The position numbers and the translations under genes were made by a program. From Syntrophomonas sp. DTU019 (lineage in GTDB: Bacteria > Bacillota > Syntrophomonadia > Syntrophomonadales > Syntrophomonadaceae), in assembly GCA_913757435.1 (NCBI GenBank), contig CAJYDM010000006.1, positions 1 through 64,000 on the forward strand: a DNA stretch of 64,000 nucleotides, in the 5' to 3' direction. The notes under the pieces are model-generated. The model saw only the letters and a program-made list of their open reading frames with translations. It did not search any database and was not told where the DNA came from. Below are positions 1 to 64,000 of the stretch, one piece after another (the stretch's first letter is position 1; each line of letters starts with the position of its first letter).

Positions 1-839
1 ACATAAGTAAATATCTGATACATATTGTGAGAATGGAGTGTCCGACTATTGAACAGTCTATTTGTCTGCATGGTGTGCCCATAGTATTTTGTGTCTACAA
101 TGAGGGTTTTGCTCTGATATCGAAGAGTTATATCTGATTTCATAGTAGGTAAATATTCTATTTCCCCACCGTCGACATCCCAATCAATATGGGCGGCTGT
201 TGCATTAAACTGGGGATAATGCCTGCGATAATACTCCAATACGAATTTTTCATAAAGCCTGTGCATGCGCTGGTCGTCTACATAGCGCGCCATCTTTCGG
301 GAGCCGTCCTGCTCTGTCATAAGCATGCCTTCAATCACCAGATAGCAGATATTCAGCAGCATCTTGTAAGTATTGTTATTTCTATGGTATCTGATACCCG
401 ACCATTGAATTCTTCTCGGGTCTACTTCATCAACATTGCTAAAATAAAGCATTACCTTTCTTAAGGCTTTTTTATGCTGCGCTGATACTTCCGGGCAACG
501 TATTAAAAGCATGGCAGTGGTTTTGAGAATCTTATTCATGTAGCTGTTTTCTGTAAACTCATCATATTCACAGACCAATTTCTTTCTAAGTATAGAATTT
601 TGTACAATCGAGGCGGAGACATTGATTTTACCTGCAGGTGAAATAATGGCTTCTGTTTTGCTGATATATTCCCTGCTCAAGCCTCTTTTAATTTGGTTGG
701 CGATACCTGCAGCAAGGATTGCAGCAAATAAATCTGAGGCATATTCGAAATCTTCAGTTGCTACCCGCTTATAGCCTTCTTCATTTAAAACATGAAAAGC
801 ATAAGCAAGCATATAGTATATATTCTGAATCTTAATCAT
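1..839 (-). CDS. mcrC: McrC-like restriction endonuclease subunit (3' end outside window)
   Basis: Reading leftward from an ATG at 839, an open frame runs about 280 codons to the window edge without a stop, so the C-terminus is missing. It overlaps the stop of the upstream McrB gene by 8 bases, the usual translational coupling of mcrBC. The visible part ends in a PD-(D/E)xK nuclease core: a KSD motif (Asp236), then about 12 residues later a hydrophobic strand ending in D249-T250-K251, then a QIFTYV helix typical of McrC. Known role of the family: McrC is the nuclease recruited by the McrB GTPase to cut DNA with modified bases (type IV restriction). Identification as McrC is firm from motif and position; the target modification is unknown. 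Confidence 0.85.
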   Translation of the reverse strand, partial: MIKIQNIYYMLAYAFHVLNEEGYKRVATEDFEYASDLFAAILAAGIANQIKRGLSREYISKTEAIISPAGKINVSASIVQNSILRKKLVCEYDEFTENSYMNKILKTTAMLLIRCPEVSAQHKKALRKVMLYFSNVDEVDPRRIQWSGIRYHRNNNTYKMLLNICYLVIEGMLMTEQDGSRKMARYVDDQRMHRLYEKFVLEYYRRHYPQFNATAAHIDWDVDGGEIEYLPTMKSDITLRYQSKTLIVDTKYYGHTMQTNRLFNSRTLHSHNMYQIFTY

Positions 840-3327
840 ACAAAGCCTCACTCAGCCTTTTTGCCCACTGCTCTATTTTGGATGGTTCATCAAACCAATA
901 TTCGCCCAAAAGAGGCAGCAATTCATACTTAACAACAGCTTCCAGCCATTCGTCGGTTACCTTACTATTTGTACATAAATAACTATGACCAATTCTGAAT
1001 CCACTGCCAAGGGATTCATCCTTGCTGATAAATTCATTCAAAGCCTTAATTTGCTCAACCAGGGCATTAAGCTTGGGACTGTTTGCTTGCTGAATAATCG
1101 CTTTAAACCCTTCAGAGTCAAAAGCAGGCTCAAGTTCAAAGAAAGCGAATCTTCTTCTCAAAGCATAATCGATTATGGCAAGGCTGCGGTCGGCAGTATT
1201 CATCATGCCGATAATATAAACATTCTTGGGAACGGAAAATAACTCGTTGGAATAAAGGAGACGCAGTTTTTCACCGCGCTTTTCCTTTTCTATAAGCATC
1301 ATCAGCTCACCAAAAATCTTGCTAACATTACCGCGATTGATTTCGTCAATGATAAAGAAATAATCCCGTTCATCGTCATCCTGGGCTGATTTACAGAACT
1401 GGTAAAAAGGCCCGGGTGTAAGCTCAAACCCGTCTTTGGATGGACGGAAGCCCATAATAAAGTCTTCATAGCTGTAACTCTGATGAAATTGAACCATCAT
1501 AACTCGACTGGTGTCTTTTTGCCCCATTATGGAAAAAGCTAGTCTTTTAGCGGCAAAAGTCTTACCAACGCCGGGTGCTCCTTGAAGGATGATGTTTTTC
1601 TTGGTTTTTAAGAGGTTAACCAATATACTGTAATGTTCGGTATCCATGAAAACTTCACTGAGAAAGTCTTCTTCGGTGTAGAGATCGTACACAATTTCTT
1701 TTTCTTCGATAACATCTGCTGCGTCGTCATCGATAAAGAGAGCTTCCAGTTTTTGCACGTAATCGGTATAGGGAGTAATATCGGTAAGGGTTTTTACTGC
1801 AGCTTGCCCTGGATGTTCCCACTCCCCGTTATGTGTCCATTTGATTTTGCGAATATGTTTATATTCATCGCGCCCGGTATCAAAAAGATAGTCGGATTCA
1901 ACTATGCCGCGGCCGATAATTTTACGCATGCCTTTTTTTGCATAAATGATATCGCCTGCCTGAATTTCGTTGGTAAACTGCCATGTGGCCAGAGCCGAGT
2001 TCATAAATGAGTACTCTGCACCGTACAGTTCCTTCATTTTGGCTTTCATGGCATCCTTGCTAGGGTATTGCCTTAGGTCGCCCAATTCATCCCATCCGAT
2101 GCCCATAATGCCCTGGGAGTAAAATTCCTCCCATTTGGAAGAATTGCTTCCGGGGGCGTAAATCCAGTATCGCTTTTCATTTGTATTACGCTCATTATTT
2201 ATTGCTTCTTCAACACTCTCGCGGCGTTCTTTTAGATTGTTGGCCCACTTTATGAATATTTCACTAGCTATTTCGTCGTTCATAGGCGCAGTAAGTCCTT
2301 TTTCTGTAAGTGACCAAACACCTCTGATAGAGCTATCTATGTAACCTTCATAGACCAAATAGTTTCGTGCAAAAGCAACTTCGTTATCAAATTTTTTGAC
2401 TGCAGTTTTGCCCCGTGTTTCATTAATCATCTCATCTGGCAGGTTTAAGTCAGATATTATACGTTTACGAGCCTGTTCCGGGGTCGCAGAACCGCCAAGT
2501 TCTCTTAAAGCATTGATAAGAGGAGTAAACCACTTTAGAAAGCTGGCATTGGATATCTTTTTATTCTGAGCTTCCGAAACTGATATCGCCCATGCTGCGT
2601 GGGACAGTTCAGGAAAACTGTGATGAGGGCTGTCGCTCTTTGCAAAGATTTCTTTGCATACAGAGATGAGCTCCAAATAGGTTTTCGCACTTGGTAGCTG
2701 CTTCAAGTCAGAAAATTTGGTAACACCCGCGTAATAAGGAGAGCCCTCTTGTGTCAGATAACTTCTGTTACGTTCATCAAGGTTTAAGTAGGAAAAGGGA
2801 CGTATCCAATACAACCCTATAGTCAAATTCCATTTAATACCAAGCTGTTTTCTTACCTTATCATAACAAGCTATAAATGCTGACTTGAAGATTTCTGACG
2901 GATTGTCAGCATAGTTTATTCCGGCTTCAAATACATCCCACAGGTTAGAGATGTCATCTTCTTTTCGTTGATCTTTACCACTAAAGAACCAAGCCTTCAT
3001 ATTGTTTAGTACCGGAATGCCGTCAAATTCTGTCGGCACTGTAGCTTTAACGCCCAGTATACTGCCTATGCTTTTCATCAAAGCAGCGCGGTTTTCATTG
3101 GATATTCCTTTATTGAAACAGCCAAATACAGTAAACGGGCAAATATCTTCAACCGGCATACCGTCCTTTTCTATAAACGGATAGCGCAAGCCTAAATCTT
3201 CATAAACGCCTTTTAAGAACTCAAGAAGCTGCGGACGATCATTTTTATATAGCAACAGTTTGTCAGCAAACTCCACAAAAAAAGAAGTCCAGGCAAATTG
3301 ATTCCTTAACTGAATATTTGAATTCAT
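832..3327 (-). CDS. mcrB: McrB-like AAA+ GTPase with winged-helix and EVE domains
   Basis: 831 residues, ATG with a TAGGAGTG ribosome site 7 bases upstream. C-terminal AAA+ motor: Walker A GAPGVGKT (583-590), Walker B FFIIDEIN (657-664) and the McrB-type signature NTADRS (710-715), which in the family reads the guanine nucleotide. Residues ~385-540 (starting YWIYAPG, with a GDIIYAKKG strand) look like an EVE/PUA-like domain, a reader of modified bases. Residues ~265-365 look like an Mrr-N winged helix. The first ~250 residues are unfamiliar. It pairs with McrC just downstream and is probably the specificity and translocation subunit of a type IV restriction system. The TetR gene lies only 21 bases upstream in the same direction, so the three may be one operon. 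Confidence 0.88.
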   Translation of the reverse strand: MNSNIQLRNQFAWTSFFVEFADKLLLYKNDRPQLLEFLKGVYEDLGLRYPFIEKDGMPVEDICPFTVFGCFNKGISNENRAALMKSIGSILGVKATVPTEFDGIPVLNNMKAWFFSGKDQRKEDDISNLWDVFEAGINYADNPSEIFKSAFIACYDKVRKQLGIKWNLTIGLYWIRPFSYLNLDERNRSYLTQEGSPYYAGVTKFSDLKQLPSAKTYLELISVCKEIFAKSDSPHHSFPELSHAAWAISVSEAQNKKISNASFLKWFTPLINALRELGGSATPEQARKRIISDLNLPDEMINETRGKTAVKKFDNEVAFARNYLVYEGYIDSSIRGVWSLTEKGLTAPMNDEIASEIFIKWANNLKERRESVEEAINNERNTNEKRYWIYAPGSNSSKWEEFYSQGIMGIGWDELGDLRQYPSKDAMKAKMKELYGAEYSFMNSALATWQFTNEIQAGDIIYAKKGMRKIIGRGIVESDYLFDTGRDEYKHIRKIKWTHNGEWEHPGQAAVKTLTDITPYTDYVQKLEALFIDDDAADVIEEKEIVYDLYTEEDFLSEVFMDTEHYSILVNLLKTKKNIILQGAPGVGKTFAAKRLAFSIMGQKDTSRVMMVQFHQSYSYEDFIMGFRPSKDGFELTPGPFYQFCKSAQDDDERDYFFIIDEINRGNVSKIFGELMMLIEKEKRGEKLRLLYSNELFSVPKNVYIIGMMNTADRSLAIIDYALRRRFAFFELEPAFDSEGFKAIIQQANSPKLNALVEQIKALNEFISKDESLGSGFRIGHSYLCTNSKVTDEWLEAVVKYELLPLLGEYWFDEPSKIEQWAKRLSEALYD

Positions 3328-3348
3328 ATCTTCGCACTCCTAATCTTT

Positions 3349-3894
3349 CTAATTATAGCTAACCTCTATATAATACCTGGCTGTTTGTTCAGGTGTATAT
3401 TTCATGCTGTTATCAACCCACCATTTTACAGTCTCTGCAAAACTACCCACGAGATGATTTAACACGAAATCAGCAGGGGCATTCACTTTTATTTCGTTAA
3501 AATTTTTTGAGAACAACTCTGTAAGGTAATCTTTGAAGTACTTCATAAAGAGGTCACCACTTTCGGAAGATAAAATACCCGCAATGTTCTTTTCGCTGTC
3601 CTTAAGATGATGGAGGATATGCGTGAGTTTCGCTTCCAGAACGTAGTTTTCGCCCGAAAAGTCATGGGTCTTTTCCGACATGAGTTCATCCGAAAATACA
3701 TGGCTAAAGATATCAGTACACAGGGCCTTGAGCAGCTCGTCCTTGGTTTCAAAATGAGCATAAAAAGTGCTCCGGCCAATGTTCGCCTCATCAATGATTT
3801 CCTGCACGGTTATGTTTGCGTACCGCTTTTGTCCAATCAATTTGCTGAATGCCTTGAAGATAGCATCTCTTGTTTTCTGTTGCCTTCTGTCCAT
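3349..3894 (-). CDS. TetR/AcrR-family transcriptional regulator
   Basis: 181 residues with an N-terminal TetR helix-turn-helix (residues ~8-55, including NITVQEIIDEANIGRSTFY) and a helical ligand-binding C-terminal domain. The start at 3894 has a GGGAGGAG ribosome site. It is divergent from the metal ATPase at 4065 and co-directional with mcrBC, 21 bases away. A 10-base motif occurs three times in the 125-base divergent gap and is a good operator candidate, so it probably represses the ATPase and/or itself. Whether it also sets McrBC levels by read-through is an inference from spacing. Confidence 0.85.
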   Translation of the reverse strand: MDRRQQKTRDAIFKAFSKLIGQKRYANITVQEIIDEANIGRSTFYAHFETKDELLKALCTDIFSHVFSDELMSEKTHDFSGENYVLEAKLTHILHHLKDSEKNIAGILSSESGDLFMKYFKDYLTELFSKNFNEIKVNAPADFVLNHLVGSFAETVKWWVDNSMKYTPEQTARYYIEVSYN

Positions 3895-3924
3895 ATAACT
3901 CCTCCCGGATAAATACCGTTAAAA

Positions 3925-4011
3925 TGTTCAATAACTTACATACTTACCATTTTGCTTATTGAATGTCGCATCGGCCAGACATATAATCTTAGCGAACAAG
4001 GTGTTCAATAA
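3925..4011. promoter_or_regulatory. Candidate TetR operators: three copies of TGTTCAATAA
   Basis: TGTTCAATAA occurs at 3925-3934 and 4002-4011, and its 8-base core is present in inverted orientation (TTATTGAA) at 3956-3963. All three lie in the divergent tetR/ATPase gap. The first and inverted copies form a dyad with a 21-base spacer. Repeated sites in a short divergent promoter region beside a TetR gene fit autoregulation, but binding is inferred. Confidence 0.5.
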
Positions 4012-4064
4012 TAAATAGAATGTACCATTATTTAAGCAACCATGCAAGAAGAGGTTTTTATAGA

Positions 4065-6050
4065 ATGCAAAGATTAAACGGTTTCTTAGCCGGAGTACCT
4101 ATGACTATAGTGGGCGGTGCGTTTTTGGTCGCAAGCCTGATTCTAATGCTAATGAAAATAGAAGTTCCAGTTGACCCAGCTTTGGTCTCTGTTATCATAT
4201 GTGGAGTTCCTCTTCTATATCTGGCGATATGGAGAATTATCTATAACCAAGGCATGAGCAAAATATCTTCGGCGCTCCTGATTTCCATAGCCATGATCGC
4301 ATCCATTGCCATCGGTGAAGTCTTTGCCGCTGGTGAAGTTGCTTTTATTATGGCAATTGGAGCGATTCTGGAGGAAAAAACCGCCGAACGATCCAAAAAG
4401 GGTCTGAAAGAACTGATCAGTCTTGCTCCACAGCAAGGACGCCGGATTGATAATGGGAAAGAAGAAATGATAAACGCAGAAGCAATCAAAGTGGGTTATA
4501 TACTGCGAGTTCTTCCTGGAGAAACAATCCCTGTTGATGGGAAAATCATAAGCGGAAATACATCGGTCGATCAGGCGATCATGACTGGCGAGTCACTGCC
4601 AGTTGACAAGGAAGTCGATGACAATGTTTTCTGTGGGACCATCAACCGTTTTGGAGCAATTGACATAGAAGCAACGAATGTTGGTGAGCACAGCTCACTA
4701 CAGAAGCTGATCCGTATGGTTCAGGATGCAGAAAACAAACAAGCGCCAATACAACGTGTAGCAGACAAATGGGCAACCTGGCTTGTGCCAGTGGCATTGT
4801 TAATTGCTGTCATAACGTATTTTGTTACCCAGGATATGGTTCGTAGCGTTACCGTGCTGGTAGTGTTTTGCCCTTGTGCTTTGGTTCTGGCTACCCCTAC
4901 CGCTATTATGGCTGCTATTGGGCAGGCAACCAAACAGGGGATCGTCATCAAATCCGGTGAGGCTCTCGAAAAGATGGGCAAGGTGGATACCATAGCCATT
5001 GATAAGACCGGAACCCTTACATTTGGAAAACTTGAGGTTAGTGATACGATTTCTTTCTCAGAAGAACTGAGTGAAAAGGAGCTGCTTACTTTGGCAGCTT
5101 CAGCAGAATCACGTAGCGAACACCCTTTAGGAAAAGCAATCGTCGCACATGCTATATCAAATAATCTAATTCTGAGCGACGCTGAAGGATTTAGTGTGGA
5201 AGCAGGTAAAGGGATTTTTGCCAATGTATCGGGTAAGAATCTGTTATGCGGCAGTGAGAAATATTTACAGGAAAATGGAGTTAGCATCCCGCAGCAGGTT
5301 AGTGATACTCTGGATAAGCTGCGCAATCAGGGTAAGGCTTCGATTCTGGCTGCTATAGACGGGCTGTGTATAGGTGTGATTGGCCTCTCCGATGTGATGC
5401 GGCCTATGGCAAATGAGATGGTCGCTGAGTTGGAGGAGATGGATACACAGACGGTACTGCTTACCGGTGATAACCAGAGAACGGCGGATTATTTTGCAAA
5501 ACGAGTAGGCATTACCTCTGTGCGGGCAGACTTACTGCCAGAGGAAAAGGTGCAGCATATTGTACACTTGCAACAGCAAGGTTATTCGGTCTGTATGATA
5601 GGAGACGGCGTGAATGATGCTCCTGCCCTCAAAACGGCCTCTGTAGGTGTAGCGATGGGAGCCATGGGTAGTGATATTGCTGTGGATGCTGCAGATATTG
5701 CCCTGATGAGCGATGATATTTCCAAGATTCCGTATCTGAAACGGCTTTCCAATGCGACAGTGCGAACCATAAAATTCAGTATCTCCCTGGCCCTATTTAT
5801 AAACTTGGTGGCAATTTTGATGTCATTTAAGGGCTGGTTGACCCCTATAACAGGTGCATTGGTTCATAATGCAGGATCGATATTTGTAGTATTAATTGCG
5901 GCAATGTTGTATGATAGGAAATTTGATCTCTGCGGAATGCACCCTGGGAGGGTAAATGGCACTGTGTCCATATCGCACTTAACGACTAGGTTAAAAAGCC
6001 GATCCGAGCGAAAAGCTGCAGCAAGCGGTTGTGAACATCCTTCAGTGTAA
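4065..6050 (+). CDS. Heavy-metal translocating P1B-type ATPase, C-terminus altered by IS256
   Basis: Membrane pump for transition metals. Counting from the upstream in-frame ATG at 4020, it shows the actuator TGES (189-192), the intramembrane metal site CPC (284-286), the phosphorylated Asp in DKTGT (328-332), a SEHPLGK nucleotide-binding motif and GDGVNDAP. I prefer the start at 4065 because AGAAGAGG lies 10 bases before it, while the ATG at 4020 has no usable ribosome site. No N-terminal HMA metal-binding domain is present, so metal choice (Zn/Cd/Co/Cu) cannot be assigned; the last membrane helices carry HNAGS. The final residues after ...KAAAS come from the left end of the IS256 element. 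Joining across the target duplication restores 11 different codons and a stop at 7574-7576. Probably controlled by the divergent TetR protein. Confidence 0.88.
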   Translation: MQRLNGFLAGVPMTIVGGAFLVASLILMLMKIEVPVDPALVSVIICGVPLLYLAIWRIIYNQGMSKISSALLISIAMIASIAIGEVFAAGEVAFIMAIGAILEEKTAERSKKGLKELISLAPQQGRRIDNGKEEMINAEAIKVGYILRVLPGETIPVDGKIISGNTSVDQAIMTGESLPVDKEVDDNVFCGTINRFGAIDIEATNVGEHSSLQKLIRMVQDAENKQAPIQRVADKWATWLVPVALLIAVITYFVTQDMVRSVTVLVVFCPCALVLATPTAIMAAIGQATKQGIVIKSGEALEKMGKVDTIAIDKTGTLTFGKLEVSDTISFSEELSEKELLTLAASAESRSEHPLGKAIVAHAISNNLILSDAEGFSVEAGKGIFANVSGKNLLCGSEKYLQENGVSIPQQVSDTLDKLRNQGKASILAAIDGLCIGVIGLSDVMRPMANEMVAELEEMDTQTVLLTGDNQRTADYFAKRVGITSVRADLLPEEKVQHIVHLQQQGYSVCMIGDGVNDAPALKTASVGVAMGAMGSDIAVDAADIALMSDDISKIPYLKRLSNATVRTIKFSISLALFINLVAILMSFKGWLTPITGALVHNAGSIFVVLIAAMLYDRKFDLCGMHPGRVNGTVSISHLTTRLKSRSERKAAASGCEHPSV

Positions 6051-7532
6051 ATGGAATAATCATCCTAAAATTTGACCATAATATTATTGCAGCATAAATC
6101 GGGCAACGCTGAGGAGCGACCCAACGCTCGCTGTGGCTTATACGGTGAGACGGCGGGCAATGAGTCTGCCGTTTTCTGCTTCACCGGTAAGCCCTGAGCG
6201 GGTAAACCTCGGGAGTTTGAGGGCAGAGCCCTCAAGGCCTTATGCCACTAACCTGTCTGCAAAGAATATCATAATCTGGCTGTACGCCATTGCCCAGTCC
6301 CTTGATGGCTGCGTCCACTTCTTCGTGATTTCCTTAGTCGAAAGAAATACCACTTTCCGGATTGAGTCATCTGTGGGGAAGATGGATTTTGTCTTCGTAA
6401 ATTTCCGCACCATCCTGTGGTACGCTTCCACTGCATTTGTCGTATAAATCAAATGCCGGATCTGTTCAGGATAATTGAAAAACGTGGTGAGTTCTGCCCA
6501 ATTAGCATCCCAGGACCGCAAAATGGAGGGATACTTCCTATCCCATTTTTCCCGGAATTCTTCCTTGGCATACTCTGCGTCGTCTAAATTTACTGCACCG
6601 TAGATTTTTTTAAGGTCAGCGCAAATTGCTTTTCGATCCTTATACTGCACAAATTTAGTGGAATTGCGAATCTGATGGACTATGCAAAGCTGTTGCTTTG
6701 TCCTTGGGAAAACCGCATTTATGGCTTCGCCAAGTCCTCTCAGGTTATCATGACAGGCGATAAAAATGTCTTGCACGCCGCGCTTTTTCAGGTCGGAACA
6801 GATGGATGCGTAAAAGCTTGCGCTTTCATTCTCGCTGATCCAGATGCCCAGGATGTCTTTTTGGCCGCTCATATCAATGCCTAGCACTGAGTAGACGCAT
6901 TTGTTGATGATCTGACTGTCCTTGCGGCTTTTGAATACGATCCCGTCAAAGTAGATGATCGGGTAAATCGACTCCAGCGGCCGATTCTGCCACTCGTTCA
7001 CTTCCGGGAGGATTTTATCTGTTATCTTAGAAATCAAAGCCTGCGATATTTCTGCCCCGTAAATCTCCCGTAGATTATCTTCAATGTCGCGCTGGCTCAT
7101 TCCTTTTGAATACATCGCCATGATTTTATGTTCGATTTCATCCGTCCGTGTCTGCCTCTTTTCGAGGATTTTAGGCTCAAATTCTCCGTTGCGGTCACGG
7201 GGCACGGCAATTTCACTCTCGCCGTAATCGCTGATGATGGTCTTTCGGTTATACCCATTGCGGGAATTACCAGTGTTGTTTCCTTCGGTGCTGTGCTTTT
7301 CGTATCCCAAATGATTTTCCATTTCGGCTTCCAGCATCTGCTCAATTGTTCCCGCAAAAAGGCGTTTTAGCTTCGACTGAATGTCACCCGTGCTTTGGCA
7401 GTCCTGCATTAATAGGCTCACTAATTCCATTTCCTTGTCCGTAAGAATGTTTTTTGACTGTCTCATTTTAATAACCTCCATTTTGTTTTATATGGAGATT
7501 ATTGCCATTTACACGGGTTCTTAATCAGCCTC
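6027..7532 (-). mobile_element. IS256-family insertion sequence with 8-bp target duplication
   Basis: 1506-bp element carrying one transposase on the minus strand. The two ends align as imperfect 28-base inverted repeats whose inner ten bases (GTGTAAATGG) are identical. The left end begins GGTTGTGAAC and the right end is GAGGCTGATT on the complementary strand. The 8-mer CAGCAAGC flanks it exactly at 6019-6026 and 7533-7540, as expected for the family. A second, decayed copy at 60294 begins at the same GGTTGTGAAC, which independently fixes the left terminus. Insertion is in the last codons of the metal ATPase. Confidence 0.9.
6240..7466 (-). CDS. IS256-family (mutator-type) transposase
   Basis: Full-length transposase. 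The DDE residues, counted from an in-frame ATG at 7481, are D179 (YFDGIVFK), D245 (ACHDNLRGLGEAI) and E352 (NAVEAYHRMVRK). The start at 7466 (MRQSKN) is preferred because GGAGG sits about 9 bases before it; the ATG at 7481 lies on top of that ribosome site. The frame is intact and both element ends are present, so this copy could be mobile. Confidence 0.93.
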   Translation of the reverse strand: MRQSKNILTDKEMELVSLLMQDCQSTGDIQSKLKRLFAGTIEQMLEAEMENHLGYEKHSTEGNNTGNSRNGYNRKTIISDYGESEIAVPRDRNGEFEPKILEKRQTRTDEIEHKIMAMYSKGMSQRDIEDNLREIYGAEISQALISKITDKILPEVNEWQNRPLESIYPIIYFDGIVFKSRKDSQIINKCVYSVLGIDMSGQKDILGIWISENESASFYASICSDLKKRGVQDIFIACHDNLRGLGEAINAVFPRTKQQLCIVHQIRNSTKFVQYKDRKAICADLKKIYGAVNLDDAEYAKEEFREKWDRKYPSILRSWDANWAELTTFFNYPEQIRHLIYTTNAVEAYHRMVRKFTKTKSIFPTDDSIRKVVFLSTKEITKKWTQPSRDWAMAYSQIMIFFADRLVA

Positions 7533-7640
7533 CAGCAAGCCGGGTATATACAGATCAACGTTCAGACTTGGCTTAGTCCCTGTATTGAAATATCTCAAAG
7601 ATTTTAATTAATAAATCTTATTTAGGAAAGGAAGATTATT

Positions 7641-8441
7641 ATGAAAACTCAGAACTTGTTCAAGTTTAGACCAACAAAAGATTTGGCGGTTGTAATGGCC
7701 AACTACGTTCTCATTGTTGCAGTGTTCTACCTTTCTTTCCAGGTCATAACAATCAAAAATGTTGCTGGTCAATTCATTACCTTCGGTGTTGTCGGCATCT
7801 TGCTGCTAGGCATATTAACTCCCGTTTTCTACAATACGCTGATCATGAAACGCCCGCTGTCGGCTTTGGGCATTAAAAAAGAGAATCTGCTGCTGAGCAT
7901 TGGCTTGTGCCTGGTATTCTCGGTTATTCAATACTTCCTGACACTTGGCAATCTGGAATTGCCGGATTTCAAGTCTTTCCTTCCGCTAGCCTGCATGGCT
8001 GTAACCGTTGGACTCTTTGAAAACATTTTTTTCAGGGGTTTTGCGCAACTGCGGTTTGAGGAGAGCTTCGGCATTATCCTCGGTATAATACTGAGCGCGG
8101 TCATCTACTGCTTCTATCATGTCGGGTACGGCATGGCTGGCTCGGAATATGTGACACTGTTCATCATCGGTCTCATTTACTCTGCTATTTTTCGCCTGAC
8201 AAGCAACATTTTCATCCTATTCCCGCTACTTACACCAATGGGCGCGTTGTTTACAAACATCAAAGAAGGGTTGAGCATACCCTTTGAAGCCATTATAGGT
8301 TTTTCCATGGTCATGTTCTTCGCTGTAATAGGAATGGTGACAATCAATAATATGTATAGGAAGAGACTGCAGAAAGCCGCTAAACCGGCAGAAGTCCAAA
8401 CCACCGGGGCAGGATCTGAACCCTTACAGAATGCGTCATAA
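7641..8441 (+). CDS. CPBP-family intramembrane glutamic protease
   Basis: 266 residues with about eight hydrophobic segments. The CPBP (Abi/CAAX protease) core is visible as ENIFFRG near residue 133 and FYHVGYG near residue 158. The first motif normally reads EExxxR; here the second Glu is Asn, so activity is less certain. Ribosome site AGGAAAGGAAG precedes the ATG. In Firmicutes such proteins are linked to bacteriocin self-immunity or membrane-protein processing, but no bacteriocin gene is nearby. It follows the IS256 element and the remnant of the ATPase 3' end. Confidence 0.75.
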   Translation: MKTQNLFKFRPTKDLAVVMANYVLIVAVFYLSFQVITIKNVAGQFITFGVVGILLLGILTPVFYNTLIMKRPLSALGIKKENLLLSIGLCLVFSVIQYFLTLGNLELPDFKSFLPLACMAVTVGLFENIFFRGFAQLRFEESFGIILGIILSAVIYCFYHVGYGMAGSEYVTLFIIGLIYSAIFRLTSNIFILFPLLTPMGALFTNIKEGLSIPFEAIIGFSMVMFFAVIGMVTINNMYRKRLQKAAKPAEVQTTGAGSEPLQNAS

Positions 8442-8519
8442 TCAAATAATATTTTATAATAAGCTTTAGTAACAAATTCCGGAATAAAGATAATTATTCT
8501 ATACAAATAAGGTGGGAAA

Positions 8520-9095
8520 ATGAATACAACAGTCTCAATACGTATGGCAACAAAAGCAGATGCTAAAGAAATTTTAGAAATATACGCTCCTTATGTAAAG
8601 GACACCGCCATCTCTTTTGAATATGATGTTCCATCTGTTGAAGAATTCAGTGAGAGGATTAACAATATATTGAATAAATTTCCTTATGTGGTAGCAGTAG
8701 AAAACAATAAAATTATTGGTTATGCATATGCTTCATCATTTAAGGACCGTGTCGCATACGATTGGGCTGTTGAGACTACTATATATTTGAGACAGGATTG
8801 TCAAGGTAAAGGTGTAGGCAAAAAACTGTATTTAGCTTTGGAAAAAATATTGAAGAGGCAAAATATTCTTAATCTGAATGCATGTATAGCCTATACATCC
8901 ACTGAGAATGAAAACCTTACCAATGCCAGTATGCATTTTCATGAGCGTTTAGGATATAAGAAAGTAGCACATTTTACTAAGTGCGGATACAAGCTTGGAA
9001 AATGGTATGACATGATTTGGATGGAGAAAATTATCGGAGAGCATTCTGCAATTCCTAAGCCAGTTGTTCCAATATCAGAATTGCAAGCCTTATAA
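8520..9095 (+). CDS. GNAT N-acetyltransferase, phosphinothricin-acetyltransferase-like
   Basis: 191 residues. A single GNAT fold covers most of the protein: EIYAPYV near the N-terminus, the acetyl-CoA pyrophosphate loop CQGKGVGKKLY near residue 100, and a C-terminal HERLGYK segment. This arrangement is that of the PAT/Bar subfamily, which acetylates small amines such as phosphinothricin or methionine sulfone. Ribosome site AAGGTGGGA. It stands alone between two unrelated genes, so the substrate is not indicated by context. Confidence 0.82.
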   Translation: MNTTVSIRMATKADAKEILEIYAPYVKDTAISFEYDVPSVEEFSERINNILNKFPYVVAVENNKIIGYAYASSFKDRVAYDWAVETTIYLRQDCQGKGVGKKLYLALEKILKRQNILNLNACIAYTSTENENLTNASMHFHERLGYKKVAHFTKCGYKLGKWYDMIWMEKIIGEHSAIPKPVVPISELQAL

Positions 9096-9477
9096 ATTGT
9101 AAATTATGCTTGTATACCCCTGGTTAAACTCTGCATAAGTGCTAAAAGATACAGGAGAGTGGAAGCTGTAGCCCTCGAAGACAATCCTAAAACGACAGGC
9201 GGTTTAAGGCACTGAGGATAGCGTGGCTGCCTATTAAAAGGGAAATGGGGTGCTAGGATGCCGATTGATTATAAGAAAAGAAATATTAAAAACGGATATA
9301 CAGGATTTAGCCGAAGGATATGCCACATTTCAACAGCTCAGACTAAACAGAATCACATTTTTTATATAACTTAAGAATTTTAGTGTGATTATGACTGCTA
9401 TGAATGCTTCACTAGCTATACCCATAAGATTGGGATAGGGTAGAAGGCCGCTAGCAACGCTGGAAGGATTTCAGTTT
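9096..9477. other. Non-coding gap with one long inverted repeat
   Basis: 382 bases without a credible gene. The only structure seen is AATCACA/TGTGATT arms around an A/T-rich centre (about 9350-9391), which could be a weak hairpin or an operator for the downstream serine hydrolase. No riboswitch or tRNA was recognised. Confidence 0.4.
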
Positions 9478-10995
9478 ATGAAAGTCACAGAGGTGTTTAT
9501 TGGAAGCAGAGCATGGATAGGGTTGATAATTCTGTCGCTGCTTGCCTTTATGTTTGTAGCCATGATTACGGGTAGTGTGCTGCCCAAACAGCAGGTTCGC
9601 CCAGGCGATCCGCTTAACGCTTTTCTGTCCCATATGAATGGCCGTATTCCTGCCCTGTTGGAGCAATACCAGATTCCGGGCTGCAGCATCGCGCTGGTAC
9701 AAAATAAGGAAATAGTATGGCTTCAAGCATACGGATGCGCTGACCTGGAAAGCGGCAGAGTTTTGAGTTCGGATACCCAAATGCGAGTTCAGTCCATATC
9801 AAAATCAGTAACCGCATGGGGGGTTATGAAGCTGGCGGAGCGAGGTTTGATTGATTTGGATGCTCCCGTATCACAATACCTGAAAAGCTGGAGCCTTCCA
9901 GAGATGGATTATGCGTTGGAAGCAATCACGGTTCGTCGTCTCTTAAGCCATACTGCAGGCTTACCTCTGGGCGATGTGTTTACCATTTATTCTCCTGGGG
10001 AGGAAATGCCTTCACTCAAAGAAAAGCTCACACAGGAAGTTGTTCCAATGATGGACCCAGTTGGCTTTTCTTATTCCAACACCGGCTACAATCTGCTGGA
10101 GCTGCTCATCGAGGAGGTTAGCGGACAGGATTTTGTGGAATATATGCGAACGGAGGTTCTTTTGCCTCTAGACATGAATAGGGCCACCTTTGACTGGGAT
10201 AGCACTATGATGCCGGTTCCCCCTACGGGATACGACCTGAATGGGGAACCTGTGCCTGTATACGTATATCCTGAAAAAGCATCGGGTGGCCTGTTTGCCA
10301 CAGCTGGCGATATGGCTATGTTTGCAATGGCAGGCATGCGCGATAATCCTGTGCTGAGTACCGAAAGCATAAAACTTTTATATACACCTGTAAGTGATAA
10401 AATCGGCATTTACGAGCTGGTTTTTGATGCATACGGTCTGGGGTACTATTTAGAGAAACTGCCCAATGGCATGCTGTCCGTTTCTCACGGAGGGCAAGGC
10501 AGCGGCATCATGACTCATTTCCAGGCAGTGCCGGAGACGGGCGATGGCATTGTGATCCTGACCAACAGTCAAAGGAGCTGGCCCTTCATTGCTTATTTGA
10601 TCAATGATTGGGCGCAATGGAGGGGGTTTCCATCTGTTGGAATGGGCACTATCATATGGGCTCGCTACGTTCTAAATGCAATAATCGGAGTGCTAATGGC
10701 CATGGGATTCTTGCTGTTTCTGCGAGTGCTCACAGCCTTCTATAGAAGAAAATTAGGACAAAAAAGGTTTGACTTTCATGGGATACAATGGATTCATGCT
10801 TTGGTGGCACTTACGATAATTGGCTTTCTGCTGTGGTGCACTATGCAAGAGTATTTGTTTTTGAGATCAGTATTTCCAATACTATCCTTATGGCTGGGTG
10901 CTGCACTGCTAATGTTTGCTGTCCTGCTGCTGTTACATGCCCTGCTGTTGAGCACCAAGGTATCGGTAGGAACTATCTCCAATCTGAACAAGTAA
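9478..10995 (+). CDS. Membrane-anchored serine hydrolase (beta-lactamase/PBP family)
   Basis: 505 residues. One N-terminal membrane anchor (13-32), a class C beta-lactamase-like domain, then about four C-terminal membrane helices from residue ~395. Catalytic motifs: S106-I-S-K109 (SxxK), Y199-S-N201 (YxN) and H337-G-G in place of the KTG strand. The family includes D-aminopeptidases, esterases and low-affinity penicillin-binding proteins; the HGG triad and C-terminal helices argue against a true secreted beta-lactamase. ATG with AAGGA 10 bases upstream. Substrate unknown. Confidence 0.82.
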   Translation: MKVTEVFIGSRAWIGLIILSLLAFMFVAMITGSVLPKQQVRPGDPLNAFLSHMNGRIPALLEQYQIPGCSIALVQNKEIVWLQAYGCADLESGRVLSSDTQMRVQSISKSVTAWGVMKLAERGLIDLDAPVSQYLKSWSLPEMDYALEAITVRRLLSHTAGLPLGDVFTIYSPGEEMPSLKEKLTQEVVPMMDPVGFSYSNTGYNLLELLIEEVSGQDFVEYMRTEVLLPLDMNRATFDWDSTMMPVPPTGYDLNGEPVPVYVYPEKASGGLFATAGDMAMFAMAGMRDNPVLSTESIKLLYTPVSDKIGIYELVFDAYGLGYYLEKLPNGMLSVSHGGQGSGIMTHFQAVPETGDGIVILTNSQRSWPFIAYLINDWAQWRGFPSVGMGTIIWARYVLNAIIGVLMAMGFLLFLRVLTAFYRRKLGQKRFDFHGIQWIHALVALTIIGFLLWCTMQEYLFLRSVFPILSLWLGAALLMFAVLLLLHALLLSTKVSVGTISNLNK

Positions 10996-11225
10996 ATTAT
11001 GGACAGGAAGTAGGGGAACGTTTATGTTACTCCTCCCTGCTTTAGTTTTGGTATCAAGTTGTCATGGGCATTGTGTTTCCGCCAGCCTGGGGATCGCTGG
11101 AATAATGTAAACTCAGATGATAAGCGCATTTATCTAACAAATTTATATCGAGTTGTGCTGACAAGAGCGCGCCAAGTAAAGAAATCGCTAATAGAGGAAA
11201 GATTCGGTGTTTGGAGGTGAGATTA

Positions 11226-11897
11226 ATGGATAAAAGACTATTGATTCAAACAATCGTGAAATATCTGTCAGGGCTTTTACTTTTATCCGTGTTATTATTC
11301 ATTCCAGCAGGGACCCTCGATTATTGGAACGCATGGCTGTTAATTGGGATACTATGCATCCCGATGTTTATCGTAGGCATAGTTTTGATGGTCAATAACC
11401 CCGAACTTCTCCAAAAGCGGCTTAACATGCAAGAAAAAGAAAGCGAACAGAAGCGTGTTATATTATTCGGTGGCCTGATGTTTATCTGCGGTTTTGTGGT
11501 CGCTGGATTAGATTTTCGCTATCAATGGTTTGTATTACCGAAATGGCTTGTGATAATGGCAACCGCTATATTTCTGCTGGCGTACCTGCTTTATGTGGAG
11601 GTATTGCGTGAAAATACATATTTATCGCGAACCATAGAAATTCAAGAAAACCAGGAGGTTATAGATACAGGGCTATACGGTATAGTAAGGCATCCAATGT
11701 ATACGTCCACAATATTGCTGTTTATGTCTATGCCATTGGTACTTGGTTCTTTATTTTCGTTTGTTATTTTTTTGATATATCCAGTAATCATTGTTAAAAG
11801 AATCAAGAATGAAGAACAAGTATTAGAAAAAGGTCTGCCAGGATATTCAGAATATAAAAAGCGGATAAAGTACAGAGTAATTCCGTTTATATGGTAA
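11226..11897 (+). CDS. Isoprenylcysteine carboxyl methyltransferase-like membrane protein
   Basis: About 223 residues with five or six membrane helices. The C-terminal part has the ICMT/phospholipid N-methyltransferase signature: TGLYGIVRHPMYTS, then IKNEEQVLEKGLPGYSEYKKR, which binds S-adenosylmethionine. The ATG at 11226 follows GGAGGTGA by five bases; an in-frame TTG at 11211 overlaps that ribosome site and is unlikely. Bacterial members methylate unknown lipids or small molecules; no partner gene is adjacent. Confidence 0.8.
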   Translation: MDKRLLIQTIVKYLSGLLLLSVLLFIPAGTLDYWNAWLLIGILCIPMFIVGIVLMVNNPELLQKRLNMQEKESEQKRVILFGGLMFICGFVVAGLDFRYQWFVLPKWLVIMATAIFLLAYLLYVEVLRENTYLSRTIEIQENQEVIDTGLYGIVRHPMYTSTILLFMSMPLVLGSLFSFVIFLIYPVIIVKRIKNEEQVLEKGLPGYSEYKKRIKYRVIPFIW

Positions 11898-12200
11898 TAT
11901 AAATCTTATTTTGGCCCTTATTGGTCAACACCGTTAAGCCGAAAAAGAAAAACTCGGATACCGCAGAGAAGGGTCAATATTTGAGGTTTACTTTCGCCCC
12001 AACAATAAATAGCTGGCTAAGTAATAGCTGCTAAGTAATTGAAGGAAAAAGAAAGTAGACACCGAAGTATTCAAATAATTACCTCATTATGGTAAAACCA
12101 TTTAATTATGGATTTGGGGTGATATCAAACATCTGGATTCATTTTACCAAGTTAATCATAGGGGTGTGCACTAATACAAAAAGGAGCTGGAGGTATTAAA
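11898..12200. other. Non-coding gap
   Basis: About 300 bases before the secreted stalk protein. No reading frame, hairpin terminator or recognised riboswitch is visible; an AAGGAGCTGG ribosome site near the right end serves the next gene. Confidence 0.4.
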
Positions 12201-13376
12201 ATGCGCAAAAGAGGCTTACCGGTTGTGATTCTGACTATGTTGATTATTGCGTTACTGGGCATTGGAATGTGTTCCGCCGCAATTACACCTGGAACTCCTT
12301 CTATAACGCCTAAGTTGCCCAGTGATCCTGGTATTCTAAAACCAGGTATCAACGCGCCGACTAAGCTTACTGCAACCAATACCAGTCTGGGTGTAAGTCT
12401 TAACTGGCAGGACAATTCCAATAATGAGGGCGGTTTTGAAATTGAGAGGAAACTGCAAACAGCCATAGCAGGAAGCAGTTTTACTGTTCTGGCCTCAGTC
12501 GGTGCCGGAACGACCAGTTATACCGATGCCAATGTGACAGCAGGCACATCGTATGTATATCGGGTGCGCGTGATAAGTGATACGGCTGTATCAGCCTACT
12601 CCAACGAGACTGCTATTACCAGAGAATTCACAACGATTATAAATCCCGACTTACAGATAAAACCAAAAGATCCGGCCTTCTCACTGCTGCCCACCACTCC
12701 GTCCAACCTTCAGGCGGTGTCAGCTTCGACTTCCGAAATCAGACTGAACTGGGTCGATCAGTCCTCCAATGAAGAAGGATTCTATTTGGAAAGGAAGCAA
12801 GGCAATCAGGATTTTGCCCGTATCGCCGTCATTTCCAAGGATGCCAACCAACACATCGACACCGGTTTGCAGGAAAAAATTGATTACACTTACCGGATTT
12901 GTGCGTTTAATGACTTCGGTTCGTCCGCCTACTCTAACGAATCCACATCCAGAACGATTACTACCATCTATTCGCAGCCAGCAACTACAATACTAAAATA
13001 TCGCATCGGGCAATACTCCTATTCTCTCAACGGAGTATCCTATCCGATGGATGTATCACCAGTGATCCTCCATTCCCGTACCTACCTGCCTATCAGATAT
13101 GTGGCAGAGCCTCTGGGGGCTGCGATTGAATGGGATGCAACTCTGCAGAAGGCGACCGTCATCTTCAACGGTATTATCGTTGAGATGGTCTTAAACAGCA
13201 ATGTGGCATGGGTTGACGGAGTGGAAACACCGATCAGCAATGATCCGCTGGTAACCCCGCTAGTGGAAAATGGCCGCATACTGGTTCCAGTTGCATTTGT
13301 GGCGACCAGCCTGGGGTGTGATGTGGCCTGGGATGCTGCCAATCAGGAAGTAATCATCACCTATCCCAAGCAATAA
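12201..13376 (+). CDS. Secreted protein: two fibronectin-III-like domains plus stalk domain
   Basis: 391 residues. Signal peptide of about 27 residues ending at CSAA, a proline-rich linker, then two fibronectin type III-like modules (~50-140 and ~160-250). Each has a LNW(Q/V)D(N/Q)S core and a TSYVYRVR- or DYTYRICA-like strand. The C-terminal ~115 residues are a copper-amine-oxidase-N-type stalk domain with paired VILHSRTYLPIRYVAEPLGA and GRILVPVAFVATSLG repeats. Such domains are common on the surface of anaerobic Firmicutes and act in adhesion or cell-wall association; no catalytic domain is present. A terminator follows. Confidence 0.82.
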   Translation: MRKRGLPVVILTMLIIALLGIGMCSAAITPGTPSITPKLPSDPGILKPGINAPTKLTATNTSLGVSLNWQDNSNNEGGFEIERKLQTAIAGSSFTVLASVGAGTTSYTDANVTAGTSYVYRVRVISDTAVSAYSNETAITREFTTIINPDLQIKPKDPAFSLLPTTPSNLQAVSASTSEIRLNWVDQSSNEEGFYLERKQGNQDFARIAVISKDANQHIDTGLQEKIDYTYRICAFNDFGSSAYSNESTSRTITTIYSQPATTILKYRIGQYSYSLNGVSYPMDVSPVILHSRTYLPIRYVAEPLGAAIEWDATLQKATVIFNGIIVEMVLNSNVAWVDGVETPISNDPLVTPLVENGRILVPVAFVATSLGCDVAWDAANQEVIITYPKQ

Positions 13377-13391
13377 CCTAATGAAGCAAAA

Positions 13392-13438
13392 AGGACGCTT
13401 TCCAGCTATTCAAGGAAATTGGAGGGCGTTCTTTTTTC
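13392..13438 (+). terminator. Rho-independent terminator after the stalk protein
   Basis: AGGACGC (13392-13398) pairs with GCGTTCT (13426-13432), and inner TTTCC pairs with GGAAA, followed by a run of T. Confidence 0.7.
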
Positions 13439-13649
13439 GCTATAATCCTTACGCCTTACTCTTTAGGACATATTTAGGCCAGGAAAGGATGTTACCCCCA
13501 ATCATTAATGGGATAGATTGTCCGATACTGGGAATAACATAAAACAGGCATATGAAGGACAATTATGGGTGTTAGTGTTAGATATTAGTGTCTGCAGGTG
13601 ATTGCCCGGTCTCTGATGATTGTTCTAGAATAAGCCAGGGGGACTTGTA

Positions 13650-15137
13650 ATGAAAAAATATGTAGTTTTCATTATTTCTTTTACAATTATTATACTTTTC
13701 AGTTTATTTGGAATCATTAATCCCTCTTTTATGGATGAACAGTCTTCCAACCTGCACGGTTTTATTATTGACTATTTTGGCTGGCTCTATCATTTATCCG
13801 CTTTTATTTTCCTGGTGTTCTGTCTTTTTCTTGCTTTTAGCCGCTACGGTCAGATCAAGCTGGGTAAAGACGACGAAAAACCACAATACGATTCTTTCAG
13901 TTGGTTCAGTATGTTATTTGCTACCGGTATGGGGATCGGCCTGGTGTTTTGGGGAACTGCCGAACCATTAGTCCATTTCACCTCGCCACCTTCCCATATT
14001 ACGCCTAATTCCGGTGAGGCTGCTGCTTTTGCAATGAAGTATTCTTTTTTTCATTGGGGTTTGCAGCCCTGGGCTATTTATGCCGTTATGAGCCTTTCTT
14101 TGGCCTATTTTGCTTACCGGCGAGATATGCCGCCTTTAATCAGTTCTGCTTTTTATCCCCTGCTGGGAGAAAAGATTTATGGAGCGCCCGGTCACCTCAT
14201 AAATATTCTGGGTGTATTTGCCACTGTTTTTGGAGTGGCTACTTCACTGGGATTAGGTGCTTTGCAGATCAGCAGTGGCTTGCAGAAGCTTTATAGTATT
14301 CCGGAGGGAATTACTACGATCTTAATCATCATTGTCATCGCTACGGTCCTCTATATTACGTCAAGTGTTTTAGGTCTTGATAAAGGCATACTGAATTTGA
14401 GTAGGCTGAATATATTCCTGGCCTTTATACTCATGGCGGCGGTATTCATGATCGGACCCACCCTGGAGATTGTAAATATTTTTTTCAGTACCGTGGGAGA
14501 TTATAGTAACAGCCTCTTGGAAATGAGTCTGCAGACCTTTCCCTTTCAGGGCTATGACTGGGTACAGTCATGGACTCTATTTTACTGGGCATGGTGGATT
14601 GCCTGGTCACCTTTTGTAGGACTGTTTGTGGCCCGTATTTCCAGAGGCAGAACCATAAGGCAATTTATACTGGGGGTACTAATAGCACCAACTCTTTTTA
14701 ATTTTGTCTGGTTTACTATATTCGGCGGAACCGCTTTGAATATGGAATTAACCCAAAGCCTGGGTTTATCCGCAGTAGCTGTACAGGATTACTCAATGGC
14801 TATCTTTGCAATGTTGGAACATCTGCCGCTTGGTTCATTTCTATCTCTACTAACTGTTATTTTAGTAATTGTATTTTTTGTGACCTCAGCTGACTCTGCA
14901 ACATTTGTACTGGGCATCATGACTTCCCAGGGGAATATGAACCCTTCCCAGGTGATTAAGGTCAGTTGGGGATTAATGCAGTCATCAACCGCAGCGATTT
15001 TAATATTCTCCGGAGGGCTGCTAGCCCTGCAAAAGATGTCTATTACTGCTGCTTTGCCATTAACATTTATCATGCTGATCATGTGTTATAGCCTGCTGAG
15101 TGCACTAGCTTCTGAACAACTTCCGAAAAAACCATGA
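13650..15137 (+). CDS. BCCT-family betaine/choline/carnitine transporter
   Basis: 495 residues and twelve predicted membrane helices. BCCT hallmarks are GMGIGLVFWGTAEP (helix 3 glycine-rich stretch) and the aromatic substrate box FYWAWWIAWSPFVGLFVARI. Members import quaternary ammonium compounds using Na+ or H+, as osmoprotectants or as methylamine carbon sources. Ribosome site CCAGGGGGAC precedes the ATG. The short C-terminal tail lacks an obvious long osmosensing extension. Single gene; substrate not resolved by context. Confidence 0.88.
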   Translation: MKKYVVFIISFTIIILFSLFGIINPSFMDEQSSNLHGFIIDYFGWLYHLSAFIFLVFCLFLAFSRYGQIKLGKDDEKPQYDSFSWFSMLFATGMGIGLVFWGTAEPLVHFTSPPSHITPNSGEAAAFAMKYSFFHWGLQPWAIYAVMSLSLAYFAYRRDMPPLISSAFYPLLGEKIYGAPGHLINILGVFATVFGVATSLGLGALQISSGLQKLYSIPEGITTILIIIVIATVLYITSSVLGLDKGILNLSRLNIFLAFILMAAVFMIGPTLEIVNIFFSTVGDYSNSLLEMSLQTFPFQGYDWVQSWTLFYWAWWIAWSPFVGLFVARISRGRTIRQFILGVLIAPTLFNFVWFTIFGGTALNMELTQSLGLSAVAVQDYSMAIFAMLEHLPLGSFLSLLTVILVIVFFVTSADSATFVLGIMTSQGNMNPSQVIKVSWGLMQSSTAAILIFSGGLLALQKMSITAALPLTFIMLIMCYSLLSALASEQLPKKP

Positions 15138-15358
15138 TTTAGAAAAAAATAGCTAGCGGCTGGCAATTTATAGTTACACTTTGAACATCCAATATTTAAA
15201 GGTTGAAACGCTAACAGTGTTTAACTATCTTATATCAAAGTTCTAAACTTATATACTTTACCCTGATTTTTGTGCTTGGGGCGAATAGCATTTGAATTAC
15301 CGGAACACAGCAGAACAACAGCATTAACATGCACTACACAGGAAGCGGGAGATTGAAT

Positions 15359-15907
15359 ATGTCAGACTTTACATCTGAAGAGTTGACCGAAGCGCATCGC
15401 GCCTTGCTGTCCACGCTCCATAAGTGCGATAAAATAGATGCAACGAAACTGGGAAAGTCACAACAGACTCTTCTTGAACGGCGAATCGCCGCCCTGAAGA
15501 TTGCATTGATGCTGATTGAGAAGGAACATAGCCAAAAGAACAGGAGAGATAACGTTATGAAACCGAGAATTTATACGACTGCTTTTTCAAAAGTCTACCC
15601 ATTACTTGTCCAGAAAGTTGAAAAAAAAGGACGCACAAAAGAAGAAGTCGATATGGTTATTTGTTGGCTGACTGGATATGGTGAACACGATTTGCAGGCG
15701 CAAATTGATAAAGGGGTTGACTTTGAGACGTTCTTTGCGGAGGCACCGAAAATTAACCCAAACGCCGATAAAATTAAGGGAGTAATCTGCGGAGTTCGCG
15801 TCGAGGAAATCGAAGACCCGCTAATGAAGAAAATCAGGTGGCTTGACAAACTGGTTGACGAATTGGCAAAAGGCAAGTCACTGGATAAAATCCTTCGAGA
15901 AAAATGA
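15359..15907 (+). CDS. DUF2200-domain protein with an extra N-terminal helical segment
   Basis: 182 residues from the ATG at 15359. Residues from internal Met (ATG at 15557) onward, beginning [15 protein letters not shown], match the usual start of DUF2200 proteins, a small family of unknown function. The preceding 66 residues are a charged helical segment ([16 protein letters not shown]...) in the same frame. That internal ATG has its own CAGGAGAG ribosome site 6 bases upstream, so the locus may make a fusion, two products, or have lost a stop between two genes. A clear terminator follows. Confidence 0.75.
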
Positions 15908-15919
15908 TTGTAATAAGGG

Positions 15920-15957
15920 GAGCCAACGAAGGGACGTTCTTTTCGTTGGCTCTTTAT
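15920..15957 (+). terminator. Rho-independent terminator after DUF2200 gene
   Basis: GAGCCAACGAA pairs with TTCGTTGGCTC around a short loop, followed by TTTATT. Confidence 0.85.
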
Positions 15958-16139
15958 TCTCCCTATAATAGGTAAACAGGATGATTACGATCGTCGCTAT
16001 AATATTGTATTTGTGTACCACACCTGTGCAGGATCTTACTATGCTTCCAGGGCCCAGGGCTCGTTCTAAGGTTTAGATACAATTATATAAACGTATGCTA
16101 AAATTGGAGAAATAGCAAAATTGATAGAGGTGGCAGATT

Positions 16140-16346
16140 ATGATTCCGATAATAATGGGGAAACCTCTTCATCTTTGGCTGGGTTTGCTACTGCTCATAT
16201 CAATAGTATTTCAGATTGTGGTAGCCAGAAGAATGTTGCCAATACCATTTCGTTGGCACCGGATAATGGGATACGTGATTCTTCTGTTGGCCATCATACA
16301 TGGTTCTATCGCAATAGGGCTTAATGCGGGCATATTTAACTACTAA
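16140..16346 (+). CDS. Small membrane protein with paired histidines
   Basis: 68 residues. The ATG at 16140 has AGAGGTGG at 16126-16133, a good ribosome site. Two membrane helices: one starting PLHLWLGLLLL, and a second HRIMGYVILLLAIIHG with two histidines about 14 residues apart on one helix. The pattern recalls a half of a cytochrome b561/ferric-reductase-like haem protein, but one helix pair is too little to claim haem binding. Family not recognised. Confidence 0.6.
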   Translation: MIPIIMGKPLHLWLGLLLLISIVFQIVVARRMLPIPFRWHRIMGYVILLLAIIHGSIAIGLNAGIFNY

Positions 16347-16647
16347 CCCCTCTTGCCGAGCGCCTCATCATCTCATAAGATCCTTAACAATATCCTAACA
16401 GCTATGAAGAATCACCCTGAAAAGTTCATTAGCCGTGGCGCATACGATTATCATCGCTATTAATTGTGAACCTTATTTTTGTCAATGTAATCTTATGTTT
16501 CGTTGCTATCACCAATTAGAGCTTCGTATTAGTACGGTTGACATGAACTCTACCAATGCTGTACGTGATTATTAAGGTGACTGGGGTATTTTATAATGCT
16601 CCCATAGGGTGAGACAACAAATCTCAAATCTAAGTTATACTATCATC

Positions 16648-16971
16648 ATGAAAGCAAGAAACAACTACACGCCAGAATTCAAAGCCAAGGTTGTCTTGGA
16701 GATTCTCTCAGAGGCAGAGACAGTCAATCAAATCGCCGCCAAGTACGAGATCAGTCCGGTGGTTATCTCCCGCTGGAAGAAAGAGTTCCTCGAACGAGCT
16801 TCTGAGTTATTTAAGAAAGGGCCTTCTGAAGCCGAAAAAGAACTCGAACAAAGCAAAGGGCATATCGCTGAACTTGAGCGTAAAGTAGGCCAGCTTACCT
16901 ATGAGGTAGACTGGTTGAAAAAAAAATCTACACAAATCCTCGGACCTGACTGGAAGAAAAAAATGCGTTGA
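16648..16971 (+). CDS. IS3-family transposase OrfA
   Basis: 107 residues beginning MKARNNYTPEFKAKVVLEIL, a helix-turn-helix (NQIAAKYEISPVVISRWKKEF) followed by a leucine-zipper-like coiled coil, the typical OrfA layout. A run of nine A (16918-16926) lies near its 3' end, exactly where the OrfB frame opens. The frame relation is +1, not the -1 typical of IS3 elements. Confidence 0.88.
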   Translation: MKARNNYTPEFKAKVVLEILSEAETVNQIAAKYEISPVVISRWKKEFLERASELFKKGPSEAEKELEQSKGHIAELERKVGQLTYEVDWLKKKSTQILGPDWKKKMR

Positions 16972-17014
16972 TTTCAGTGATTCAGCCCTTACCATCAGCC
17001 GACAGGCCGAACTT

Positions 17015-17797
17015 TTGGGCATTAACCGCAGCAGTATTTATCGTGATCCTCCAAAAGAGAAGGCCATTTCTGACATCGACTTGCTCATCATGCGCAGAAT
17101 CGATGAAATACACACTGCTCACCCCACCTGGGGCTATAGAACAATCACGAAGATAATCCGGCGCGACGATGAAATCTTAGTTAACCGCAAGAAGATCCGC
17201 AGAATGATGAGGGTCATGGGCATTTACACCATATATCCCAAGCCTAATCTTAGTAAACGCTATCATGCTCAATATATCCGCCCCTATCTTCTTAGAAATC
17301 TTAGTATTGTGCGTCCGGATCAGGTCTGGGGGGTTGATATCACCTATATCCGAATGCAAAAAGGGTTCATGTATTTATTTATCATAATTGATTGGCACAG
17401 CAGATACATCGTTGATTTCGAACTCTCAAACACCCTAGAAAAGTCATTTGTCATGGAATGCTTAAAGCGCGCACTGAGCAAGCATAAACCCGAGATAATC
17501 AATAGCGACCAAGGAAGCCATTTTACTAACTCTGACTACATCAAACTTATGGAAGCAGCCGAGGTCAAAATATCAATGGATGGCAAAGGCCAGGCTTTAG
17601 ACAATGTCAGAACCGAACGATTCTTTAGAACTCTAAAATACGATCTGATCTACATAAATGAATTTGAGAGTCCCAGAGAGCTAAGAAAAGCGATTAACAG
17701 CTATATTCACGAGTACAATACATACCGGCCTCATTCCTCAATCGGAGACTTGTGCCCGGCTCAGGTTTATCATGGCCAGTTTGCCCAAGCTGCCTGA
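17015..17797 (+). CDS. IS3-family transposase OrfB (integrase core)
   Basis: 260 residues from a TTG at 17015, though the frame is open from a stop at 16916-16918 and is probably reached by slippage at the A9 run. HTH_21 region (HTAHPTWGYRTITKII), then an rve/DDE domain: D in VWGVDITYI, D in IINSDQGSHFT, E in VRTERFFRTLKYD. Ends with NTYRPHSSIG, the conserved C-terminal motif. Frame intact. Confidence 0.9.
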   Translation: MGINRSSIYRDPPKEKAISDIDLLIMRRIDEIHTAHPTWGYRTITKIIRRDDEILVNRKKIRRMMRVMGIYTIYPKPNLSKRYHAQYIRPYLLRNLSIVRPDQVWGVDITYIRMQKGFMYLFIIIDWHSRYIVDFELSNTLEKSFVMECLKRALSKHKPEIINSDQGSHFTNSDYIKLMEAAEVKISMDGKGQALDNVRTERFFRTLKYDLIYINEFESPRELRKAINSYIHEYNTYRPHSSIGDLCPAQVYHGQFAQAA

Positions 17798-17895
17798 TTA
17801 TATCAAAACAAGAAAGGAGATTAACTTAGAAATCCATTTTCCGTGTCTTGACAATGGGGGGCATTACATTTTGTGAGAAAGGCGGAAAAAAGATT

Positions 17896-18255
17896 TTGAA
17901 GAACAAGTTACTTTTTAAGTGCCTAGTGACGGTAATCATTTTAGTCATCCTCAACGGGTGCAATGCAAAGCAAGATGAAACATTGCATACTCCTGCGCGT
18001 ACTGAAAAGAATCAGGTGCTAATTCAGGGTTATAAGTTCCAGCCTGATATCCTCACGATACAGAAGGGTGATACAGTTACCTGGACCAATCAGGATTCGG
18101 TAAAGCATAACGCAACCAACAATTCTTTTGACACCGGGCTTCTGAGTAAAGGCCAATCCGCTCAACAGACCTTCAATGAGACAGGGACATTCGATTATTT
18201 TTGTACTCCCCATCCTTACATGAAGGGTAAAATTATTGTAAAAGAAGAACTATGA
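17896..18255 (+). CDS. Cupredoxin-domain lipoprotein
   Basis: About 120 residues from a TTG at 17896 (AAGGCGG about 10 bases upstream), giving a clean lipoprotein signal peptide with lipobox LNGC; the frame itself is open back to 17848, inside the IS3 end. The mature protein is a plastocyanin/amicyanin-type blue-copper fold: a first His in VKHNAT, then the C-terminal ligand loop YFCTPHPYMKGK giving Cys, His and Met. Predicted outer-face electron carrier or copper-binding protein. The IS3 element has replaced its upstream region, so expression may now depend on the IS. Confidence 0.8.
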   Translation: MKNKLLFKCLVTVIILVILNGCNAKQDETLHTPARTEKNQVLIQGYKFQPDILTIQKGDTVTWTNQDSVKHNATNNSFDTGLLSKGQSAQQTFNETGTFDYFCTPHPYMKGKIIVKEEL

Positions 18256-18608
18256 GATACAGCTACTGGGAGTGGCCAGGATACCAAAGGCAGTTGGCAT
18301 GTTAAGCCCATCACCGCATCAAGAATTGGATGCTAAACTACGTCTGGTTTAGTATCTCGGCATTGGAAAACTGAAAACGTTATGAAGCATTCTCTTATTA
18401 GAAGTATTATAATGGTTGTGCAGAAGGGGAAATGAAGGTTTTATTATGGAGCAGATAATCTTGGCGACGATTTGCCGAGCAAGAAAAGGTATCGGTACTC
18501 AGTGAGTTTATGGTGTTCCAAGGAGTAAACGTCAAAGGACCATTCCCGAATGACTGAGTATTGGATATGCTATCGATTGTCCCCAATAATGGAGGGGAAC
18601 CCTCCAAT
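18256..18608. other. Non-coding gap before polysaccharide locus
   Basis: About 350 bases with no convincing gene. A small hairpin (CTAAAC/GTTTAG near 18333-18353) and a GGAGGGGAACCCTCC dyad at 18591-18605 just before the acyltransferase start are the only structures seen. Confidence 0.4.
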
Positions 18609-19747
18609 ATGGCATCAAATGAGGAAAACAAGAGGCTTTATTATATCGATTGGCTGAGGGTACTGGTCGTCCTGGCACTTATACCTTTCCATGCCTCGCT
18701 GACGTATCTGAGATATGGCATTGTATACATTAAGGCGCCGGTATCGGGTCTTGCCGCTTTGCCTTTCCTCATAATCGAGGTGCCACTTGGGGATTTCTTC
18801 ATGACCTTAATGTTTTTTGTCTCAGGGGTTGCTTCCTTTTACTCATTTAAGAGCAGAGGCACCAGGACATATATAGGAGACCGGGCTCAAAAGCTGATGC
18901 TTTCCTTTGGGCTCGGATATTTTTTGCTCTGCCCAGTAACAGCCTATATACAGGCCCTTTATGAAGGGTTTCAGGGGGGATTCATTAGTTTTCTTCTTTA
19001 TTTTTTTGGTATGATACCTTCCATTACCACGGTTACGGTCATCTGTGGTTCCTTCTTTATCTGTTCGTTTTCTCTTTGATGTGCGTACCGCTTTTTAGGC
19101 GGTGGCAGGAAGATGAAAGCCGCCTCGAACGGATCGGCGCTTTTCTTTCCCGGGGGAATCGTTTGTTGCTGCCGATCTTCTTCATAATATTGCTGGAACT
19201 GTGCATGCGTCCCCTCTTCCACCCAGACGCCTATATCATCGTCGGCGACTGGGCAAACGTGACGGTTTATCTGAGTGTATTTGTCTTTGGCTATGTCTAT
19301 GCTGCAGATGTTCGAATACAACGGAAAGTATACGAGTATTTCAAGCCTTCAATGATATTGGGCGCCATGTTTCTTGCCACGCTTTACTATGTAAATATCA
19401 ACTCGCAGATGTTTTACTCCTACGCGGCGCACCTGTTGCCTTTATGGGTACTTGCCAAAGGGGTCTATGAGTGCGCGGGCATAATATTCCTAATGGGTTT
19501 GGGAAGGTTGTATCTTAACCAGAATAGCAGGGTGCTCGGGTATCTGAACAGGATGTCATTCAAAATATATGTCTTTCACTACTTGCCGGTTACTTTATTT
19601 ACGTGGCTTTTCATAAAAGTCAAAATGCATATATTCGTAAAATACTTGCTGGTGGCCGCTTTGTCCTATCTGACGGTTTTCATTATATGCGAACTGTGGC
19701 AAAGGGTGCGCTCAAATATAATTCAAGAGAGTGAGGCCTTGATATGA
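18609..19747 (+). pseudogene. Acyltransferase family 3 membrane protein, frameshifted at a T7 run
   Basis: Two frames together encode one OafA/YrhL-type acyltransferase of about 380 residues that transfers acyl groups to cell-surface glycans. Frame one starts MASNEENKRLYYIDWLRVL (ATG 18609, GGAGGGG upstream) with the family's catalytic-type His in IPFHAS. The family motif GYGHLWFLLYLF is read only in the other frame at ~19031 and continues to 19747. The switch falls at a run of seven T (19001-19007); one extra T would restore a single frame. Either a sequencing undercall, a recent mutation, or a phase-variable site. Overlaps the next gene by 4 bases. Confidence 0.78.
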
Positions 19748-20693
19748 CCAACCAAGATATATTGGTAACCGGCGGGGCCGGTTTTATAGGAGCCCACCTG
19801 TGCCGTCGACTGCTGGACGCAGGGCAGCGGGTATTCTGCCTGGACAATCTGTTTACCGGATGCCGGGAAAATATCGAGGATCTGATGGTCCATCCCCGCT
19901 TTCATTTTCTGGAACATGATATCATTCATCCCATCGACCTGCAAGTCGGGGAAATATACAATCTTGCCTGCCCGGCCAGCCCAGTGCACTATCAGTATGA
20001 TCCGGTCCAAACCGTCAAGGCCAGTGTGCTGGGGGCAATAAATGTTCTGGAATTAGCCCGCCGGTCCGGAGCACGGGTATTGCAGGCCTCAACCTCGGAA
20101 GTATATGGCGATCCCCAGGTCAATCCCCAGCCCGAGCATTACTGGGGATATGTAAACCCCATCGGGAGGCGCAGTTGTTATGATGAGGGCAAGCGCTGCG
20201 CGGAGACCTTGTTTTTTGATTATCACCGCCAGTATGGGGTGGATATCAAAGTGGTCCGCATCTTCAATACATACGGTCCTTTTATGCAACCTGATGACGG
20301 GCGGGTGGTCAGTAATTTTATCGTTCAAGCCTTGCGGGGGGGGGCCTGACCATCTACGGAGATGGCCAGCAGACCCGCTCCTTTTGCTATGTCAGCGATC
20401 TGATTGAGGGAATGCTGGCCATGATGGCAACAGATAATTTTACCGGTCCGGTTAATCTGGGCAACCCGGCAGAAATTACCATAGCTGAGCTGGCTCAAAC
20501 AATCCTGAATCTAACCGAATCAGAAGAAAAACTATCCTTTAAACCATTGCCCCCGGATGACCCCCGGGAACGCTGCCCAGATATTGTCCTGGCCAAGGTT
20601 CGGTTGGGCTGGGAACCGAAGGTGGATTTGGAAGCGGGGCTCATAATGACGATCGGTTACTTTTCTCGCCGATACGGAAAGATGGAATATTGA
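19744..20693 (+). pseudogene. UDP-glucuronate decarboxylase-like epimerase, frameshifted at a G9 run
   Basis: NAD-dependent short-chain dehydrogenase (UXS type, UDP-glucuronate to UDP-xylose). Rossmann motif [10 protein letters not shown], the UXS signature [12 protein letters not shown], catalytic Tyr-x3-Lys in CYDEGK, and [15 protein letters not shown]. After ALRGG the frame stops at 20347 within a run of nine G (20336-20344). The other frame resumes with [18 protein letters not shown] and runs to the normal C-terminus. Ten G would give the canonical spacing. Adjacent to the similarly broken acyltransferase and to glycosyltransferases, so it belongs to a surface-glycan pathway. Confidence 0.82.
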
Positions 20694-20715
20694 GGCAAAC
20701 CTCAAAGGAGCGGAA

Positions 20716-21729
20716 ATGCCCAAACTCAGCATAATTGTGCCGGTTTATAGGGTGGAGCCTTATTTGCGGCAGTGCGTGGAATCTATTTTAAGCCAATCCT
20801 TTAGTGATTTCGAGCTGATATTGATTGATGACGGGTCTCCGGATCGCTGCGGGTCTATCTGTGATGAATATGCCAGCCGGGACGAACGCATCAAGGTCAT
20901 CCACCAGAACAACCAGGGCATTGGCCAGGCGCGAAATGTCGGATTGGATTGTGCCCGGGGACAGTACCTTGGCTTTATTGACAGTGATGATTGGCTGAAG
21001 CCGGATATGTATGCCACCCTGATTTCCCTGGCCGATGCATATGACGCGGATATCGCCGAATGCGCCTACCTGAAGACCTGGGATGGGGGCAGAACCGAGA
21101 GGGATAATCACAGCAAGCAAACCCTGGTTATCGACGGAATGACGGCTTTAAGAGATTATACCCGGGGCAATTACTCCCATGTGGTAGTATGGAACAAAGT
21201 CTACCGTAAAGCTTTATGGGACCAGGTAAGGTTTCCCATGGGGAAACTCCATGAGGATGTGGCTACCACTTACAAACTGTACTATAAGGCTGGCCGGGTA
21301 GTACAATTCGATGCGGCGATGATGTATTACCGGCAAAGAGGGGATAGCTTCATGGGAGTCGGTTTTGACCCCCAAAGAATCAGCCATGCCCGGGAGGCCT
21401 ATGCGGAAAAAATTGAGTTTTTCAACCAGAAGGGCTTAAGGAATCTTGGAGATCAAGCAGCTGTGGAAGCAAATGTTTACCTGGCCGAAGCCTATCTGGG
21501 GGTATCGAAAGAAACCGAGCTAAAGAGCATGGCGCCCGCACTTAAAAAGGAGTTCGATATTAATTACCGGGAACTGGTCAAAACAGGCCGCTTGGCAATG
21601 AAGGACCGCCTGGTGCTAGGTCTTTTCTATACAGTGCCGTTGTTGTACGCAGTATATAAAAGAGTGGAAATTGGCCGCTATTTTAAACAGAATAAGGTGC
21701 TGCGGCTTATTTACGAATGGCTATCCTGA
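20716..21729 (+). CDS. Glycosyltransferase family 2
   Basis: 337 residues. GT-A fold: KLSIIVPVYRVEPYLRQC at the N-terminus, LIDDGSPD, and the metal-binding DxD in FIDSDDW (~residue 93), with AQARNVGLD-like acceptor region. The C-terminal ~100 residues are helical without an obvious membrane span except a weak one near 300. Transfers a sugar from a nucleotide donor to a growing surface polysaccharide. Ribosome site AAAGGAG. 22 bases downstream of the epimerase. Confidence 0.88.
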   Translation: MPKLSIIVPVYRVEPYLRQCVESILSQSFSDFELILIDDGSPDRCGSICDEYASRDERIKVIHQNNQGIGQARNVGLDCARGQYLGFIDSDDWLKPDMYATLISLADAYDADIAECAYLKTWDGGRTERDNHSKQTLVIDGMTALRDYTRGNYSHVVVWNKVYRKALWDQVRFPMGKLHEDVATTYKLYYKAGRVVQFDAAMMYYRQRGDSFMGVGFDPQRISHAREAYAEKIEFFNQKGLRNLGDQAAVEANVYLAEAYLGVSKETELKSMAPALKKEFDINYRELVKTGRLAMKDRLVLGLFYTVPLLYAVYKRVEIGRYFKQNKVLRLIYEWLS

Positions 21730-21779
21730 TTAGGTTATACCGCCTCCCGGAGCATGATGTCATATCTCTGCATCTATAA

Positions 21780-22190
21780 TTGATATGCTGTAATTCCCGA
21801 AATATTGATTTTTTTGAAGACAAGACCGAGGAGATGCAAGACTATGTTGATCCTGCACCGGGCACTACCTGGCCCCCTGTACATGGCATCTATCCCAGAA
21901 TATTTGCGGAGCTAGGGCTTATTGGCCTCCTGCTATGGTTGTCATTATGGATGATATTAACAGTTAAGTGCTATATACGGTATGCTGAAAATTCCAGGCA
22001 GCTACGAAAGCCGGATTATTACGGATTGGCACTGATATTAAGCATAGTGGGCGTATTGATGTGTGGATTGAACACGGACACATTCAGATTTATGGGTTAT
22101 TGGATAACATTGGCTCTGGGATTAATTTATATGCAGAAGCGAACTGTAAGGGAAGTAAAAATACTTGGGGATAACGGAAACATAAAATGA
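21780..22190 (+). pseudogene. Remnant of an O-antigen ligase/polymerase-like membrane protein
   Basis: Only a C-terminal fragment of a Wzy/WaaL-type protein is left: a VHGIYPRIFAELGLIGLLLW segment (the ligase-loop His and following helix) and two further helices. The preceding bases do not encode the missing ~300 N-terminal residues in any frame, and no ribosome site precedes the TTG at 21780. I read this as a deletion remnant rather than a functional small gene. Confidence 0.65.
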
Positions 22191-22332
22191 GCAATGCAAT
22201 GAAGAATAATAACATCTTTGTGCCTGCTGGCACCAGATTATATAAATTCCGGGTTCTATTTGTGAATTGCCTTTTGCTCTATGGGGCAAAACTCAGTGTT
22301 TACAGGTATGGTAATAATGATCGACAGGGGGG

Positions 22333-23439
22333 GTGCAGGTGAACCTTCTGATCGATGGTGATACCATGAATACCGAGTCGGCAGGCATCGGACAATATAC
22401 ATACAGCTTGATCCGGGAGTTGGCCAGTCTGCGCGCTGCGGACGAACAAATATCCGTTACCATAAGACCTGACCTGTTAGATAAGGCGGATGGTTTGAAT
22501 CTTCCAGGAATTAAGCTGCTTCCCAACTATGAACACCGAATTCGCAAGTATCTGCCTTATGCTCCCCGGTGGATAAGCGGGTTTGACCTCTACCATCAAC
22601 CCAGTTTCGTTCCCCACGTGTTTCCCGGCAGGACCATAGTAACTGTACATGATATGTCATACCGGGTATTTCCCCAATACCATCCTCGCTACCGGGTTCT
22701 ACTTTTTACGGCTTTTGAAAATAGAATAAGGTCTGCAGATAAAATCATTACTGTTTCCGAATATTCCCGGCAGGAGATTGCGGACTGGTTAAAAATCCCG
22801 GCCGAAAGCATAGTGGTCACTTATTTAGGAGTCGGTTCACAATACCGAATGCTCACTGTCTCTGATGAAAAGCGCTGCTATATAAAATCTAAATATCATC
22901 TGCCCGAACAGTTTATTCTGTACGTAGGCACCATTGAACCCAGAAAGAATCTAAAGCGTCTGGTCGAAGCATATCAACTCTTTCGTTTAGAGCAGCCCCG
23001 GTCGGAGTTGAAGTTGGTCTTGGCGGGGGGCAAGGGCTGGCTATATGATGATATTTTCACCCGCATAAAAGAATTGCATCTGGAACAGGAGATAGTTGTT
23101 ACCGGGTATGTTGCTAGTGCGGATTTACCCTATTTTTACAACCTGGCTATGGCTTTGGTTTATCCCTCCCTTTATGAAGGGTTCGGATTGCCGTTGTTGG
23201 AAGCCATGTCCTGCGGAACCCCGGTGATAAGCTCCAAGACCTCGTCTATTCCGGAAGTGGTAGGGGAGGCCGGCCTTCTGGTCGATCCCTATAAGGCAAA
23301 CGAACTGGCCGAAGCTCTATATCGTGTAGCCAGCTCAGTTTCTCTAAGAGAAAATATGTCAATACTAGGACTAGAAAGAGCCCGCCAGTTTTCCTGGAAG
23401 AAATGTGCCCAACAAACTATACAGGTCTACCGTAGCTAA
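22333..23439 (+). CDS. Glycosyltransferase family 4 (GT-B fold)
   Basis: 368 residues from a GTG. N-terminal GT-B half includes [13 protein letters not shown]; the donor-binding C-terminal half has [36 protein letters not shown] (E-x7-E retaining motif) and [17 protein letters not shown] two codons later is an alternative start. Probably adds a mannose- or similar sugar in the surface-polysaccharide locus. Confidence 0.87.
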
Positions 23440-23532
23440 AGGCTAGGAAATCCTAGCCGCCGATGGGACGGAAAAACCTTTGTGTATGGTTATACTTATG
23501 CCCAATCCGGGGCCAGGCCTATTTGAACTACC

Positions 23533-24321
23533 ATGAGGGAAGGGCAACCATGGGAACAGATTATGATATTTAAAGAAACATCGAATACACATTTGCCCAC
23601 AATTATTTTGTTGCACGGCGGCGGCTTGTCCTTCTGGTCTTTACAGGCCATCGTTGAAAAATTACAAACTGAATTTCATGTTGTAACACCTATCATTGAC
23701 GGCCACGGTGAGGATGGTGATGAAGAATTTGCAAGCATACAGGATTCCGCCGGGAAGCTTATGGAATATATTGATACAGCCTGCAACGGGGCAGTATTTG
23801 CCGTTGGTGGGTTATCACTCGGTGCGCAAATAGTAATAGAGGTTTTATCTCAACGGGCCAACATTGCAGAATATGCAATTCTTGAAAGCCCATTGGTGTA
23901 TCCAATCAAAGGAATTGCGGCTTTGACTGCTCCAATATACAGACTTCTTTATGGCTTGGTTAAGAGCAGATGGTTTGCCAAACTGCAAGCAAAAACGCTT
24001 TGTGTCCCTGCTGATATGTTTGAACAGTATTATCAGGACAGTCTGAGAATATCAAAACAGTCGTTGATCAATATCACACTCAGTAACGGGAACTATAACT
24101 TAAAAAGTAGCATCGCCAACACGAAATCAAAGGTTTTGATTATTGTCGGAGAGAATGAAATTGGACTTATGAGAAAATCTGCCCAACGGTTGAAAGAAGC
24201 CATCCAAGATAGTGAAATTCATATTGCACCGGCAATGAAACATGGCGAGATGAGTTTGGTGTATCCTGAGAAATATGTTGAATTGGTAAGACGTTTCGTC
24301 CGGTTGCATAGTCACCGATGA
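23533..24321 (+). CDS. Alpha/beta hydrolase
   Basis: 262 residues, or 252 if the in-frame ATG at 23563 is used; neither has a strong ribosome site. HGGG oxyanion motif near residue 28, nucleophile elbow GLSLG near 94, acidic residue in VGENEIG, and a C-terminal KHGEMS histidine. Esterase or lipase-like; the cap region is helical. Convergent with the pyridoxal kinase gene. No functional context. Confidence 0.78.
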   Translation: MREGQPWEQIMIFKETSNTHLPTIILLHGGGLSFWSLQAIVEKLQTEFHVVTPIIDGHGEDGDEEFASIQDSAGKLMEYIDTACNGAVFAVGGLSLGAQIVIEVLSQRANIAEYAILESPLVYPIKGIAALTAPIYRLLYGLVKSRWFAKLQAKTLCVPADMFEQYYQDSLRISKQSLINITLSNGNYNLKSSIANTKSKVLIIVGENEIGLMRKSAQRLKEAIQDSEIHIAPAMKHGEMSLVYPEKYVELVRRFVRLHSHR

Positions 24322-24359
24322 AACACCGCCCCTTGTTTCAGATCTGGTCTTAGTAGCTG

Positions 24360-25208
24360 TTACAGTCCCAACTGTTTCATAAGGTCGGGAATGCCTGCTT
24401 CGAAGTTCACCCCAAAGCGGATATCGGTTCCTGCCTCTTTGGTGCGGGCAATGCTCCCAACTGTGAAATCTACTGCTATTTGCGTTGCTTTTGCCAGAGC
24501 AATATCTGTTAAAAGGGCGGCGGTCAGAGCACTGGCAAATACATCCCCGGTCCCGTGATAGTATCCTTCTATCCAATCGGAAAAAGCATAACTGACCACT
24601 CCGGTATGGCTGTCATAAGCTGCAGCACCGAGTTTTTCTCGGTCAAAATGCACACCGGTCAAAACCACCTGTCTGGCCCCCAGGGCAGCAATTTTTCTGA
24701 TCAATGCCTCAATATAGGCTGGTGTATAAGGACCTTCCTGATAGGGTTCATCAAGCATCAATACTGCTTCAGTGATATTGGGAACAATTACATCCGCCTG
24801 GGTACAGAGTTTTTTCATACCGGCAGGAAAGCCAGGGGGAAATATTTTATACAGCTCTCCGTTATCTGCCATTACCGGATCTACAACAATAATATTTTCA
24901 GATGTTTTCAGGCGCTTAAAGACCTCGGAAACGATGTCCAGCTGTTCAAATGAGCCCAGAAAACCGGTGTAGATGGCATCAAATGTTAAGTCCAAGGACT
25001 GCCAGTGGTCGATGATGGGCAGAATGTCCTCCGTCAAATCCCGGTAAGTGTAACCGGTAAGCCCGCCGGTATGGGTGGAGAGTACTGCTGTGGGTATGGC
25101 GCTTACTTCAACACCCGCTGCGGAAATAATAGGCAGGGCTACGGTCAGTGAACATTTGCCGAAACAGGATATATCGTGGATTGCGGTAATGCGTTTTTGT
25201 TTTTGCAT
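24360..25208 (-). CDS. pdxY: Pyridoxal/pyridoxamine kinase
   Basis: 282 residues of the ribokinase superfamily. N-terminal HDISCFGKCSLTVALPI and TAVLSTHTGG are typical of the PdxK/PdxY group; the catalytic anion-hole motif is HGTGDVFAS near residue 224. It phosphorylates pyridoxal, pyridoxamine or pyridoxine with ATP in the B6 salvage pathway. Single gene, minus strand, roughly 100 bases downstream of argH. Confidence 0.86.
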   Translation of the reverse strand: MQKQKRITAIHDISCFGKCSLTVALPIISAAGVEVSAIPTAVLSTHTGGLTGYTYRDLTEDILPIIDHWQSLDLTFDAIYTGFLGSFEQLDIVSEVFKRLKTSENIIVVDPVMADNGELYKIFPPGFPAGMKKLCTQADVIVPNITEAVLMLDEPYQEGPYTPAYIEALIRKIAALGARQVVLTGVHFDREKLGAAAYDSHTGVVSYAFSDWIEGYYHGTGDVFASALTAALLTDIALAKATQIAVDFTVGSIARTKEAGTDIRFGVNFEAGIPDLMKQLGL

Positions 25209-25305
25209 AAACAGGCCATCTCCTATTTAAAAAATTGTATTATGCAGAAGCCTCATTCACTGAGTACAGTAGCCATCAGCATGCCCGGAGTCTGTCCATA
25301 AGCTG

Positions 25306-26604
25306 TTATTTTATTGCGCGCTTGCGAACATCGATGGCATCGTAGATATCTGATTGGAACAAAGGTGAAAAATCTTGGAATTCTTTTAGTGTCATATCAT
25401 CCAAATTCTTATTTTGACCGATGCAGTAAAGCACCATCTTGCCAATAATTTCGTGACAGTCCCGGAAGGGAAGCCCTTTTTTCACCAGATAGTCTGCGGC
25501 ATCCGTAGCATTCATAAATCCGTCTTTTACACTCCGTTCCATGCGACCTGTTTTGATTTGCATAGTTTTAATGACTTCTGTGAAGATGGATAGGCAATCC
25601 TTGAGCGTGTCGCCCGCATCGAAGAGTGGTGGCTTGTCCTCCTGCATATCCTTGTTATAAGCTAGAGGCAGCCCCTTCATGATGGTGAGAAGGGCGAAGA
25701 GAGCACCGTATACGCGACCCGTCTTGCCCCGAATCAATTCAGCCACATCCGGATTCTTTTTCTGCGGCATGATGCTGCTGCCGGTACTGAATGCATCGTC
25801 CATCTCGATAAAGGCAAATTCCGTGGAATTCCACAGGATTAATTCCTCACAGAAGCGTGAAAGGTGCATCATGGTCATGGCACAGCAACCGATGAATTCG
25901 ATGGCGAAATCCCTGTCGCTGACCGCATCCATGGTGTTCTCACAGATTCCTGAAAACCCAAGCTCTTCCGCAACAAAATACCGATCAATGGGATAGGTGG
26001 TTCCTGCCAAAGCCCCGGAACCTAAGGGTGAAAGGTCCGTCCGCTTTAAGCAGTCGCTGAAACGATTCTGATCTCTTTTGAACATCTCTGTGTATGCACC
26101 CAGATAAAGGGCCAGAGTAACCGGCTGCGCTCGTTGCAGATGGGTATAGCCGGGCATAACTGTATATTTATGCTGTTCCGCAAGAGTCTCCAATGTCTCA
26201 ATCAAAGCTTTCAGCAAGCTTTGAACCTTACCGATTTCCTCCTTTTGGTAGAGCCGCAGATCCGTTGCCACTTGATCATTTCGGCTCCTGGCGGTGTGCA
26301 GCCTCTTTCCGGCAGCACCAATGCGTTCCGTGAGAAGGGTCTCAATATTCATATGGATATCTTCATGCTCTACGCAAAACTCTACCTTCCCATCTTCGAT
26401 ATCCTGAAGAATAGAAAGAAGAGAAAGCCGGATTTGTTCGGCTTCTTCTTTAGGAATGATCCCTTGATTGCCTAACATCAAAGCGTGGGCTAAGCTTACC
26501 TGAATATCATGCTTATACAGTCTTTGGTCTGTTTCGATAGAGGCATTAAACGCATCAGCGGATAAATTCGTCCCCTTTGAGAACCTTCCTTTCCAGAGTT
26601 TCAT
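25306..26604 (-). CDS. argH: Argininosuccinate lyase
   Basis: 432 residues, last step of arginine synthesis (argininosuccinate to arginine and fumarate). [11 protein letters not shown]-terminus, the fumarase-superfamily signature [12 protein letters not shown] near residue 270, and HTARSRNDQ. Its start lies 50 bases inside the 3' end of argG, so the two are translationally linked. Slightly shorter than many homologues (~460), with a compact C-terminus ending VRKRAIK. Confidence 0.94.
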
Positions 26605-27823
26605 GTGTATCCGTTCCTTCCTCTAAGTTTATTGCTTGGATAGCTCTGATTTTTAAGGGTAGAGCAAACAAGTTAATAAAGCCTTCCGAATCCTTATGGT
26701 CATATACCTCATCTTTGCTGAAGGTGGCAAATTCTTCGCTATACAGGGAATACTTAGACCTGGAAGCAACGGGTATGCTGTTCCCTTTATAAAGCTTAAC
26801 CTTTACGGTTCCCGTGAGCAGACTTTGGGTAGAATCCACAAATGCATTGATGGCCTCTCTAAGAGGGGTGAACCACAGACCGTCATAGACTAACTGGGAA
26901 TACTTCTGAGCAACGATGTTCTTGTAAGCCATGGTATCCCGATCCAGTACCAGCTTTTCCAGAGCCGAATGAGCTTTGTACAGAACCGTTCCGCCGGGAG
27001 TCTCATAAACGCCTCTAGATTTCATGCCCACCAGACGGTTTTCAATAATATCAACCGTACCGATGCCGTTTTCCCCGGCCATTTTGTTGAGGGTGGTAAT
27101 GAGCTCTACGGGGTCTAATTTCTTATCGTTTACAGCAACTGGAATGCCTTTCTCAAAGTAAATTTCAACATAGGTCGGTTCGTCTGGCGCATTCTCAGGA
27201 GTAACACTCATTCTCAGGATGTCGTCCTTGTGCTCATTCCAGGGATTTTCCAGGTTGCCGCCTTCATGGCTGATATGCCAGATGTTCTGATCCTGGCTAT
27301 AGATATTCTCCTCTGTCTGGTCAATGGGTATATTGTGAACTTTTGCATAAGCGATGCAATCCTCTCGAGAATGTAAATCCCAAATCCTCCAAGGGGCGAT
27401 GATCTTGATGGCAGGATTTAAAGCTTTTATACTGGCTTCAAAACGGACCTGGTCATTGCCTTTCCCCGTGCAGCCATGAGCTATATAGTATGCGCCTTCA
27501 GACTCTGCTACTTCAACCAGCTTCTTTGCCATCAAAGGTCTGGCCATGGCAGTTCCTAATAGATAGTCGCCTTCATAAACAGCGCCGGCTTTCAGTGTCG
27601 GCCAGATGTAGTCAGTAATGAACTCTTCTCTGATATCAAGGACATAGGCTTTTGAAGCACCTGTGTCATATGCCTTTTTCTCAATAGCTACAAAATCTTC
27701 CTTTTGACCTGCATTGCAACAGACTGCGATTACATCATAGTCATAATGATCCTTTAACCAGTGCATTATAACGGAAGTATCCAACCCGCCCGAATACGCA
27801 AGTACAACCTTCTCTTTATCCAT
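26555..27823 (-). CDS. argG: Argininosuccinate synthase
   Basis: 422 residues from the ATG at 27823, chosen because GGAGG precedes it by about 9 bases and the family begins with the pyrophosphatase loop YSGGLDTSV. Upstream in-frame codons to 27994 are non-conserved leader. Condenses citrulline and aspartate with ATP. C-terminal half carries the usual [10 protein letters not shown]. The leader region has two inverted copies of an ARG-box-like site. Confidence 0.94.
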
Positions 27824-27906
27824 TTCCGTTTCCTCCGGTCTATATGTTGATTTTACAAACGTATTGTATTTGGTGTGTGTACAAAAGACAATCAGATAGC
27901 AGCTGT

Positions 27907-27978
27907 TGCATAAATATGAGATAGTGCGCGTTGAATTATAACATTGGTTTTGCCAGTTTTCAATAGGATATTTATGCA
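27907..27978. promoter_or_regulatory. Candidate ArgR sites upstream of argGH
   Basis: TGCATAAATAT at 27907-27917 and its exact complement ATATTTATGCA at 27968-27978. Each resembles half to three-quarters of a Firmicute ARG box, and they lie 84-155 bases before argG. No argR gene is in the window, so regulation is inferred. Confidence 0.4.
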
Positions 27979-28088
27979 GCAATACTATAGGCATAGTTCT
28001 TCGCTGCCTTGATAATTATGAAGTGCCTTGTCCCCAAAACAGTCCTATCGCACGTGAATCAGTGTCAATATATGAGTTTATTTGTCTA

Positions 28089-28117
28089 TTGATGTACGGT
28101 TTTGTTCATGATAGAAT
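28089..28117 (+). promoter_or_regulatory. Sigma-A-type promoter of gdhA operon
   Basis: TTGATG (28089-28094), 17-base spacer, TAGAAT (28112-28117). This predicts a transcript beginning near 28123-28125, right at the leader hairpin. Confidence 0.55.
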
Positions 28118-28124
28118 AATAGCA

Positions 28125-29536
<1,412 letters not shown>

Positions 29537-29561
29537 AAATGAATATATGGGGGTGTACCAC

Positions 29562-30056
29562 ATGAAAAGGTCAAACAGTATTACTGTTTCATTTGGGAAG
29601 CCTGTTACGGCTTCCTGCCTTATTCCGGTGCTGCACGATTCAACGCCCAACTGTATCAGCGATCCGTTCATGGTTTACGGAGAAGAGTATAGAGTAACTG
29701 CGCTGTCCTTCGGAACGCCTCACGGCGTCGTAATTGTAAATGATGCCGAGAGCATTGATGTTTGGTCATTGGGATCATCGCTTGGCACACATGTCCTCTT
29801 TCCGCAGGGTGCAAATATTGTTTTCGTCCAGATAATCGACAGCGAAACAATCAAAGCCCGGCTTTGGCAGCGCGGCGAGGGCGAAACCGCATTCACACTC
29901 GAAGCAGTCTGCGTTGCGATGGTAGCTTCAAGGATGCTTCAAAAAATAATGGTGCACAAGGCGAACGTCTTGATGGGGGGAAACACCTTTGAGGTAGAAT
30001 GGGACACTATCGGCGATGCAAAACTGACAGGACCGGCAGATTTGGTTCATAATTAA
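29562..30056 (+). CDS. Half-length DapF-like protein lacking the catalytic cysteine
   Basis: 164 residues from the ATG at 29562 (GGGGGTG upstream), 25 bases after gdhA. It aligns with the C-terminal half of diaminopimelate epimerase: FGTPHGVVIVND matches GNPHCVVFVDD, NIVFVQIID matches NVEFVQVLD, and RLWQRGEGETA matches RVWERGAGET. The following canonical ACGTGAC, which holds the active-site Cys, reads FTLEAVC, so that Cys is Thr. With half the fold and the nucleophile gone, epimerase activity is unlikely; a regulatory or small-molecule-binding role in glutamate metabolism is possible. Operonic between gdhA and the glutamine synthetase. Confidence 0.65.
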   Translation: MKRSNSITVSFGKPVTASCLIPVLHDSTPNCISDPFMVYGEEYRVTALSFGTPHGVVIVNDAESIDVWSLGSSLGTHVLFPQGANIVFVQIIDSETIKARLWQRGEGETAFTLEAVCVAMVASRMLQKIMVHKANVLMGGNTFEVEWDTIGDAKLTGPADLVHN

Positions 30057-30141
30057 ATTAATCCGATTATGCCCGGAGGAAAACAAGCTTTTATTATGTC
30101 TGCATCCGTTATCAGTAAGTACATTCGCTCTGACCGGTTTA

Positions 30142-30231
30142 ATGATAATTTTTGGTATATCAGTAGGTTTGTATGGGATGAAGCTTTTCAGTTATTATGT
30201 GGCCGCGAATAAAGGTCTTGATATAGATTAA
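30142..30231 (+). other. Possible remnant of a membrane protein (29 codons)
   Basis: ATG at 30142 opens a hydrophobic peptide MIIFGISVGLYGMKLF followed by YYVAANKGLDID and a stop; upstream codons in the same frame are also hydrophobic but lack a start. No ribosome site. It may be the tail of a deleted membrane protein or chance. The rest of the 223-base gap before the glutamine synthetase shows no terminator. Confidence 0.25.
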
Positions 30232-30279
30232 CTCCGAAATTTAGCAAAAAGCTTTACCGTTCAATAGGAGGATTAACAG

Positions 30280-31602
30280 ATGAATACTACCGCATGCGAA
30301 GTCTTGGAATTTGTAAAAGAAAATGGCATTAAGTTCGTCCGGCTTGGGTTTTGTGATCTGCTTGGCTTTCAAAAAAACATATCCATCATGGCGGAGGAGT
30401 TGCCGTCTGCTTTTGACGTTGGCGTTTCCTTTGACGCTCACGCAATCCAGGGCTTTAGTGACATCGTGCGGTCTGACTTGCTCCTGGTCCCTGACCCCGC
30501 CACGCTTACGATTTTGCCGTGGCGTCCGGGGCCGGGCAGAGTCGCCCGATTTTATTGCAATATTATCAACCCAGACGGCTCTGCGTTTGCGCTTGACGGA
30601 AGAGCAATATTAAAGCGAGTTGCGGAGCAAAGCGTCAAGATGGGCTTTGTTTGCAGAATCGGAGCGGAATGTGAATTTTACCTGTTCAAGACCGACGAAA
30701 ACGGCCAGCCAACATGTACACCTATGGATAGGGGCGGGTATATGGATATTTCGCCGCTTGATAAGGGCGAGGATATCCGCCGTGAAATTTGCCTGACGCT
30801 TGAGGAAATGGGTATAATGCCGCAGACTTCGCATCACGAACAGGGGCCGGGACAAAACGAGATAGTCTTCAGATTCTCAGACGCTCTAGCCTGTGCGGAT
30901 AACCTACTGACTTTTAAGTCGGTTGTTAAAGCGGTTGCTGCGCGTAACGGGTTGTTTGCATCTTTTATGCCTAAACCCATACCGAATGCCGCTGGAAGCG
31001 GTCTGCATGTCAACCTTTCCCTTTTCCAAAACGGATTGAATATCTTTAAAAATGCGGCACTCGACGAACACTCAAAGATGGCGGAGAGCTTTGTCGCGGG
31101 AATACTGTCAAGAACTCCTGAGATGACACTATTCCTGAATCCTCTTGCCAATTCATATGAACGCTTCGGTAAATATGAAGCGCCGCAATATGTTTCGTGG
31201 TCGCACCAAAACCGTTCACAGCTTGTTCGAATCCCCGCCGCAATCGGTGAAAAGGTTAGAATGGAATTGCGTTCACCTGACCCATCAGTCAACCCATATT
31301 TCGCATTTGCTCTGATTATAGCGGCGGGACTTGAGGGGATTGAAACCGGTTTGGCGCTTCCTGCCGCCGTTGATGCGGATTTATACACGGCTCTGGACAG
31401 AGTGACATGCAACCTTGCCTTGTTGCCGGACAGTCTTGACAAGGCGGTAGAAATTACCAAAGGGAGCGGATTTGTGAAAAAGATAATGGGCGAGGATTTG
31501 CATTCAAAATACCTTGCTATCAAGGAATCCGAAGCAGCCGCTTTTGCCGTCGCCAAAGATAAAGCAGAGTTTTACAGGGAGAGATATTTTTCTTACATTT
31601 AA
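30280..31602 (+). CDS. glnA: Glutamine synthetase, class I (GSI-alpha type)
   Basis: 440 residues, AGGAGG ribosome site. Beta-grasp N-terminal domain (residues ~15-100), then the catalytic domain: GAECEFYLF, HHEQGPGQNEI, GSGLHVN, NSYERFGKYEAPQYVSW and RMELRSPDPSVNPYFA, covering the metal-binding Glu residues, ammonium site and ATP/glutamate-binding Arg residues. No adenylylation Tyr segment of the GSI-beta enzymes is visible. It shares an operon with gdhA and an ANTAR regulator. Some family members in Clostridia act on other amines, so glutamine synthesis is likely but not certain. Confidence 0.88.
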   Translation: MNTTACEVLEFVKENGIKFVRLGFCDLLGFQKNISIMAEELPSAFDVGVSFDAHAIQGFSDIVRSDLLLVPDPATLTILPWRPGPGRVARFYCNIINPDGSAFALDGRAILKRVAEQSVKMGFVCRIGAECEFYLFKTDENGQPTCTPMDRGGYMDISPLDKGEDIRREICLTLEEMGIMPQTSHHEQGPGQNEIVFRFSDALACADNLLTFKSVVKAVAARNGLFASFMPKPIPNAAGSGLHVNLSLFQNGLNIFKNAALDEHSKMAESFVAGILSRTPEMTLFLNPLANSYERFGKYEAPQYVSWSHQNRSQLVRIPAAIGEKVRMELRSPDPSVNPYFAFALIIAAGLEGIETGLALPAAVDADLYTALDRVTCNLALLPDSLDKAVEITKGSGFVKKIMGEDLHSKYLAIKESEAAAFAVAKDKAEFYRERYFSYI

Positions 31603-31667
31603 ATGGGCGCAGTTCAGCTGAACCTGGGCGGGCCATAATATAATTTCCAGCGTTAGGTGGCGACTAA

Positions 31668-32237
31668 ATGGAAAGCGCTCTTATTGTTTCATCTTCTGTA
31701 AAAAGCACGGCATACTTTACCGAAATATTAAGCGCGGCTTCCTTCGGGCAAATCGTTGCCTTGTCATCATGCGCCGAGGCACGGCGACTGCTTCTCACAC
31801 AGGATTTCGACTTGGTAATCATAAACGCGCCGCTTCGGGACGAAACGGGCGAAAGTCTGTCAAGGGATATTTCCGCAAAAGGGATGACGCAAGTGATCCT
31901 GGTCGTAGCTAGCGAGCATTTTGAAGCTGTATCCGCCATCTGTGAAAACGACGGCGTGCTGACTATCGAGAAACCGATTAATAAAGCCCTATTTTGGTCT
32001 GCATTGAAGCTTGCGCGTGCGGTTCACAATAAGCTCGCAAATATGCAAGCCGATAACAGTAAATTGAAACAGAGGATTGAAGATATACGCATAGTAGACA
32101 GAGCGAAATGTATGTTGATTTCTTGCCTCAACATGAGCGAGCAGGAAGCGCACCGATATATTGAAAAAACAGCGATGGATATGCGTATGTCCAAAAGGAT
32201 GATTGCGGAGGGAATATTAAAAAGTTATGAGGTTTGA
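31668..32237 (+). CDS. ANTAR-domain regulator with degenerate receiver
   Basis: 189 residues. N-terminal ~120 residues form a response-regulator receiver fold, but the phosphoacceptor position is Asn53 (LVIINAPLRDETG) instead of Asp; the conserved KP pair is kept (TIEKPI). A coiled-coil linker (~120-140) leads to the C-terminal ANTAR helices, RIVDRAKCMLISCLNMSEQEAH and MSKRMIAEGIL. ANTAR proteins bind hexaloop RNA hairpins and prevent leader termination. Last gene of the gdhA-glnA group and probably acts on the gdhA leader (28125-28182). With no phospho-Asp, activity is presumably set by protein partners such as glutamine synthetase; this is inference. Confidence 0.88.
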   Translation: MESALIVSSSVKSTAYFTEILSAASFGQIVALSSCAEARRLLLTQDFDLVIINAPLRDETGESLSRDISAKGMTQVILVVASEHFEAVSAICENDGVLTIEKPINKALFWSALKLARAVHNKLANMQADNSKLKQRIEDIRIVDRAKCMLISCLNMSEQEAHRYIEKTAMDMRMSKRMIAEGILKSYEV

Positions 32238-32311
32238 TGGGAAATGAGGCGAAGCCTTTTAACAAATATTTCAAGCTTTTTGGTAAATTTTAATTTTGGA
32301 GGATGAATTAC

Positions 32312-33028
32312 ATGCCAGCAGGGCAACTGCTATATGAAGGCAAGGCCAAGCAGATCTATGAGACCGAAAATGAAAAAGAATTGCTGATGAAATACAAGGA
32401 CGATGCCACCGCTTTTGATGGCCAAAAGAAAGGCGTCATCCAGGATAAGGGCATTGTCAATAACCGGGTCACCAACCTCTTGTTTCGACTCCTGGAAATA
32501 GAGGGGATTGAGACTCATCTCATTAAACAGATTGATGATAGAAATTCTCTGGTCAAGAACCTGCAGATCATTCCAGTGGAGGTTGTAACCAGGAACGTGG
32601 TTGCCGGCAGCCTTGCCCAGCGGATAGGGAAAGAGGAAGGATTTCCTCTGCCGACACCTATTATTGAGCTATATTACAAAAATGACGATTTGCATGATCC
32701 CATGATAAATGAATATCATGCGCGGGCAATGGGTTGGGCTACCGATGAGCAACTGAAGGCAATTCAGGGGCAGGCTTTAAAAATCAATAAAGTTCTCCAA
32801 AAGCTTTTTGATTCGATAAATATTATCCTGGTGGATTTTAAATTGGAATTTGGAATATATGAAGGCCGGGTGATTTTGGCGGATGAAATATCCCCGGATA
32901 CATGCCGCCTCTGGGATAGGGACAGCTTTGAAAAACTGGATAAGGACCGTTTCCGCAGAAATCTGGGCCAGGAAGCCGAAGCCTATCAGGAAGTCGCTAA
33001 GAGGATAGAGACTGCTCTAAGCAAGTAA
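32312..33028 (+). CDS. purC: SAICAR synthetase
   Basis: 238 residues. ATG at 32312 is preferred, 9 bases after GGAGG; an ATG at 32303 directly abuts that site. N-terminal LLYEGKAKQIYET ATP-binding loop, PVEVVTRNVVAGSLAQR, LVDFKLEFG and DEISPDTCRLWD motifs. Joins aspartate to CAIR in purine synthesis. First of purC-purS-purQ-purL; 74 bases after the ANTAR gene with no visible PurR box or purine riboswitch, so it may be read through from upstream. Confidence 0.94.
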   Translation: MPAGQLLYEGKAKQIYETENEKELLMKYKDDATAFDGQKKGVIQDKGIVNNRVTNLLFRLLEIEGIETHLIKQIDDRNSLVKNLQIIPVEVVTRNVVAGSLAQRIGKEEGFPLPTPIIELYYKNDDLHDPMINEYHARAMGWATDEQLKAIQGQALKINKVLQKLFDSINIILVDFKLEFGIYEGRVILADEISPDTCRLWDRDSFEKLDKDRFRRNLGQEAEAYQEVAKRIETALSK

Positions 33029-33060
33029 AATAATTACGCACCGCGTTCAGGGGGATTGTA

Positions 33061-33312
33061 ATGTATAAAGCCAATATTTATGTAACATTGAAAAAAGGAG
33101 TACTGGATCCGCAAGGTAATGCCGTTAAAAATTCTTTGCATGTACTTGGTTACCAGGCAGTTAGTGAAGTCAGGATAGGGAAGTTAATTGAAGTTTGGCT
33201 GGAGGCTGACGATGAGCAGAATGCCCGGCGGGAATTAGAGGAATTGATTGATAGGCTTCTGGCTAACCCGGTTATCGAAGACTACCAGGTTGAGATAGTG
33301 GGGGTAGAGTAG
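33061..33312 (+). CDS. purS: FGAM synthase subunit PurS
   Basis: 83 residues, normal PurS length. Begins [21 protein letters not shown], the family signature, and ends with [12 protein letters not shown]. PurS dimer bridges PurQ and small PurL in the FGAM synthase complex. Ribosome site GGGGGA. The purQ ATG follows 3 bases after its stop. Confidence 0.93.
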
Positions 33313-33314
33313 TC

Positions 33315-34016
33315 ATGAAATTTGGGGTAGTCGTATTTCCAGGTTCGAACTGCGATGCAGATTGTTATCATGTAGTCCAGACTGTACTTGGTCATGAGGT
33401 CGATTATATTTGGCACCAGCAAGCCAGTTTAACAGGATATGATGCTTTAATAATTCCTGGTGGATTTTCGTATGGTGATTATCTCAGAACCGGTGCTATT
33501 GCACGATTTTCACCGATAATGCCCGCTGTTATTGACTTTGCCAATCAGGGTGGACTAGTGCTTGGAATTTGCAACGGTTTTCAGATCTTATTGGAAGCAG
33601 GGTTGCTGCCCGGCGCAATGCTAAAAAACCGCAGTTTGAAATTTATCTGTGACAAAGTAAATTTGAAGGTTAAACGTAATGATACCGCCTTTACTAATCA
33701 GTTAAGGGTAAACGAAGTTATAACCCTACCGATCGCCCATGGTGAAGGTAATTATTTTTGTGATGAAGAGACACTGACGGCCTTGAGGGATGAAAACCGT
33801 ATTCTTTTCACCTATTGTAATGCCAGCGGTAATGAAGGGGTGGAATATAACCCCAATGGTTCAGTGGCTAATATTGCCGGTATAGTAAACCGGCAGGGAA
33901 ATGTGCTGGGGATGATGCCCCATCCGGAAAGATGCTCGGAGAAAATCCTTGGCGGCATGGACGGATATAGCATATTTGCATCGATACTGCAGTCATTTCA
34001 GGAGGCAGGGCGCTAA
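33315..34016 (+). CDS. purQ: FGAM synthase glutaminase subunit PurQ
   Basis: 233 residues, class I glutamine amidotransferase. Nucleophile Cys in [13 protein letters not shown], the [11 protein letters not shown] oxyanion region, and the C-terminal His-x-Glu in MMPHPERCS. Supplies ammonia to PurL. Its stop codon overlaps the purL start by one base. Confidence 0.94.
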
Positions 34017-36217
34017 TGAAAGAATTGACCTACCGCGAGATGGGGCTTACCGATCATGAATATAATCAGATTAAAAATATATTAGGACGGGAGCCCAATT
34101 ATCTGGAAACCGGCGTTTTTTCTGTGATGTGGTCAGAGCATTGTGGATACAAGAACTCGCGTCCGTTATTAAGGGAATTTCCTACTGAAGGACCGCAGGT
34201 TATTCAAGGTCCGGGTGAAAACGCCGGGGTAGTTGATATCGGCGACGGACAAGCACTAGTATTCAAAATCGAAAGTCACAATCACCCTTCTGCAATAGAA
34301 CCGTATCAGGGAGCGGCAACCGGGGTGGGTGGTATTTTGCGTGACATTTTTACCATGGGCGCCAGACCGATTGCCATGTTGAACTCCTTGCGTTTTGGGG
34401 GAGGGCAAGATGCTCGGGTCAGAGAGCTGCTGTCTGGAGTTGTGGCCGGAATTGGTTATTATGGCAACTGTATGGGTATTCCTAACGTCGGGGGCGAGGT
34501 ATATTTTAATGAAACCTATAAGGGCAATCCCTTGGTAAACGCTATGTGTGTAGGCTTGGTAAGAACTGATGAAATTGCCCTGGCGGTGGCCAGTGAGGTA
34601 GGCAGCAGCATCATGATTGTAGGTGCCAAGACGGGGAGGGATGGCATTCACGGAGCCACTTTTGCCTCCGCGGAATTGTCAGAGAAGTCCAAGGAAAAGC
34701 GCCCCTCTGTACAGGTAGGGGATCCTTTCATGGGGAAGTTGCTCATGGAAGCCTGCCTGGAACTGATTAAAGAGGATTTGGTGGCTGGCATGCAGGATCT
34801 GGGTGCAGCCGGACTGACCAGTTCTATTGCTGAAGCCGCGAGCAAAAAGGGTCGGGGAGTTGTTGTAGATGTCTCAAAAGTACCCCGCCGGGAAACGGAT
34901 ATGGCCCCCTACGAGGTTATGCTTTCCGAATCTCAGGAAAGGATGTTAATTATCCCTCGTCCCGGAGCGGAGGCGAGAATAGAAGCAATTTTTGATAAGT
35001 GGGGGTTGGATGCTACAGCTATCGGACAAGTAACCGATGATGGTATATTCCGGGTGATGGACAGTAAATCAGTCGTTGCTGAAGTGCCGGTGATGGCCTT
35101 GACCGAGGGGTGTCCTGTCTATGTACGTACCGCTGAAGAACCAGAATACTATGAGAGATGCAGGACCTATGATATGAACCTTGTTCCTCAGGCCAATCCT
35201 CAAGCAGCCTTGAAGAAGCTGCTGGCTTCCCCGAATATAGCCAGCAAAAAGTGGATATTTTCCCAATATGATTATCAGGTCATGACCAATACTGTAATAA
35301 TGCCTGGAGATGGTGACGCAGCGGTCTTGCGTATCAAGGGAACCCGTAAAGGGGTGGCCTTTACCACTGATTGCAATAGCCGTATGGTTTATCTGGATCC
35401 TTACCAGGGAGGGATGATGGCGGTATGTGAGGCCGCTCGCAACCTAGCTTGTGTGGGAGGCAAACCGCTGGCATTAACCAATTGTCTCAACTTCGGCAAC
35501 CCGGAAAAGCCTAATGTTTATTGGCAGATGAAACATGCTATTGCTGGGATGAGTGCTGCCGCCAAGGCTCTGGATACTCCGGTGGTTAGCGGAAATGTCA
35601 GTCTATATAACGAAACTTCAGCAGGTGCTATTTTCCCTACCCCGGTGGTGGGCATGGTGGCTCTTCTGCCAGATATAGATCTACGTTGTGATATGGCATT
35701 TAAACAAGATGGAGACTTGATTTGCATTCTGGGCAGAGTACGGTATGAACTGGGGGGGTCAGAATACCTTAGCGTTTGTCATGGATTGGAAACCGGTGCC
35801 GTGCCTGCAGTTAATCTGGAAGAGGAAAGATCGCTGCTGGAATTAGTCCAAGAGCTTGTCAAGGAGCAAATTGTTCAATCCTGCCACGATATTTCTGATG
35901 GAGGAGCGGCGATTACCCTGGCTGAATCGGCAATCAAGGGAAAAATCGGCTGCCATATCAAGGTTAACAGCCATGGTGCCAGAGTGGATGGACTATTATT
36001 CTCAGAGTCGCCAGGGCAGGTAGTCATTAGCGCTAAACGCTCGGATATGGAGCGGCTGGTACAGTTGGCAGTTGAACACCAAGTGGAAATGAGGACGATT
36101 GGTACAGTTGGTGGAGATGAGATAATCATTGAGGACAACGATATTGAAATTATCTGTTTATCCGTGCAGGAAGCCTCCGAAATATGGAGCGGAGCAATAG
36201 AACGTTTTATGAAATAG
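34016..36217 (+). CDS. purL: FGAM synthase subunit PurL (small form)
   Basis: 733 residues, the size of the Bacillus-type small PurL that works with PurS and PurQ. ATP-binding and dimer motifs include [53 protein letters not shown] and FSESPGQVV. Converts FGAR to FGAM. End of the pur run; a terminator follows at 36288. Confidence 0.95.
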
Positions 36218-36287
36218 AAGTAACTAAACTTACAGATGAACGTTGAGTTTTCGGCATATTGGCGAACAATCTTGTCAAGGCTGCGGA

Positions 36288-36335
36288 AGCAGCCTGGGCT
36301 GCTTTTTCGGCCTCTAGGTTTTACAGCTAGAGGCC
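36288..36335 (+). terminator. Terminator after purL, followed by a second hairpin
   Basis: AGCAGC-CTGG-GCTGCT then TTTT (36288-36307). An upstream arm AGGCTGC could pair with GCAGCCT and compete with it. Directly after, GGCCTCTAG (36309-36317) pairs perfectly with CTAGAGGCC (36327-36335). Confidence 0.65.
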
Positions 36336-36497
36336 AGGAAAGTGCTGGTGTGGTTGTTTCCAACGGTCATAAAATGGATCTTTACCCTGACATGGTTAAA
36401 GCGGTCCGGATTCCGGGACTGCAGCGGCGTTGGGTTACTCCGAAGAACTAGGACTGCCCTTCGAAGCAGGCTCGATAAAAATAAGCAGGGATTGACA

Positions 36498-36527
36498 TTG
36501 ATGACCAGTCAATTTGGTGGATATGAT
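36498..36527 (+). promoter_or_regulatory. Promoter for gatCAB
   Basis: TTGATG (36498-36503), 18-base spacer, TATGAT (36522-36527), 24 bases before gatC. The rest of the 333-base gap 36218-36550 holds the terminator and hairpin but no gene. Confidence 0.5.
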
Positions 36528-36550
36528 AAAACAGTCAAGGAGGTAGAAAC

Positions 36551-36835
36551 ATGGCCTTAACCATAAAGGAAGTCGAACATGTAGCTTTGTTGGCCCGACT
36601 GAGTCTGAGTGAGGATGAAAAAGTGAAATTATCCCAACAGCTTGGTGCCATCCTCAATTATGCTGATACCTTGAATACCATACCTACCGACAATGTTGAA
36701 CCACTTACACATATACTGTCGGTGCATAATGTTTTCAGAGCCGATGAAGTCCAGCCCAGTATGCCTCGCGAAGAGATGCTGGCCAATGCTCCCCTGGTTG
36801 AAGCAGGTTATTACAAAGTACCGAAAATAATGTAG
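36551..36835 (+). CDS. gatC: Asp/Glu-tRNA amidotransferase subunit C
   Basis: 94 residues, standard GatC length. [16 protein letters not shown] and a central NVEPLTH motif; the C-terminus ends [12 protein letters not shown] as in the family. Clamp subunit that stabilises GatA on GatB. AAGGAGGT ribosome site. 13 bases before gatA. Confidence 0.93.
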
Positions 36836-36848
36836 AGGGGTTGAGGCC

Positions 36849-38303
36849 GTGGAGTTATTTGAACTTACTGTGCATGCCTTGCAGCAGAAGCTGGCTAGTC
36901 GCCAAGTATCATCAGAAGAAATTGTGAAATCGATTTTTGCCCGCATTAATAAAGTTGATGATAAGGTCAAAGCATTTATTACCCTGACCGAAGAGGATGC
37001 CCTGAACAAGGCAAGGGAAGTTGACAATGCCGGTCAATATAAAGGTATTGCCGGGATTCCCTTGGGATTAAAAGATCTATTTTGCACCCCAGGGGTCAAT
37101 ACCACTTGCGGATCGAAAATGCTGGCTGATTTTGTGCCTACCTATGCTTCCACGGCCTTCCGCCGCCTCGAAGAACAGCAGGGCATACTAGCAGGCAAGC
37201 TGAATATGGATGAATTCGCCATGGGTTCTTCCACCGAAAACTCGTCATTCTTTGCTACCTGCAACCCCTGGGATTTGACCCGTGTGCCGGGGGGATCGTC
37301 GGGTGGTTCGGCTGCTGCGGTGTCTGCCGATGAAGTGCCGTTTAGTCTGGGAACTGATACGGGCGGTTCCATAAGACAGCCCGCATCTTTTTGTGGTGTG
37401 GTCGGCATGAAGCCAACTTATGGCAGAGTATCACGCTGGGGGGTTATCGCTTTTGCCTCATCCCTGGATCAAGTAGGGGTTATTAGCAAAGATGTGTACG
37501 ATAATGCTCTGATTATGAAGATTATTGCTGGGCACGATCACCTGGATTCTACCAGTGCAGCCCTGGATGTACCCGATTATACTGCCTGTCTGGACGGCGA
37601 TATAAAGGGACTTCGTGTTGCCTATCCGCAGGAGTACTTCGGATCAGGAGTGGATGCAGCTATCAAAGATGCCATCAAAAAGGCTCTGCTTAAATATGAG
37701 GAATTAGGTGCGATAGTTGAGGAGGTTTCTTTGCCCCATAGTGAATACGCTCTGCCGGCCTATTATCTGGTGGCTCCAGCCGAGGCCAGTGCCAATCTGG
37801 CTCGATTTGATGGCGTACGGTATGGTTATCGGGATAATGAGGCTGAGAATATGGAAGCGATGTTTTCCCAAACGCGCTGTCAGGGCTTTGGAGATGAGGT
37901 GAAAAGACGCATAATGCTAGGAACCTACGCACTTAGCTCAGGTTATTATGATGCTTATTATCTCAAGGCTTTGAAGGTAAGAAGGTTGATTGCGGATGAT
38001 TTTACCAGGGTATTTAAAGACTTCGATATTATCGTGGCGCCGACGACTCCCACCACCGCCTTTAAATTGGGAAAGCAGTCGGGTGATCCTTTAACTTTGT
38101 ATATGAATGATATATTGACCGTTCCGGTTAATATGGCCGGGTTGCCGGGAATGTCCATCCCTTGTGGATTCGATCAGGGCATGCCCATTGGCATGCAGAT
38201 AATTGGAAAGGCATTTGATGAGGCAACCATATATAAAGCCGCCTATGCTTATGAGCAGAGTACCAATTTTCATACTATGAAACCGGCTCTGGGGGTGGAA
38301 TAA
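36849..38303 (+). CDS. gatA: Asp/Glu-tRNA amidotransferase subunit A
   Basis: 484 residues from a GTG with GAGGGGTTGAGG upstream. Amidase-signature Ser-cisSer-Lys triad: Lys in GLKDLFC, cis-Ser and Ser in [12 protein letters not shown] and [12 protein letters not shown]. Releases ammonia from glutamine for transamidation of Glu-tRNA(Gln)/Asp-tRNA(Asn). The stop overlaps the gatB ATG by one base. Confidence 0.95.
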
Positions 38304-39754
38304 TGAGTAAGGATTATGAAGTAGTGATTGGGCTGGAGGTTCATGCCGAACTAAAAACCCAAACCAAAATATTTTGCTCCTGTTCCACTGCCTTCGGGGC
38401 AGAGCCCAATACTCAAACCTGCCCGATTTGTGCAGGTTTCCCGGGAGTTTTGCCGGTGCTTAATAAAAAGGTTGTAGACTTGGCCATTACAACTGGTTTA
38501 GCCTTGAATTGTGAGATACCCAATATATGCAAATTTGATCGTAAGAATTATTTTTATCCTGACTCACCCAAAGCCTATCAGATATCGCAATTTGATATGC
38601 CGATATGTATAAATGGTTATCTGGATATTGATGTTGAAGGGCGTAGAAAGCGTATCGGTATAAATCGGGTCCATATGGAAGAAGATGCCGGTAAGCTCGT
38701 GCACCAGGGCGATATAACCACCACTCCCTTTTCTTTGGTGGACCTTAATCGCTGCGGCATACCGCTGTTGGAAATTGTCTCTGAACCTGATATGCGCTCG
38801 GCTCAAGAGGCCCGGGCTTATATGGAAAAACTGCGCGCCATGTTGCTTTTTGCAGGCGTTTCCGACTGCAAGATGCAGGAAGGATCATTGCGTTGTGATG
38901 CCAACGTATCGGTAAGACCGATCGGACAAGTGGAGTTCGGAACTCGAACGGAGATCAAGAATTTGAACTCCTTCCGGGCTTTGGAAAGAGCTATTGAATA
39001 CGAAGCTGCCAGGCATATCGAAGCCATTAAAGGTGGGGAGACACTTGTACAAGAGACTCGTACCTGGGACGAAGAAAAGCAGTTGACTCGTTCCATGCGA
39101 TCTAAAGAAGAAGCCCATGATTATAGGTATTTCCCGGAACCCGATTTGTTGCCTTTGAAAATAAGCCAGGAATGGGTTAATTCCATTCGGGCGGCCTTCC
39201 CGGAAATGCCGGAACAAGCTCAAAAACGTTTGGTAGAGGAATACGGGTTGCCGGAGTATGATGCACAAATTTTAACCTTAACGCCCGACAGCCTGGCCTT
39301 TTTTGACCAATGCTTAAAGCAGTACCCGGATGCCAAGACCATTTCCAATTGGATGATGGGGGAATTCAACCGTTTATTGAATCAGAACAATATGGAAATT
39401 GGTGAAAGCAAGGTAACCGCTGCCGGCCTGGTCCAAATGCTTAAGTCCATCGATGATGGCACCATCAGCGGTAAGATGGCCAAAATGGTTCTTGAGGAAA
39501 TGTTTGCTACCGGTAATTGTCCTGAGGTTATTATCCGGGAAAAAGGGCTGGTGCAAATTTCCGATGAGGGAACCCTGCTGACGTTGATAGACGATATAAT
39601 CAAAACCAACCCCAAGGTGGTGGAGGATTATAAAAGCGGTAAAGAGAAAGCCTTCGGCTTTTTCGCAGGTCAGATCATGAAAGCCACTCAAGGGCAGGCC
39701 AATCCGACCCTGGTAAATAAATTACTGAAAGACCGGCTTAACCACATACAATAG
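38303..39754 (+). CDS. gatB: Asp/Glu-tRNA amidotransferase subunit B
   Basis: 483 residues. [19 protein letters not shown]-terminus, the Cys motif CSCSTAFG...CPICAGFPG that binds zinc, [11 protein letters not shown] and DFNR-type residues of the kinase site, then helical and YqeY-like tail domains ([12 protein letters not shown]). Phosphorylates and amidates misacylated tRNA. Presence of GatCAB implies no dedicated glutaminyl- or asparaginyl-tRNA synthetase for at least one of these tRNAs. Confidence 0.95.
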
Positions 39755-40055
39755 CAATAGTTTTCAAATGTACCTAAACCCCCATTGGAAGTATTGCAGG
39801 CTTCAAAGAATAGACAGCAATTCTGTTTCCTATCTGTGGTCATTTTGGTTTCTTGCCACGATAGGTATTTCAATGCGTTTTTTTTATTATAGGGAGATTA
39901 GTATGGAGATATAAGAGCAAGGAGGCTGCCTGAGAACGTGGTGGTGTATTTCCCATCCATGGATAAAATCGGTACAATGAGCATAGAGAACCAACAGCGG
40001 AGACTGTTCACGGTGGTTATCTGGCACCGTCTTGGGAATCAAAGGAGGTTGAGGA
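39755..40055. other. Non-coding gap
   Basis: About 300 bases between gatB and the secreted Ig-like gene. A run of eight T near 39880 has no convincing stem. A small hairpin ACGGTG/CACCGT lies near 40010-40030. No gene recognised. Confidence 0.4.
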
Positions 40056-41945
40056 ATGAACGGCAGAAGTGTAATGAGTGTATTATTGGCAGTTTTGCTC
40101 TTGTTTGGGGCGGCTCCGGCAACTTACGCTGTGGCTGAGCAAAGTGCAGCAACGGGAACAGTGGTTTTACAGCACAACTGCCTTATACAGGGAGTGCCAT
40201 CCGAGGCAGCGGTAACTGCGACTCCGGTTGTGCAGTTGTCTAGGCAGGGTATAGTGATGGCCGGTCCGGCTTGGAAACTGGATACCAGCGGTATATCACC
40301 TGAAGTATGGGAGAGCGGTTTATTGCTGAAAATGCCCTGTGAAAGGGAAGGAGTGGTACTAGCTTATTACAATGAAACCCGCCAACCATGGCCGACTTGG
40401 GAGATAGTATCAGGATCAAGCACGATCAAACTGGACGATAATTGCTATGCAGTGGGGCGCATCACCAGAGCAGGGGTATATGCTCCTCTAGTTCTGAACG
40501 CCCGCTTGATTGCGGATTCCATCACTGCTGAACAGTTGCCGGTGCAATTCGGTGATAGATTCGTGTTTCCTCAGCTGCCCAACGGTTACAATATTAAGAT
40601 AATGAACACCAGCAAACCAGAATTGGTTGGAACTGATGGCTCGGTAGGGATTCCTCCTTATCATTTTAACACCGCCGCCGAGATTAATTTTCAGGTTTTT
40701 AAGGATGATGATTACGCCTACACCGAAAAAATGATGGTAGCGGTCTTAGCTCAGACAGAGGCAGCTCAAGCCAAGCAGGCCTATACCGCATTAAAATCCA
40801 TGGCTGAGGTGCTGGGACAAATGCAGTATGCCAGCAACCCTGAGCAGTTGCAAGTGGCGCTAAAAGCCTGGGAGAGTCAATCTGCCAATTTGCAGCGCTT
40901 ATTTGGACGTGATATAAAAGCACAACAGTTTGTCGATCTGATTACTAGGGTCAACAGCCAGCGGGAAAAAATCATGACTGCGCAGCGCACTGAGCTGCTA
41001 AACGGTTATATCAGCAGTGAAGCTGAGGCTGCAATTCTTATGGATATATACAACGCTCGGGCTTGGCAGCAAGTTTGCGCAGAGGATTCTCATTCCTGGT
41101 TTACTGAGGCGTTGGATAGTTTGGGGTGGAACCTCAACACCCTTTTTACCATACAGAGCGCATTGTCAAGCGTGCTCGATAATGATGGTCAAGCTCGCCT
41201 TGCCCACACCCGCGCTGTATTACGTCAGCACACTGAACTGGAGTCTGGCGACCTCCAGCTAAACAGTGGGGAGAAATCAGGATTTTTGGTTAACTTCTGT
41301 GGTGAGAGTATCAATCTGAATGTGAATCAGCATTTACAATGGCACTCCAGCGATCCCCGGGTACTAGCGTTTAGTGATCTACAAGGCCAGCCTGCTGTTG
41401 ATGGTAAATTTAATCCGCTGTGGCAGCAAGGCGACGGGCAGGCCCTGATTACCGTCGGGGCTAAAGGCAGCCTTGACCCTAAGGCATATATACTAAAATT
41501 TAAGGTGGGGGCCAACTCTGCACCGGAGATATTCGCTGAGGCGCTGCCGCCGGGAATGCAGCGGATCAACTATAAGTTTGATCTGCTCGGCTATGGAGGC
41601 TATGGAGTCAATAAGTGGGAAATAACCTCGGGGCGCCTGCCGGCCGGTTTGGAACTTGTGGGCGGAATCATCTCAGGCACCACCTTAGAATACGGAGATT
41701 TCCCTTTTACGGTGACTATTAAGTCTAGCATCTATGAAAGTGAAAGGAGTTATGTGCTGAAAATACTGCCTCACAACAGCGATCCAATGCTTTTTCAGTA
41801 CAGTCAGCTATGGTACCATTACACACCTGAGGAGATCGAACACTTAAGTCGTCTGAACTCTTATGTCTCTGCTGTAAACGTTAAGCAATGGCAAGAAATT
41901 TTGGGGCATCTTTATAATAATAAACTCTTACAAAAATACCGTTGA
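40056..41945 (+). CDS. Secreted protein with a C-terminal Ig-like (He_PIG) domain
   Basis: 629 residues, AAAGGAGG ribosome site, signal peptide of about 25 residues (cleavage after ATYA). No enzyme motif recognised. Residues ~225-385 are helical with many Ala/Gln; residues ~490-575 look like a putative Ig/He_PIG module, with WEITSGRLPAGLELVG and GTTLEYGDFPFTVTI as the typical strands. Probably an extracellular or wall-associated structural protein. It ends just before the palindromic repeat array and is convergent with the trehalose module. Confidence 0.65.
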   Translation: MNGRSVMSVLLAVLLLFGAAPATYAVAEQSAATGTVVLQHNCLIQGVPSEAAVTATPVVQLSRQGIVMAGPAWKLDTSGISPEVWESGLLLKMPCEREGVVLAYYNETRQPWPTWEIVSGSSTIKLDDNCYAVGRITRAGVYAPLVLNARLIADSITAEQLPVQFGDRFVFPQLPNGYNIKIMNTSKPELVGTDGSVGIPPYHFNTAAEINFQVFKDDDYAYTEKMMVAVLAQTEAAQAKQAYTALKSMAEVLGQMQYASNPEQLQVALKAWESQSANLQRLFGRDIKAQQFVDLITRVNSQREKIMTAQRTELLNGYISSEAEAAILMDIYNARAWQQVCAEDSHSWFTEALDSLGWNLNTLFTIQSALSSVLDNDGQARLAHTRAVLRQHTELESGDLQLNSGEKSGFLVNFCGESINLNVNQHLQWHSSDPRVLAFSDLQGQPAVDGKFNPLWQQGDGQALITVGAKGSLDPKAYILKFKVGANSAPEIFAEALPPGMQRINYKFDLLGYGGYGVNKWEITSGRLPAGLELVGGIISGTTLEYGDFPFTVTIKSSIYESERSYVLKILPHNSDPMLFQYSQLWYHYTPEEIEHLSRLNSYVSAVNVKQWQEILGHLYNNKLLQKYR

Positions 41946-41954
41946 TATCGGCTG

Positions 41955-42200
41955 TAGGGGCGGGCTTTGCTCCGCCCGCCTGGGGCTCTGCTCCAGGGAA
42001 ATTAGGTAGGGGCGGGGCTCTGCCCGCCCGCCTGGTAGGGGCTCTGCTCCGAAATTAGGTAGGGGCGGGGCTTTGCTCCGCCCGCCTGGTAGGGGCTCTG
42101 CTCCGGAAATTAGTGTAGGGGCGGGGCTTTGCTCCGCCCGCCTGGTAGGGGATCTGATCCGAAATTAGGTGTAAGGGCGGGGCTCTGCTCCGCCCGCCTA
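41955..42200. repeat. Five tandem GC-rich palindromic repeats, 52-56 bp period
   Basis: Units begin with TAGGGGCGGG (last copy TAAGGGCGGG) at 41955, 42007, 42060, 42116 and 42172. Each contains a palindromic core GGGGCGGGGCTTTGCTCCGCCC or a variant, and most also carry a second GGGGCTCTGCTCC hairpin and an AAATTAGG spacer. The array fills the space between two convergent genes and may act as a bidirectional transcription stop or a REP-like element. Not a CRISPR: units are contiguous and spacers are themselves repeated. Confidence 0.85.
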
Positions 42201-42217
42201 GAAAACCGTCCCCGTGG

Positions 42218-42856
42218 TTATAATACTATGGTCAGTAAATCGGAAAAGTGCTGGAGATTATAATCAGCCAGATTATATTTGGTTCCGTTGCCATAAGCAG
42301 CACAATCCATATTGGCTGCTCGAGCTGCCTGGATGCCGGATAGGGCATCCTCTACTACTAGACACAGGGCAGGCTCTACCCCCAGATATTCGCTGGCTTT
42401 AAGAAACACTTCCGGATCAGGCTTGGAGTGAGTAATGTTGGTGCCATCTGATACTGCATCAAAGTAGTTCTCTAATCCCAACTGCTTCAAGATAGATCTG
42501 GCATTTTTGCTGGAAGAACCGATAGCCAAAAGTATACCCTGAGATTTCAGTCTATCCATAGTAGATTTTACCTCTTCGCTCAGATCGGCAGGTGACATCT
42601 GCTCAAGCAGATCAATATACAATTCATTCTTTTCATTCAGATAACATTGTTTTTCAGTTTCACTCAGTTGCAGCGGATGCGATTCCAGTATAATATCCAA
42701 ACAATCCCGGCGACTGACTCCGCGCAGGCGGTCATTAATTTTCTCATCGAAACAGACGCCGATTTTATCAGCTATCTGTTGCCAGGAACAGTAATGAAAT
42801 CTATCAGTATTGCAGATAACTCCATCCAAATCAAAAATAACCGCTTTATATCTCAT
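42218..42856 (-). CDS. pgmB: Beta-phosphoglucomutase (HAD family)
   Basis: 212 residues from the ATG at 42856, which has GGAG seven bases upstream; an earlier in-frame ATG at 42868 is possible. HAD motif I FDLDGVICNT with both catalytic Asp, the cap, motif II AIGSSSKN, motif III Lys in THSKPDPEVF and motif IV VVEDALSGIQAA. Converts beta-glucose 1-phosphate, the product of GH65 phosphorylases, to glucose 6-phosphate. Starts 24 bases after the GH65 gene. Confidence 0.9.
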   Translation of the reverse strand: MRYKAVIFDLDGVICNTDRFHYCSWQQIADKIGVCFDEKINDRLRGVSRRDCLDIILESHPLQLSETEKQCYLNEKNELYIDLLEQMSPADLSEEVKSTMDRLKSQGILLAIGSSSKNARSILKQLGLENYFDAVSDGTNITHSKPDPEVFLKASEYLGVEPALCLVVEDALSGIQAARAANMDCAAYGNGTKYNLADYNLQHFSDLLTIVL

Positions 42857-42879
42857 AGCAAACTCCATGTTCCATAATT

Positions 42880-45168
42880 CTAGCGCGGTATACGCAGACA
42901 ATCCTGTAATAGGTATTCTTTCCCGTATACCGAAATTGTTTTCTCCTGGCCGTATTCCAGGGTGAAAACACATTGGTTTTTTTCAACCTGCACTAAAATC
43001 CGGCTGTTCTCGAAGCAGATTATAAAACTATAGGCAGTCCAGGAGTCCGGTAAAAAAGGAGCAAAGGATATTCCCTGTTCTTTAAGCCTAAACCCTCCAA
43101 AACCGTAGACTATGGCCATGTAACTGCCGCCCATATTGGCTGCATGAATACCATCCTGAGTATTATTGTGCACATCATCCAGGTCAAGACGGGCGGATAT
43201 TCTGAAATAATCGTAAGCCAGCTGATGCATGCCCAATCGAGCTGCCATAATGCTGTATATGCAGGTCGATAGGGAAGAGTCATGGGTGGTGATTTTTTCA
43301 TAATACTTGAAGGAGTTTAGCATAGTTTCCTCATCTTGCGCATCCTCCAGAATAAAATGGGCCATAACCGTGTCGGCTTGTTTACATATTTGATGCCGAT
43401 ATAAATGCAGAGGATGGTAATGCAATAGCAGGGGATATTTGTCTTTGGGAATGCTCTCCAGGTCCCACAAGCTCTTTTGCAGGAAGGAATCATCCTGCGG
43501 ATTGATTTTCAGGTTTTCATCATAAGGCAAATACATGTTTTCGGCTGCACGCCGGAACTCCTCGATTTCTTGGCTATGCAATTGTATTTTTTCTGTTAAG
43601 AGGCTCAACCCCTGGTTTTTTTCTAATAAGTAATAAAATTTTACGGCCCAGGTCAGGTGATATTGAGCCAAGACATTGGTGTAGTAGTTGTTGTTGACAA
43701 TACAAGTATATTCATCAGGTCCAGTTACTCCATTGATATGAAATTGGCCATTATAGAAATTGCCTACATCCAACCACAAACGGGCCGTCTCGAAGATTAT
43801 CTCCGCCCCTGTAGACTGAATAAACTCAATATCTTTGGTGGCCAAATAATAGGCAATAATGGAATAGGCCACATCGCCATTAATATGATATTGCGCCGAC
43901 CCAGCAGGGAAAAACCCTGAACATTCAGAACCCATAATGGTGCGCCAGGGATACAGGGCTCCTTTCTTATGCCCCATAATCTTGGCGTTTTTTCGAGCCA
44001 TATCCAGGGTGGCATAACGGTATTCTATAAGGGTCTTGGAAATAGCGGGGTTGGTAATGGTGAAAAAAGGGTGAATAAACATTTCAGAATCCCAGAAATA
44101 ATGACCCTCATAACCATCTCCGCTTAAACCTTTGGGGGCAATATTACTATACTGATCTTTGCCGACCGATTGGATCAATTGATATAGATTGAAATGAATA
44201 GCATTATTCAGCGAATCATCGCCCTGAATTTCCACCATGCAATTATGCCAATAATCGGTCAGATAATCGGCCTGTTTTTTGTACAGGTATTCCAGCGGCA
44301 CAGCAAGGGCTTGCTCGATCTCATTTTCCGCCTGTTGTCTACAGTTCGGGTAACGAATTGAATCGCAGAACACCGCATATTTGATCAGCCTGATATTTTC
44401 TCCCGCTTTAGCCAGTATGTCATATCTGCAAACAGCCTTTTGGTTATATACTATAAATTCATACTGGTGTTCATTCAACAGTCTGTGCTTTACACAACTG
44501 CAAATCTCCAATCCTGATTTTGAGGTTTGGGAGGTAATATAAGATGCTCCTTGTTTGATTTCACAGCTTATTGGGGTGAGATACTGGATGCATTCACCGG
44601 CTATGCGAGGATCAGCGGGATTGGTATAATTTAGAACCGCACCATCATGAACCGATTCTATAACGACTGGGCCTGAAAAGTTCAGCAGTTCTGCTTCATA
44701 ATCAATAATGAACAAGGGAAGCTGATAAAAAGAAGCCATGCGAGTAACCTTGAGCTGTATCTCTTTTCCAGATGCAGAACGCCACTTAACCTTTCTGAGC
44801 GTTGTGCCTCGTTTCATATCCAGGGAGAGTTTGTTTTCCAAAACAGTTCCACTAAACATGTTAAACTCTTCACCGTCGAAACTGATCTTGATGGTTTGGG
44901 TATTGGCAATGTTTAAAATGGTTTGCTTTTCAGCGGCCAGTCCGTACAGCCTCTCGGCCTGAGGTAATTTAGCATAATCATAAAAACCGTTGATGTATTG
45001 ACTGGGGGTGAAGTCGTATCGCTCTGGATAGCCTTCTTCGAAATCGTAACGTACTCCTATATATCCATTGGCATTGTGGAACAAAACCTCATTAAGATTA
45101 AGTTGGTACCTGTTCAAAGGATAGTCGCACAACTCGTAAATAAATGCTGCATCACGCAATATTATCAC
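42880..45168 (-). CDS. GH65 glycoside phosphorylase, probably trehalose-acting
   Basis: 762 residues. N-terminal beta-sandwich (~1-270), linker, (alpha/alpha)6 catalytic barrel with the general acid Glu486 in GVTGPDEYT, substrate motif GYEGHYFWDSEMF, and the phosphate-site loop THDSSLSTC. GH65 inverting phosphorylases split trehalose, maltose, kojibiose or trehalose 6-phosphate into beta-glucose 1-phosphate plus the remaining sugar. Position between a trehalose synthase fusion and pgmB argues for trehalose or trehalose 6-phosphate. The GTG at 45168 directly follows the otsAB stop; a TTG three codons on has a better-placed AGTAGGTG. Confidence 0.85.
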   Translation of the reverse strand: MIILRDAAFIYELCDYPLNRYQLNLNEVLFHNANGYIGVRYDFEEGYPERYDFTPSQYINGFYDYAKLPQAERLYGLAAEKQTILNIANTQTIKISFDGEEFNMFSGTVLENKLSLDMKRGTTLRKVKWRSASGKEIQLKVTRMASFYQLPLFIIDYEAELLNFSGPVVIESVHDGAVLNYTNPADPRIAGECIQYLTPISCEIKQGASYITSQTSKSGLEICSCVKHRLLNEHQYEFIVYNQKAVCRYDILAKAGENIRLIKYAVFCDSIRYPNCRQQAENEIEQALAVPLEYLYKKQADYLTDYWHNCMVEIQGDDSLNNAIHFNLYQLIQSVGKDQYSNIAPKGLSGDGYEGHYFWDSEMFIHPFFTITNPAISKTLIEYRYATLDMARKNAKIMGHKKGALYPWRTIMGSECSGFFPAGSAQYHINGDVAYSIIAYYLATKDIEFIQSTGAEIIFETARLWLDVGNFYNGQFHINGVTGPDEYTCIVNNNYYTNVLAQYHLTWAVKFYYLLEKNQGLSLLTEKIQLHSQEIEEFRRAAENMYLPYDENLKINPQDDSFLQKSLWDLESIPKDKYPLLLHYHPLHLYRHQICKQADTVMAHFILEDAQDEETMLNSFKYYEKITTHDSSLSTCIYSIMAARLGMHQLAYDYFRISARLDLDDVHNNTQDGIHAANMGGSYMAIVYGFGGFRLKEQGISFAPFLPDSWTAYSFIICFENSRILVQVEKNQCVFTLEYGQEKTISVYGKEYLLQDCLRIPR

Positions 45169-47376
45169 CTACTGCTGTTTATTGGTGTTGCTGATCCTTA
45201 CCAATTTGCGCAACAGACTGCGCATTGACTGCCAGGATTTTAACTGATATTTCGCGTTGGTATTCTCTATTCCAATCTTAATGGAAAAAGAACCCGGAGG
45301 AAGGGACAAAAAAAGATCTTCATCCGTATAATCGTCCCCGGCTCCGAGAATAAAATCGAAATCGTTCTGCTGAATAAATAAGGAAGATACATAGCCTTTA
45401 TTGACTCTAGCATCTTTGACCTCTAGAACTTTGTTGCCTTCTTGAAGCCCCAATGTAGTCGAACTGATTAGAGACATTAGATGTTCTCTTATCTCGCTCA
45501 ATTTATATGCCACCATGTCCGGTTCACATTTTCGGTAATGCCACGCTATAGAATAGTCCTTTTCTTCGATGAAGGAACCAGGGGTTCGATCAGTGTATAA
45601 GCTTAGTATGGGTCTTACCGTGTCCTTCCAGTCATTCTCCAGGAGCGTGGTCATAATCCACTCGGTTTCATGAGAATGACGCAGCCATAATCCATGGGAG
45701 GCCAATATATGTACATTAAGATCTCCAAACCATTCTTCCAGGATATATTTGTCCCGTCCTGAAACAATCACTATCATGTTTTGGGGATCATCAGCCAAAT
45801 CCGATAACAGACCGATCAGTTCCTGATCCGGCTTAGCTTGTTCAGGAATGGATTTGAAGCCTACCAGAGTGCCGTCATAATCCAAAAACAGGATTCGATT
45901 GCTCGAGTGTTGGTAAGCCTGCTCGATTACATAACTGCTTTTTTCCAGGTCTTTGGTTGCCATGTTTTGGCGCCAATCGGCCACACTGGTTTTTAGAGTC
46001 ATCAGGAATTCATCTGCCCAGAATTTTACATTATACCTCTGCAAGCGTTTGTGCATAAGCTTGTTTCTAGCCCTTTTTTCATCCTCAGGCATTTCCAGGG
46101 CGACCTTAATACTGTCAGCTATGGCGTCAAAATTGTTTACATTGACAACCAGAGCTTCAGATAGTTCACTGGCGGCCCCGGCAGTCTCACTGATCACCAG
46201 CACACCCTGGCAATCGGTTCGGGATGCTACGTATTCTTTGGCTACCAAGTTCATTCCGTCGCGCAGCGGGGTTACCAGCATCACATCAGCGTGACGATAA
46301 AAGTAGATTAAATCTTGTTGACTGAAGGAACGGAAGAAAAACCAGATAGGCATCCAATTCAGAGTGCCATATTTACCGTTTATCCTACTGATCAATTTTT
46401 CGATTTCTTTTAACAACTCGCTGTACGAGTCGGCTTCTTCCCGAGAGGGAGCAACAATAAGATAAAAGCGAATTTTTTTGTGATATTCCGGATATTTTTC
46501 CAGAAAGCGACTGAAGGCCGTTATCCTTTGCGGAATGCCTTTGGTATAATCCAGCCGATCCACTGACAATACAATTTTGGATGCTGTTTGTTCAGCGATG
46601 GCTGCCATCTCTTCTTCCACCTGCACAGCATGATTCTTCACAAAAAAATCATAATCAATGCCCATAGGAAAGGCATCTACCAGAATAGATCTGCCTTCAT
46701 GATTGATGGTATTGAAATTATGATCGAATCCTAATAGTCGTCGTACACTGCTTAGGAAGTGGCGTGCGTAGTCATAGGTATGAAAACCTATCAGATCTGC
46801 ACCTAGAATGCCTAGCAGTATTTCTTCCCGCCATACCAATAATCTGAATATTTCAAAGGAAGGGAAGGGTATATGCAGAAAATAACCGACTTGAGCTTGA
46901 GGATACTTATCTTTTATCAACCGGGGCAATAACATCAATTGATAATCGTGAATCCAAATGGTGTCATTTTTTCCAATTACGGTCTCAAGCACCTCGAAAA
47001 ACTTTTGGTTCACATCCTGATAGGCTTTCCAGGTCGATACCTGGGTCTCAGTTTTATCGGTAAAATAGTGGAAGAGAGGCCAGATGGTGTTGTTGCAGAA
47101 TCCATAGTAATAATCATTGATCGCTTGCTTGGATAGGAAAACCGGTAAGCATTTATGCTGATTCTTAAGTCGCTTTTGAATAAGGTTTTTCTCCTTGGGG
47201 GTAAGCTCATCGTCGGCTAAACCCAGCCATCCTATCCAGATACTGCCTGCTTGCTGGTGATAACTTTTTAGTCCGGTTGCAAGTCCGCCTATACTTTCGT
47301 GATACTCAAACCCACTTGCTCCTTTTGTTACTGTTATTGGCAGGCGATTAGAAATAAATATGATCTTCCTGGTCAT
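45169..47376 (-). CDS. otsAB: Bifunctional trehalose-6-phosphate synthase/phosphatase (OtsA-OtsB fusion)
   Basis: About 735 residues; ATG at 47376 chosen for the GAGGTGA site upstream. Residues ~1-480 are a GT20 synthase: RLPITV, GGLATGL, WIHDYQLMLLP, DRLDYTKGIPQR and TPLRDGMNLVAKEY. Residues ~495-735 are a HAD phosphatase: FLDYDGTLVGF, VIVSGRD and GAGDDYTDEDLF. It makes trehalose from UDP-glucose and glucose 6-phosphate in one chain, a layout common in eukaryotes and some bacteria. Immediately followed by GH65 and pgmB, giving both synthesis and phosphorolytic recovery of trehalose. Confidence 0.92.
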   Translation of the reverse strand: MTRKIIFISNRLPITVTKGASGFEYHESIGGLATGLKSYHQQAGSIWIGWLGLADDELTPKEKNLIQKRLKNQHKCLPVFLSKQAINDYYYGFCNNTIWPLFHYFTDKTETQVSTWKAYQDVNQKFFEVLETVIGKNDTIWIHDYQLMLLPRLIKDKYPQAQVGYFLHIPFPSFEIFRLLVWREEILLGILGADLIGFHTYDYARHFLSSVRRLLGFDHNFNTINHEGRSILVDAFPMGIDYDFFVKNHAVQVEEEMAAIAEQTASKIVLSVDRLDYTKGIPQRITAFSRFLEKYPEYHKKIRFYLIVAPSREEADSYSELLKEIEKLISRINGKYGTLNWMPIWFFFRSFSQQDLIYFYRHADVMLVTPLRDGMNLVAKEYVASRTDCQGVLVISETAGAASELSEALVVNVNNFDAIADSIKVALEMPEDEKRARNKLMHKRLQRYNVKFWADEFLMTLKTSVADWRQNMATKDLEKSSYVIEQAYQHSSNRILFLDYDGTLVGFKSIPEQAKPDQELIGLLSDLADDPQNMIVIVSGRDKYILEEWFGDLNVHILASHGLWLRHSHETEWIMTTLLENDWKDTVRPILSLYTDRTPGSFIEEKDYSIAWHYRKCEPDMVAYKLSEIREHLMSLISSTTLGLQEGNKVLEVKDARVNKGYVSSLFIQQNDFDFILGAGDDYTDEDLFLSLPPGSFSIKIGIENTNAKYQLKSWQSMRSLLRKLVRISNTNKQQ

Positions 47377-47595
47377 ATTGATTCTCACCTCACAATTACT
47401 ATTCTAGATAATATTGCCAAAAAGGACAACAATCTATGGAATGGTCATTCCACACTATCACCCTTCACAGGCATCTTTCCGATTTGAATCTGTTGACTTG
47501 TTTACATTTGGAAATATCGAAAAATATGAGCCTTCTTTGCCTGCATAATGGATGGATCACAAGCTCAAACTAGAGTCAAAAAGGAGGGAACAGGT

Positions 47596-47823
47596 TTGAC
47601 TGCCAGCAAGAAAGTACAGCAAGCAGTGTTATCATTGCGTGCCAACAGCAGGACCCTGCAGTCATTCGCCATGGAGACCGACGATCAGCAGGCTCAACAA
47701 ATGTGCAACGATTTCAGCAGACAGCTCAACCAGATGGCATCTCGATTATCCGACCAGATTAAAGTTATAGAAAGTCAGCACCCCGTAATCGATGTGCCTG
47801 ACCATGAATACACCTATTGGTAG
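47596..47823 (+). CDS. DUF1657 protein
   Basis: 75 residues from a TTG at 47596 with GGAGG 8 bases upstream; the frame is open back to an ATG at 47548, but that start has no ribosome site. Sequence (LRANSRTLQSFAMETDDQQAQQM...) matches the short DUF1657 family, often found in spore-forming Firmicutes beside SpoVA and YetF genes. Two amphipathic helices, no membrane span. Function unknown. Divergent from the trehalose module. Confidence 0.75.
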   Translation: MTASKKVQQAVLSLRANSRTLQSFAMETDDQQAQQMCNDFSRQLNQMASRLSDQIKVIESQHPVIDVPDHEYTYW

Positions 47824-48156
47824 GAAAAATTGGTCTGTCATTGAAGTACCGGAGTGACAGCAGCAACCATATTATGCATTTTAATCATTTAACACCAGGA
47901 GTGCCATCGAGCCTCCTGGTTATTTATGCCACTTATTATACTAATGACATACATAATAGTCTAATTATAGCCTGGAAAAACAATCCCTGCAGCACCCATG
48001 CCGCCAGTATTATAGTTTAACCATCAGACCTCAAGGTTTGGTAAAATTATTCACAAAAATTTTCTTGCCTAATATGAGCAGATATCCTCGATATTTGTTA
48101 TATTTATAAGGTATTCTTATTGCTCCATTGGGGAAAAGCAAAAGGGGGGTAGAGCT
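47824..48156. other. Gap with a terminator-like hairpin
   Basis: 333 bases. ACCAGGAG (47894-47901) pairs with CTCCTGGT (47913-47920), followed by TATTTAT, a weak terminator for the DUF1657 gene. No gene or riboswitch recognised in the rest; AAGGGGGG before 48157 is the next ribosome site. Confidence 0.5.
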
Positions 48157-49557
48157 TTGAGCGGGGTTTTCGGGGTTGTATCTAAACAAGACTGCGTCAT
48201 GGACGTGTATTTTGGGACTGATTACCATTCACACCTGGGCACCAGCCGGGGTGGTATAGCTATTTGGAATGGCAAGAATTTTAATAGCGTCATACACAAC
48301 ATCGAGAACACACAGTTCAGGGCCAAATTCGAATCCGATCTGGTGAAACTGACGGGCAACATGGGTATAGGATGCATCAGCGACACAGAGCCACAGCCAT
48401 TGACGATTCGCTCCCACCTGGGCCAATATGCCATAACAACTGTAGCCAGGATAAACAATCTGGATGAGATAGTGGATCAAGCCTTTGCCAACCGCGATAT
48501 TCATTTTTTGGAGACCAGTATCGGAACCATTAATCCCACCGAACTAGTATCAGTTATCATCGACCAGGAGAAGTCCTTTAAGGACGGGTTATTGAGGATG
48601 CAGGAATTGGTTGAAGGCTCCTGCTCGGTCCTGCTGTTGACCCCTCGGGGTATCTACGCTTCCCGGGACAAGATGGGCCGCACCCCTTTGGTAATAGGGG
48701 AGAAGGAAGGGGCTTATTGTGTCTCCTTTGAGTCCTGCACTTTTGCCAATCTGGGATATAGGTTTAAATATGAACTGGGGCCGGGGGAGATAGTGCTGAT
48801 TACTCCGGATGGTTTAGAGCCAATAGATCCCCCCAAAGATAAAATGAAGATATGTGCCTTCCTGTGGGTTTATTACGGCTATCCCTCTTCTACCTATGAA
48901 GGCATGAACGTTGAGGTTATGCGCTATCGTAACGGCGCACTCCTGGCCAAAAACGACAATGTGGAGATAGATATGGTAGCCGGTATACCAGATTCTGGGA
49001 TCGGCCATGCGATAGGTTATTCCAATCAAGCTCATGTTCCCTATGGCCGCCCTTTCATCAAATATACCCCTACCTGGTCGAGGAGTTTTATGCCTCAGGA
49101 TCAGGATATAAGGAACCTGGTGGCTAAAATGAAGCTGATGCCGGTGCCGGAGTTGGTGGCAGGTAAGCGCCTCTTGTTCTGCGACGACTCCATAGTACGC
49201 GGCACACAACTGCGGGAGACCGCAGAACTGTTATATGAATTCGATGCCAGTGAGGTTCATATAAGGCCGGCCTGCCCACCGTTGGTATTCGCCTGCAAGT
49301 ATCTTAATTTCTCAACCTCTCGCTCAGAAATGGACCTGGCGGCCAGACGGGCCATAACTGAACTGGAAGGTAGGGAACCGGAATCGGTAGATGATTACTG
49401 TGACCCAGCTAATGAAAAGTATCATCGCATGGTAGAGTGTATAGGCAAGCGGCTCAACTGCACTTCCCTGTCATACCAGAACCTGCCCAATATGCTGGAG
49501 GCTATTGGCATAGGAGCGGACAAGATATGCACCTACTGCTGGAACGGCAAAGAGTGA
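48157..49557 (+). CDS. PurF-like amidophosphoribosyltransferase with degenerate glutaminase site
   Basis: 466 residues from a TTG with AAGGGGGG upstream. N-terminal Ntn glutaminase-like fold (1-~225) and a C-terminal phosphoribosyltransferase domain with the PRPP loop LFCDDSIVRGTQL (340-352). In true PurF the nucleophile is the Cys after Met; here residue 2 is Ser (MSGVFGVV). The canonical HxRYST is CISDTE (73-78) and the HNG motif is RINN (98-101), so glutamine binding looks lost. It may use free ammonia or have another PRPP-linked role. C-terminal Cys residues (CTYC) are present as in Fe-S-type PurF proteins. Confidence 0.8.
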   Translation: MSGVFGVVSKQDCVMDVYFGTDYHSHLGTSRGGIAIWNGKNFNSVIHNIENTQFRAKFESDLVKLTGNMGIGCISDTEPQPLTIRSHLGQYAITTVARINNLDEIVDQAFANRDIHFLETSIGTINPTELVSVIIDQEKSFKDGLLRMQELVEGSCSVLLLTPRGIYASRDKMGRTPLVIGEKEGAYCVSFESCTFANLGYRFKYELGPGEIVLITPDGLEPIDPPKDKMKICAFLWVYYGYPSSTYEGMNVEVMRYRNGALLAKNDNVEIDMVAGIPDSGIGHAIGYSNQAHVPYGRPFIKYTPTWSRSFMPQDQDIRNLVAKMKLMPVPELVAGKRLLFCDDSIVRGTQLRETAELLYEFDASEVHIRPACPPLVFACKYLNFSTSRSEMDLAARRAITELEGREPESVDDYCDPANEKYHRMVECIGKRLNCTSLSYQNLPNMLEAIGIGADKICTYCWNGKE

Positions 49558-49834
49558 TGCCTGGGGTTATGCTTTGATTTGCGGTGATTTTACTACCGGA
49601 AATATTTCATGCGCGGCCATCGTATACGCTATTCGCTGGTTTATACCATTAGAAAACTAGGATCGTGTGTAATCATCTGTCTATTAAAATGCACATTGTA
49701 TGCCAGGCTTTATTAATGGTTGATTAACCATGCTACTGGCTATATAATTTTGTATAGTCAAACTACTTAAAATCTGAAGTACGGCTGTTCGATTCATCAT
49801 ATGGTTGTACGGTAGAACGGGAGGAAAGCATTTC

Positions 49835-51469
49835 ATGCCTATCATGGATTTATTGACACGCAATGCCGCCATCTACGGCACTGAACTTTGTCTCACCGAG
49901 ATCAACATGGACCTGCAGGAAAGCCACAATGTCACCTGGCTGGAGTATGAGCTCATCGAGAATAATCCCGCCGGGGAATATCGGCGTGATATGACCTGGA
50001 AGGTTTTCAACGAAAAAGCAAATCGCATGGCCAATCTGCTGCTCAAAAGGGGAGTTAAAAAAGGAGATAAAGTAGCCATATTGCTGATGAATTGTCTGGA
50101 GTGGCTGCCTATCTATTTCGGCATTTTAAAGAGCGGGGCTATAGCGGTGCCGCTAAACTTCCGCTACACAGCAGAAGAAATCAAGTACTGTCTGGATTTA
50201 TCCGATTCTGAGGTGCTGGTTTTTGGTCCGGAGTTCATCGGCCGGGTGGAGAGTATATACAATCAGATCCCCAAGGTGAAGATATTGCTGTTCGCAGGTG
50301 AGAACCGGCCCAGCTTTGCTGAGAATTATGACCGCCTCACTGCCAATTGCTGCTCGGACGACCCGGAAATCGTTATTGGTGATGAGGATAATGCGGTTAT
50401 CTATTTCTCCTCAGGAACAACCGGTTTTCCCAAGGCGATTCTTCATACTCACGCCAGTTTGATGTCTTCAGCTATTACTGAACAAAAGCACCATGGCCAA
50501 ACGCGAGAAGATAATTTTCTGTGCATTCCGCCGCTCTATCATACTGGTGCTAAAATGCATTGGTTTGGTAGTCTGGTAGCAGGGAGTAAAGCGGTTCTGT
50601 TGCGCGGTGTGAGACCGGAGTGGATACTCAAAACCGTTTCCGAAGAACAGGTAACAATAGTGTGGCTGCTGGTTCCGTGGGCGCAAGATATTCTCGATGC
50701 CATTGAAAAAGGCGACCTGAAACTGGAAAATTACAACCTTTGCCAGTGGAGGTTGATGCATATCGGGGCGCAGCCGGTTCCGCCCAGTCTGATCAAGCGC
50801 TGGAAGCAGTATTTCCCTAATCATCTCTATGATACCAACTATGGACTAAGCGAAGCTATTGGCCCAGGATGTGTTCATCTGGGTGTAGAGAACATCCACA
50901 AAGTAGGGGCTATTGGTGTTCCGGGACATAGCTGGGAGGCCAAGATTGCCGATGAGAATGGTCACCCGGTAGATAATGGCCAGGTGGGGGAACTGGTAGT
51001 GAGAGGCCCTGGCCTAATGAAATGCTATTATAAGGATCCCGAAGCTACCGCAGCGGTTTTACGCGATGGCTGGCTATTTACCGGGGATATGGCCCGGATG
51101 GATGAAGACGGCTTCATTTATCTGGTGGACCGTAAAAAAGATGTGATAATCAGCGGCGGAGAAAACATTTATCCGGTGCAGATCGAGGATTTCCTACGTG
51201 CCCATCCAGCCATCAAAGATGTGGCTGTGATCGGCTTGCCTGACAAGCGGCTCGGGGAGATATCTGCTGCCATCATTGAACTGAAACCCGGTGCAGAATG
51301 CAGCGAGGAAGATATCAGGGCTTTTTGCGCCCCCATGCCCCGCTACAAGCGCCCCCGGGCGATTGTATTCGATCAAGTACCGCGCAACCCCACCGGCAAG
51401 ATTGAAAAGCCTCGCCTGAGGGAAAAATACGGTGCAACCAGCCTGGTAGCGATTCAAACCGGAAGTTAA
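49835..51469 (+). CDS. AMP-dependent acyl-CoA synthetase/ligase
   Basis: 544 residues; ATG at 49835 follows GGGAGGAAAG, while a TTG at 49805 has no ribosome site. ANL superfamily: P-loop YFSSGTTGFPKAI, A5 motif DTNYGLSEAIG, GWLFTGDMARMDEDG, hinge DRKKDVIISGGENIYP and catalytic Lys in NPTGKIEKPRL. Activates a carboxylic acid, likely a fatty or aromatic acid, to its CoA ester. Such enzymes are frequent in fatty-acid-oxidising syntrophs. Stands alone. Confidence 0.9.
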   Translation: MPIMDLLTRNAAIYGTELCLTEINMDLQESHNVTWLEYELIENNPAGEYRRDMTWKVFNEKANRMANLLLKRGVKKGDKVAILLMNCLEWLPIYFGILKSGAIAVPLNFRYTAEEIKYCLDLSDSEVLVFGPEFIGRVESIYNQIPKVKILLFAGENRPSFAENYDRLTANCCSDDPEIVIGDEDNAVIYFSSGTTGFPKAILHTHASLMSSAITEQKHHGQTREDNFLCIPPLYHTGAKMHWFGSLVAGSKAVLLRGVRPEWILKTVSEEQVTIVWLLVPWAQDILDAIEKGDLKLENYNLCQWRLMHIGAQPVPPSLIKRWKQYFPNHLYDTNYGLSEAIGPGCVHLGVENIHKVGAIGVPGHSWEAKIADENGHPVDNGQVGELVVRGPGLMKCYYKDPEATAAVLRDGWLFTGDMARMDEDGFIYLVDRKKDVIISGGENIYPVQIEDFLRAHPAIKDVAVIGLPDKRLGEISAAIIELKPGAECSEEDIRAFCAPMPRYKRPRAIVFDQVPRNPTGKIEKPRLREKYGATSLVAIQTGS

Positions 51470-51494
51470 ATAAAGCGGACAAAGCGGACAAAAA

Positions 51495-53154
51495 GAGGGA
51501 CAAAGGGACGGCAGACCGTGTGAGAACTTTCGATGAGATCCCAAAACTACGTGATAGGTTTTACTGGTCATTTAGTATTACTAGTGATATTTTGATAAAA
51601 AACAGGCTGGTGCAGTTTATGCTGAGGCCAGCCTTTTTACTATTTCTTCAACTCCCAGAATATTGATTACTCTTCGCATGTTGTAGGCCAACATATGTAA
51701 CTTGTTTTCCGTATTTACAGACACTAATCCCCTGGTTAAAAAGTAACTATAACCCAAGCCCCTTTTTACGGTTCCATATGGGTGTTCTACGATCATTTGC
51801 CTTTGTACATACAGTTTTCGATTTTCCTTGGTCCGGCGGTCTATTTCATCCAGTAATGGCTGGGCTAGGTTGCGGCTAATTGTTCGGCCCTTCTGGGCTT
51901 TGGTGCATTGATCCTTTAAGGGGCAGCCCTTACAGGCCCGGTAGTTTTTGTAGGTTCGATATTTTACTCCGTTGACTTCTCTTATTCTGCCTGGATAGAG
52001 AATCTCTTTTGCGGGGCATAGGTAAACGTCTTGCTCTTGGTCATATTGGAATTTGTCAGCTTGAAAGTCGGTGTTGGCTATATTACCGGTAAATCTCTGC
52101 TTGGCTACATAGGTCTCTATGTGGTTTTTCTCGCATTCGATTAGATCATTGGTTGAGTAGTATCCTTTATCGGCCAATACTTTAATTTGGTCTACTTCCA
52201 ATACTTCTTTGGCCTGCTTAGCCATATTGCTTAGCTGCCCTTGGTCAGCTGGATTGTTTATGACTTCACTGTCTACCACTAGCTTATGCTTTTGGTCTAC
52301 CGCCGTTTGTACATTGTAGCTGACTTCTACTCCGTTATTATTAACAGCCATTAGCCGAGCATCTGGATCAGTGGTCGATACTTCTGTAGCCCCGGTTTGC
52401 TCCATATGCTGTTTCATGGCGGTATATTTACCTTTACGGCTTTCTAGTTCTTCTATGCGCCTCTGGATCTCTTCAGCACTGGGGATATGGATATCGGCTT
52501 CGTCCTGGTCGTTGCTATCTAATTCATTAAAGTAGCCGTTAATTTTTTCGTCAATATATTTTAAGTGTCTTTGTAACTTCTTTTGGTTGTAATTATTGCG
52601 CTTGGAATTGCTGGCTCGGAACTTGGAACCATCGATAGCTATGACCTCTTTGCCATACAAGTCCCAGTCTTTGCATAACAGGGTGAACTGTTTGAAGACT
52701 CCTTTTAGGGCTTTGGGGTTATCTTTCCTAAAATCAGCTATTGTCTTAAAGTCGGGTTTTAGCTTCCGTAATAACCATAACAACTCAAGATTCCGACCGG
52801 CTTCGGTCTCTAGCCTCCGAGATGATCTAACCCGATTTAGATAACCATACAAGTAGAGCTTTAACAAGTCCCTAGGATCATATGGAGGTCTACCAGTATT
52901 TTTCGGCTCCGCTTTTTGGAACCCGAGGTCCTTCATGTACAACGAATTAACGAATGCTTCAATTACCCTAACTGGATTATCAGTTGATATATAGTCATCG
53001 ACCGCTTCAGGAAAAAGGGTGATCTGCATGCGGTCTTCGCCCTTAATGTAGGCCATTATTCCACCTCGCTATCACCCTATCATTCGACTTTTATATGTTT
53101 TTTTCCTTTTTCTGCGGACTAGTTTTCACACAGTCTGACGTCCCTCTGTCCCTC
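51495..53154 (-). mobile_element. IS1182-family insertion sequence
   Basis: 34-base terminal inverted repeats, 51495-51528 and 53121-53154, match at 30 of 34 positions; the outer part is GAGGGACA-n-AGGGACG and the inner part CAGAC-n-GTGTGA-n-AACT. One intact transposase on the minus strand. Target duplication not resolved because the flanks themselves contain similar GGACAAAG repeats. Confidence 0.85.
51617..53056 (-). CDS. IS1182-family transposase
   Basis: 479 residues, GAGGTGG ribosome site. N-terminal DUF772-type region with RPPYDPRDLLKLYLYGYLN, central coiled insert, DDE residues in VIAIDGSKFRA, VLADKGYYS and IVEHPYGTVKRGLGY, and a C-x2-C-x4-C cluster (CKGCPLKDQC). Frame intact. Confidence 0.93.
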   Translation of the reverse strand: MAYIKGEDRMQITLFPEAVDDYISTDNPVRVIEAFVNSLYMKDLGFQKAEPKNTGRPPYDPRDLLKLYLYGYLNRVRSSRRLETEAGRNLELLWLLRKLKPDFKTIADFRKDNPKALKGVFKQFTLLCKDWDLYGKEVIAIDGSKFRASNSKRNNYNQKKLQRHLKYIDEKINGYFNELDSNDQDEADIHIPSAEEIQRRIEELESRKGKYTAMKQHMEQTGATEVSTTDPDARLMAVNNNGVEVSYNVQTAVDQKHKLVVDSEVINNPADQGQLSNMAKQAKEVLEVDQIKVLADKGYYSTNDLIECEKNHIETYVAKQRFTGNIANTDFQADKFQYDQEQDVYLCPAKEILYPGRIREVNGVKYRTYKNYRACKGCPLKDQCTKAQKGRTISRNLAQPLLDEIDRRTKENRKLYVQRQMIVEHPYGTVKRGLGYSYFLTRGLVSVNTENKLHMLAYNMRRVINILGVEEIVKRLASA

Positions 53155-53314
53155 CAAGAACCGCCCCCTTTGTACTTTTACCTCAGTAATGTCTGAGCCC
53201 GGAGAAATCCGGGCTTATTAATTATCACATGACCTTCCAGAGAATATTTCAGCTAGCGATGCAACAAAATAATGGCAGTATCTTACTAATGCTTTTTCGT
53301 TAAGAAGGCTTGCC

Positions 53315-54097
53315 ATGGATAATCCATCCAATCAAATAATCCGTCGTCCTAAAGTGAATATGACCTCATTCAGTTTAAATAGTTTTCACCTCAGAACACC
53401 CTGGGTTATTGCGTGGTGGTCATTAGCTTTTCCTGGATTCGGTCATTTAGCCTGCGGAAGCATGGCCAAGGGGATATTCGTATTTATTGGCGAGGCAATT
53501 ATTAACCAAATGGCCCATATCAACCTCGCCATTATGTATAGCTTTACGGGTGAATTTGCTAAAGCCAAAGATGTGCTGGATACACAATGGCTGCTTTTGT
53601 ACTGCGGAGTGCTGGTTTTCGCTATTTGGGATAGTTATCGTCTAGCAATTGAGTTTAATAAGTTATCGGTATTGGGTGACAGGGAATCTGCCCCCATTGT
53701 TCCTACAAAGATCGGCGCAGCTTCTAATGCTCTGGAGAAGAGGAACCCCCGGGTAGCGCTGGTTTGGTCTTTATTGATCCCAGGAATAGGCCAATTGTAT
53801 ACTGCGGAGACGATTAAAGCGATATTTCTGATGGTGGTTTCATCATCTGTGATAATAGCATCAAATGCCCTTCCTGCTATTGGTTACACTGTTATGGGCG
53901 ATTTTCAACAGGGTAAAGCTGTGATTGATTGGCAACTTTTCATCAATATACCTTCATTTTATGGCTTTGCTGCCTGGGATGCATATGTTAACGCAATTGA
54001 AATCAATAAGCTGTTTGATATAGAACAGGCTCAGTATTTTCGCAACAATTTTCAGAATGCGGCCGCCAAAAGGCCACTGCCCAGGCTAGGAGGATAA
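53315..54097 (+). CDS. Membrane protein with an internal tandem duplication
   Basis: 260 residues. Residues ~29-117 and ~145-233 are clear repeats of one another: WSLAFPGFGHL against WSLLIPGIGQL, GEFAKAKDVLDTQWLL against GDFQQGKAVIDWQLF, and AIWDSYRLAIEFNKL against AAWDAYVNAIEINKL. Each half has two or three membrane segments and a TM2-like PGxGxL turn. Family not recognised. Followed 5 bases later by another membrane protein, so probably an operon. The IS1182 element lies just upstream. Confidence 0.7.
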   Translation: MDNPSNQIIRRPKVNMTSFSLNSFHLRTPWVIAWWSLAFPGFGHLACGSMAKGIFVFIGEAIINQMAHINLAIMYSFTGEFAKAKDVLDTQWLLLYCGVLVFAIWDSYRLAIEFNKLSVLGDRESAPIVPTKIGAASNALEKRNPRVALVWSLLIPGIGQLYTAETIKAIFLMVVSSSVIIASNALPAIGYTVMGDFQQGKAVIDWQLFINIPSFYGFAAWDAYVNAIEINKLFDIEQAQYFRNNFQNAAAKRPLPRLGG

Positions 54098-54102
54098 AAG
54101 CA

Positions 54103-54558
54103 TTGTTTATCGTAGCTTCGTTTGATTACTCACTGTATACTGAGTTAGCTGTCAGCGAGTTAGTGGAACAAGGCCTGAAAAATGAACAGATACTAGCCTT
54201 CCCTATGGAACTTAGAAGGGAGCCCCGGGAGATTTTTGATACTATTCATCATTCCGATGGTGTCAGTGTGACGGATGGAGGATTTATACTGGCTACAGTA
54301 TTGATGACACTAGGTGTAATATTTGGCTTCGTATGGGAATGGGGTCCTATAATATGGGGCCTGCTAGGTCTGACAGTCGGGTTCTTGCTAGGCTGTCTGA
54401 TAGATTACTTCTGGAGTAGGATCAAAAACAAGTCAAAAAATCGCCGTAAAGCGGTGACGGAATTGATTGTTATGGTTGATTGTCAGGAGGATCAAGCGGA
54501 GATGGTAAAAAAGACCTTGTGGGGTCATTTCGCTCATGGGATATCTATGATACCATAG
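54103..54558 (+). CDS. Membrane protein, stress-protein-like N-terminus
   Basis: 151 residues from a TTG at 54103. Residues 1-60 resemble the ferredoxin-like fold of general-stress/DUF1269-type proteins (SELVEQGLKNEQILAFPMEL). Two glycine-rich membrane helices follow (~63-105), then a second short soluble strand-helix (LIVMVDCQEDQAEMVKKTLW). Probably co-transcribed with the duplicated membrane protein. Function unknown. A strong terminator follows. Confidence 0.6.
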   Translation: MFIVASFDYSLYTELAVSELVEQGLKNEQILAFPMELRREPREIFDTIHHSDGVSVTDGGFILATVLMTLGVIFGFVWEWGPIIWGLLGLTVGFLLGCLIDYFWSRIKNKSKNRRKAVTELIVMVDCQEDQAEMVKKTLWGHFAHGISMIP

Positions 54559-54615
54559 CAATCCGTGCTCCAGTTGTTCTGGGACAAACACACTGTGAAA
54601 CTTAAAAACCACCCA

Positions 54616-54662
54616 GGCCGACAAGAACGAATGGTTCTGTTTATTGTCGGCCACTTTTTTTT
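54616..54662 (+). terminator. Rho-independent terminator
   Basis: GGCCGACAA (54616-54624) pairs with TTGTCGGCC (54644-54652) with an inner GAAC/GTTC hairpin, then eight T. Confidence 0.88.
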
Positions 54663-54683
54663 GCATTAGTGGCCTTATTATTA

Positions 54684-54735
54684 TTGACATATGTCAGTAA
54701 TAACTGCATAATACATTTATAAATGACATATGTCA
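54684..54735 (+). promoter_or_regulatory. Promoter bracketed by twin 12-bp palindromes
   Basis: TGACATATGTCA occurs twice, at 54685-54696 and 54724-54735. The first overlaps the -35 box TTGACA (54684-54689); 17 bases later is CATAAT (54707-54712). The second lies just past the expected start of transcription. This is a classic repressor layout for the DUF5320-DUF134 cluster that follows. The DUF134 helix-turn-helix protein encoded downstream is the obvious candidate binder. Confidence 0.65.
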
Positions 54736-54758
54736 TGAACCCATGGAGGTGGTATGAT

Positions 54759-55031
54759 ATGCCAGGAAGAGATAGAACCGGACCTATAGGACTTGGAAGC
54801 AAAACTGGCCGGGGCTTAGGATTATGCACTAGGGCAAAATCAGCAGCGAGCGGCGGATTACGGCTGAGAAGAGGATGCGGATGCAGACCTGACTTGAGGT
54901 TAACAGGATCACGGCGCAGAACCAGTAGACACAATGCTTCAGCAGAGATACACAAAGAGCTGCTACACGAGCAAAAAGCATCTCTGCAGAGAAGACTAGA
55001 GGTAATTGATAGACATTTGGAACGATTATAG
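54759..55031 (+). CDS. DUF5320-family small protein
   Basis: 90 residues; ATG at 54759 has GGAGGTGG upstream. Begins MPGRDRTGPIGLGSKTGRG, the typical DUF5320 start, then a Cys/Arg-rich middle (GCGC) and a C-terminal coiled coil. Family members sit beside NifX-like and MinD-ferredoxin genes in anaerobes. Function unknown. First gene of the cluster. Confidence 0.75.
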   Translation: MPGRDRTGPIGLGSKTGRGLGLCTRAKSAASGGLRLRRGCGCRPDLRLTGSRRRTSRHNASAEIHKELLHEQKASLQRRLEVIDRHLERL

Positions 55032-55037
55032 AGATGA

Positions 55038-55073
55038 GCGGAGTTATTCGGGGGACGCCCCGAATCACTCCGC
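55038..55073 (+). other. Stable hairpin between DUF5320 and DUF134 genes
   Basis: 55038-55053 pairs with 55058-55073: fifteen pairs with one mismatch, tetraloop GACG. No T-run follows, so it is not an intrinsic terminator. It ends 7 bases before the DUF134 ribosome site and may set mRNA stability or translation. Confidence 0.7.
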
Positions 55074-55091
55074 GGCAACAGAGGTGATGGA

Positions 55092-55475
55092 ATGCCAAGA
55101 CCGCGAAAATGGAGAAAAGTATGCTGCCTGCCGCAGAGCAATCGCTTTGGACCTTTAGAAGGCCAGGCTAATGCGATGGAGTTCATTAATATGGGTGTCG
55201 ATGAGTATGAAACTATCAGGCTTATCGACCTGGAAGGATTAACTCAGGAAGAGTGCGCCGGACAGATGAATGTTGCCCGCACCACCGTTCAGGGCATTTA
55301 CAATGAAGCCCGAAAGAAACTGGCGGATTCCTTGGTGAATGGCAAGGTTCTGTTTATCGGAGGCGGGGAATACCGGTTATGTGATGGCTTAGGAGACGCT
55401 TGCGGACACGGCAATTGCCACCGACATCGTTTCGGCAGAGGATTGGTAAGTGACAATAGCAAGGAGGAAGGCTAA
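55092..55475 (+). CDS. DUF134 helix-turn-helix protein
   Basis: 127 residues, AGAGGTGATGG ribosome site. PRPRKWRKV start, then a sigma-70-region-4-like helix-turn-helix ([28 protein letters not shown]) diagnostic of DUF134. C-terminal [17 protein letters not shown] is Cys/His-rich and could bind metal or an Fe-S cluster. Probable regulator of this cluster. Its stop overlaps the next start by one base. Confidence 0.85.
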
Positions 55476-55843
55476 TGAAAATCGCCGTACCTGTAGATGA
55501 CAAATGTATGCCTGCCAAGGTTTGTATCTCCTTAGGACGGGCACCTTATTTCTTGATATATGATACTGAAGCCAAAGAAAGCCGCTTCATAGACAACCAT
55601 GCCGCAGCAAGCCAGGGTGGGGCCGGCATAAAAGCGGCACAGATCGTCGCTGACAATAATGTTGGCGCTTTGCTCACCCCACGCTGTGGTGAGAATGCGG
55701 CAGAGGTTATCAAGGCTGCGAATATTAAGATTTATAAGACAAGCGGCGTTTCAGTCACGGATAATATTGATGCCTTCATTGATGGCAGGCTTGCAGTGCT
55801 AACTGAAATTCATTCCGGATTTCATGGTCGCGGGGGCGAATAA
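55475..55843 (+). CDS. NifX/NifB-type (dinitrogenase Fe-Mo cofactor biosynthesis) domain protein
   Basis: 122 residues, a single RNase-H-like DiNase domain: KIAVPVDD, SLGRAPYFLIYD, QGGAGIKAAQIVADNNVGALLTPRCGENAAEVI. Same family as the orange protein (ORP) of Desulfovibrio, which holds a Mo-Cu cluster, and as NifX/MTH1175. With no nif structural genes nearby, an ORP-like role with the MinD ATPases that follow is more likely than nitrogen fixation. Confidence 0.85.
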   Translation: MKIAVPVDDKCMPAKVCISLGRAPYFLIYDTEAKESRFIDNHAAASQGGAGIKAAQIVADNNVGALLTPRCGENAAEVIKAANIKIYKTSGVSVTDNIDAFIDGRLAVLTEIHSGFHGRGGE

Positions 55844-55844
55844 C

Positions 55845-56705
55845 GTGAATATTGCTGTACTTAGTGGCAAAGGCGGCACCGGCAAAACCCTGTTGGCAGT
55901 CAATCTGGCTGCGGTGGCTGAATCATCTGTGTATATCGATTGCGATGTTGAAGAACCGAATGGCCACCTGTTTTTTAAGCCTATTCAAGTTCAGGCACAA
56001 AACATGGCCATTAAGGTCCCCGTCGTAGACGACCGCCTCTGCAACGGATGCCGCATTTGCGTGGACTTCTGTAAGTTTAACGCATTGGCCTACATTGGTG
56101 ATAGACTGAAAATTTTCGAGCATATTTGTCATTCCTGTGGGGGGTGTCTTTTGCTCTGCCCTGAGTATGCCCTGACAGAAAAAGACAAATATATTGGAAA
56201 AATCTTAAGAGGTGTTTCCGAAAATGTAACTGTGCATACCGGGGTATTGAATATTGGAGAACCGTCCGGGACTCCAATTATTAAGAACATGATGGCTGAT
56301 GGAGAACATGGGAGGGATGAGACTGTATTCATAGACTGCCCACCGGGCAGTGCTTGTATCGTGATGGAGAGTATTAAAGACGCTGATTATTGCATCCTGG
56401 TGGCGGAGCCAACCTTGTTTGGCGTCCATAATCTCGATATGGTGTGGGAATTGGTGAAGCTTTTTAACAAGCCACACGGGGTGATCCTAAATAAATGTCT
56501 GGAAGCGGATAACCCTGCCGAACAGTTCTGTTTCAAAAACAACATTTCCATACTGGGTAAAATCCCCTTCGATCAGGAACTGGGAAACCTTAATGGCAAT
56601 GGTGTGGTAGCTGCCAGAGCAAATGAGGTATACCGCAGTTTATTCTCTTCCCTTTTGCAAAAGGTGATAAAGGAGGTGGAGCATGAAACAACTCTTGATA
56701 CTTAG
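55845..56705 (+). CDS. MinD-type ATPase with inserted two-[4Fe-4S] ferredoxin domain (1)
   Basis: About 286 residues from a GTG at 55845 (GGGGGCG upstream); an in-frame ATG at 55824 overlapping the previous gene is the alternative. Numbering from that ATG: deviant Walker A GKGGTGKT (15-22), then a bacterial ferredoxin insert with Cys 73, 76, 79, 83 and 102, 105, 108, 112. The C-terminal half continues the MinD fold (FIDCPPGSACIV). Equivalent to the ORP-complex MinD-ferredoxin proteins of Desulfovibrio. Overlaps the next gene by 23 bases. Confidence 0.88.
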   Translation: MNIAVLSGKGGTGKTLLAVNLAAVAESSVYIDCDVEEPNGHLFFKPIQVQAQNMAIKVPVVDDRLCNGCRICVDFCKFNALAYIGDRLKIFEHICHSCGGCLLLCPEYALTEKDKYIGKILRGVSENVTVHTGVLNIGEPSGTPIIKNMMADGEHGRDETVFIDCPPGSACIVMESIKDADYCILVAEPTLFGVHNLDMVWELVKLFNKPHGVILNKCLEADNPAEQFCFKNNISILGKIPFDQELGNLNGNGVVAARANEVYRSLFSSLLQKVIKEVEHETTLDT

Positions 56706-57558
56706 CGGAAAAGGGGGGACAGGCAAGACCACCTTAGCCAGCGCTTTTATCAAGTTGGCAAAGGCTAGTGCTTATGCCGACTGCGATGTGGATGCTCCTA
56801 ATTTGCATCTAGTCATGCATCATGACGTAAGGCCGATAGAAAAGGATTACTACGGAATGCCTAAGGCAGTAATAGATAATGATTTATGCATCAGTTGTGA
56901 TCTATGCAGACTGAATTGCCGATTTGAGGCTATTACCGTAGTTCCAGATTATCGGGTGGATCATTATGCCTGCGAGGGCTGCGGGGTGTGTGAGGTGACC
57001 TGCCCGACCAGGGCAGTATCGCTCCGGCCTGCAGTTTCCGGGAAATTGAGGCTTTTCCAGGACGAAGCGATGTTTTCTACCGCAAAACTGGAAATGGGAA
57101 GCGGCACCTCGGGGAAATTGGTCACGGAAGTGAAAAATCAATTGATTTCGACAGTTCCCGGAGCGGAATTGGTGGTAATAGATGGATCTCCAGGCATTGG
57201 TTGCCCAGTAATTGCGTCGATCAACGGTGTGGACCTGGTATTGATCGTTGCTGAACCTTCATTATCTGGACTCAAGGATATGGAACGTATTGTAAGAACT
57301 GCTCAGTCCTTTCCAACCAAAATCATAGCCTGTGTAAACAAATATGATACCAATTTAAAAATGATGGCAGCGATCGAATCTTTCTGCCAGAATGAAAACC
57401 TTCCCCTGGCTGGGCTGGTGCCGTTTGATAAGGATGCAGTAAAGGCTGTTAATAATGGGCTGACCATTGTGGATGTAGACTGCGTGGCAGGGCGTGCTGT
57501 TAGAATGGTTTACGACAAGACCATGAAAATGCTCTTTGCAGGCAGTGACCGATTATAA
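56683..57558 (+). CDS. MinD-type ATPase with inserted two-[4Fe-4S] ferredoxin domain (2)
   Basis: 291 residues, AAAGGAGGTGG ribosome site. Paralogue of the preceding gene: SGKGGTGKTT (8-17), ferredoxin Cys 69, 72, 75, 79 and 97, 100, 103, 107, then VVIDGSPGIGCPV and NKYD. Paired MinD-ferredoxin proteins like these probably form a heterodimer on the NifX/ORP-type partner. They are predicted to couple ATP hydrolysis with electron transfer or metal-cluster handling. Confidence 0.88.
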   Translation: MKQLLILSGKGGTGKTTLASAFIKLAKASAYADCDVDAPNLHLVMHHDVRPIEKDYYGMPKAVIDNDLCISCDLCRLNCRFEAITVVPDYRVDHYACEGCGVCEVTCPTRAVSLRPAVSGKLRLFQDEAMFSTAKLEMGSGTSGKLVTEVKNQLISTVPGAELVVIDGSPGIGCPVIASINGVDLVLIVAEPSLSGLKDMERIVRTAQSFPTKIIACVNKYDTNLKMMAAIESFCQNENLPLAGLVPFDKDAVKAVNNGLTIVDVDCVAGRAVRMVYDKTMKMLFAGSDRL

Positions 57559-57628
57559 TGATCATGTTCGAACCAACAATCTGTTTTTCCATAGTAAACT
57601 TGACTATTAATGTAAAGGAGTAGATCTG

Positions 57629-58828
57629 ATGAGCGAAATTTGTGACCAGAGTTGCGGAAGCTGCGGTGAGGACTGTGCCGAGAGAAAAGAATCGAGAACC
57701 AATTTTTTAGAACAGCCCCACGAACTGAGCAGTATAAAAAAGGTTATCGGAGTAGTCAGCGGCAAAGGCGGGGTAGGCAAGTCATTAGTCACCTCCATGC
57801 TGGCGGCAAGCATAAACCGGAAGGGATATAATACCGCCATACTGGATGCTGATGTGACCGGTCCATCTATACCAAAGGCATTCGGAATAACGAGTAAAGC
57901 AGGTAGTAATGCGCTTGGCTTGTTGCCGACTAAAAGTAAAGCCGGGATCGAAATCATGTCCATCAATATGCTGTTGAATAACGAAACCGATCCTGTAGTA
58001 TGGAGAGGGCCTATGCTGGCGGGAGCGGTCAAACAATTCTGGACCGATGTTATCTGGCATGATATCGACTTCATGTTTATCGATATGCCTCCAGGCACCA
58101 GCGATGTGCCTCTCACGGTATTCCAGTCCATAGCAGTCGATGGAATTATCATCGTTACTTCTCCCCAGGAGCTGGTTTCGATGATCGTGTCCAAAGCGGT
58201 CAAAATGGCCCAGATGATGAAAATCCCTATTATAGGTTTGGTGGAAAACATGTCATATTTCACCTGCCCTGATAATGGCAAAGATTATAAGATTTTTGGC
58301 GATAGCCACATCGACGAGATTGCCAGGCAGCACAATTTGAAAGTGCTAGCCAAGCTGCCAATTGATCCTGAAATTTCAGTTGCCTGCGACCGCGGTGATA
58401 TTGAATTATACGACGCCAAATGGATTGAACCTGCGGCTAATGAGCTAACCAGACTGGGGGTAAGAAAGATGTTGAAAATCGCTGTTGCAAGTGAAAATGG
58501 CAAAGTAACGGAACACTTCGGCCATTGTGAGAGTTTTATGGTATTCGATACTGAGAACAACCAGATAATCAATTCTGAAACCATTGCCAACCCCGGACAC
58601 CGGCCGGGATTTTTGCCCAACTTCCTATACGACAAAGGTGTCAACGTGATTATTTCCGGGGGAATGGGCAGTGGAGCTATAGATATTTTCAATGAGAAAG
58701 GGATACAGGTTATCGTAGGTGCGAGCGGCGATGCTCAAGCTGCGGTTACAGCGTATCTGCAAGGTGATTTGGTCTCCACCGGTTCAATATGCCAGCAACA
58801 CCAGCATCATGGGGAATGCGGGCATTGA
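57629..58828 (+). CDS. Mrp/NBP35 ATPase fused to a NifX-type domain
   Basis: 399 residues. N-terminal Cys cluster (CDQSCGSCGEDC), Mrp ATPase with GKGGVGKS (45-52), WRGPM and IDMPPGTSD, then from residue 281 a complete NifX/DiNase domain (MLKIAVASENGKVTEHFGHC), ending in a His/Cys-rich tail. The Mrp CxxC loop is reduced to a single Cys (CPDNG, 213). The NifX part starts with an internal ATG at 58469 preceded by GGGGGTAAG, so it might also be made separately. The family carries and transfers Fe-S clusters; resembles DVU2109 of the ORP cluster. Confidence 0.9.
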   Translation: MSEICDQSCGSCGEDCAERKESRTNFLEQPHELSSIKKVIGVVSGKGGVGKSLVTSMLAASINRKGYNTAILDADVTGPSIPKAFGITSKAGSNALGLLPTKSKAGIEIMSINMLLNNETDPVVWRGPMLAGAVKQFWTDVIWHDIDFMFIDMPPGTSDVPLTVFQSIAVDGIIIVTSPQELVSMIVSKAVKMAQMMKIPIIGLVENMSYFTCPDNGKDYKIFGDSHIDEIARQHNLKVLAKLPIDPEISVACDRGDIELYDAKWIEPAANELTRLGVRKMLKIAVASENGKVTEHFGHCESFMVFDTENNQIINSETIANPGHRPGFLPNFLYDKGVNVIISGGMGSGAIDIFNEKGIQVIVGASGDAQAAVTAYLQGDLVSTGSICQQHQHHGECGH

Positions 58829-58971
58829 TTCCCATTACCCGGAAAAATATCAAAAGTCCCTTGTAGAGCAATTTAAATAAGATGCGTTGTGAACGTATAA
58901 TAAACTATCTAACTGCATGATTTTGTAAGAATGCAATTGATTAATTTTAGTGATACAGGCGGAGGTATTGA

Positions 58972-59499
58972 ATGATTTATGCTTTTGATGGCAACACCCC
59001 CGAAATCGGGGAAGGTACTTATGTAAGTGAAACCGCGACCGTGATCGGAAATGTTAAAATAGGCGAGAGGTGTTATATCGGGCACGGGGCCATATTGCGC
59101 GGCGATTATGGTCGTATCGAGATCGGTTCGGAAACGGCGGTGGAAGAAGGGGTTATTATCCACGTTCCCCCGAATCTGATAAGCAGAATCGGAAACCGGG
59201 TTACATTTGGTCATGGTGCGATAGTCCATTCGGAAGAGATCGGTGATTGGGCTGTTATCGGCATGGGAGCCATAGTCAGTATCGGAACGCGTATAGGTAT
59301 GGGAGCTATTGTGGCCGAAGGCGCGGTTGTTAAGATGAATCAGATGATCCCGGACAGGGTGATGGCAGCTGGCAACCCGGCCAGGGTCATAAGAGAAATT
59401 GGGGAAAAGGATCTTAAGTTTTGGACCTGGGGAAAACAACTCTATGTCGATCTGGCCGAAAAGTACTTGCGCATCGGGATGCAGAAAATATCCGATTAA
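58972..59499 (+). CDS. Gamma-carbonic-anhydrase-like hexapeptide-repeat protein
   Basis: 175 residues of left-handed beta-helix repeats. Metal-ligand histidines are present as in gamma-class enzymes: IIHVPP, and HGAIVH with two. Ends with an alpha-helix (FWTWGKQLYVDLAEKYL). Such proteins (YrdA/PaaY group) bind Zn or Fe; many show weak or no carbonic anhydrase activity. GGCGGAGG ribosome site. Located between the Mrp fusion and the ParA-like gene. Confidence 0.85.
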   Translation: MIYAFDGNTPEIGEGTYVSETATVIGNVKIGERCYIGHGAILRGDYGRIEIGSETAVEEGVIIHVPPNLISRIGNRVTFGHGAIVHSEEIGDWAVIGMGAIVSIGTRIGMGAIVAEGAVVKMNQMIPDRVMAAGNPARVIREIGEKDLKFWTWGKQLYVDLAEKYLRIGMQKISD

Positions 59500-59541
59500 A
59501 ATCATAGTCCAATAATCATGTATTCGGGGGGAGCAGTGCCC

Positions 59542-60231
59542 ATGAAATTGGTTGCGGTTTTATCCAATCATACGGGCTGTGGCATTACAACCATACTGGT
59601 TAATCTGGCTTACGGATTGACAAAACAAGGTTGTCGGATTTTGATAATGGATCTGGCAAGAGACGAAAAGCTTCCTAAATGGTTGAAAACTTACGCAGAT
59701 GATCAGAAGACTAATAATCAAGCTTTGGACCGACACGGCAATGCCATATTCCATTCAAGGCTCGGTATCGATTTTATCAGTGGTGATATAGACTCTCTTG
59801 GGGAAGTGGCTTCTTCACAACTACAGGAGTACTCCGTATACGATTATATTTTTGCCAATTCCATATATTTGTTCGATAATCCGCTGTTTAGCCAGCGGGT
59901 GGATTATGTCATGGTATGTACCGATCTTAATCATGGCGATGAACTAGAGGAACTACAGGGTTTGGAAGAACATCTATCAGCATGGAGCGGGAAGTCTGAT
60001 CTGATTAAGCTCTTAATCCCAAATAAAATCAACACCAAGGAATGGGAGCACAACAGTCAGTATTTATTCTCCATGGCAGATCGGTACGGCTTTGAAAAGA
60101 TAGCAGATCCGATTCCACATTGTGAAAGAATACATGATTTGCCCCTGCAGGGGCATACCGTTTGGGACTTGAAACAAAAGAATCTACAGGAGGCGTTTAA
60201 CCGGCTGGTTGAAACGGTGCAGCAGATTTGA
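59542..60231 (+). CDS. ParA/MinD-like protein with degenerate P-loop
   Basis: 229 residues; ATG at 59542 follows GGGGGGAG, while an ATG at 59518 has none. The ParA/CpaE fold is recognisable (LVAVLSNHTGCGITTILVNLAYGLTKQG, LIMDLARDE), but the Walker A reads NHTGCGITT: both lysines of KGGxGKT are missing. It probably binds nucleotide poorly or not at all and may be a partner or regulator of the active MinD/Mrp ATPases upstream. The IS256 remnant begins 62 bases downstream. Confidence 0.65.
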   Translation: MKLVAVLSNHTGCGITTILVNLAYGLTKQGCRILIMDLARDEKLPKWLKTYADDQKTNNQALDRHGNAIFHSRLGIDFISGDIDSLGEVASSQLQEYSVYDYIFANSIYLFDNPLFSQRVDYVMVCTDLNHGDELEELQGLEEHLSAWSGKSDLIKLLIPNKINTKEWEHNSQYLFSMADRYGFEKIADPIPHCERIHDLPLQGHTVWDLKQKNLQEAFNRLVETVQQI

Positions 60232-60293
60232 GGAGCAAGTCGAGGGGAGCAGTTGTCAGAAGCTTCATCCGATAGTGGGGCGATGTCGCCTTA

Positions 60294-61402
60294 GGTTGTG
60301 AACATCCTTCAGTGTAAATGGAATAATCATCCTAAAATTTGACCATAATATTATTGCAGCATAAATCGGGCAACGCTGAGGAGCGACCTAACGCTCGCTG
60401 TGGCTTATACGGTGAGACGGCGGGCAATGAGTCTGCCGTTTTCACCACCGGTAAGCCCTGAGCGGGTAAACTCGGGAGTTTGAGGGCAGAGCCCTCAAAC
60501 CGCCTTATCCACTAACCTGTCTGCAAAGAATATCATAATCTGGCTGTACGCCATTGCCCAGTCCCTTGAAACGCGGAACAGTCCATTTCGTGATTTCCTT
60601 AGTCGAAAGAAATACCACTTTCCGGATTGAGTCATCTGTGGGGAAGATGGATTTTGTCTTCGTAAATTTCCGCACCATCCTGGTGGCACGCTTCCACTGC
60701 ATTTGTCGTATAAATCAAATGCCGGATTCAAAGTTCAGGATAATTGAAAAACGTGGATGAGTAGGTAGCCCAATTAGCATCCCAGGCCTAAAAATGGAGG
60801 AGTCTATCCCATTTTTCCCGGATTCTTCCTTGGCATACCATGCGTCGTCTAAATTTACTGCACCGTAGATTTTTTTTATGTCAGCGCAAAATGCTTTTTG
60901 GATCCTTATACTGCAAATTTAGTGGAATTGCGAATTGTGATGGACTATGCAAAGCTGTTGCTTTGTCCTTGGGAAAACATGGGGCATTTATGGCTTCGCC
61001 AAGTCCTCCATGGCCGGTTATGACAGGCGATAAAAATGTCTTGCACGCAATAATTTTTTCAGGTCGGAACAGATGGATGCGCAAAAAGCTTGATAGCCGG
61101 GCTCGCTGATCCAGATGCCCAGGATGTCTTTGGCCGCTCATAATGGCCAAGCACCGAGTAGACGCATTTGTTGATGATCTGACAGGATTGCGCTTTTGAA
61201 TACGATCCCGTCAAATAGATGATCGGGTAACACGACTCCAGCGGCCGATTCTGCCCATGTTCACTTCCGGGGAGGATTTGGTTATCTTAGAAATCAAATG
61301 GCCCAGATATGCCACAAGCCCCGTAAAATCCGGTCAGATTAAGGCCAATGTCGCGCATCATTCCTTTGAATACATCGCCATGATTTTATGTTCGATTTCA
61401 TC
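60294..61402 (-). mobile_element. Decayed second copy of the IS256 element
   Basis: Begins at the same terminus (GGTTGTGAAC) as the copy at 6027 and follows it to about the equivalent of 7150, where it stops abruptly in GATTTCATC. Long stretches are identical, broken by short clusters of substitutions and indels, so the transposase frame is destroyed. The right third is missing and is replaced by the IS1634-type element. Confidence 0.88.
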
Positions 61403-63240
61403 TAAGCTGAAAAGAATACCCGTGTAAATGCTGTAATATTAGTATTTATCGGGTATTTTTATATCCTCTACTGTATATCTAACGTATGTATGTTATAATA
61501 TGGTTATACTATACTTGGTTCATACGAGGGTGCAGGCATGAGCAGTCTACAGGTATATAACAGCCGAGGGATCAAATATGTGAGAATCGTGGAGTCTTAT
61601 CGGGATCCAGTTAATAAGAAGCCCAAGACCAGGGTACTTAAGGTATTAGGGCGTGCAGACGAATTGGAAGCGCAGGAGCCTGGAATTCTGAATCGTTTGC
61701 GCAGAGAATGCCGGGAGTCCAGGGCTTTCAACGAGAGTCTTAAACAAGAAGCAATATTTAAAGATATCCAGCATTACCTGGAAGGATCTGATAACGACGC
61801 TGCTAAAGGCTTTCCTATTCGTAATTACGGCGTTAAGGTATACGAGAGTATCTGGGATGAATTGAAACTTGATTACTTCTTCGATTATCGCCAGAAGCGT
61901 GATTCCAACCTTAAGTTCAAAGTCAAAGATACGACATCTATGCTCGTTTACTTCCGGTTGCTAAAACCGGCATCAAAGAAAAAGAGCTTTTGAACAAAAG
62001 GAGTTCTTTATCAACTCCAAGGAAATGAATTTAGAACAAATATACCGGAGTCTTTCTTTTCTTGCCAATGAAAAGAAATCTCTGAAAGGCACTTGAACAA
62101 GCAGCTATCACTTAAAATGACACGCAACCTTGGAGTTGCTTTCTACGATGTTACCACTTATTACTTTGAGTCAGTCAGAGCCGATGAACTTAAGAAGTTC
62201 GGTTATTCTAAAGACAACAAAGTAAATCAGGTCCAAGTCGTAATGGGGCTCTTAATTGACGATGAGGGCATCCCAATTAGCTATGAACTGTTCCCCGGAA
62301 ATACCAATGATTTTAAGACGCTGGTGCCAGTTATGGAATACTTACGGGAAACCTATGGCATAAAGAAGATTATAATAACCGCTGATCGTGGGCTAAATTC
62401 TAAACAGAACCTGGCCTACCTCAGGTCAAAAGGTTTTGATTATGTCATGGCATACAAAATCCGATCTGCAAGTAAAGCAATTAAGAACCTAGTTCTTGGG
62501 GACGAGGGCTACACTGTGGAGAGCCCGCAATTTAAATGGAAGGTCTGCAATTTTCAGAACAGTGTTAAGATTAATGGCGAAAAGTCTTGCTCGATGACAA
62601 TATGGTGATAACTTGGTCAGCTAAACGTGCTGAGAAAGACCGTAGAGACCGCGAACGATTGATAGAGAAGTCCCGGCGCCTTGTGGACTCCAAATCCAGT
62701 CTCAAAGCAGAAATGAAAAGGGTGGCAAAAAGTATGTGCAACTGGCCATTTTGATGACGATCACGTTTCATTCAACGAAAATCAGGTTGAAATGGATGCA
62801 CAATTCGATGGATATTATGGAATTCAAAGCTCGGACAAAGCCTGTCAGCGGCGCAGGTGATAGGATCTATCAAGGCCTTTGGAAGATTGAGGAGAGCTTC
62901 AGGGTTATGAAAAGCAATTTAGAGGCCAGACCCATCTTTGTTTGGACAGAATCGAGTATTCGCGGCCATTTCGTAATGTGCTACCTGGCTTTGGTAATCC
63001 AGCGGTATCTAGAATACAAACTCAGAAAAGAAAACTTGAGTTGTCTACCGAAAAGATCCAAGATGCTCTTCGAAGTGCTAATCTTACTGTTATTGATGAT
63101 GCAAAAAGCAACAGCTCATATTATCTAAAGAACCAATCAAATGAAGACTTTTCGGCAATCCTAAGTACTTTACAACTTCCTGAAATCTTACCGTATGGTA
63201 AACTGAAAGACATCCGCAAAGCTTAGATATACAATCCTAC
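61403..63240 (+). mobile_element. Decayed IS1634-type element
   Basis: Starts where the IS256 remnant ends. AATACCCG (61415-61422) and CGGGTATT (61450-61457) form a terminator-like hairpin before the transposase, a common guard against read-through. The right end lies near 63240, inside the DUF4363 gene. Terminal repeats were not identified, so both borders are approximate. Confidence 0.65.
61538..63226 (+). pseudogene. IS1634-family transposase, multiply frameshifted
   Basis: Pieces in different frames reassemble one DDE transposase: SRGIKYVRIVESYRDP (61538-61993), an AFYDVTTYYFES catalytic-Asp block and TADRGLNSKQN (62093-62608), KARTKPVSGAGDRIY with IYQGLWKIEESFRVMK (62736-63128), and the C-terminus LPYGKLKDIRKA (to 63226). 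At least three frame changes lie at about 61990, 62590 and 63040, so it is inactive. Confidence 0.85.
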
Positions 63241-63595
63241 AATTAAAAAGGGGCAGGTGTTCGATCATTAGCTTGATTTCTGACAGTTGTCCCAAAGCTA
63301 GAGCGGTATTTTGGCATTCCACATATTCTTTAAATTTAGCCATGGAAAATTCAATATTATCCATCTCAGAATGCTCTATATATATCGGCCACCAACCGGA
63401 TTGCTGCTCCCAAACCTGTTCTAGTCTATCGGTTTCCCCGGCCGCGACCGCCCAATCATTTTGACTTATTGCCCCGCTAACCAGTTCGATCTGCTCCAAG
63501 AGATGCTCGGAAGAAAGTTGCAGCTGCTGGTTGATGTACAGGCCACCTGAGATAATCAATGCCACTGTTACAATTATGCCTACCAATAATTTCAT
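63188..63595 (-). CDS. DUF4363 protein, C-terminus replaced by IS sequence
   Basis: 135 residues. N-terminal membrane anchor (KLLVGIIVTVALIISGGLY), then the DUF4363 helices (WAVAAGETDRLEQVWEQQ, WWPIYIEHSEMDNIEFSMAKFKEY, EIKLMIEHLP). After EHLP the sequence LFNCRIVYLSFADVF is read from the antisense of the IS1634-type element and overlaps the transposase end. So the natural ~15-residue tail is lost. The family is commonly paired with DUF421, as here. Confidence 0.78.
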   Translation of the reverse strand: MKLLVGIIVTVALIISGGLYINQQLQLSSEHLLEQIELVSGAISQNDWAVAAGETDRLEQVWEQQSGWWPIYIEHSEMDNIEFSMAKFKEYVECQNTALALGQLSEIKLMIEHLPLFNCRIVYLSFADVFQFTIR

Positions 63596-63621
63596 TTTCC
63601 GGTTCTCCTTGTTGCTGCCTG

Positions 63622-64000
63622 CTAACTGGATTTAAGCTGATAGTAAAACTTGCCTTTAGAATCGAGCATGGCGAATAATACCTGCCGGGGTGAATCAATT
63701 CCGGATTGGCGGAGCTCGTTTTCCAGCCAGTCCGAATCTATATTAGTCTTGGTCAGGTTCTGCTGCAGCACCTGGCCATCAATGATAAGGGTGGTGGGCA
63801 GTTGCTCCGCTTCAGGCTGAATATTTAGATCCTCTGGCCGCACCGCTCGTTTTTCTGATTTGAGGATAACGCTGATCTGGCCGCTGGTTTCCAAAATGGC
63901 ATATTCGACGTCATCGATATCAGCTACGTCTTTCAGCCGCAACTGTTCCAAAAGGTCATTTATATTGTAGCGCGCCCTTCTGAGTTCGCTCTCCACAATT
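63622..64000 (-). CDS. DUF421 (YetF-like) membrane protein, C-terminal part
   Basis: The frame is open to the window edge; the N-terminal membrane helices lie outside. Visible is the cytoplasmic YetF C-terminal domain: RRARYNINDLLEQLRLKDVADIDDVEYAILETSG in part, then a second strand-helix unit (TLIIDGQVLQQNL). A GTG at 63996 could mimic a start, but the family has ~80 more residues before this. Often linked with DUF4363 and DUF1657 proteins in spore formers. Confidence 0.82.
   Translation of the reverse strand, partial: IVESELRRARYNINDLLEQLRLKDVADIDDVEYAILETSGQISVILKSEKRAVRPEDLNIQPEAEQLPTTLIIDGQVLQQNLTKTNIDSDWLENELRQSGIDSPRQVLFAMLDSKGKFYYQLKSS

Follow-up and report, generated by a model that had tools for sequence, protein, structure and literature searches.

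A half-length DapF gene downstream of gdhA

The window, a 64,000-nucleotide stretch of Syntrophomonas sp. DTU019 (positions 1 to 64,000 of contig CAJYDM010000006.1), contains a short gene immediately downstream of gdhA whose product corresponds to a lone C-terminal lobe of diaminopimelate epimerase (DapF); we refer to this protein and its orthologues as half-DapF. The gene order is gdhA, half-DapF, a glutamine synthetase (GS) family gene and an ANTAR gene, with gatCAB 6.5 kb further on:

28205–29536, + strand: gdhA, NADP-specific glutamate dehydrogenase; its stop lies 25 nt before the half-DapF start
29549–29555, + strand: GGGGGTG, which probably serves the half-DapF gene as ribosome-binding site, from the sequence
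29562–30056, + strand: half-DapF gene, an intact ATG-to-TAA open reading frame of 164 aa; a lone C-terminal DapF lobe without the catalytic Cys
29634–29654, + strand: HDSTPNC (residues 25–31), from alignment; the family motif HxSTPxC, absent from DapF
29892–29912, + strand: FTLEAVC (residues 111–117), in place of DapF ACGTGAC, from column comparison
30280–31602, + strand: glutamine synthetase-family protein; orthologues in GS-ANTAR cassettes from other phyla are 60–74% identical
31668–32237, + strand: ANTAR-domain response regulator, the partner of the GS gene, from its domain match and neighbourhood
36551–39754, + strand: gatC-gatA-gatB, the Glu/Asp-tRNA amidotransferase genes; in the window these serve as context only

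A longer TTG-initiated frame beginning at 29466 is also open; the starts of the orthologues correspond to 29562 in the alignment. Between the half-DapF and GS genes (30057–30232, second frame) sits a short, membrane-helix-like open frame ending FALTGLMIIFGISVGLYGMKLFSYYVAANKGLDID, which has no clear start codon. Around the genes of the window, an Rfam scan identified no RNA elements.

The protein matches Pfam DAP_epimerase (PF01678) with an E value of 3.5e-13 and 50.1 bits, above the gathering cut-off of 34.7. Its match to the NCBIfam DapF model TIGR00652 (5e-21) covers only model positions 109–264 of 270, which bears out the earlier note's claim that only the C-terminal half of DapF is represented, and at 75.3 bits it falls below the model cut-off of 114.65, as does every half-DapF scanned. 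Solved bacterial DapFs (274 residues) likewise align with it from about residue 109 onward. Within the substituted active-site stretch, Thr112 occupies the position of the catalytic Cys217 (Haemophilus influenzae DapF numbering), so that Thr does stand at the nucleophile position, as had been read from the sequence; Glu114 occupies that of Thr219.

An AlphaFold2 model built from 20 sequences is predicted to form a compact single lobe comprising the full DapF C-lobe (pLDDT 90.8, pTM 0.87), uncertain only around the loop of residues 21–30 and at the termini, and a model from five half-DapFs alone has the same topology at lower confidence (pLDDT 70.8). The best solved structural matches are DapFs, aligned over their residues 109–265 only, with E. 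coli DapF (6d13_A) at the top (Z 24.8, rmsd 1.6 over 156 residues); in the same ranking, proline racemase, PhzF and other folds of this kind come well after DapF.

A conserved family of one-lobe, cysteine-less proteins

An initial contig search with half-DapF as the query, using exact 8-mer patterns, returned no orthologue, probably because exact 8-mers cannot reach orthologues at 60% identity. With the neighbouring glutamine synthetase as bait we recovered 80 GS-ANTAR loci, four of which carry a half-DapF 54–62% identical to the window protein. A five-sequence profile, run against additional contigs or stretches from 50 of the GS-ANTAR genomes, then yielded seven further members, and an order-level search added one, for a family of 13 (the window protein and 12 orthologues). 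The family did not grow when the search was extended to 394 genomes from a different order, which suggests that it is rare and patchy. Only DapFs were matched in 54 genomes of the family and 63 of the order, and only full-length frames in 398 genomes of the phylum at E ≤ 1e-23, a strict limit that a diverged member could escape. No orthologue turned up among viral contigs or in the phage and plasmid collections; what these two collections matched was at the level of DapF (<40% identity among the matches listed). Short frames in two relatives (G053 and G038) proved to be DapFs interrupted by a frameshift or by the end of a contig rather than half-DapFs. Those members whose records carry a name belong mainly to uncultured Oscillospiraceae/Clostridiales (Bacillota) and, judging from the record names, come from termite guts and digesters. 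No description of the family was found in the literature searched, in which subscription papers were covered only in part.

Twelve aligned members are 154–208 aa long and share 40–71% identity; the thirteenth has 161 aa. Four of them (L217, L219, L220 and L223) have a variable N-terminal extension of 30–40 residues, with a repeat-like SLG...IPV pattern in two. Against the five-sequence profile, half-DapFs score 174–315 bits and any DapF at most 114. Pairwise dN/dS is 0.10–0.30 where dS is measurable, indicating purifying selection. A phylogeny of the short homologues and a comparison of a predicted structure with DapF had both been proposed as checks: the structural comparison confirms the C-lobe fold, and in a tree that also includes 86 rows of DapF and CarB-DapF (like our other trees a quick search, with some rows partial) the half-DapFs form a single clade apart from DapF, on a long stem with SH-aLRT 100.

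Half-DapFs are 30–37% identical to the DapF C-lobe and share its fold and a set of structural residues (Gly12, Pro22, Gly51, Pro53-His54, Gly71, Phe80-Pro81, Phe88, Trp102 and Trp147), whereas DapF itself has two pseudo-symmetric lobes in about 270 aa. Both catalytic Cys residues are present in 60 of 60 stand-alone full-length DapFs from the collected loci. Cys is found at the nucleophile position in none of the 13 half-DapFs (11 have Thr, one Ser and one Ala), and the N-lobe Cys (Cys73) has gone together with the N-terminal lobe. Using the DapF ligand set of PMC12039745, we find that the Asn157 position is occupied by Thr, Ser, Asn or Ala, that Asn190 is mostly Ser, that Glu208 is Gln (Gln103) in 11 of 12, that Thr219 is Glu (Glu114) in 11 of 12 and Gly220 is Ala, and that the Arg209 and Gly218 positions are variable; the most diverged member, L226, has Ala and Gln at the Thr112 and Glu114 positions. 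The residues fixed specifically in half-DapFs are above all those of His25-x-Ser-Thr-Pro-x-Cys31 (His25 in 11 and Cys31 in 12 of 12), followed by Pro35 and Asp66. The switch of C-lobe ligands and catalytic Cys, together with the fixation of new residues, indicates that the epimerase site has been lost and something else conserved. We regard half-DapF as almost certainly a conserved single-lobe protein that is not an epimerase, in keeping with the earlier proposal of a repurposed fold.

The converse had also been foreseen, namely that homologues elsewhere would be full-length DapFs with Cys and the window gene a decayed one; we looked for this and rejected it. The protein is truncated and its active site gone, and the same genome encodes another DapF elsewhere, full-length and with both Cys (C1:914055–914867), next to genes for a GS and an LL-diaminopimelate aminotransferase-like protein, yet descent as the decayed remnant of a duplicated dapF is hardly credible given 13 orthologues that are all open, half-length and Cys-less and evolve under purifying selection, a resident DapF that groups with same-genus DapFs and is not sister to the half-DapFs (quick tree), and six of 12 host genomes in which full-length DapF was undetected, although incompleteness of the metagenome-assembled genomes (MAGs) may account for the last.

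Among the related loci we also observed carbamoyl-phosphate synthase large subunits with a complete C-terminal DapF (L092:3171–7214, − strand; L095:1855–5907, − strand; L096:841–4785, + strand), with further CarB-DapF fusions at L117, L120, L127, L142, L147, L150, L175 and L181. Among 16 fusions, both Cys are kept in 11, both are lost in three (in the window's family) and the first is lost in two. No description of such a fusion was found in the literature searched, which included subscription papers only in part. The fusions, which occur in the same family and guild, resemble half-DapF in tying a DapF domain to nitrogen and glutamine metabolism and, in some, in having lost Cys; unlike half-DapF, they carry a whole two-lobe DapF on carbamoyl-phosphate synthase. 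They are separate from half-DapFs in the tree, and descent of half-DapF from them is unsupported by it (a quick search with some rows partly covered).

Gene neighbourhood and acquisition

In ten of the 11 cases that are readable, gdhA lies immediately upstream of half-DapF on the same strand (upstream of L220 and L223 the short MAG contigs are unreadable); the two genes are 17–36 nt apart in nine of the ten and 90 nt apart in the other. The earlier note placed half-DapF at a conserved position between gdhA and glnA-type genes; the gdhA side of this holds, whereas GS lies directly 3′ of half-DapF in the window only, the GS-ANTAR pair elsewhere being upstream of gdhA or apart. The usual downstream neighbour is gatC (TIGR00135), which is the next gene in six genomes and in places overlaps or nearly touches half-DapF. 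The suggested link to glutamate and glutamine genes is nonetheless real, and stronger than one window could show: nearby lie the glutamine-dependent enzymes GlmS, HisH/HisF, CTP synthase, GMP synthase, CarB, GatA/GatB and FGAM synthase with a glutaminase domain, as well as the GS-ANTAR pair. The exception to gdhA linkage is L219, in which half-DapF has gatC next to it and no adjacent gdhA. At L224:5625–6605, a meso-diaminopimelate dehydrogenase gene (TIGR01921) is immediately upstream of the gdhA-half-DapF pair, and L223:282–319 (− strand) contains a SECIS element (RF01990), the sole Rfam match in the related loci, adjoining an apparent glycine-reductase-type gene.

All ten linked GdhAs fall within one supported GdhA clade, which also holds five GdhAs without a neighbouring half-DapF (L140, L146, L148, L155 and L164). 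The sub-pairs L224/L225 and L216/L221 match between the half-DapF and GdhA trees; from this agreement, gdhA and half-DapF appear to have been inherited as a pair, with some losses.

The window cassette was probably acquired by horizontal transfer. Its GdhA is 81% identical to foreign Bacillota copies versus 67% for two complete same-genus copies, and its GS is up to 74% identical to foreign Bacillota copies versus at most 53% within its own order; in same-genus genomes gdhA stands in a different context, and half-DapF is missing. The GS-ANTAR pair itself, at 60–74% identity (L116–L195), occurs in genomes assigned to Bacillota, Treponema, Fibrobacteria, Planctomycetaceae and Synergistaceae, with numerous termite-gut and digester MAGs among them, and it looks like a mobile nitrogen cassette.

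Possible roles of half-DapF

We favor, tentatively and with a probability of roughly 0.4, the view that half-DapF has no catalysis of its own and acts at the glutamate/glutamine node by partnering or regulating GdhA, as gene context, the predicted structure and analogy suggest. On this view half-DapF, a one-lobe descendant of DapF incapable of the epimerase reaction, would have been retained as a protein partner and produced alongside GdhA. Its binding target may be GdhA alone or GdhA in complex with glutamine-using enzymes encoded downstream, GatCAB for example; contact would be made by the surface that the lost N-lobe once covered or by the family-specific HxSTPxC loop, and would tune GdhA activity to the nitrogen state. 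The parallel is E. coli DapF, which activates the RppH protein without needing its own active site (PDB 6d13, 6vck): the Cys73/217Ala protein still binds and stimulates RppH (PMC4227774). The DapF fold thus serves there as a protein partner independently of epimerase activity, as we propose for half-DapF; E. coli DapF differs, however, in being a full-length two-lobe dimer and an active enzyme, and RppH is a Nudix hydrolase, not GdhA. Counting against the partnership are the five same-clade GdhAs with no half-DapF beside them, which indicate that GdhA does not need half-DapF, and L219, where the converse holds; adjacency to gdhA may reflect shared regulation only.

Alternatively, along the lines of the sensor that the earlier note suggested, half-DapF could be a free-standing small-molecule sensor, its cleft binding glutamate, glutamine or another nitrogen metabolite and signaling to GdhA, GatCAB or the ANTAR regulator. 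The glutamate/glutamine context throughout and the new fixed polar residues at the old cleft (Gln103, Glu114 and the Ser replacing Asn190) would suit such a role, which we consider unlikely, as the DapF residues that hold the amino and carboxyl groups (Asn157, Asn190, Glu208, Arg209 and Cys217-Gly218-Thr219) are lost or variable, and a single open lobe lacking the closing N-lobe would presumably make a poor ligand trap.

It is distinctly unlikely that half-DapF is a new enzyme, in which two copies, or one copy and a partner, close together so that Thr112/Glu114/Gln103 or His25/Cys31 perform other chemistry. The near-invariance of His25, Cys31, Gln103 and Glu114 fits this proposal, and racemase-fold dehydratases of the Cys-Thr type (T3LHypD; PMC4364671) are functional with Thr where the second catalytic Cys would otherwise be. 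However, those enzymes have two lobes, retain the N-lobe Cys that half-DapF lacks, and are only distantly alike in fold (Z about 12–13.5); L226 departs from the proposed residues at two positions, and the gene cluster would make sense without an added enzymatic step.

We think it improbable that what half-DapF modulates is GatCAB, or the glutamine regulon as a whole, and not GdhA, its place beside gdhA then following merely from operon structure. Although the six genomes with gatC next in line include L219, where gdhA is not nearby, gdhA is adjacent in ten, and it is kept where gatC is absent (the window, L216, L221, L226 and L247). More speculative again, and in our estimation a long shot, half-DapF could represent a return to the one-lobe ancestor of DapF and proline racemase, with a homodimer forming a new symmetric cleft (Thr/Glu/Gln plus His25/Cys31) for a new reaction or for metabolite gating coupled to GdhA.

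In the DapF/proline-racemase fold a duplication has produced a clamp of two lobes, both of them required for its chemistry, and a conserved one-lobe, Cys-less family suggests that half of the clamp is useful alone. Judged by its Pfam match and its modeled structure, half-DapF belongs to the DapF fold but is not DapF. Most half-DapFs pass the Pfam cut-off (two of ten other members lie just under it, at 33.1 and 33.6 versus 34.7), and automatic annotation is therefore likely to mislabel them as diaminopimelate epimerase. The tight link to gdhA and glutamine enzymes points to an unrecognized layer of control over ammonium assimilation in anaerobic Bacillota.
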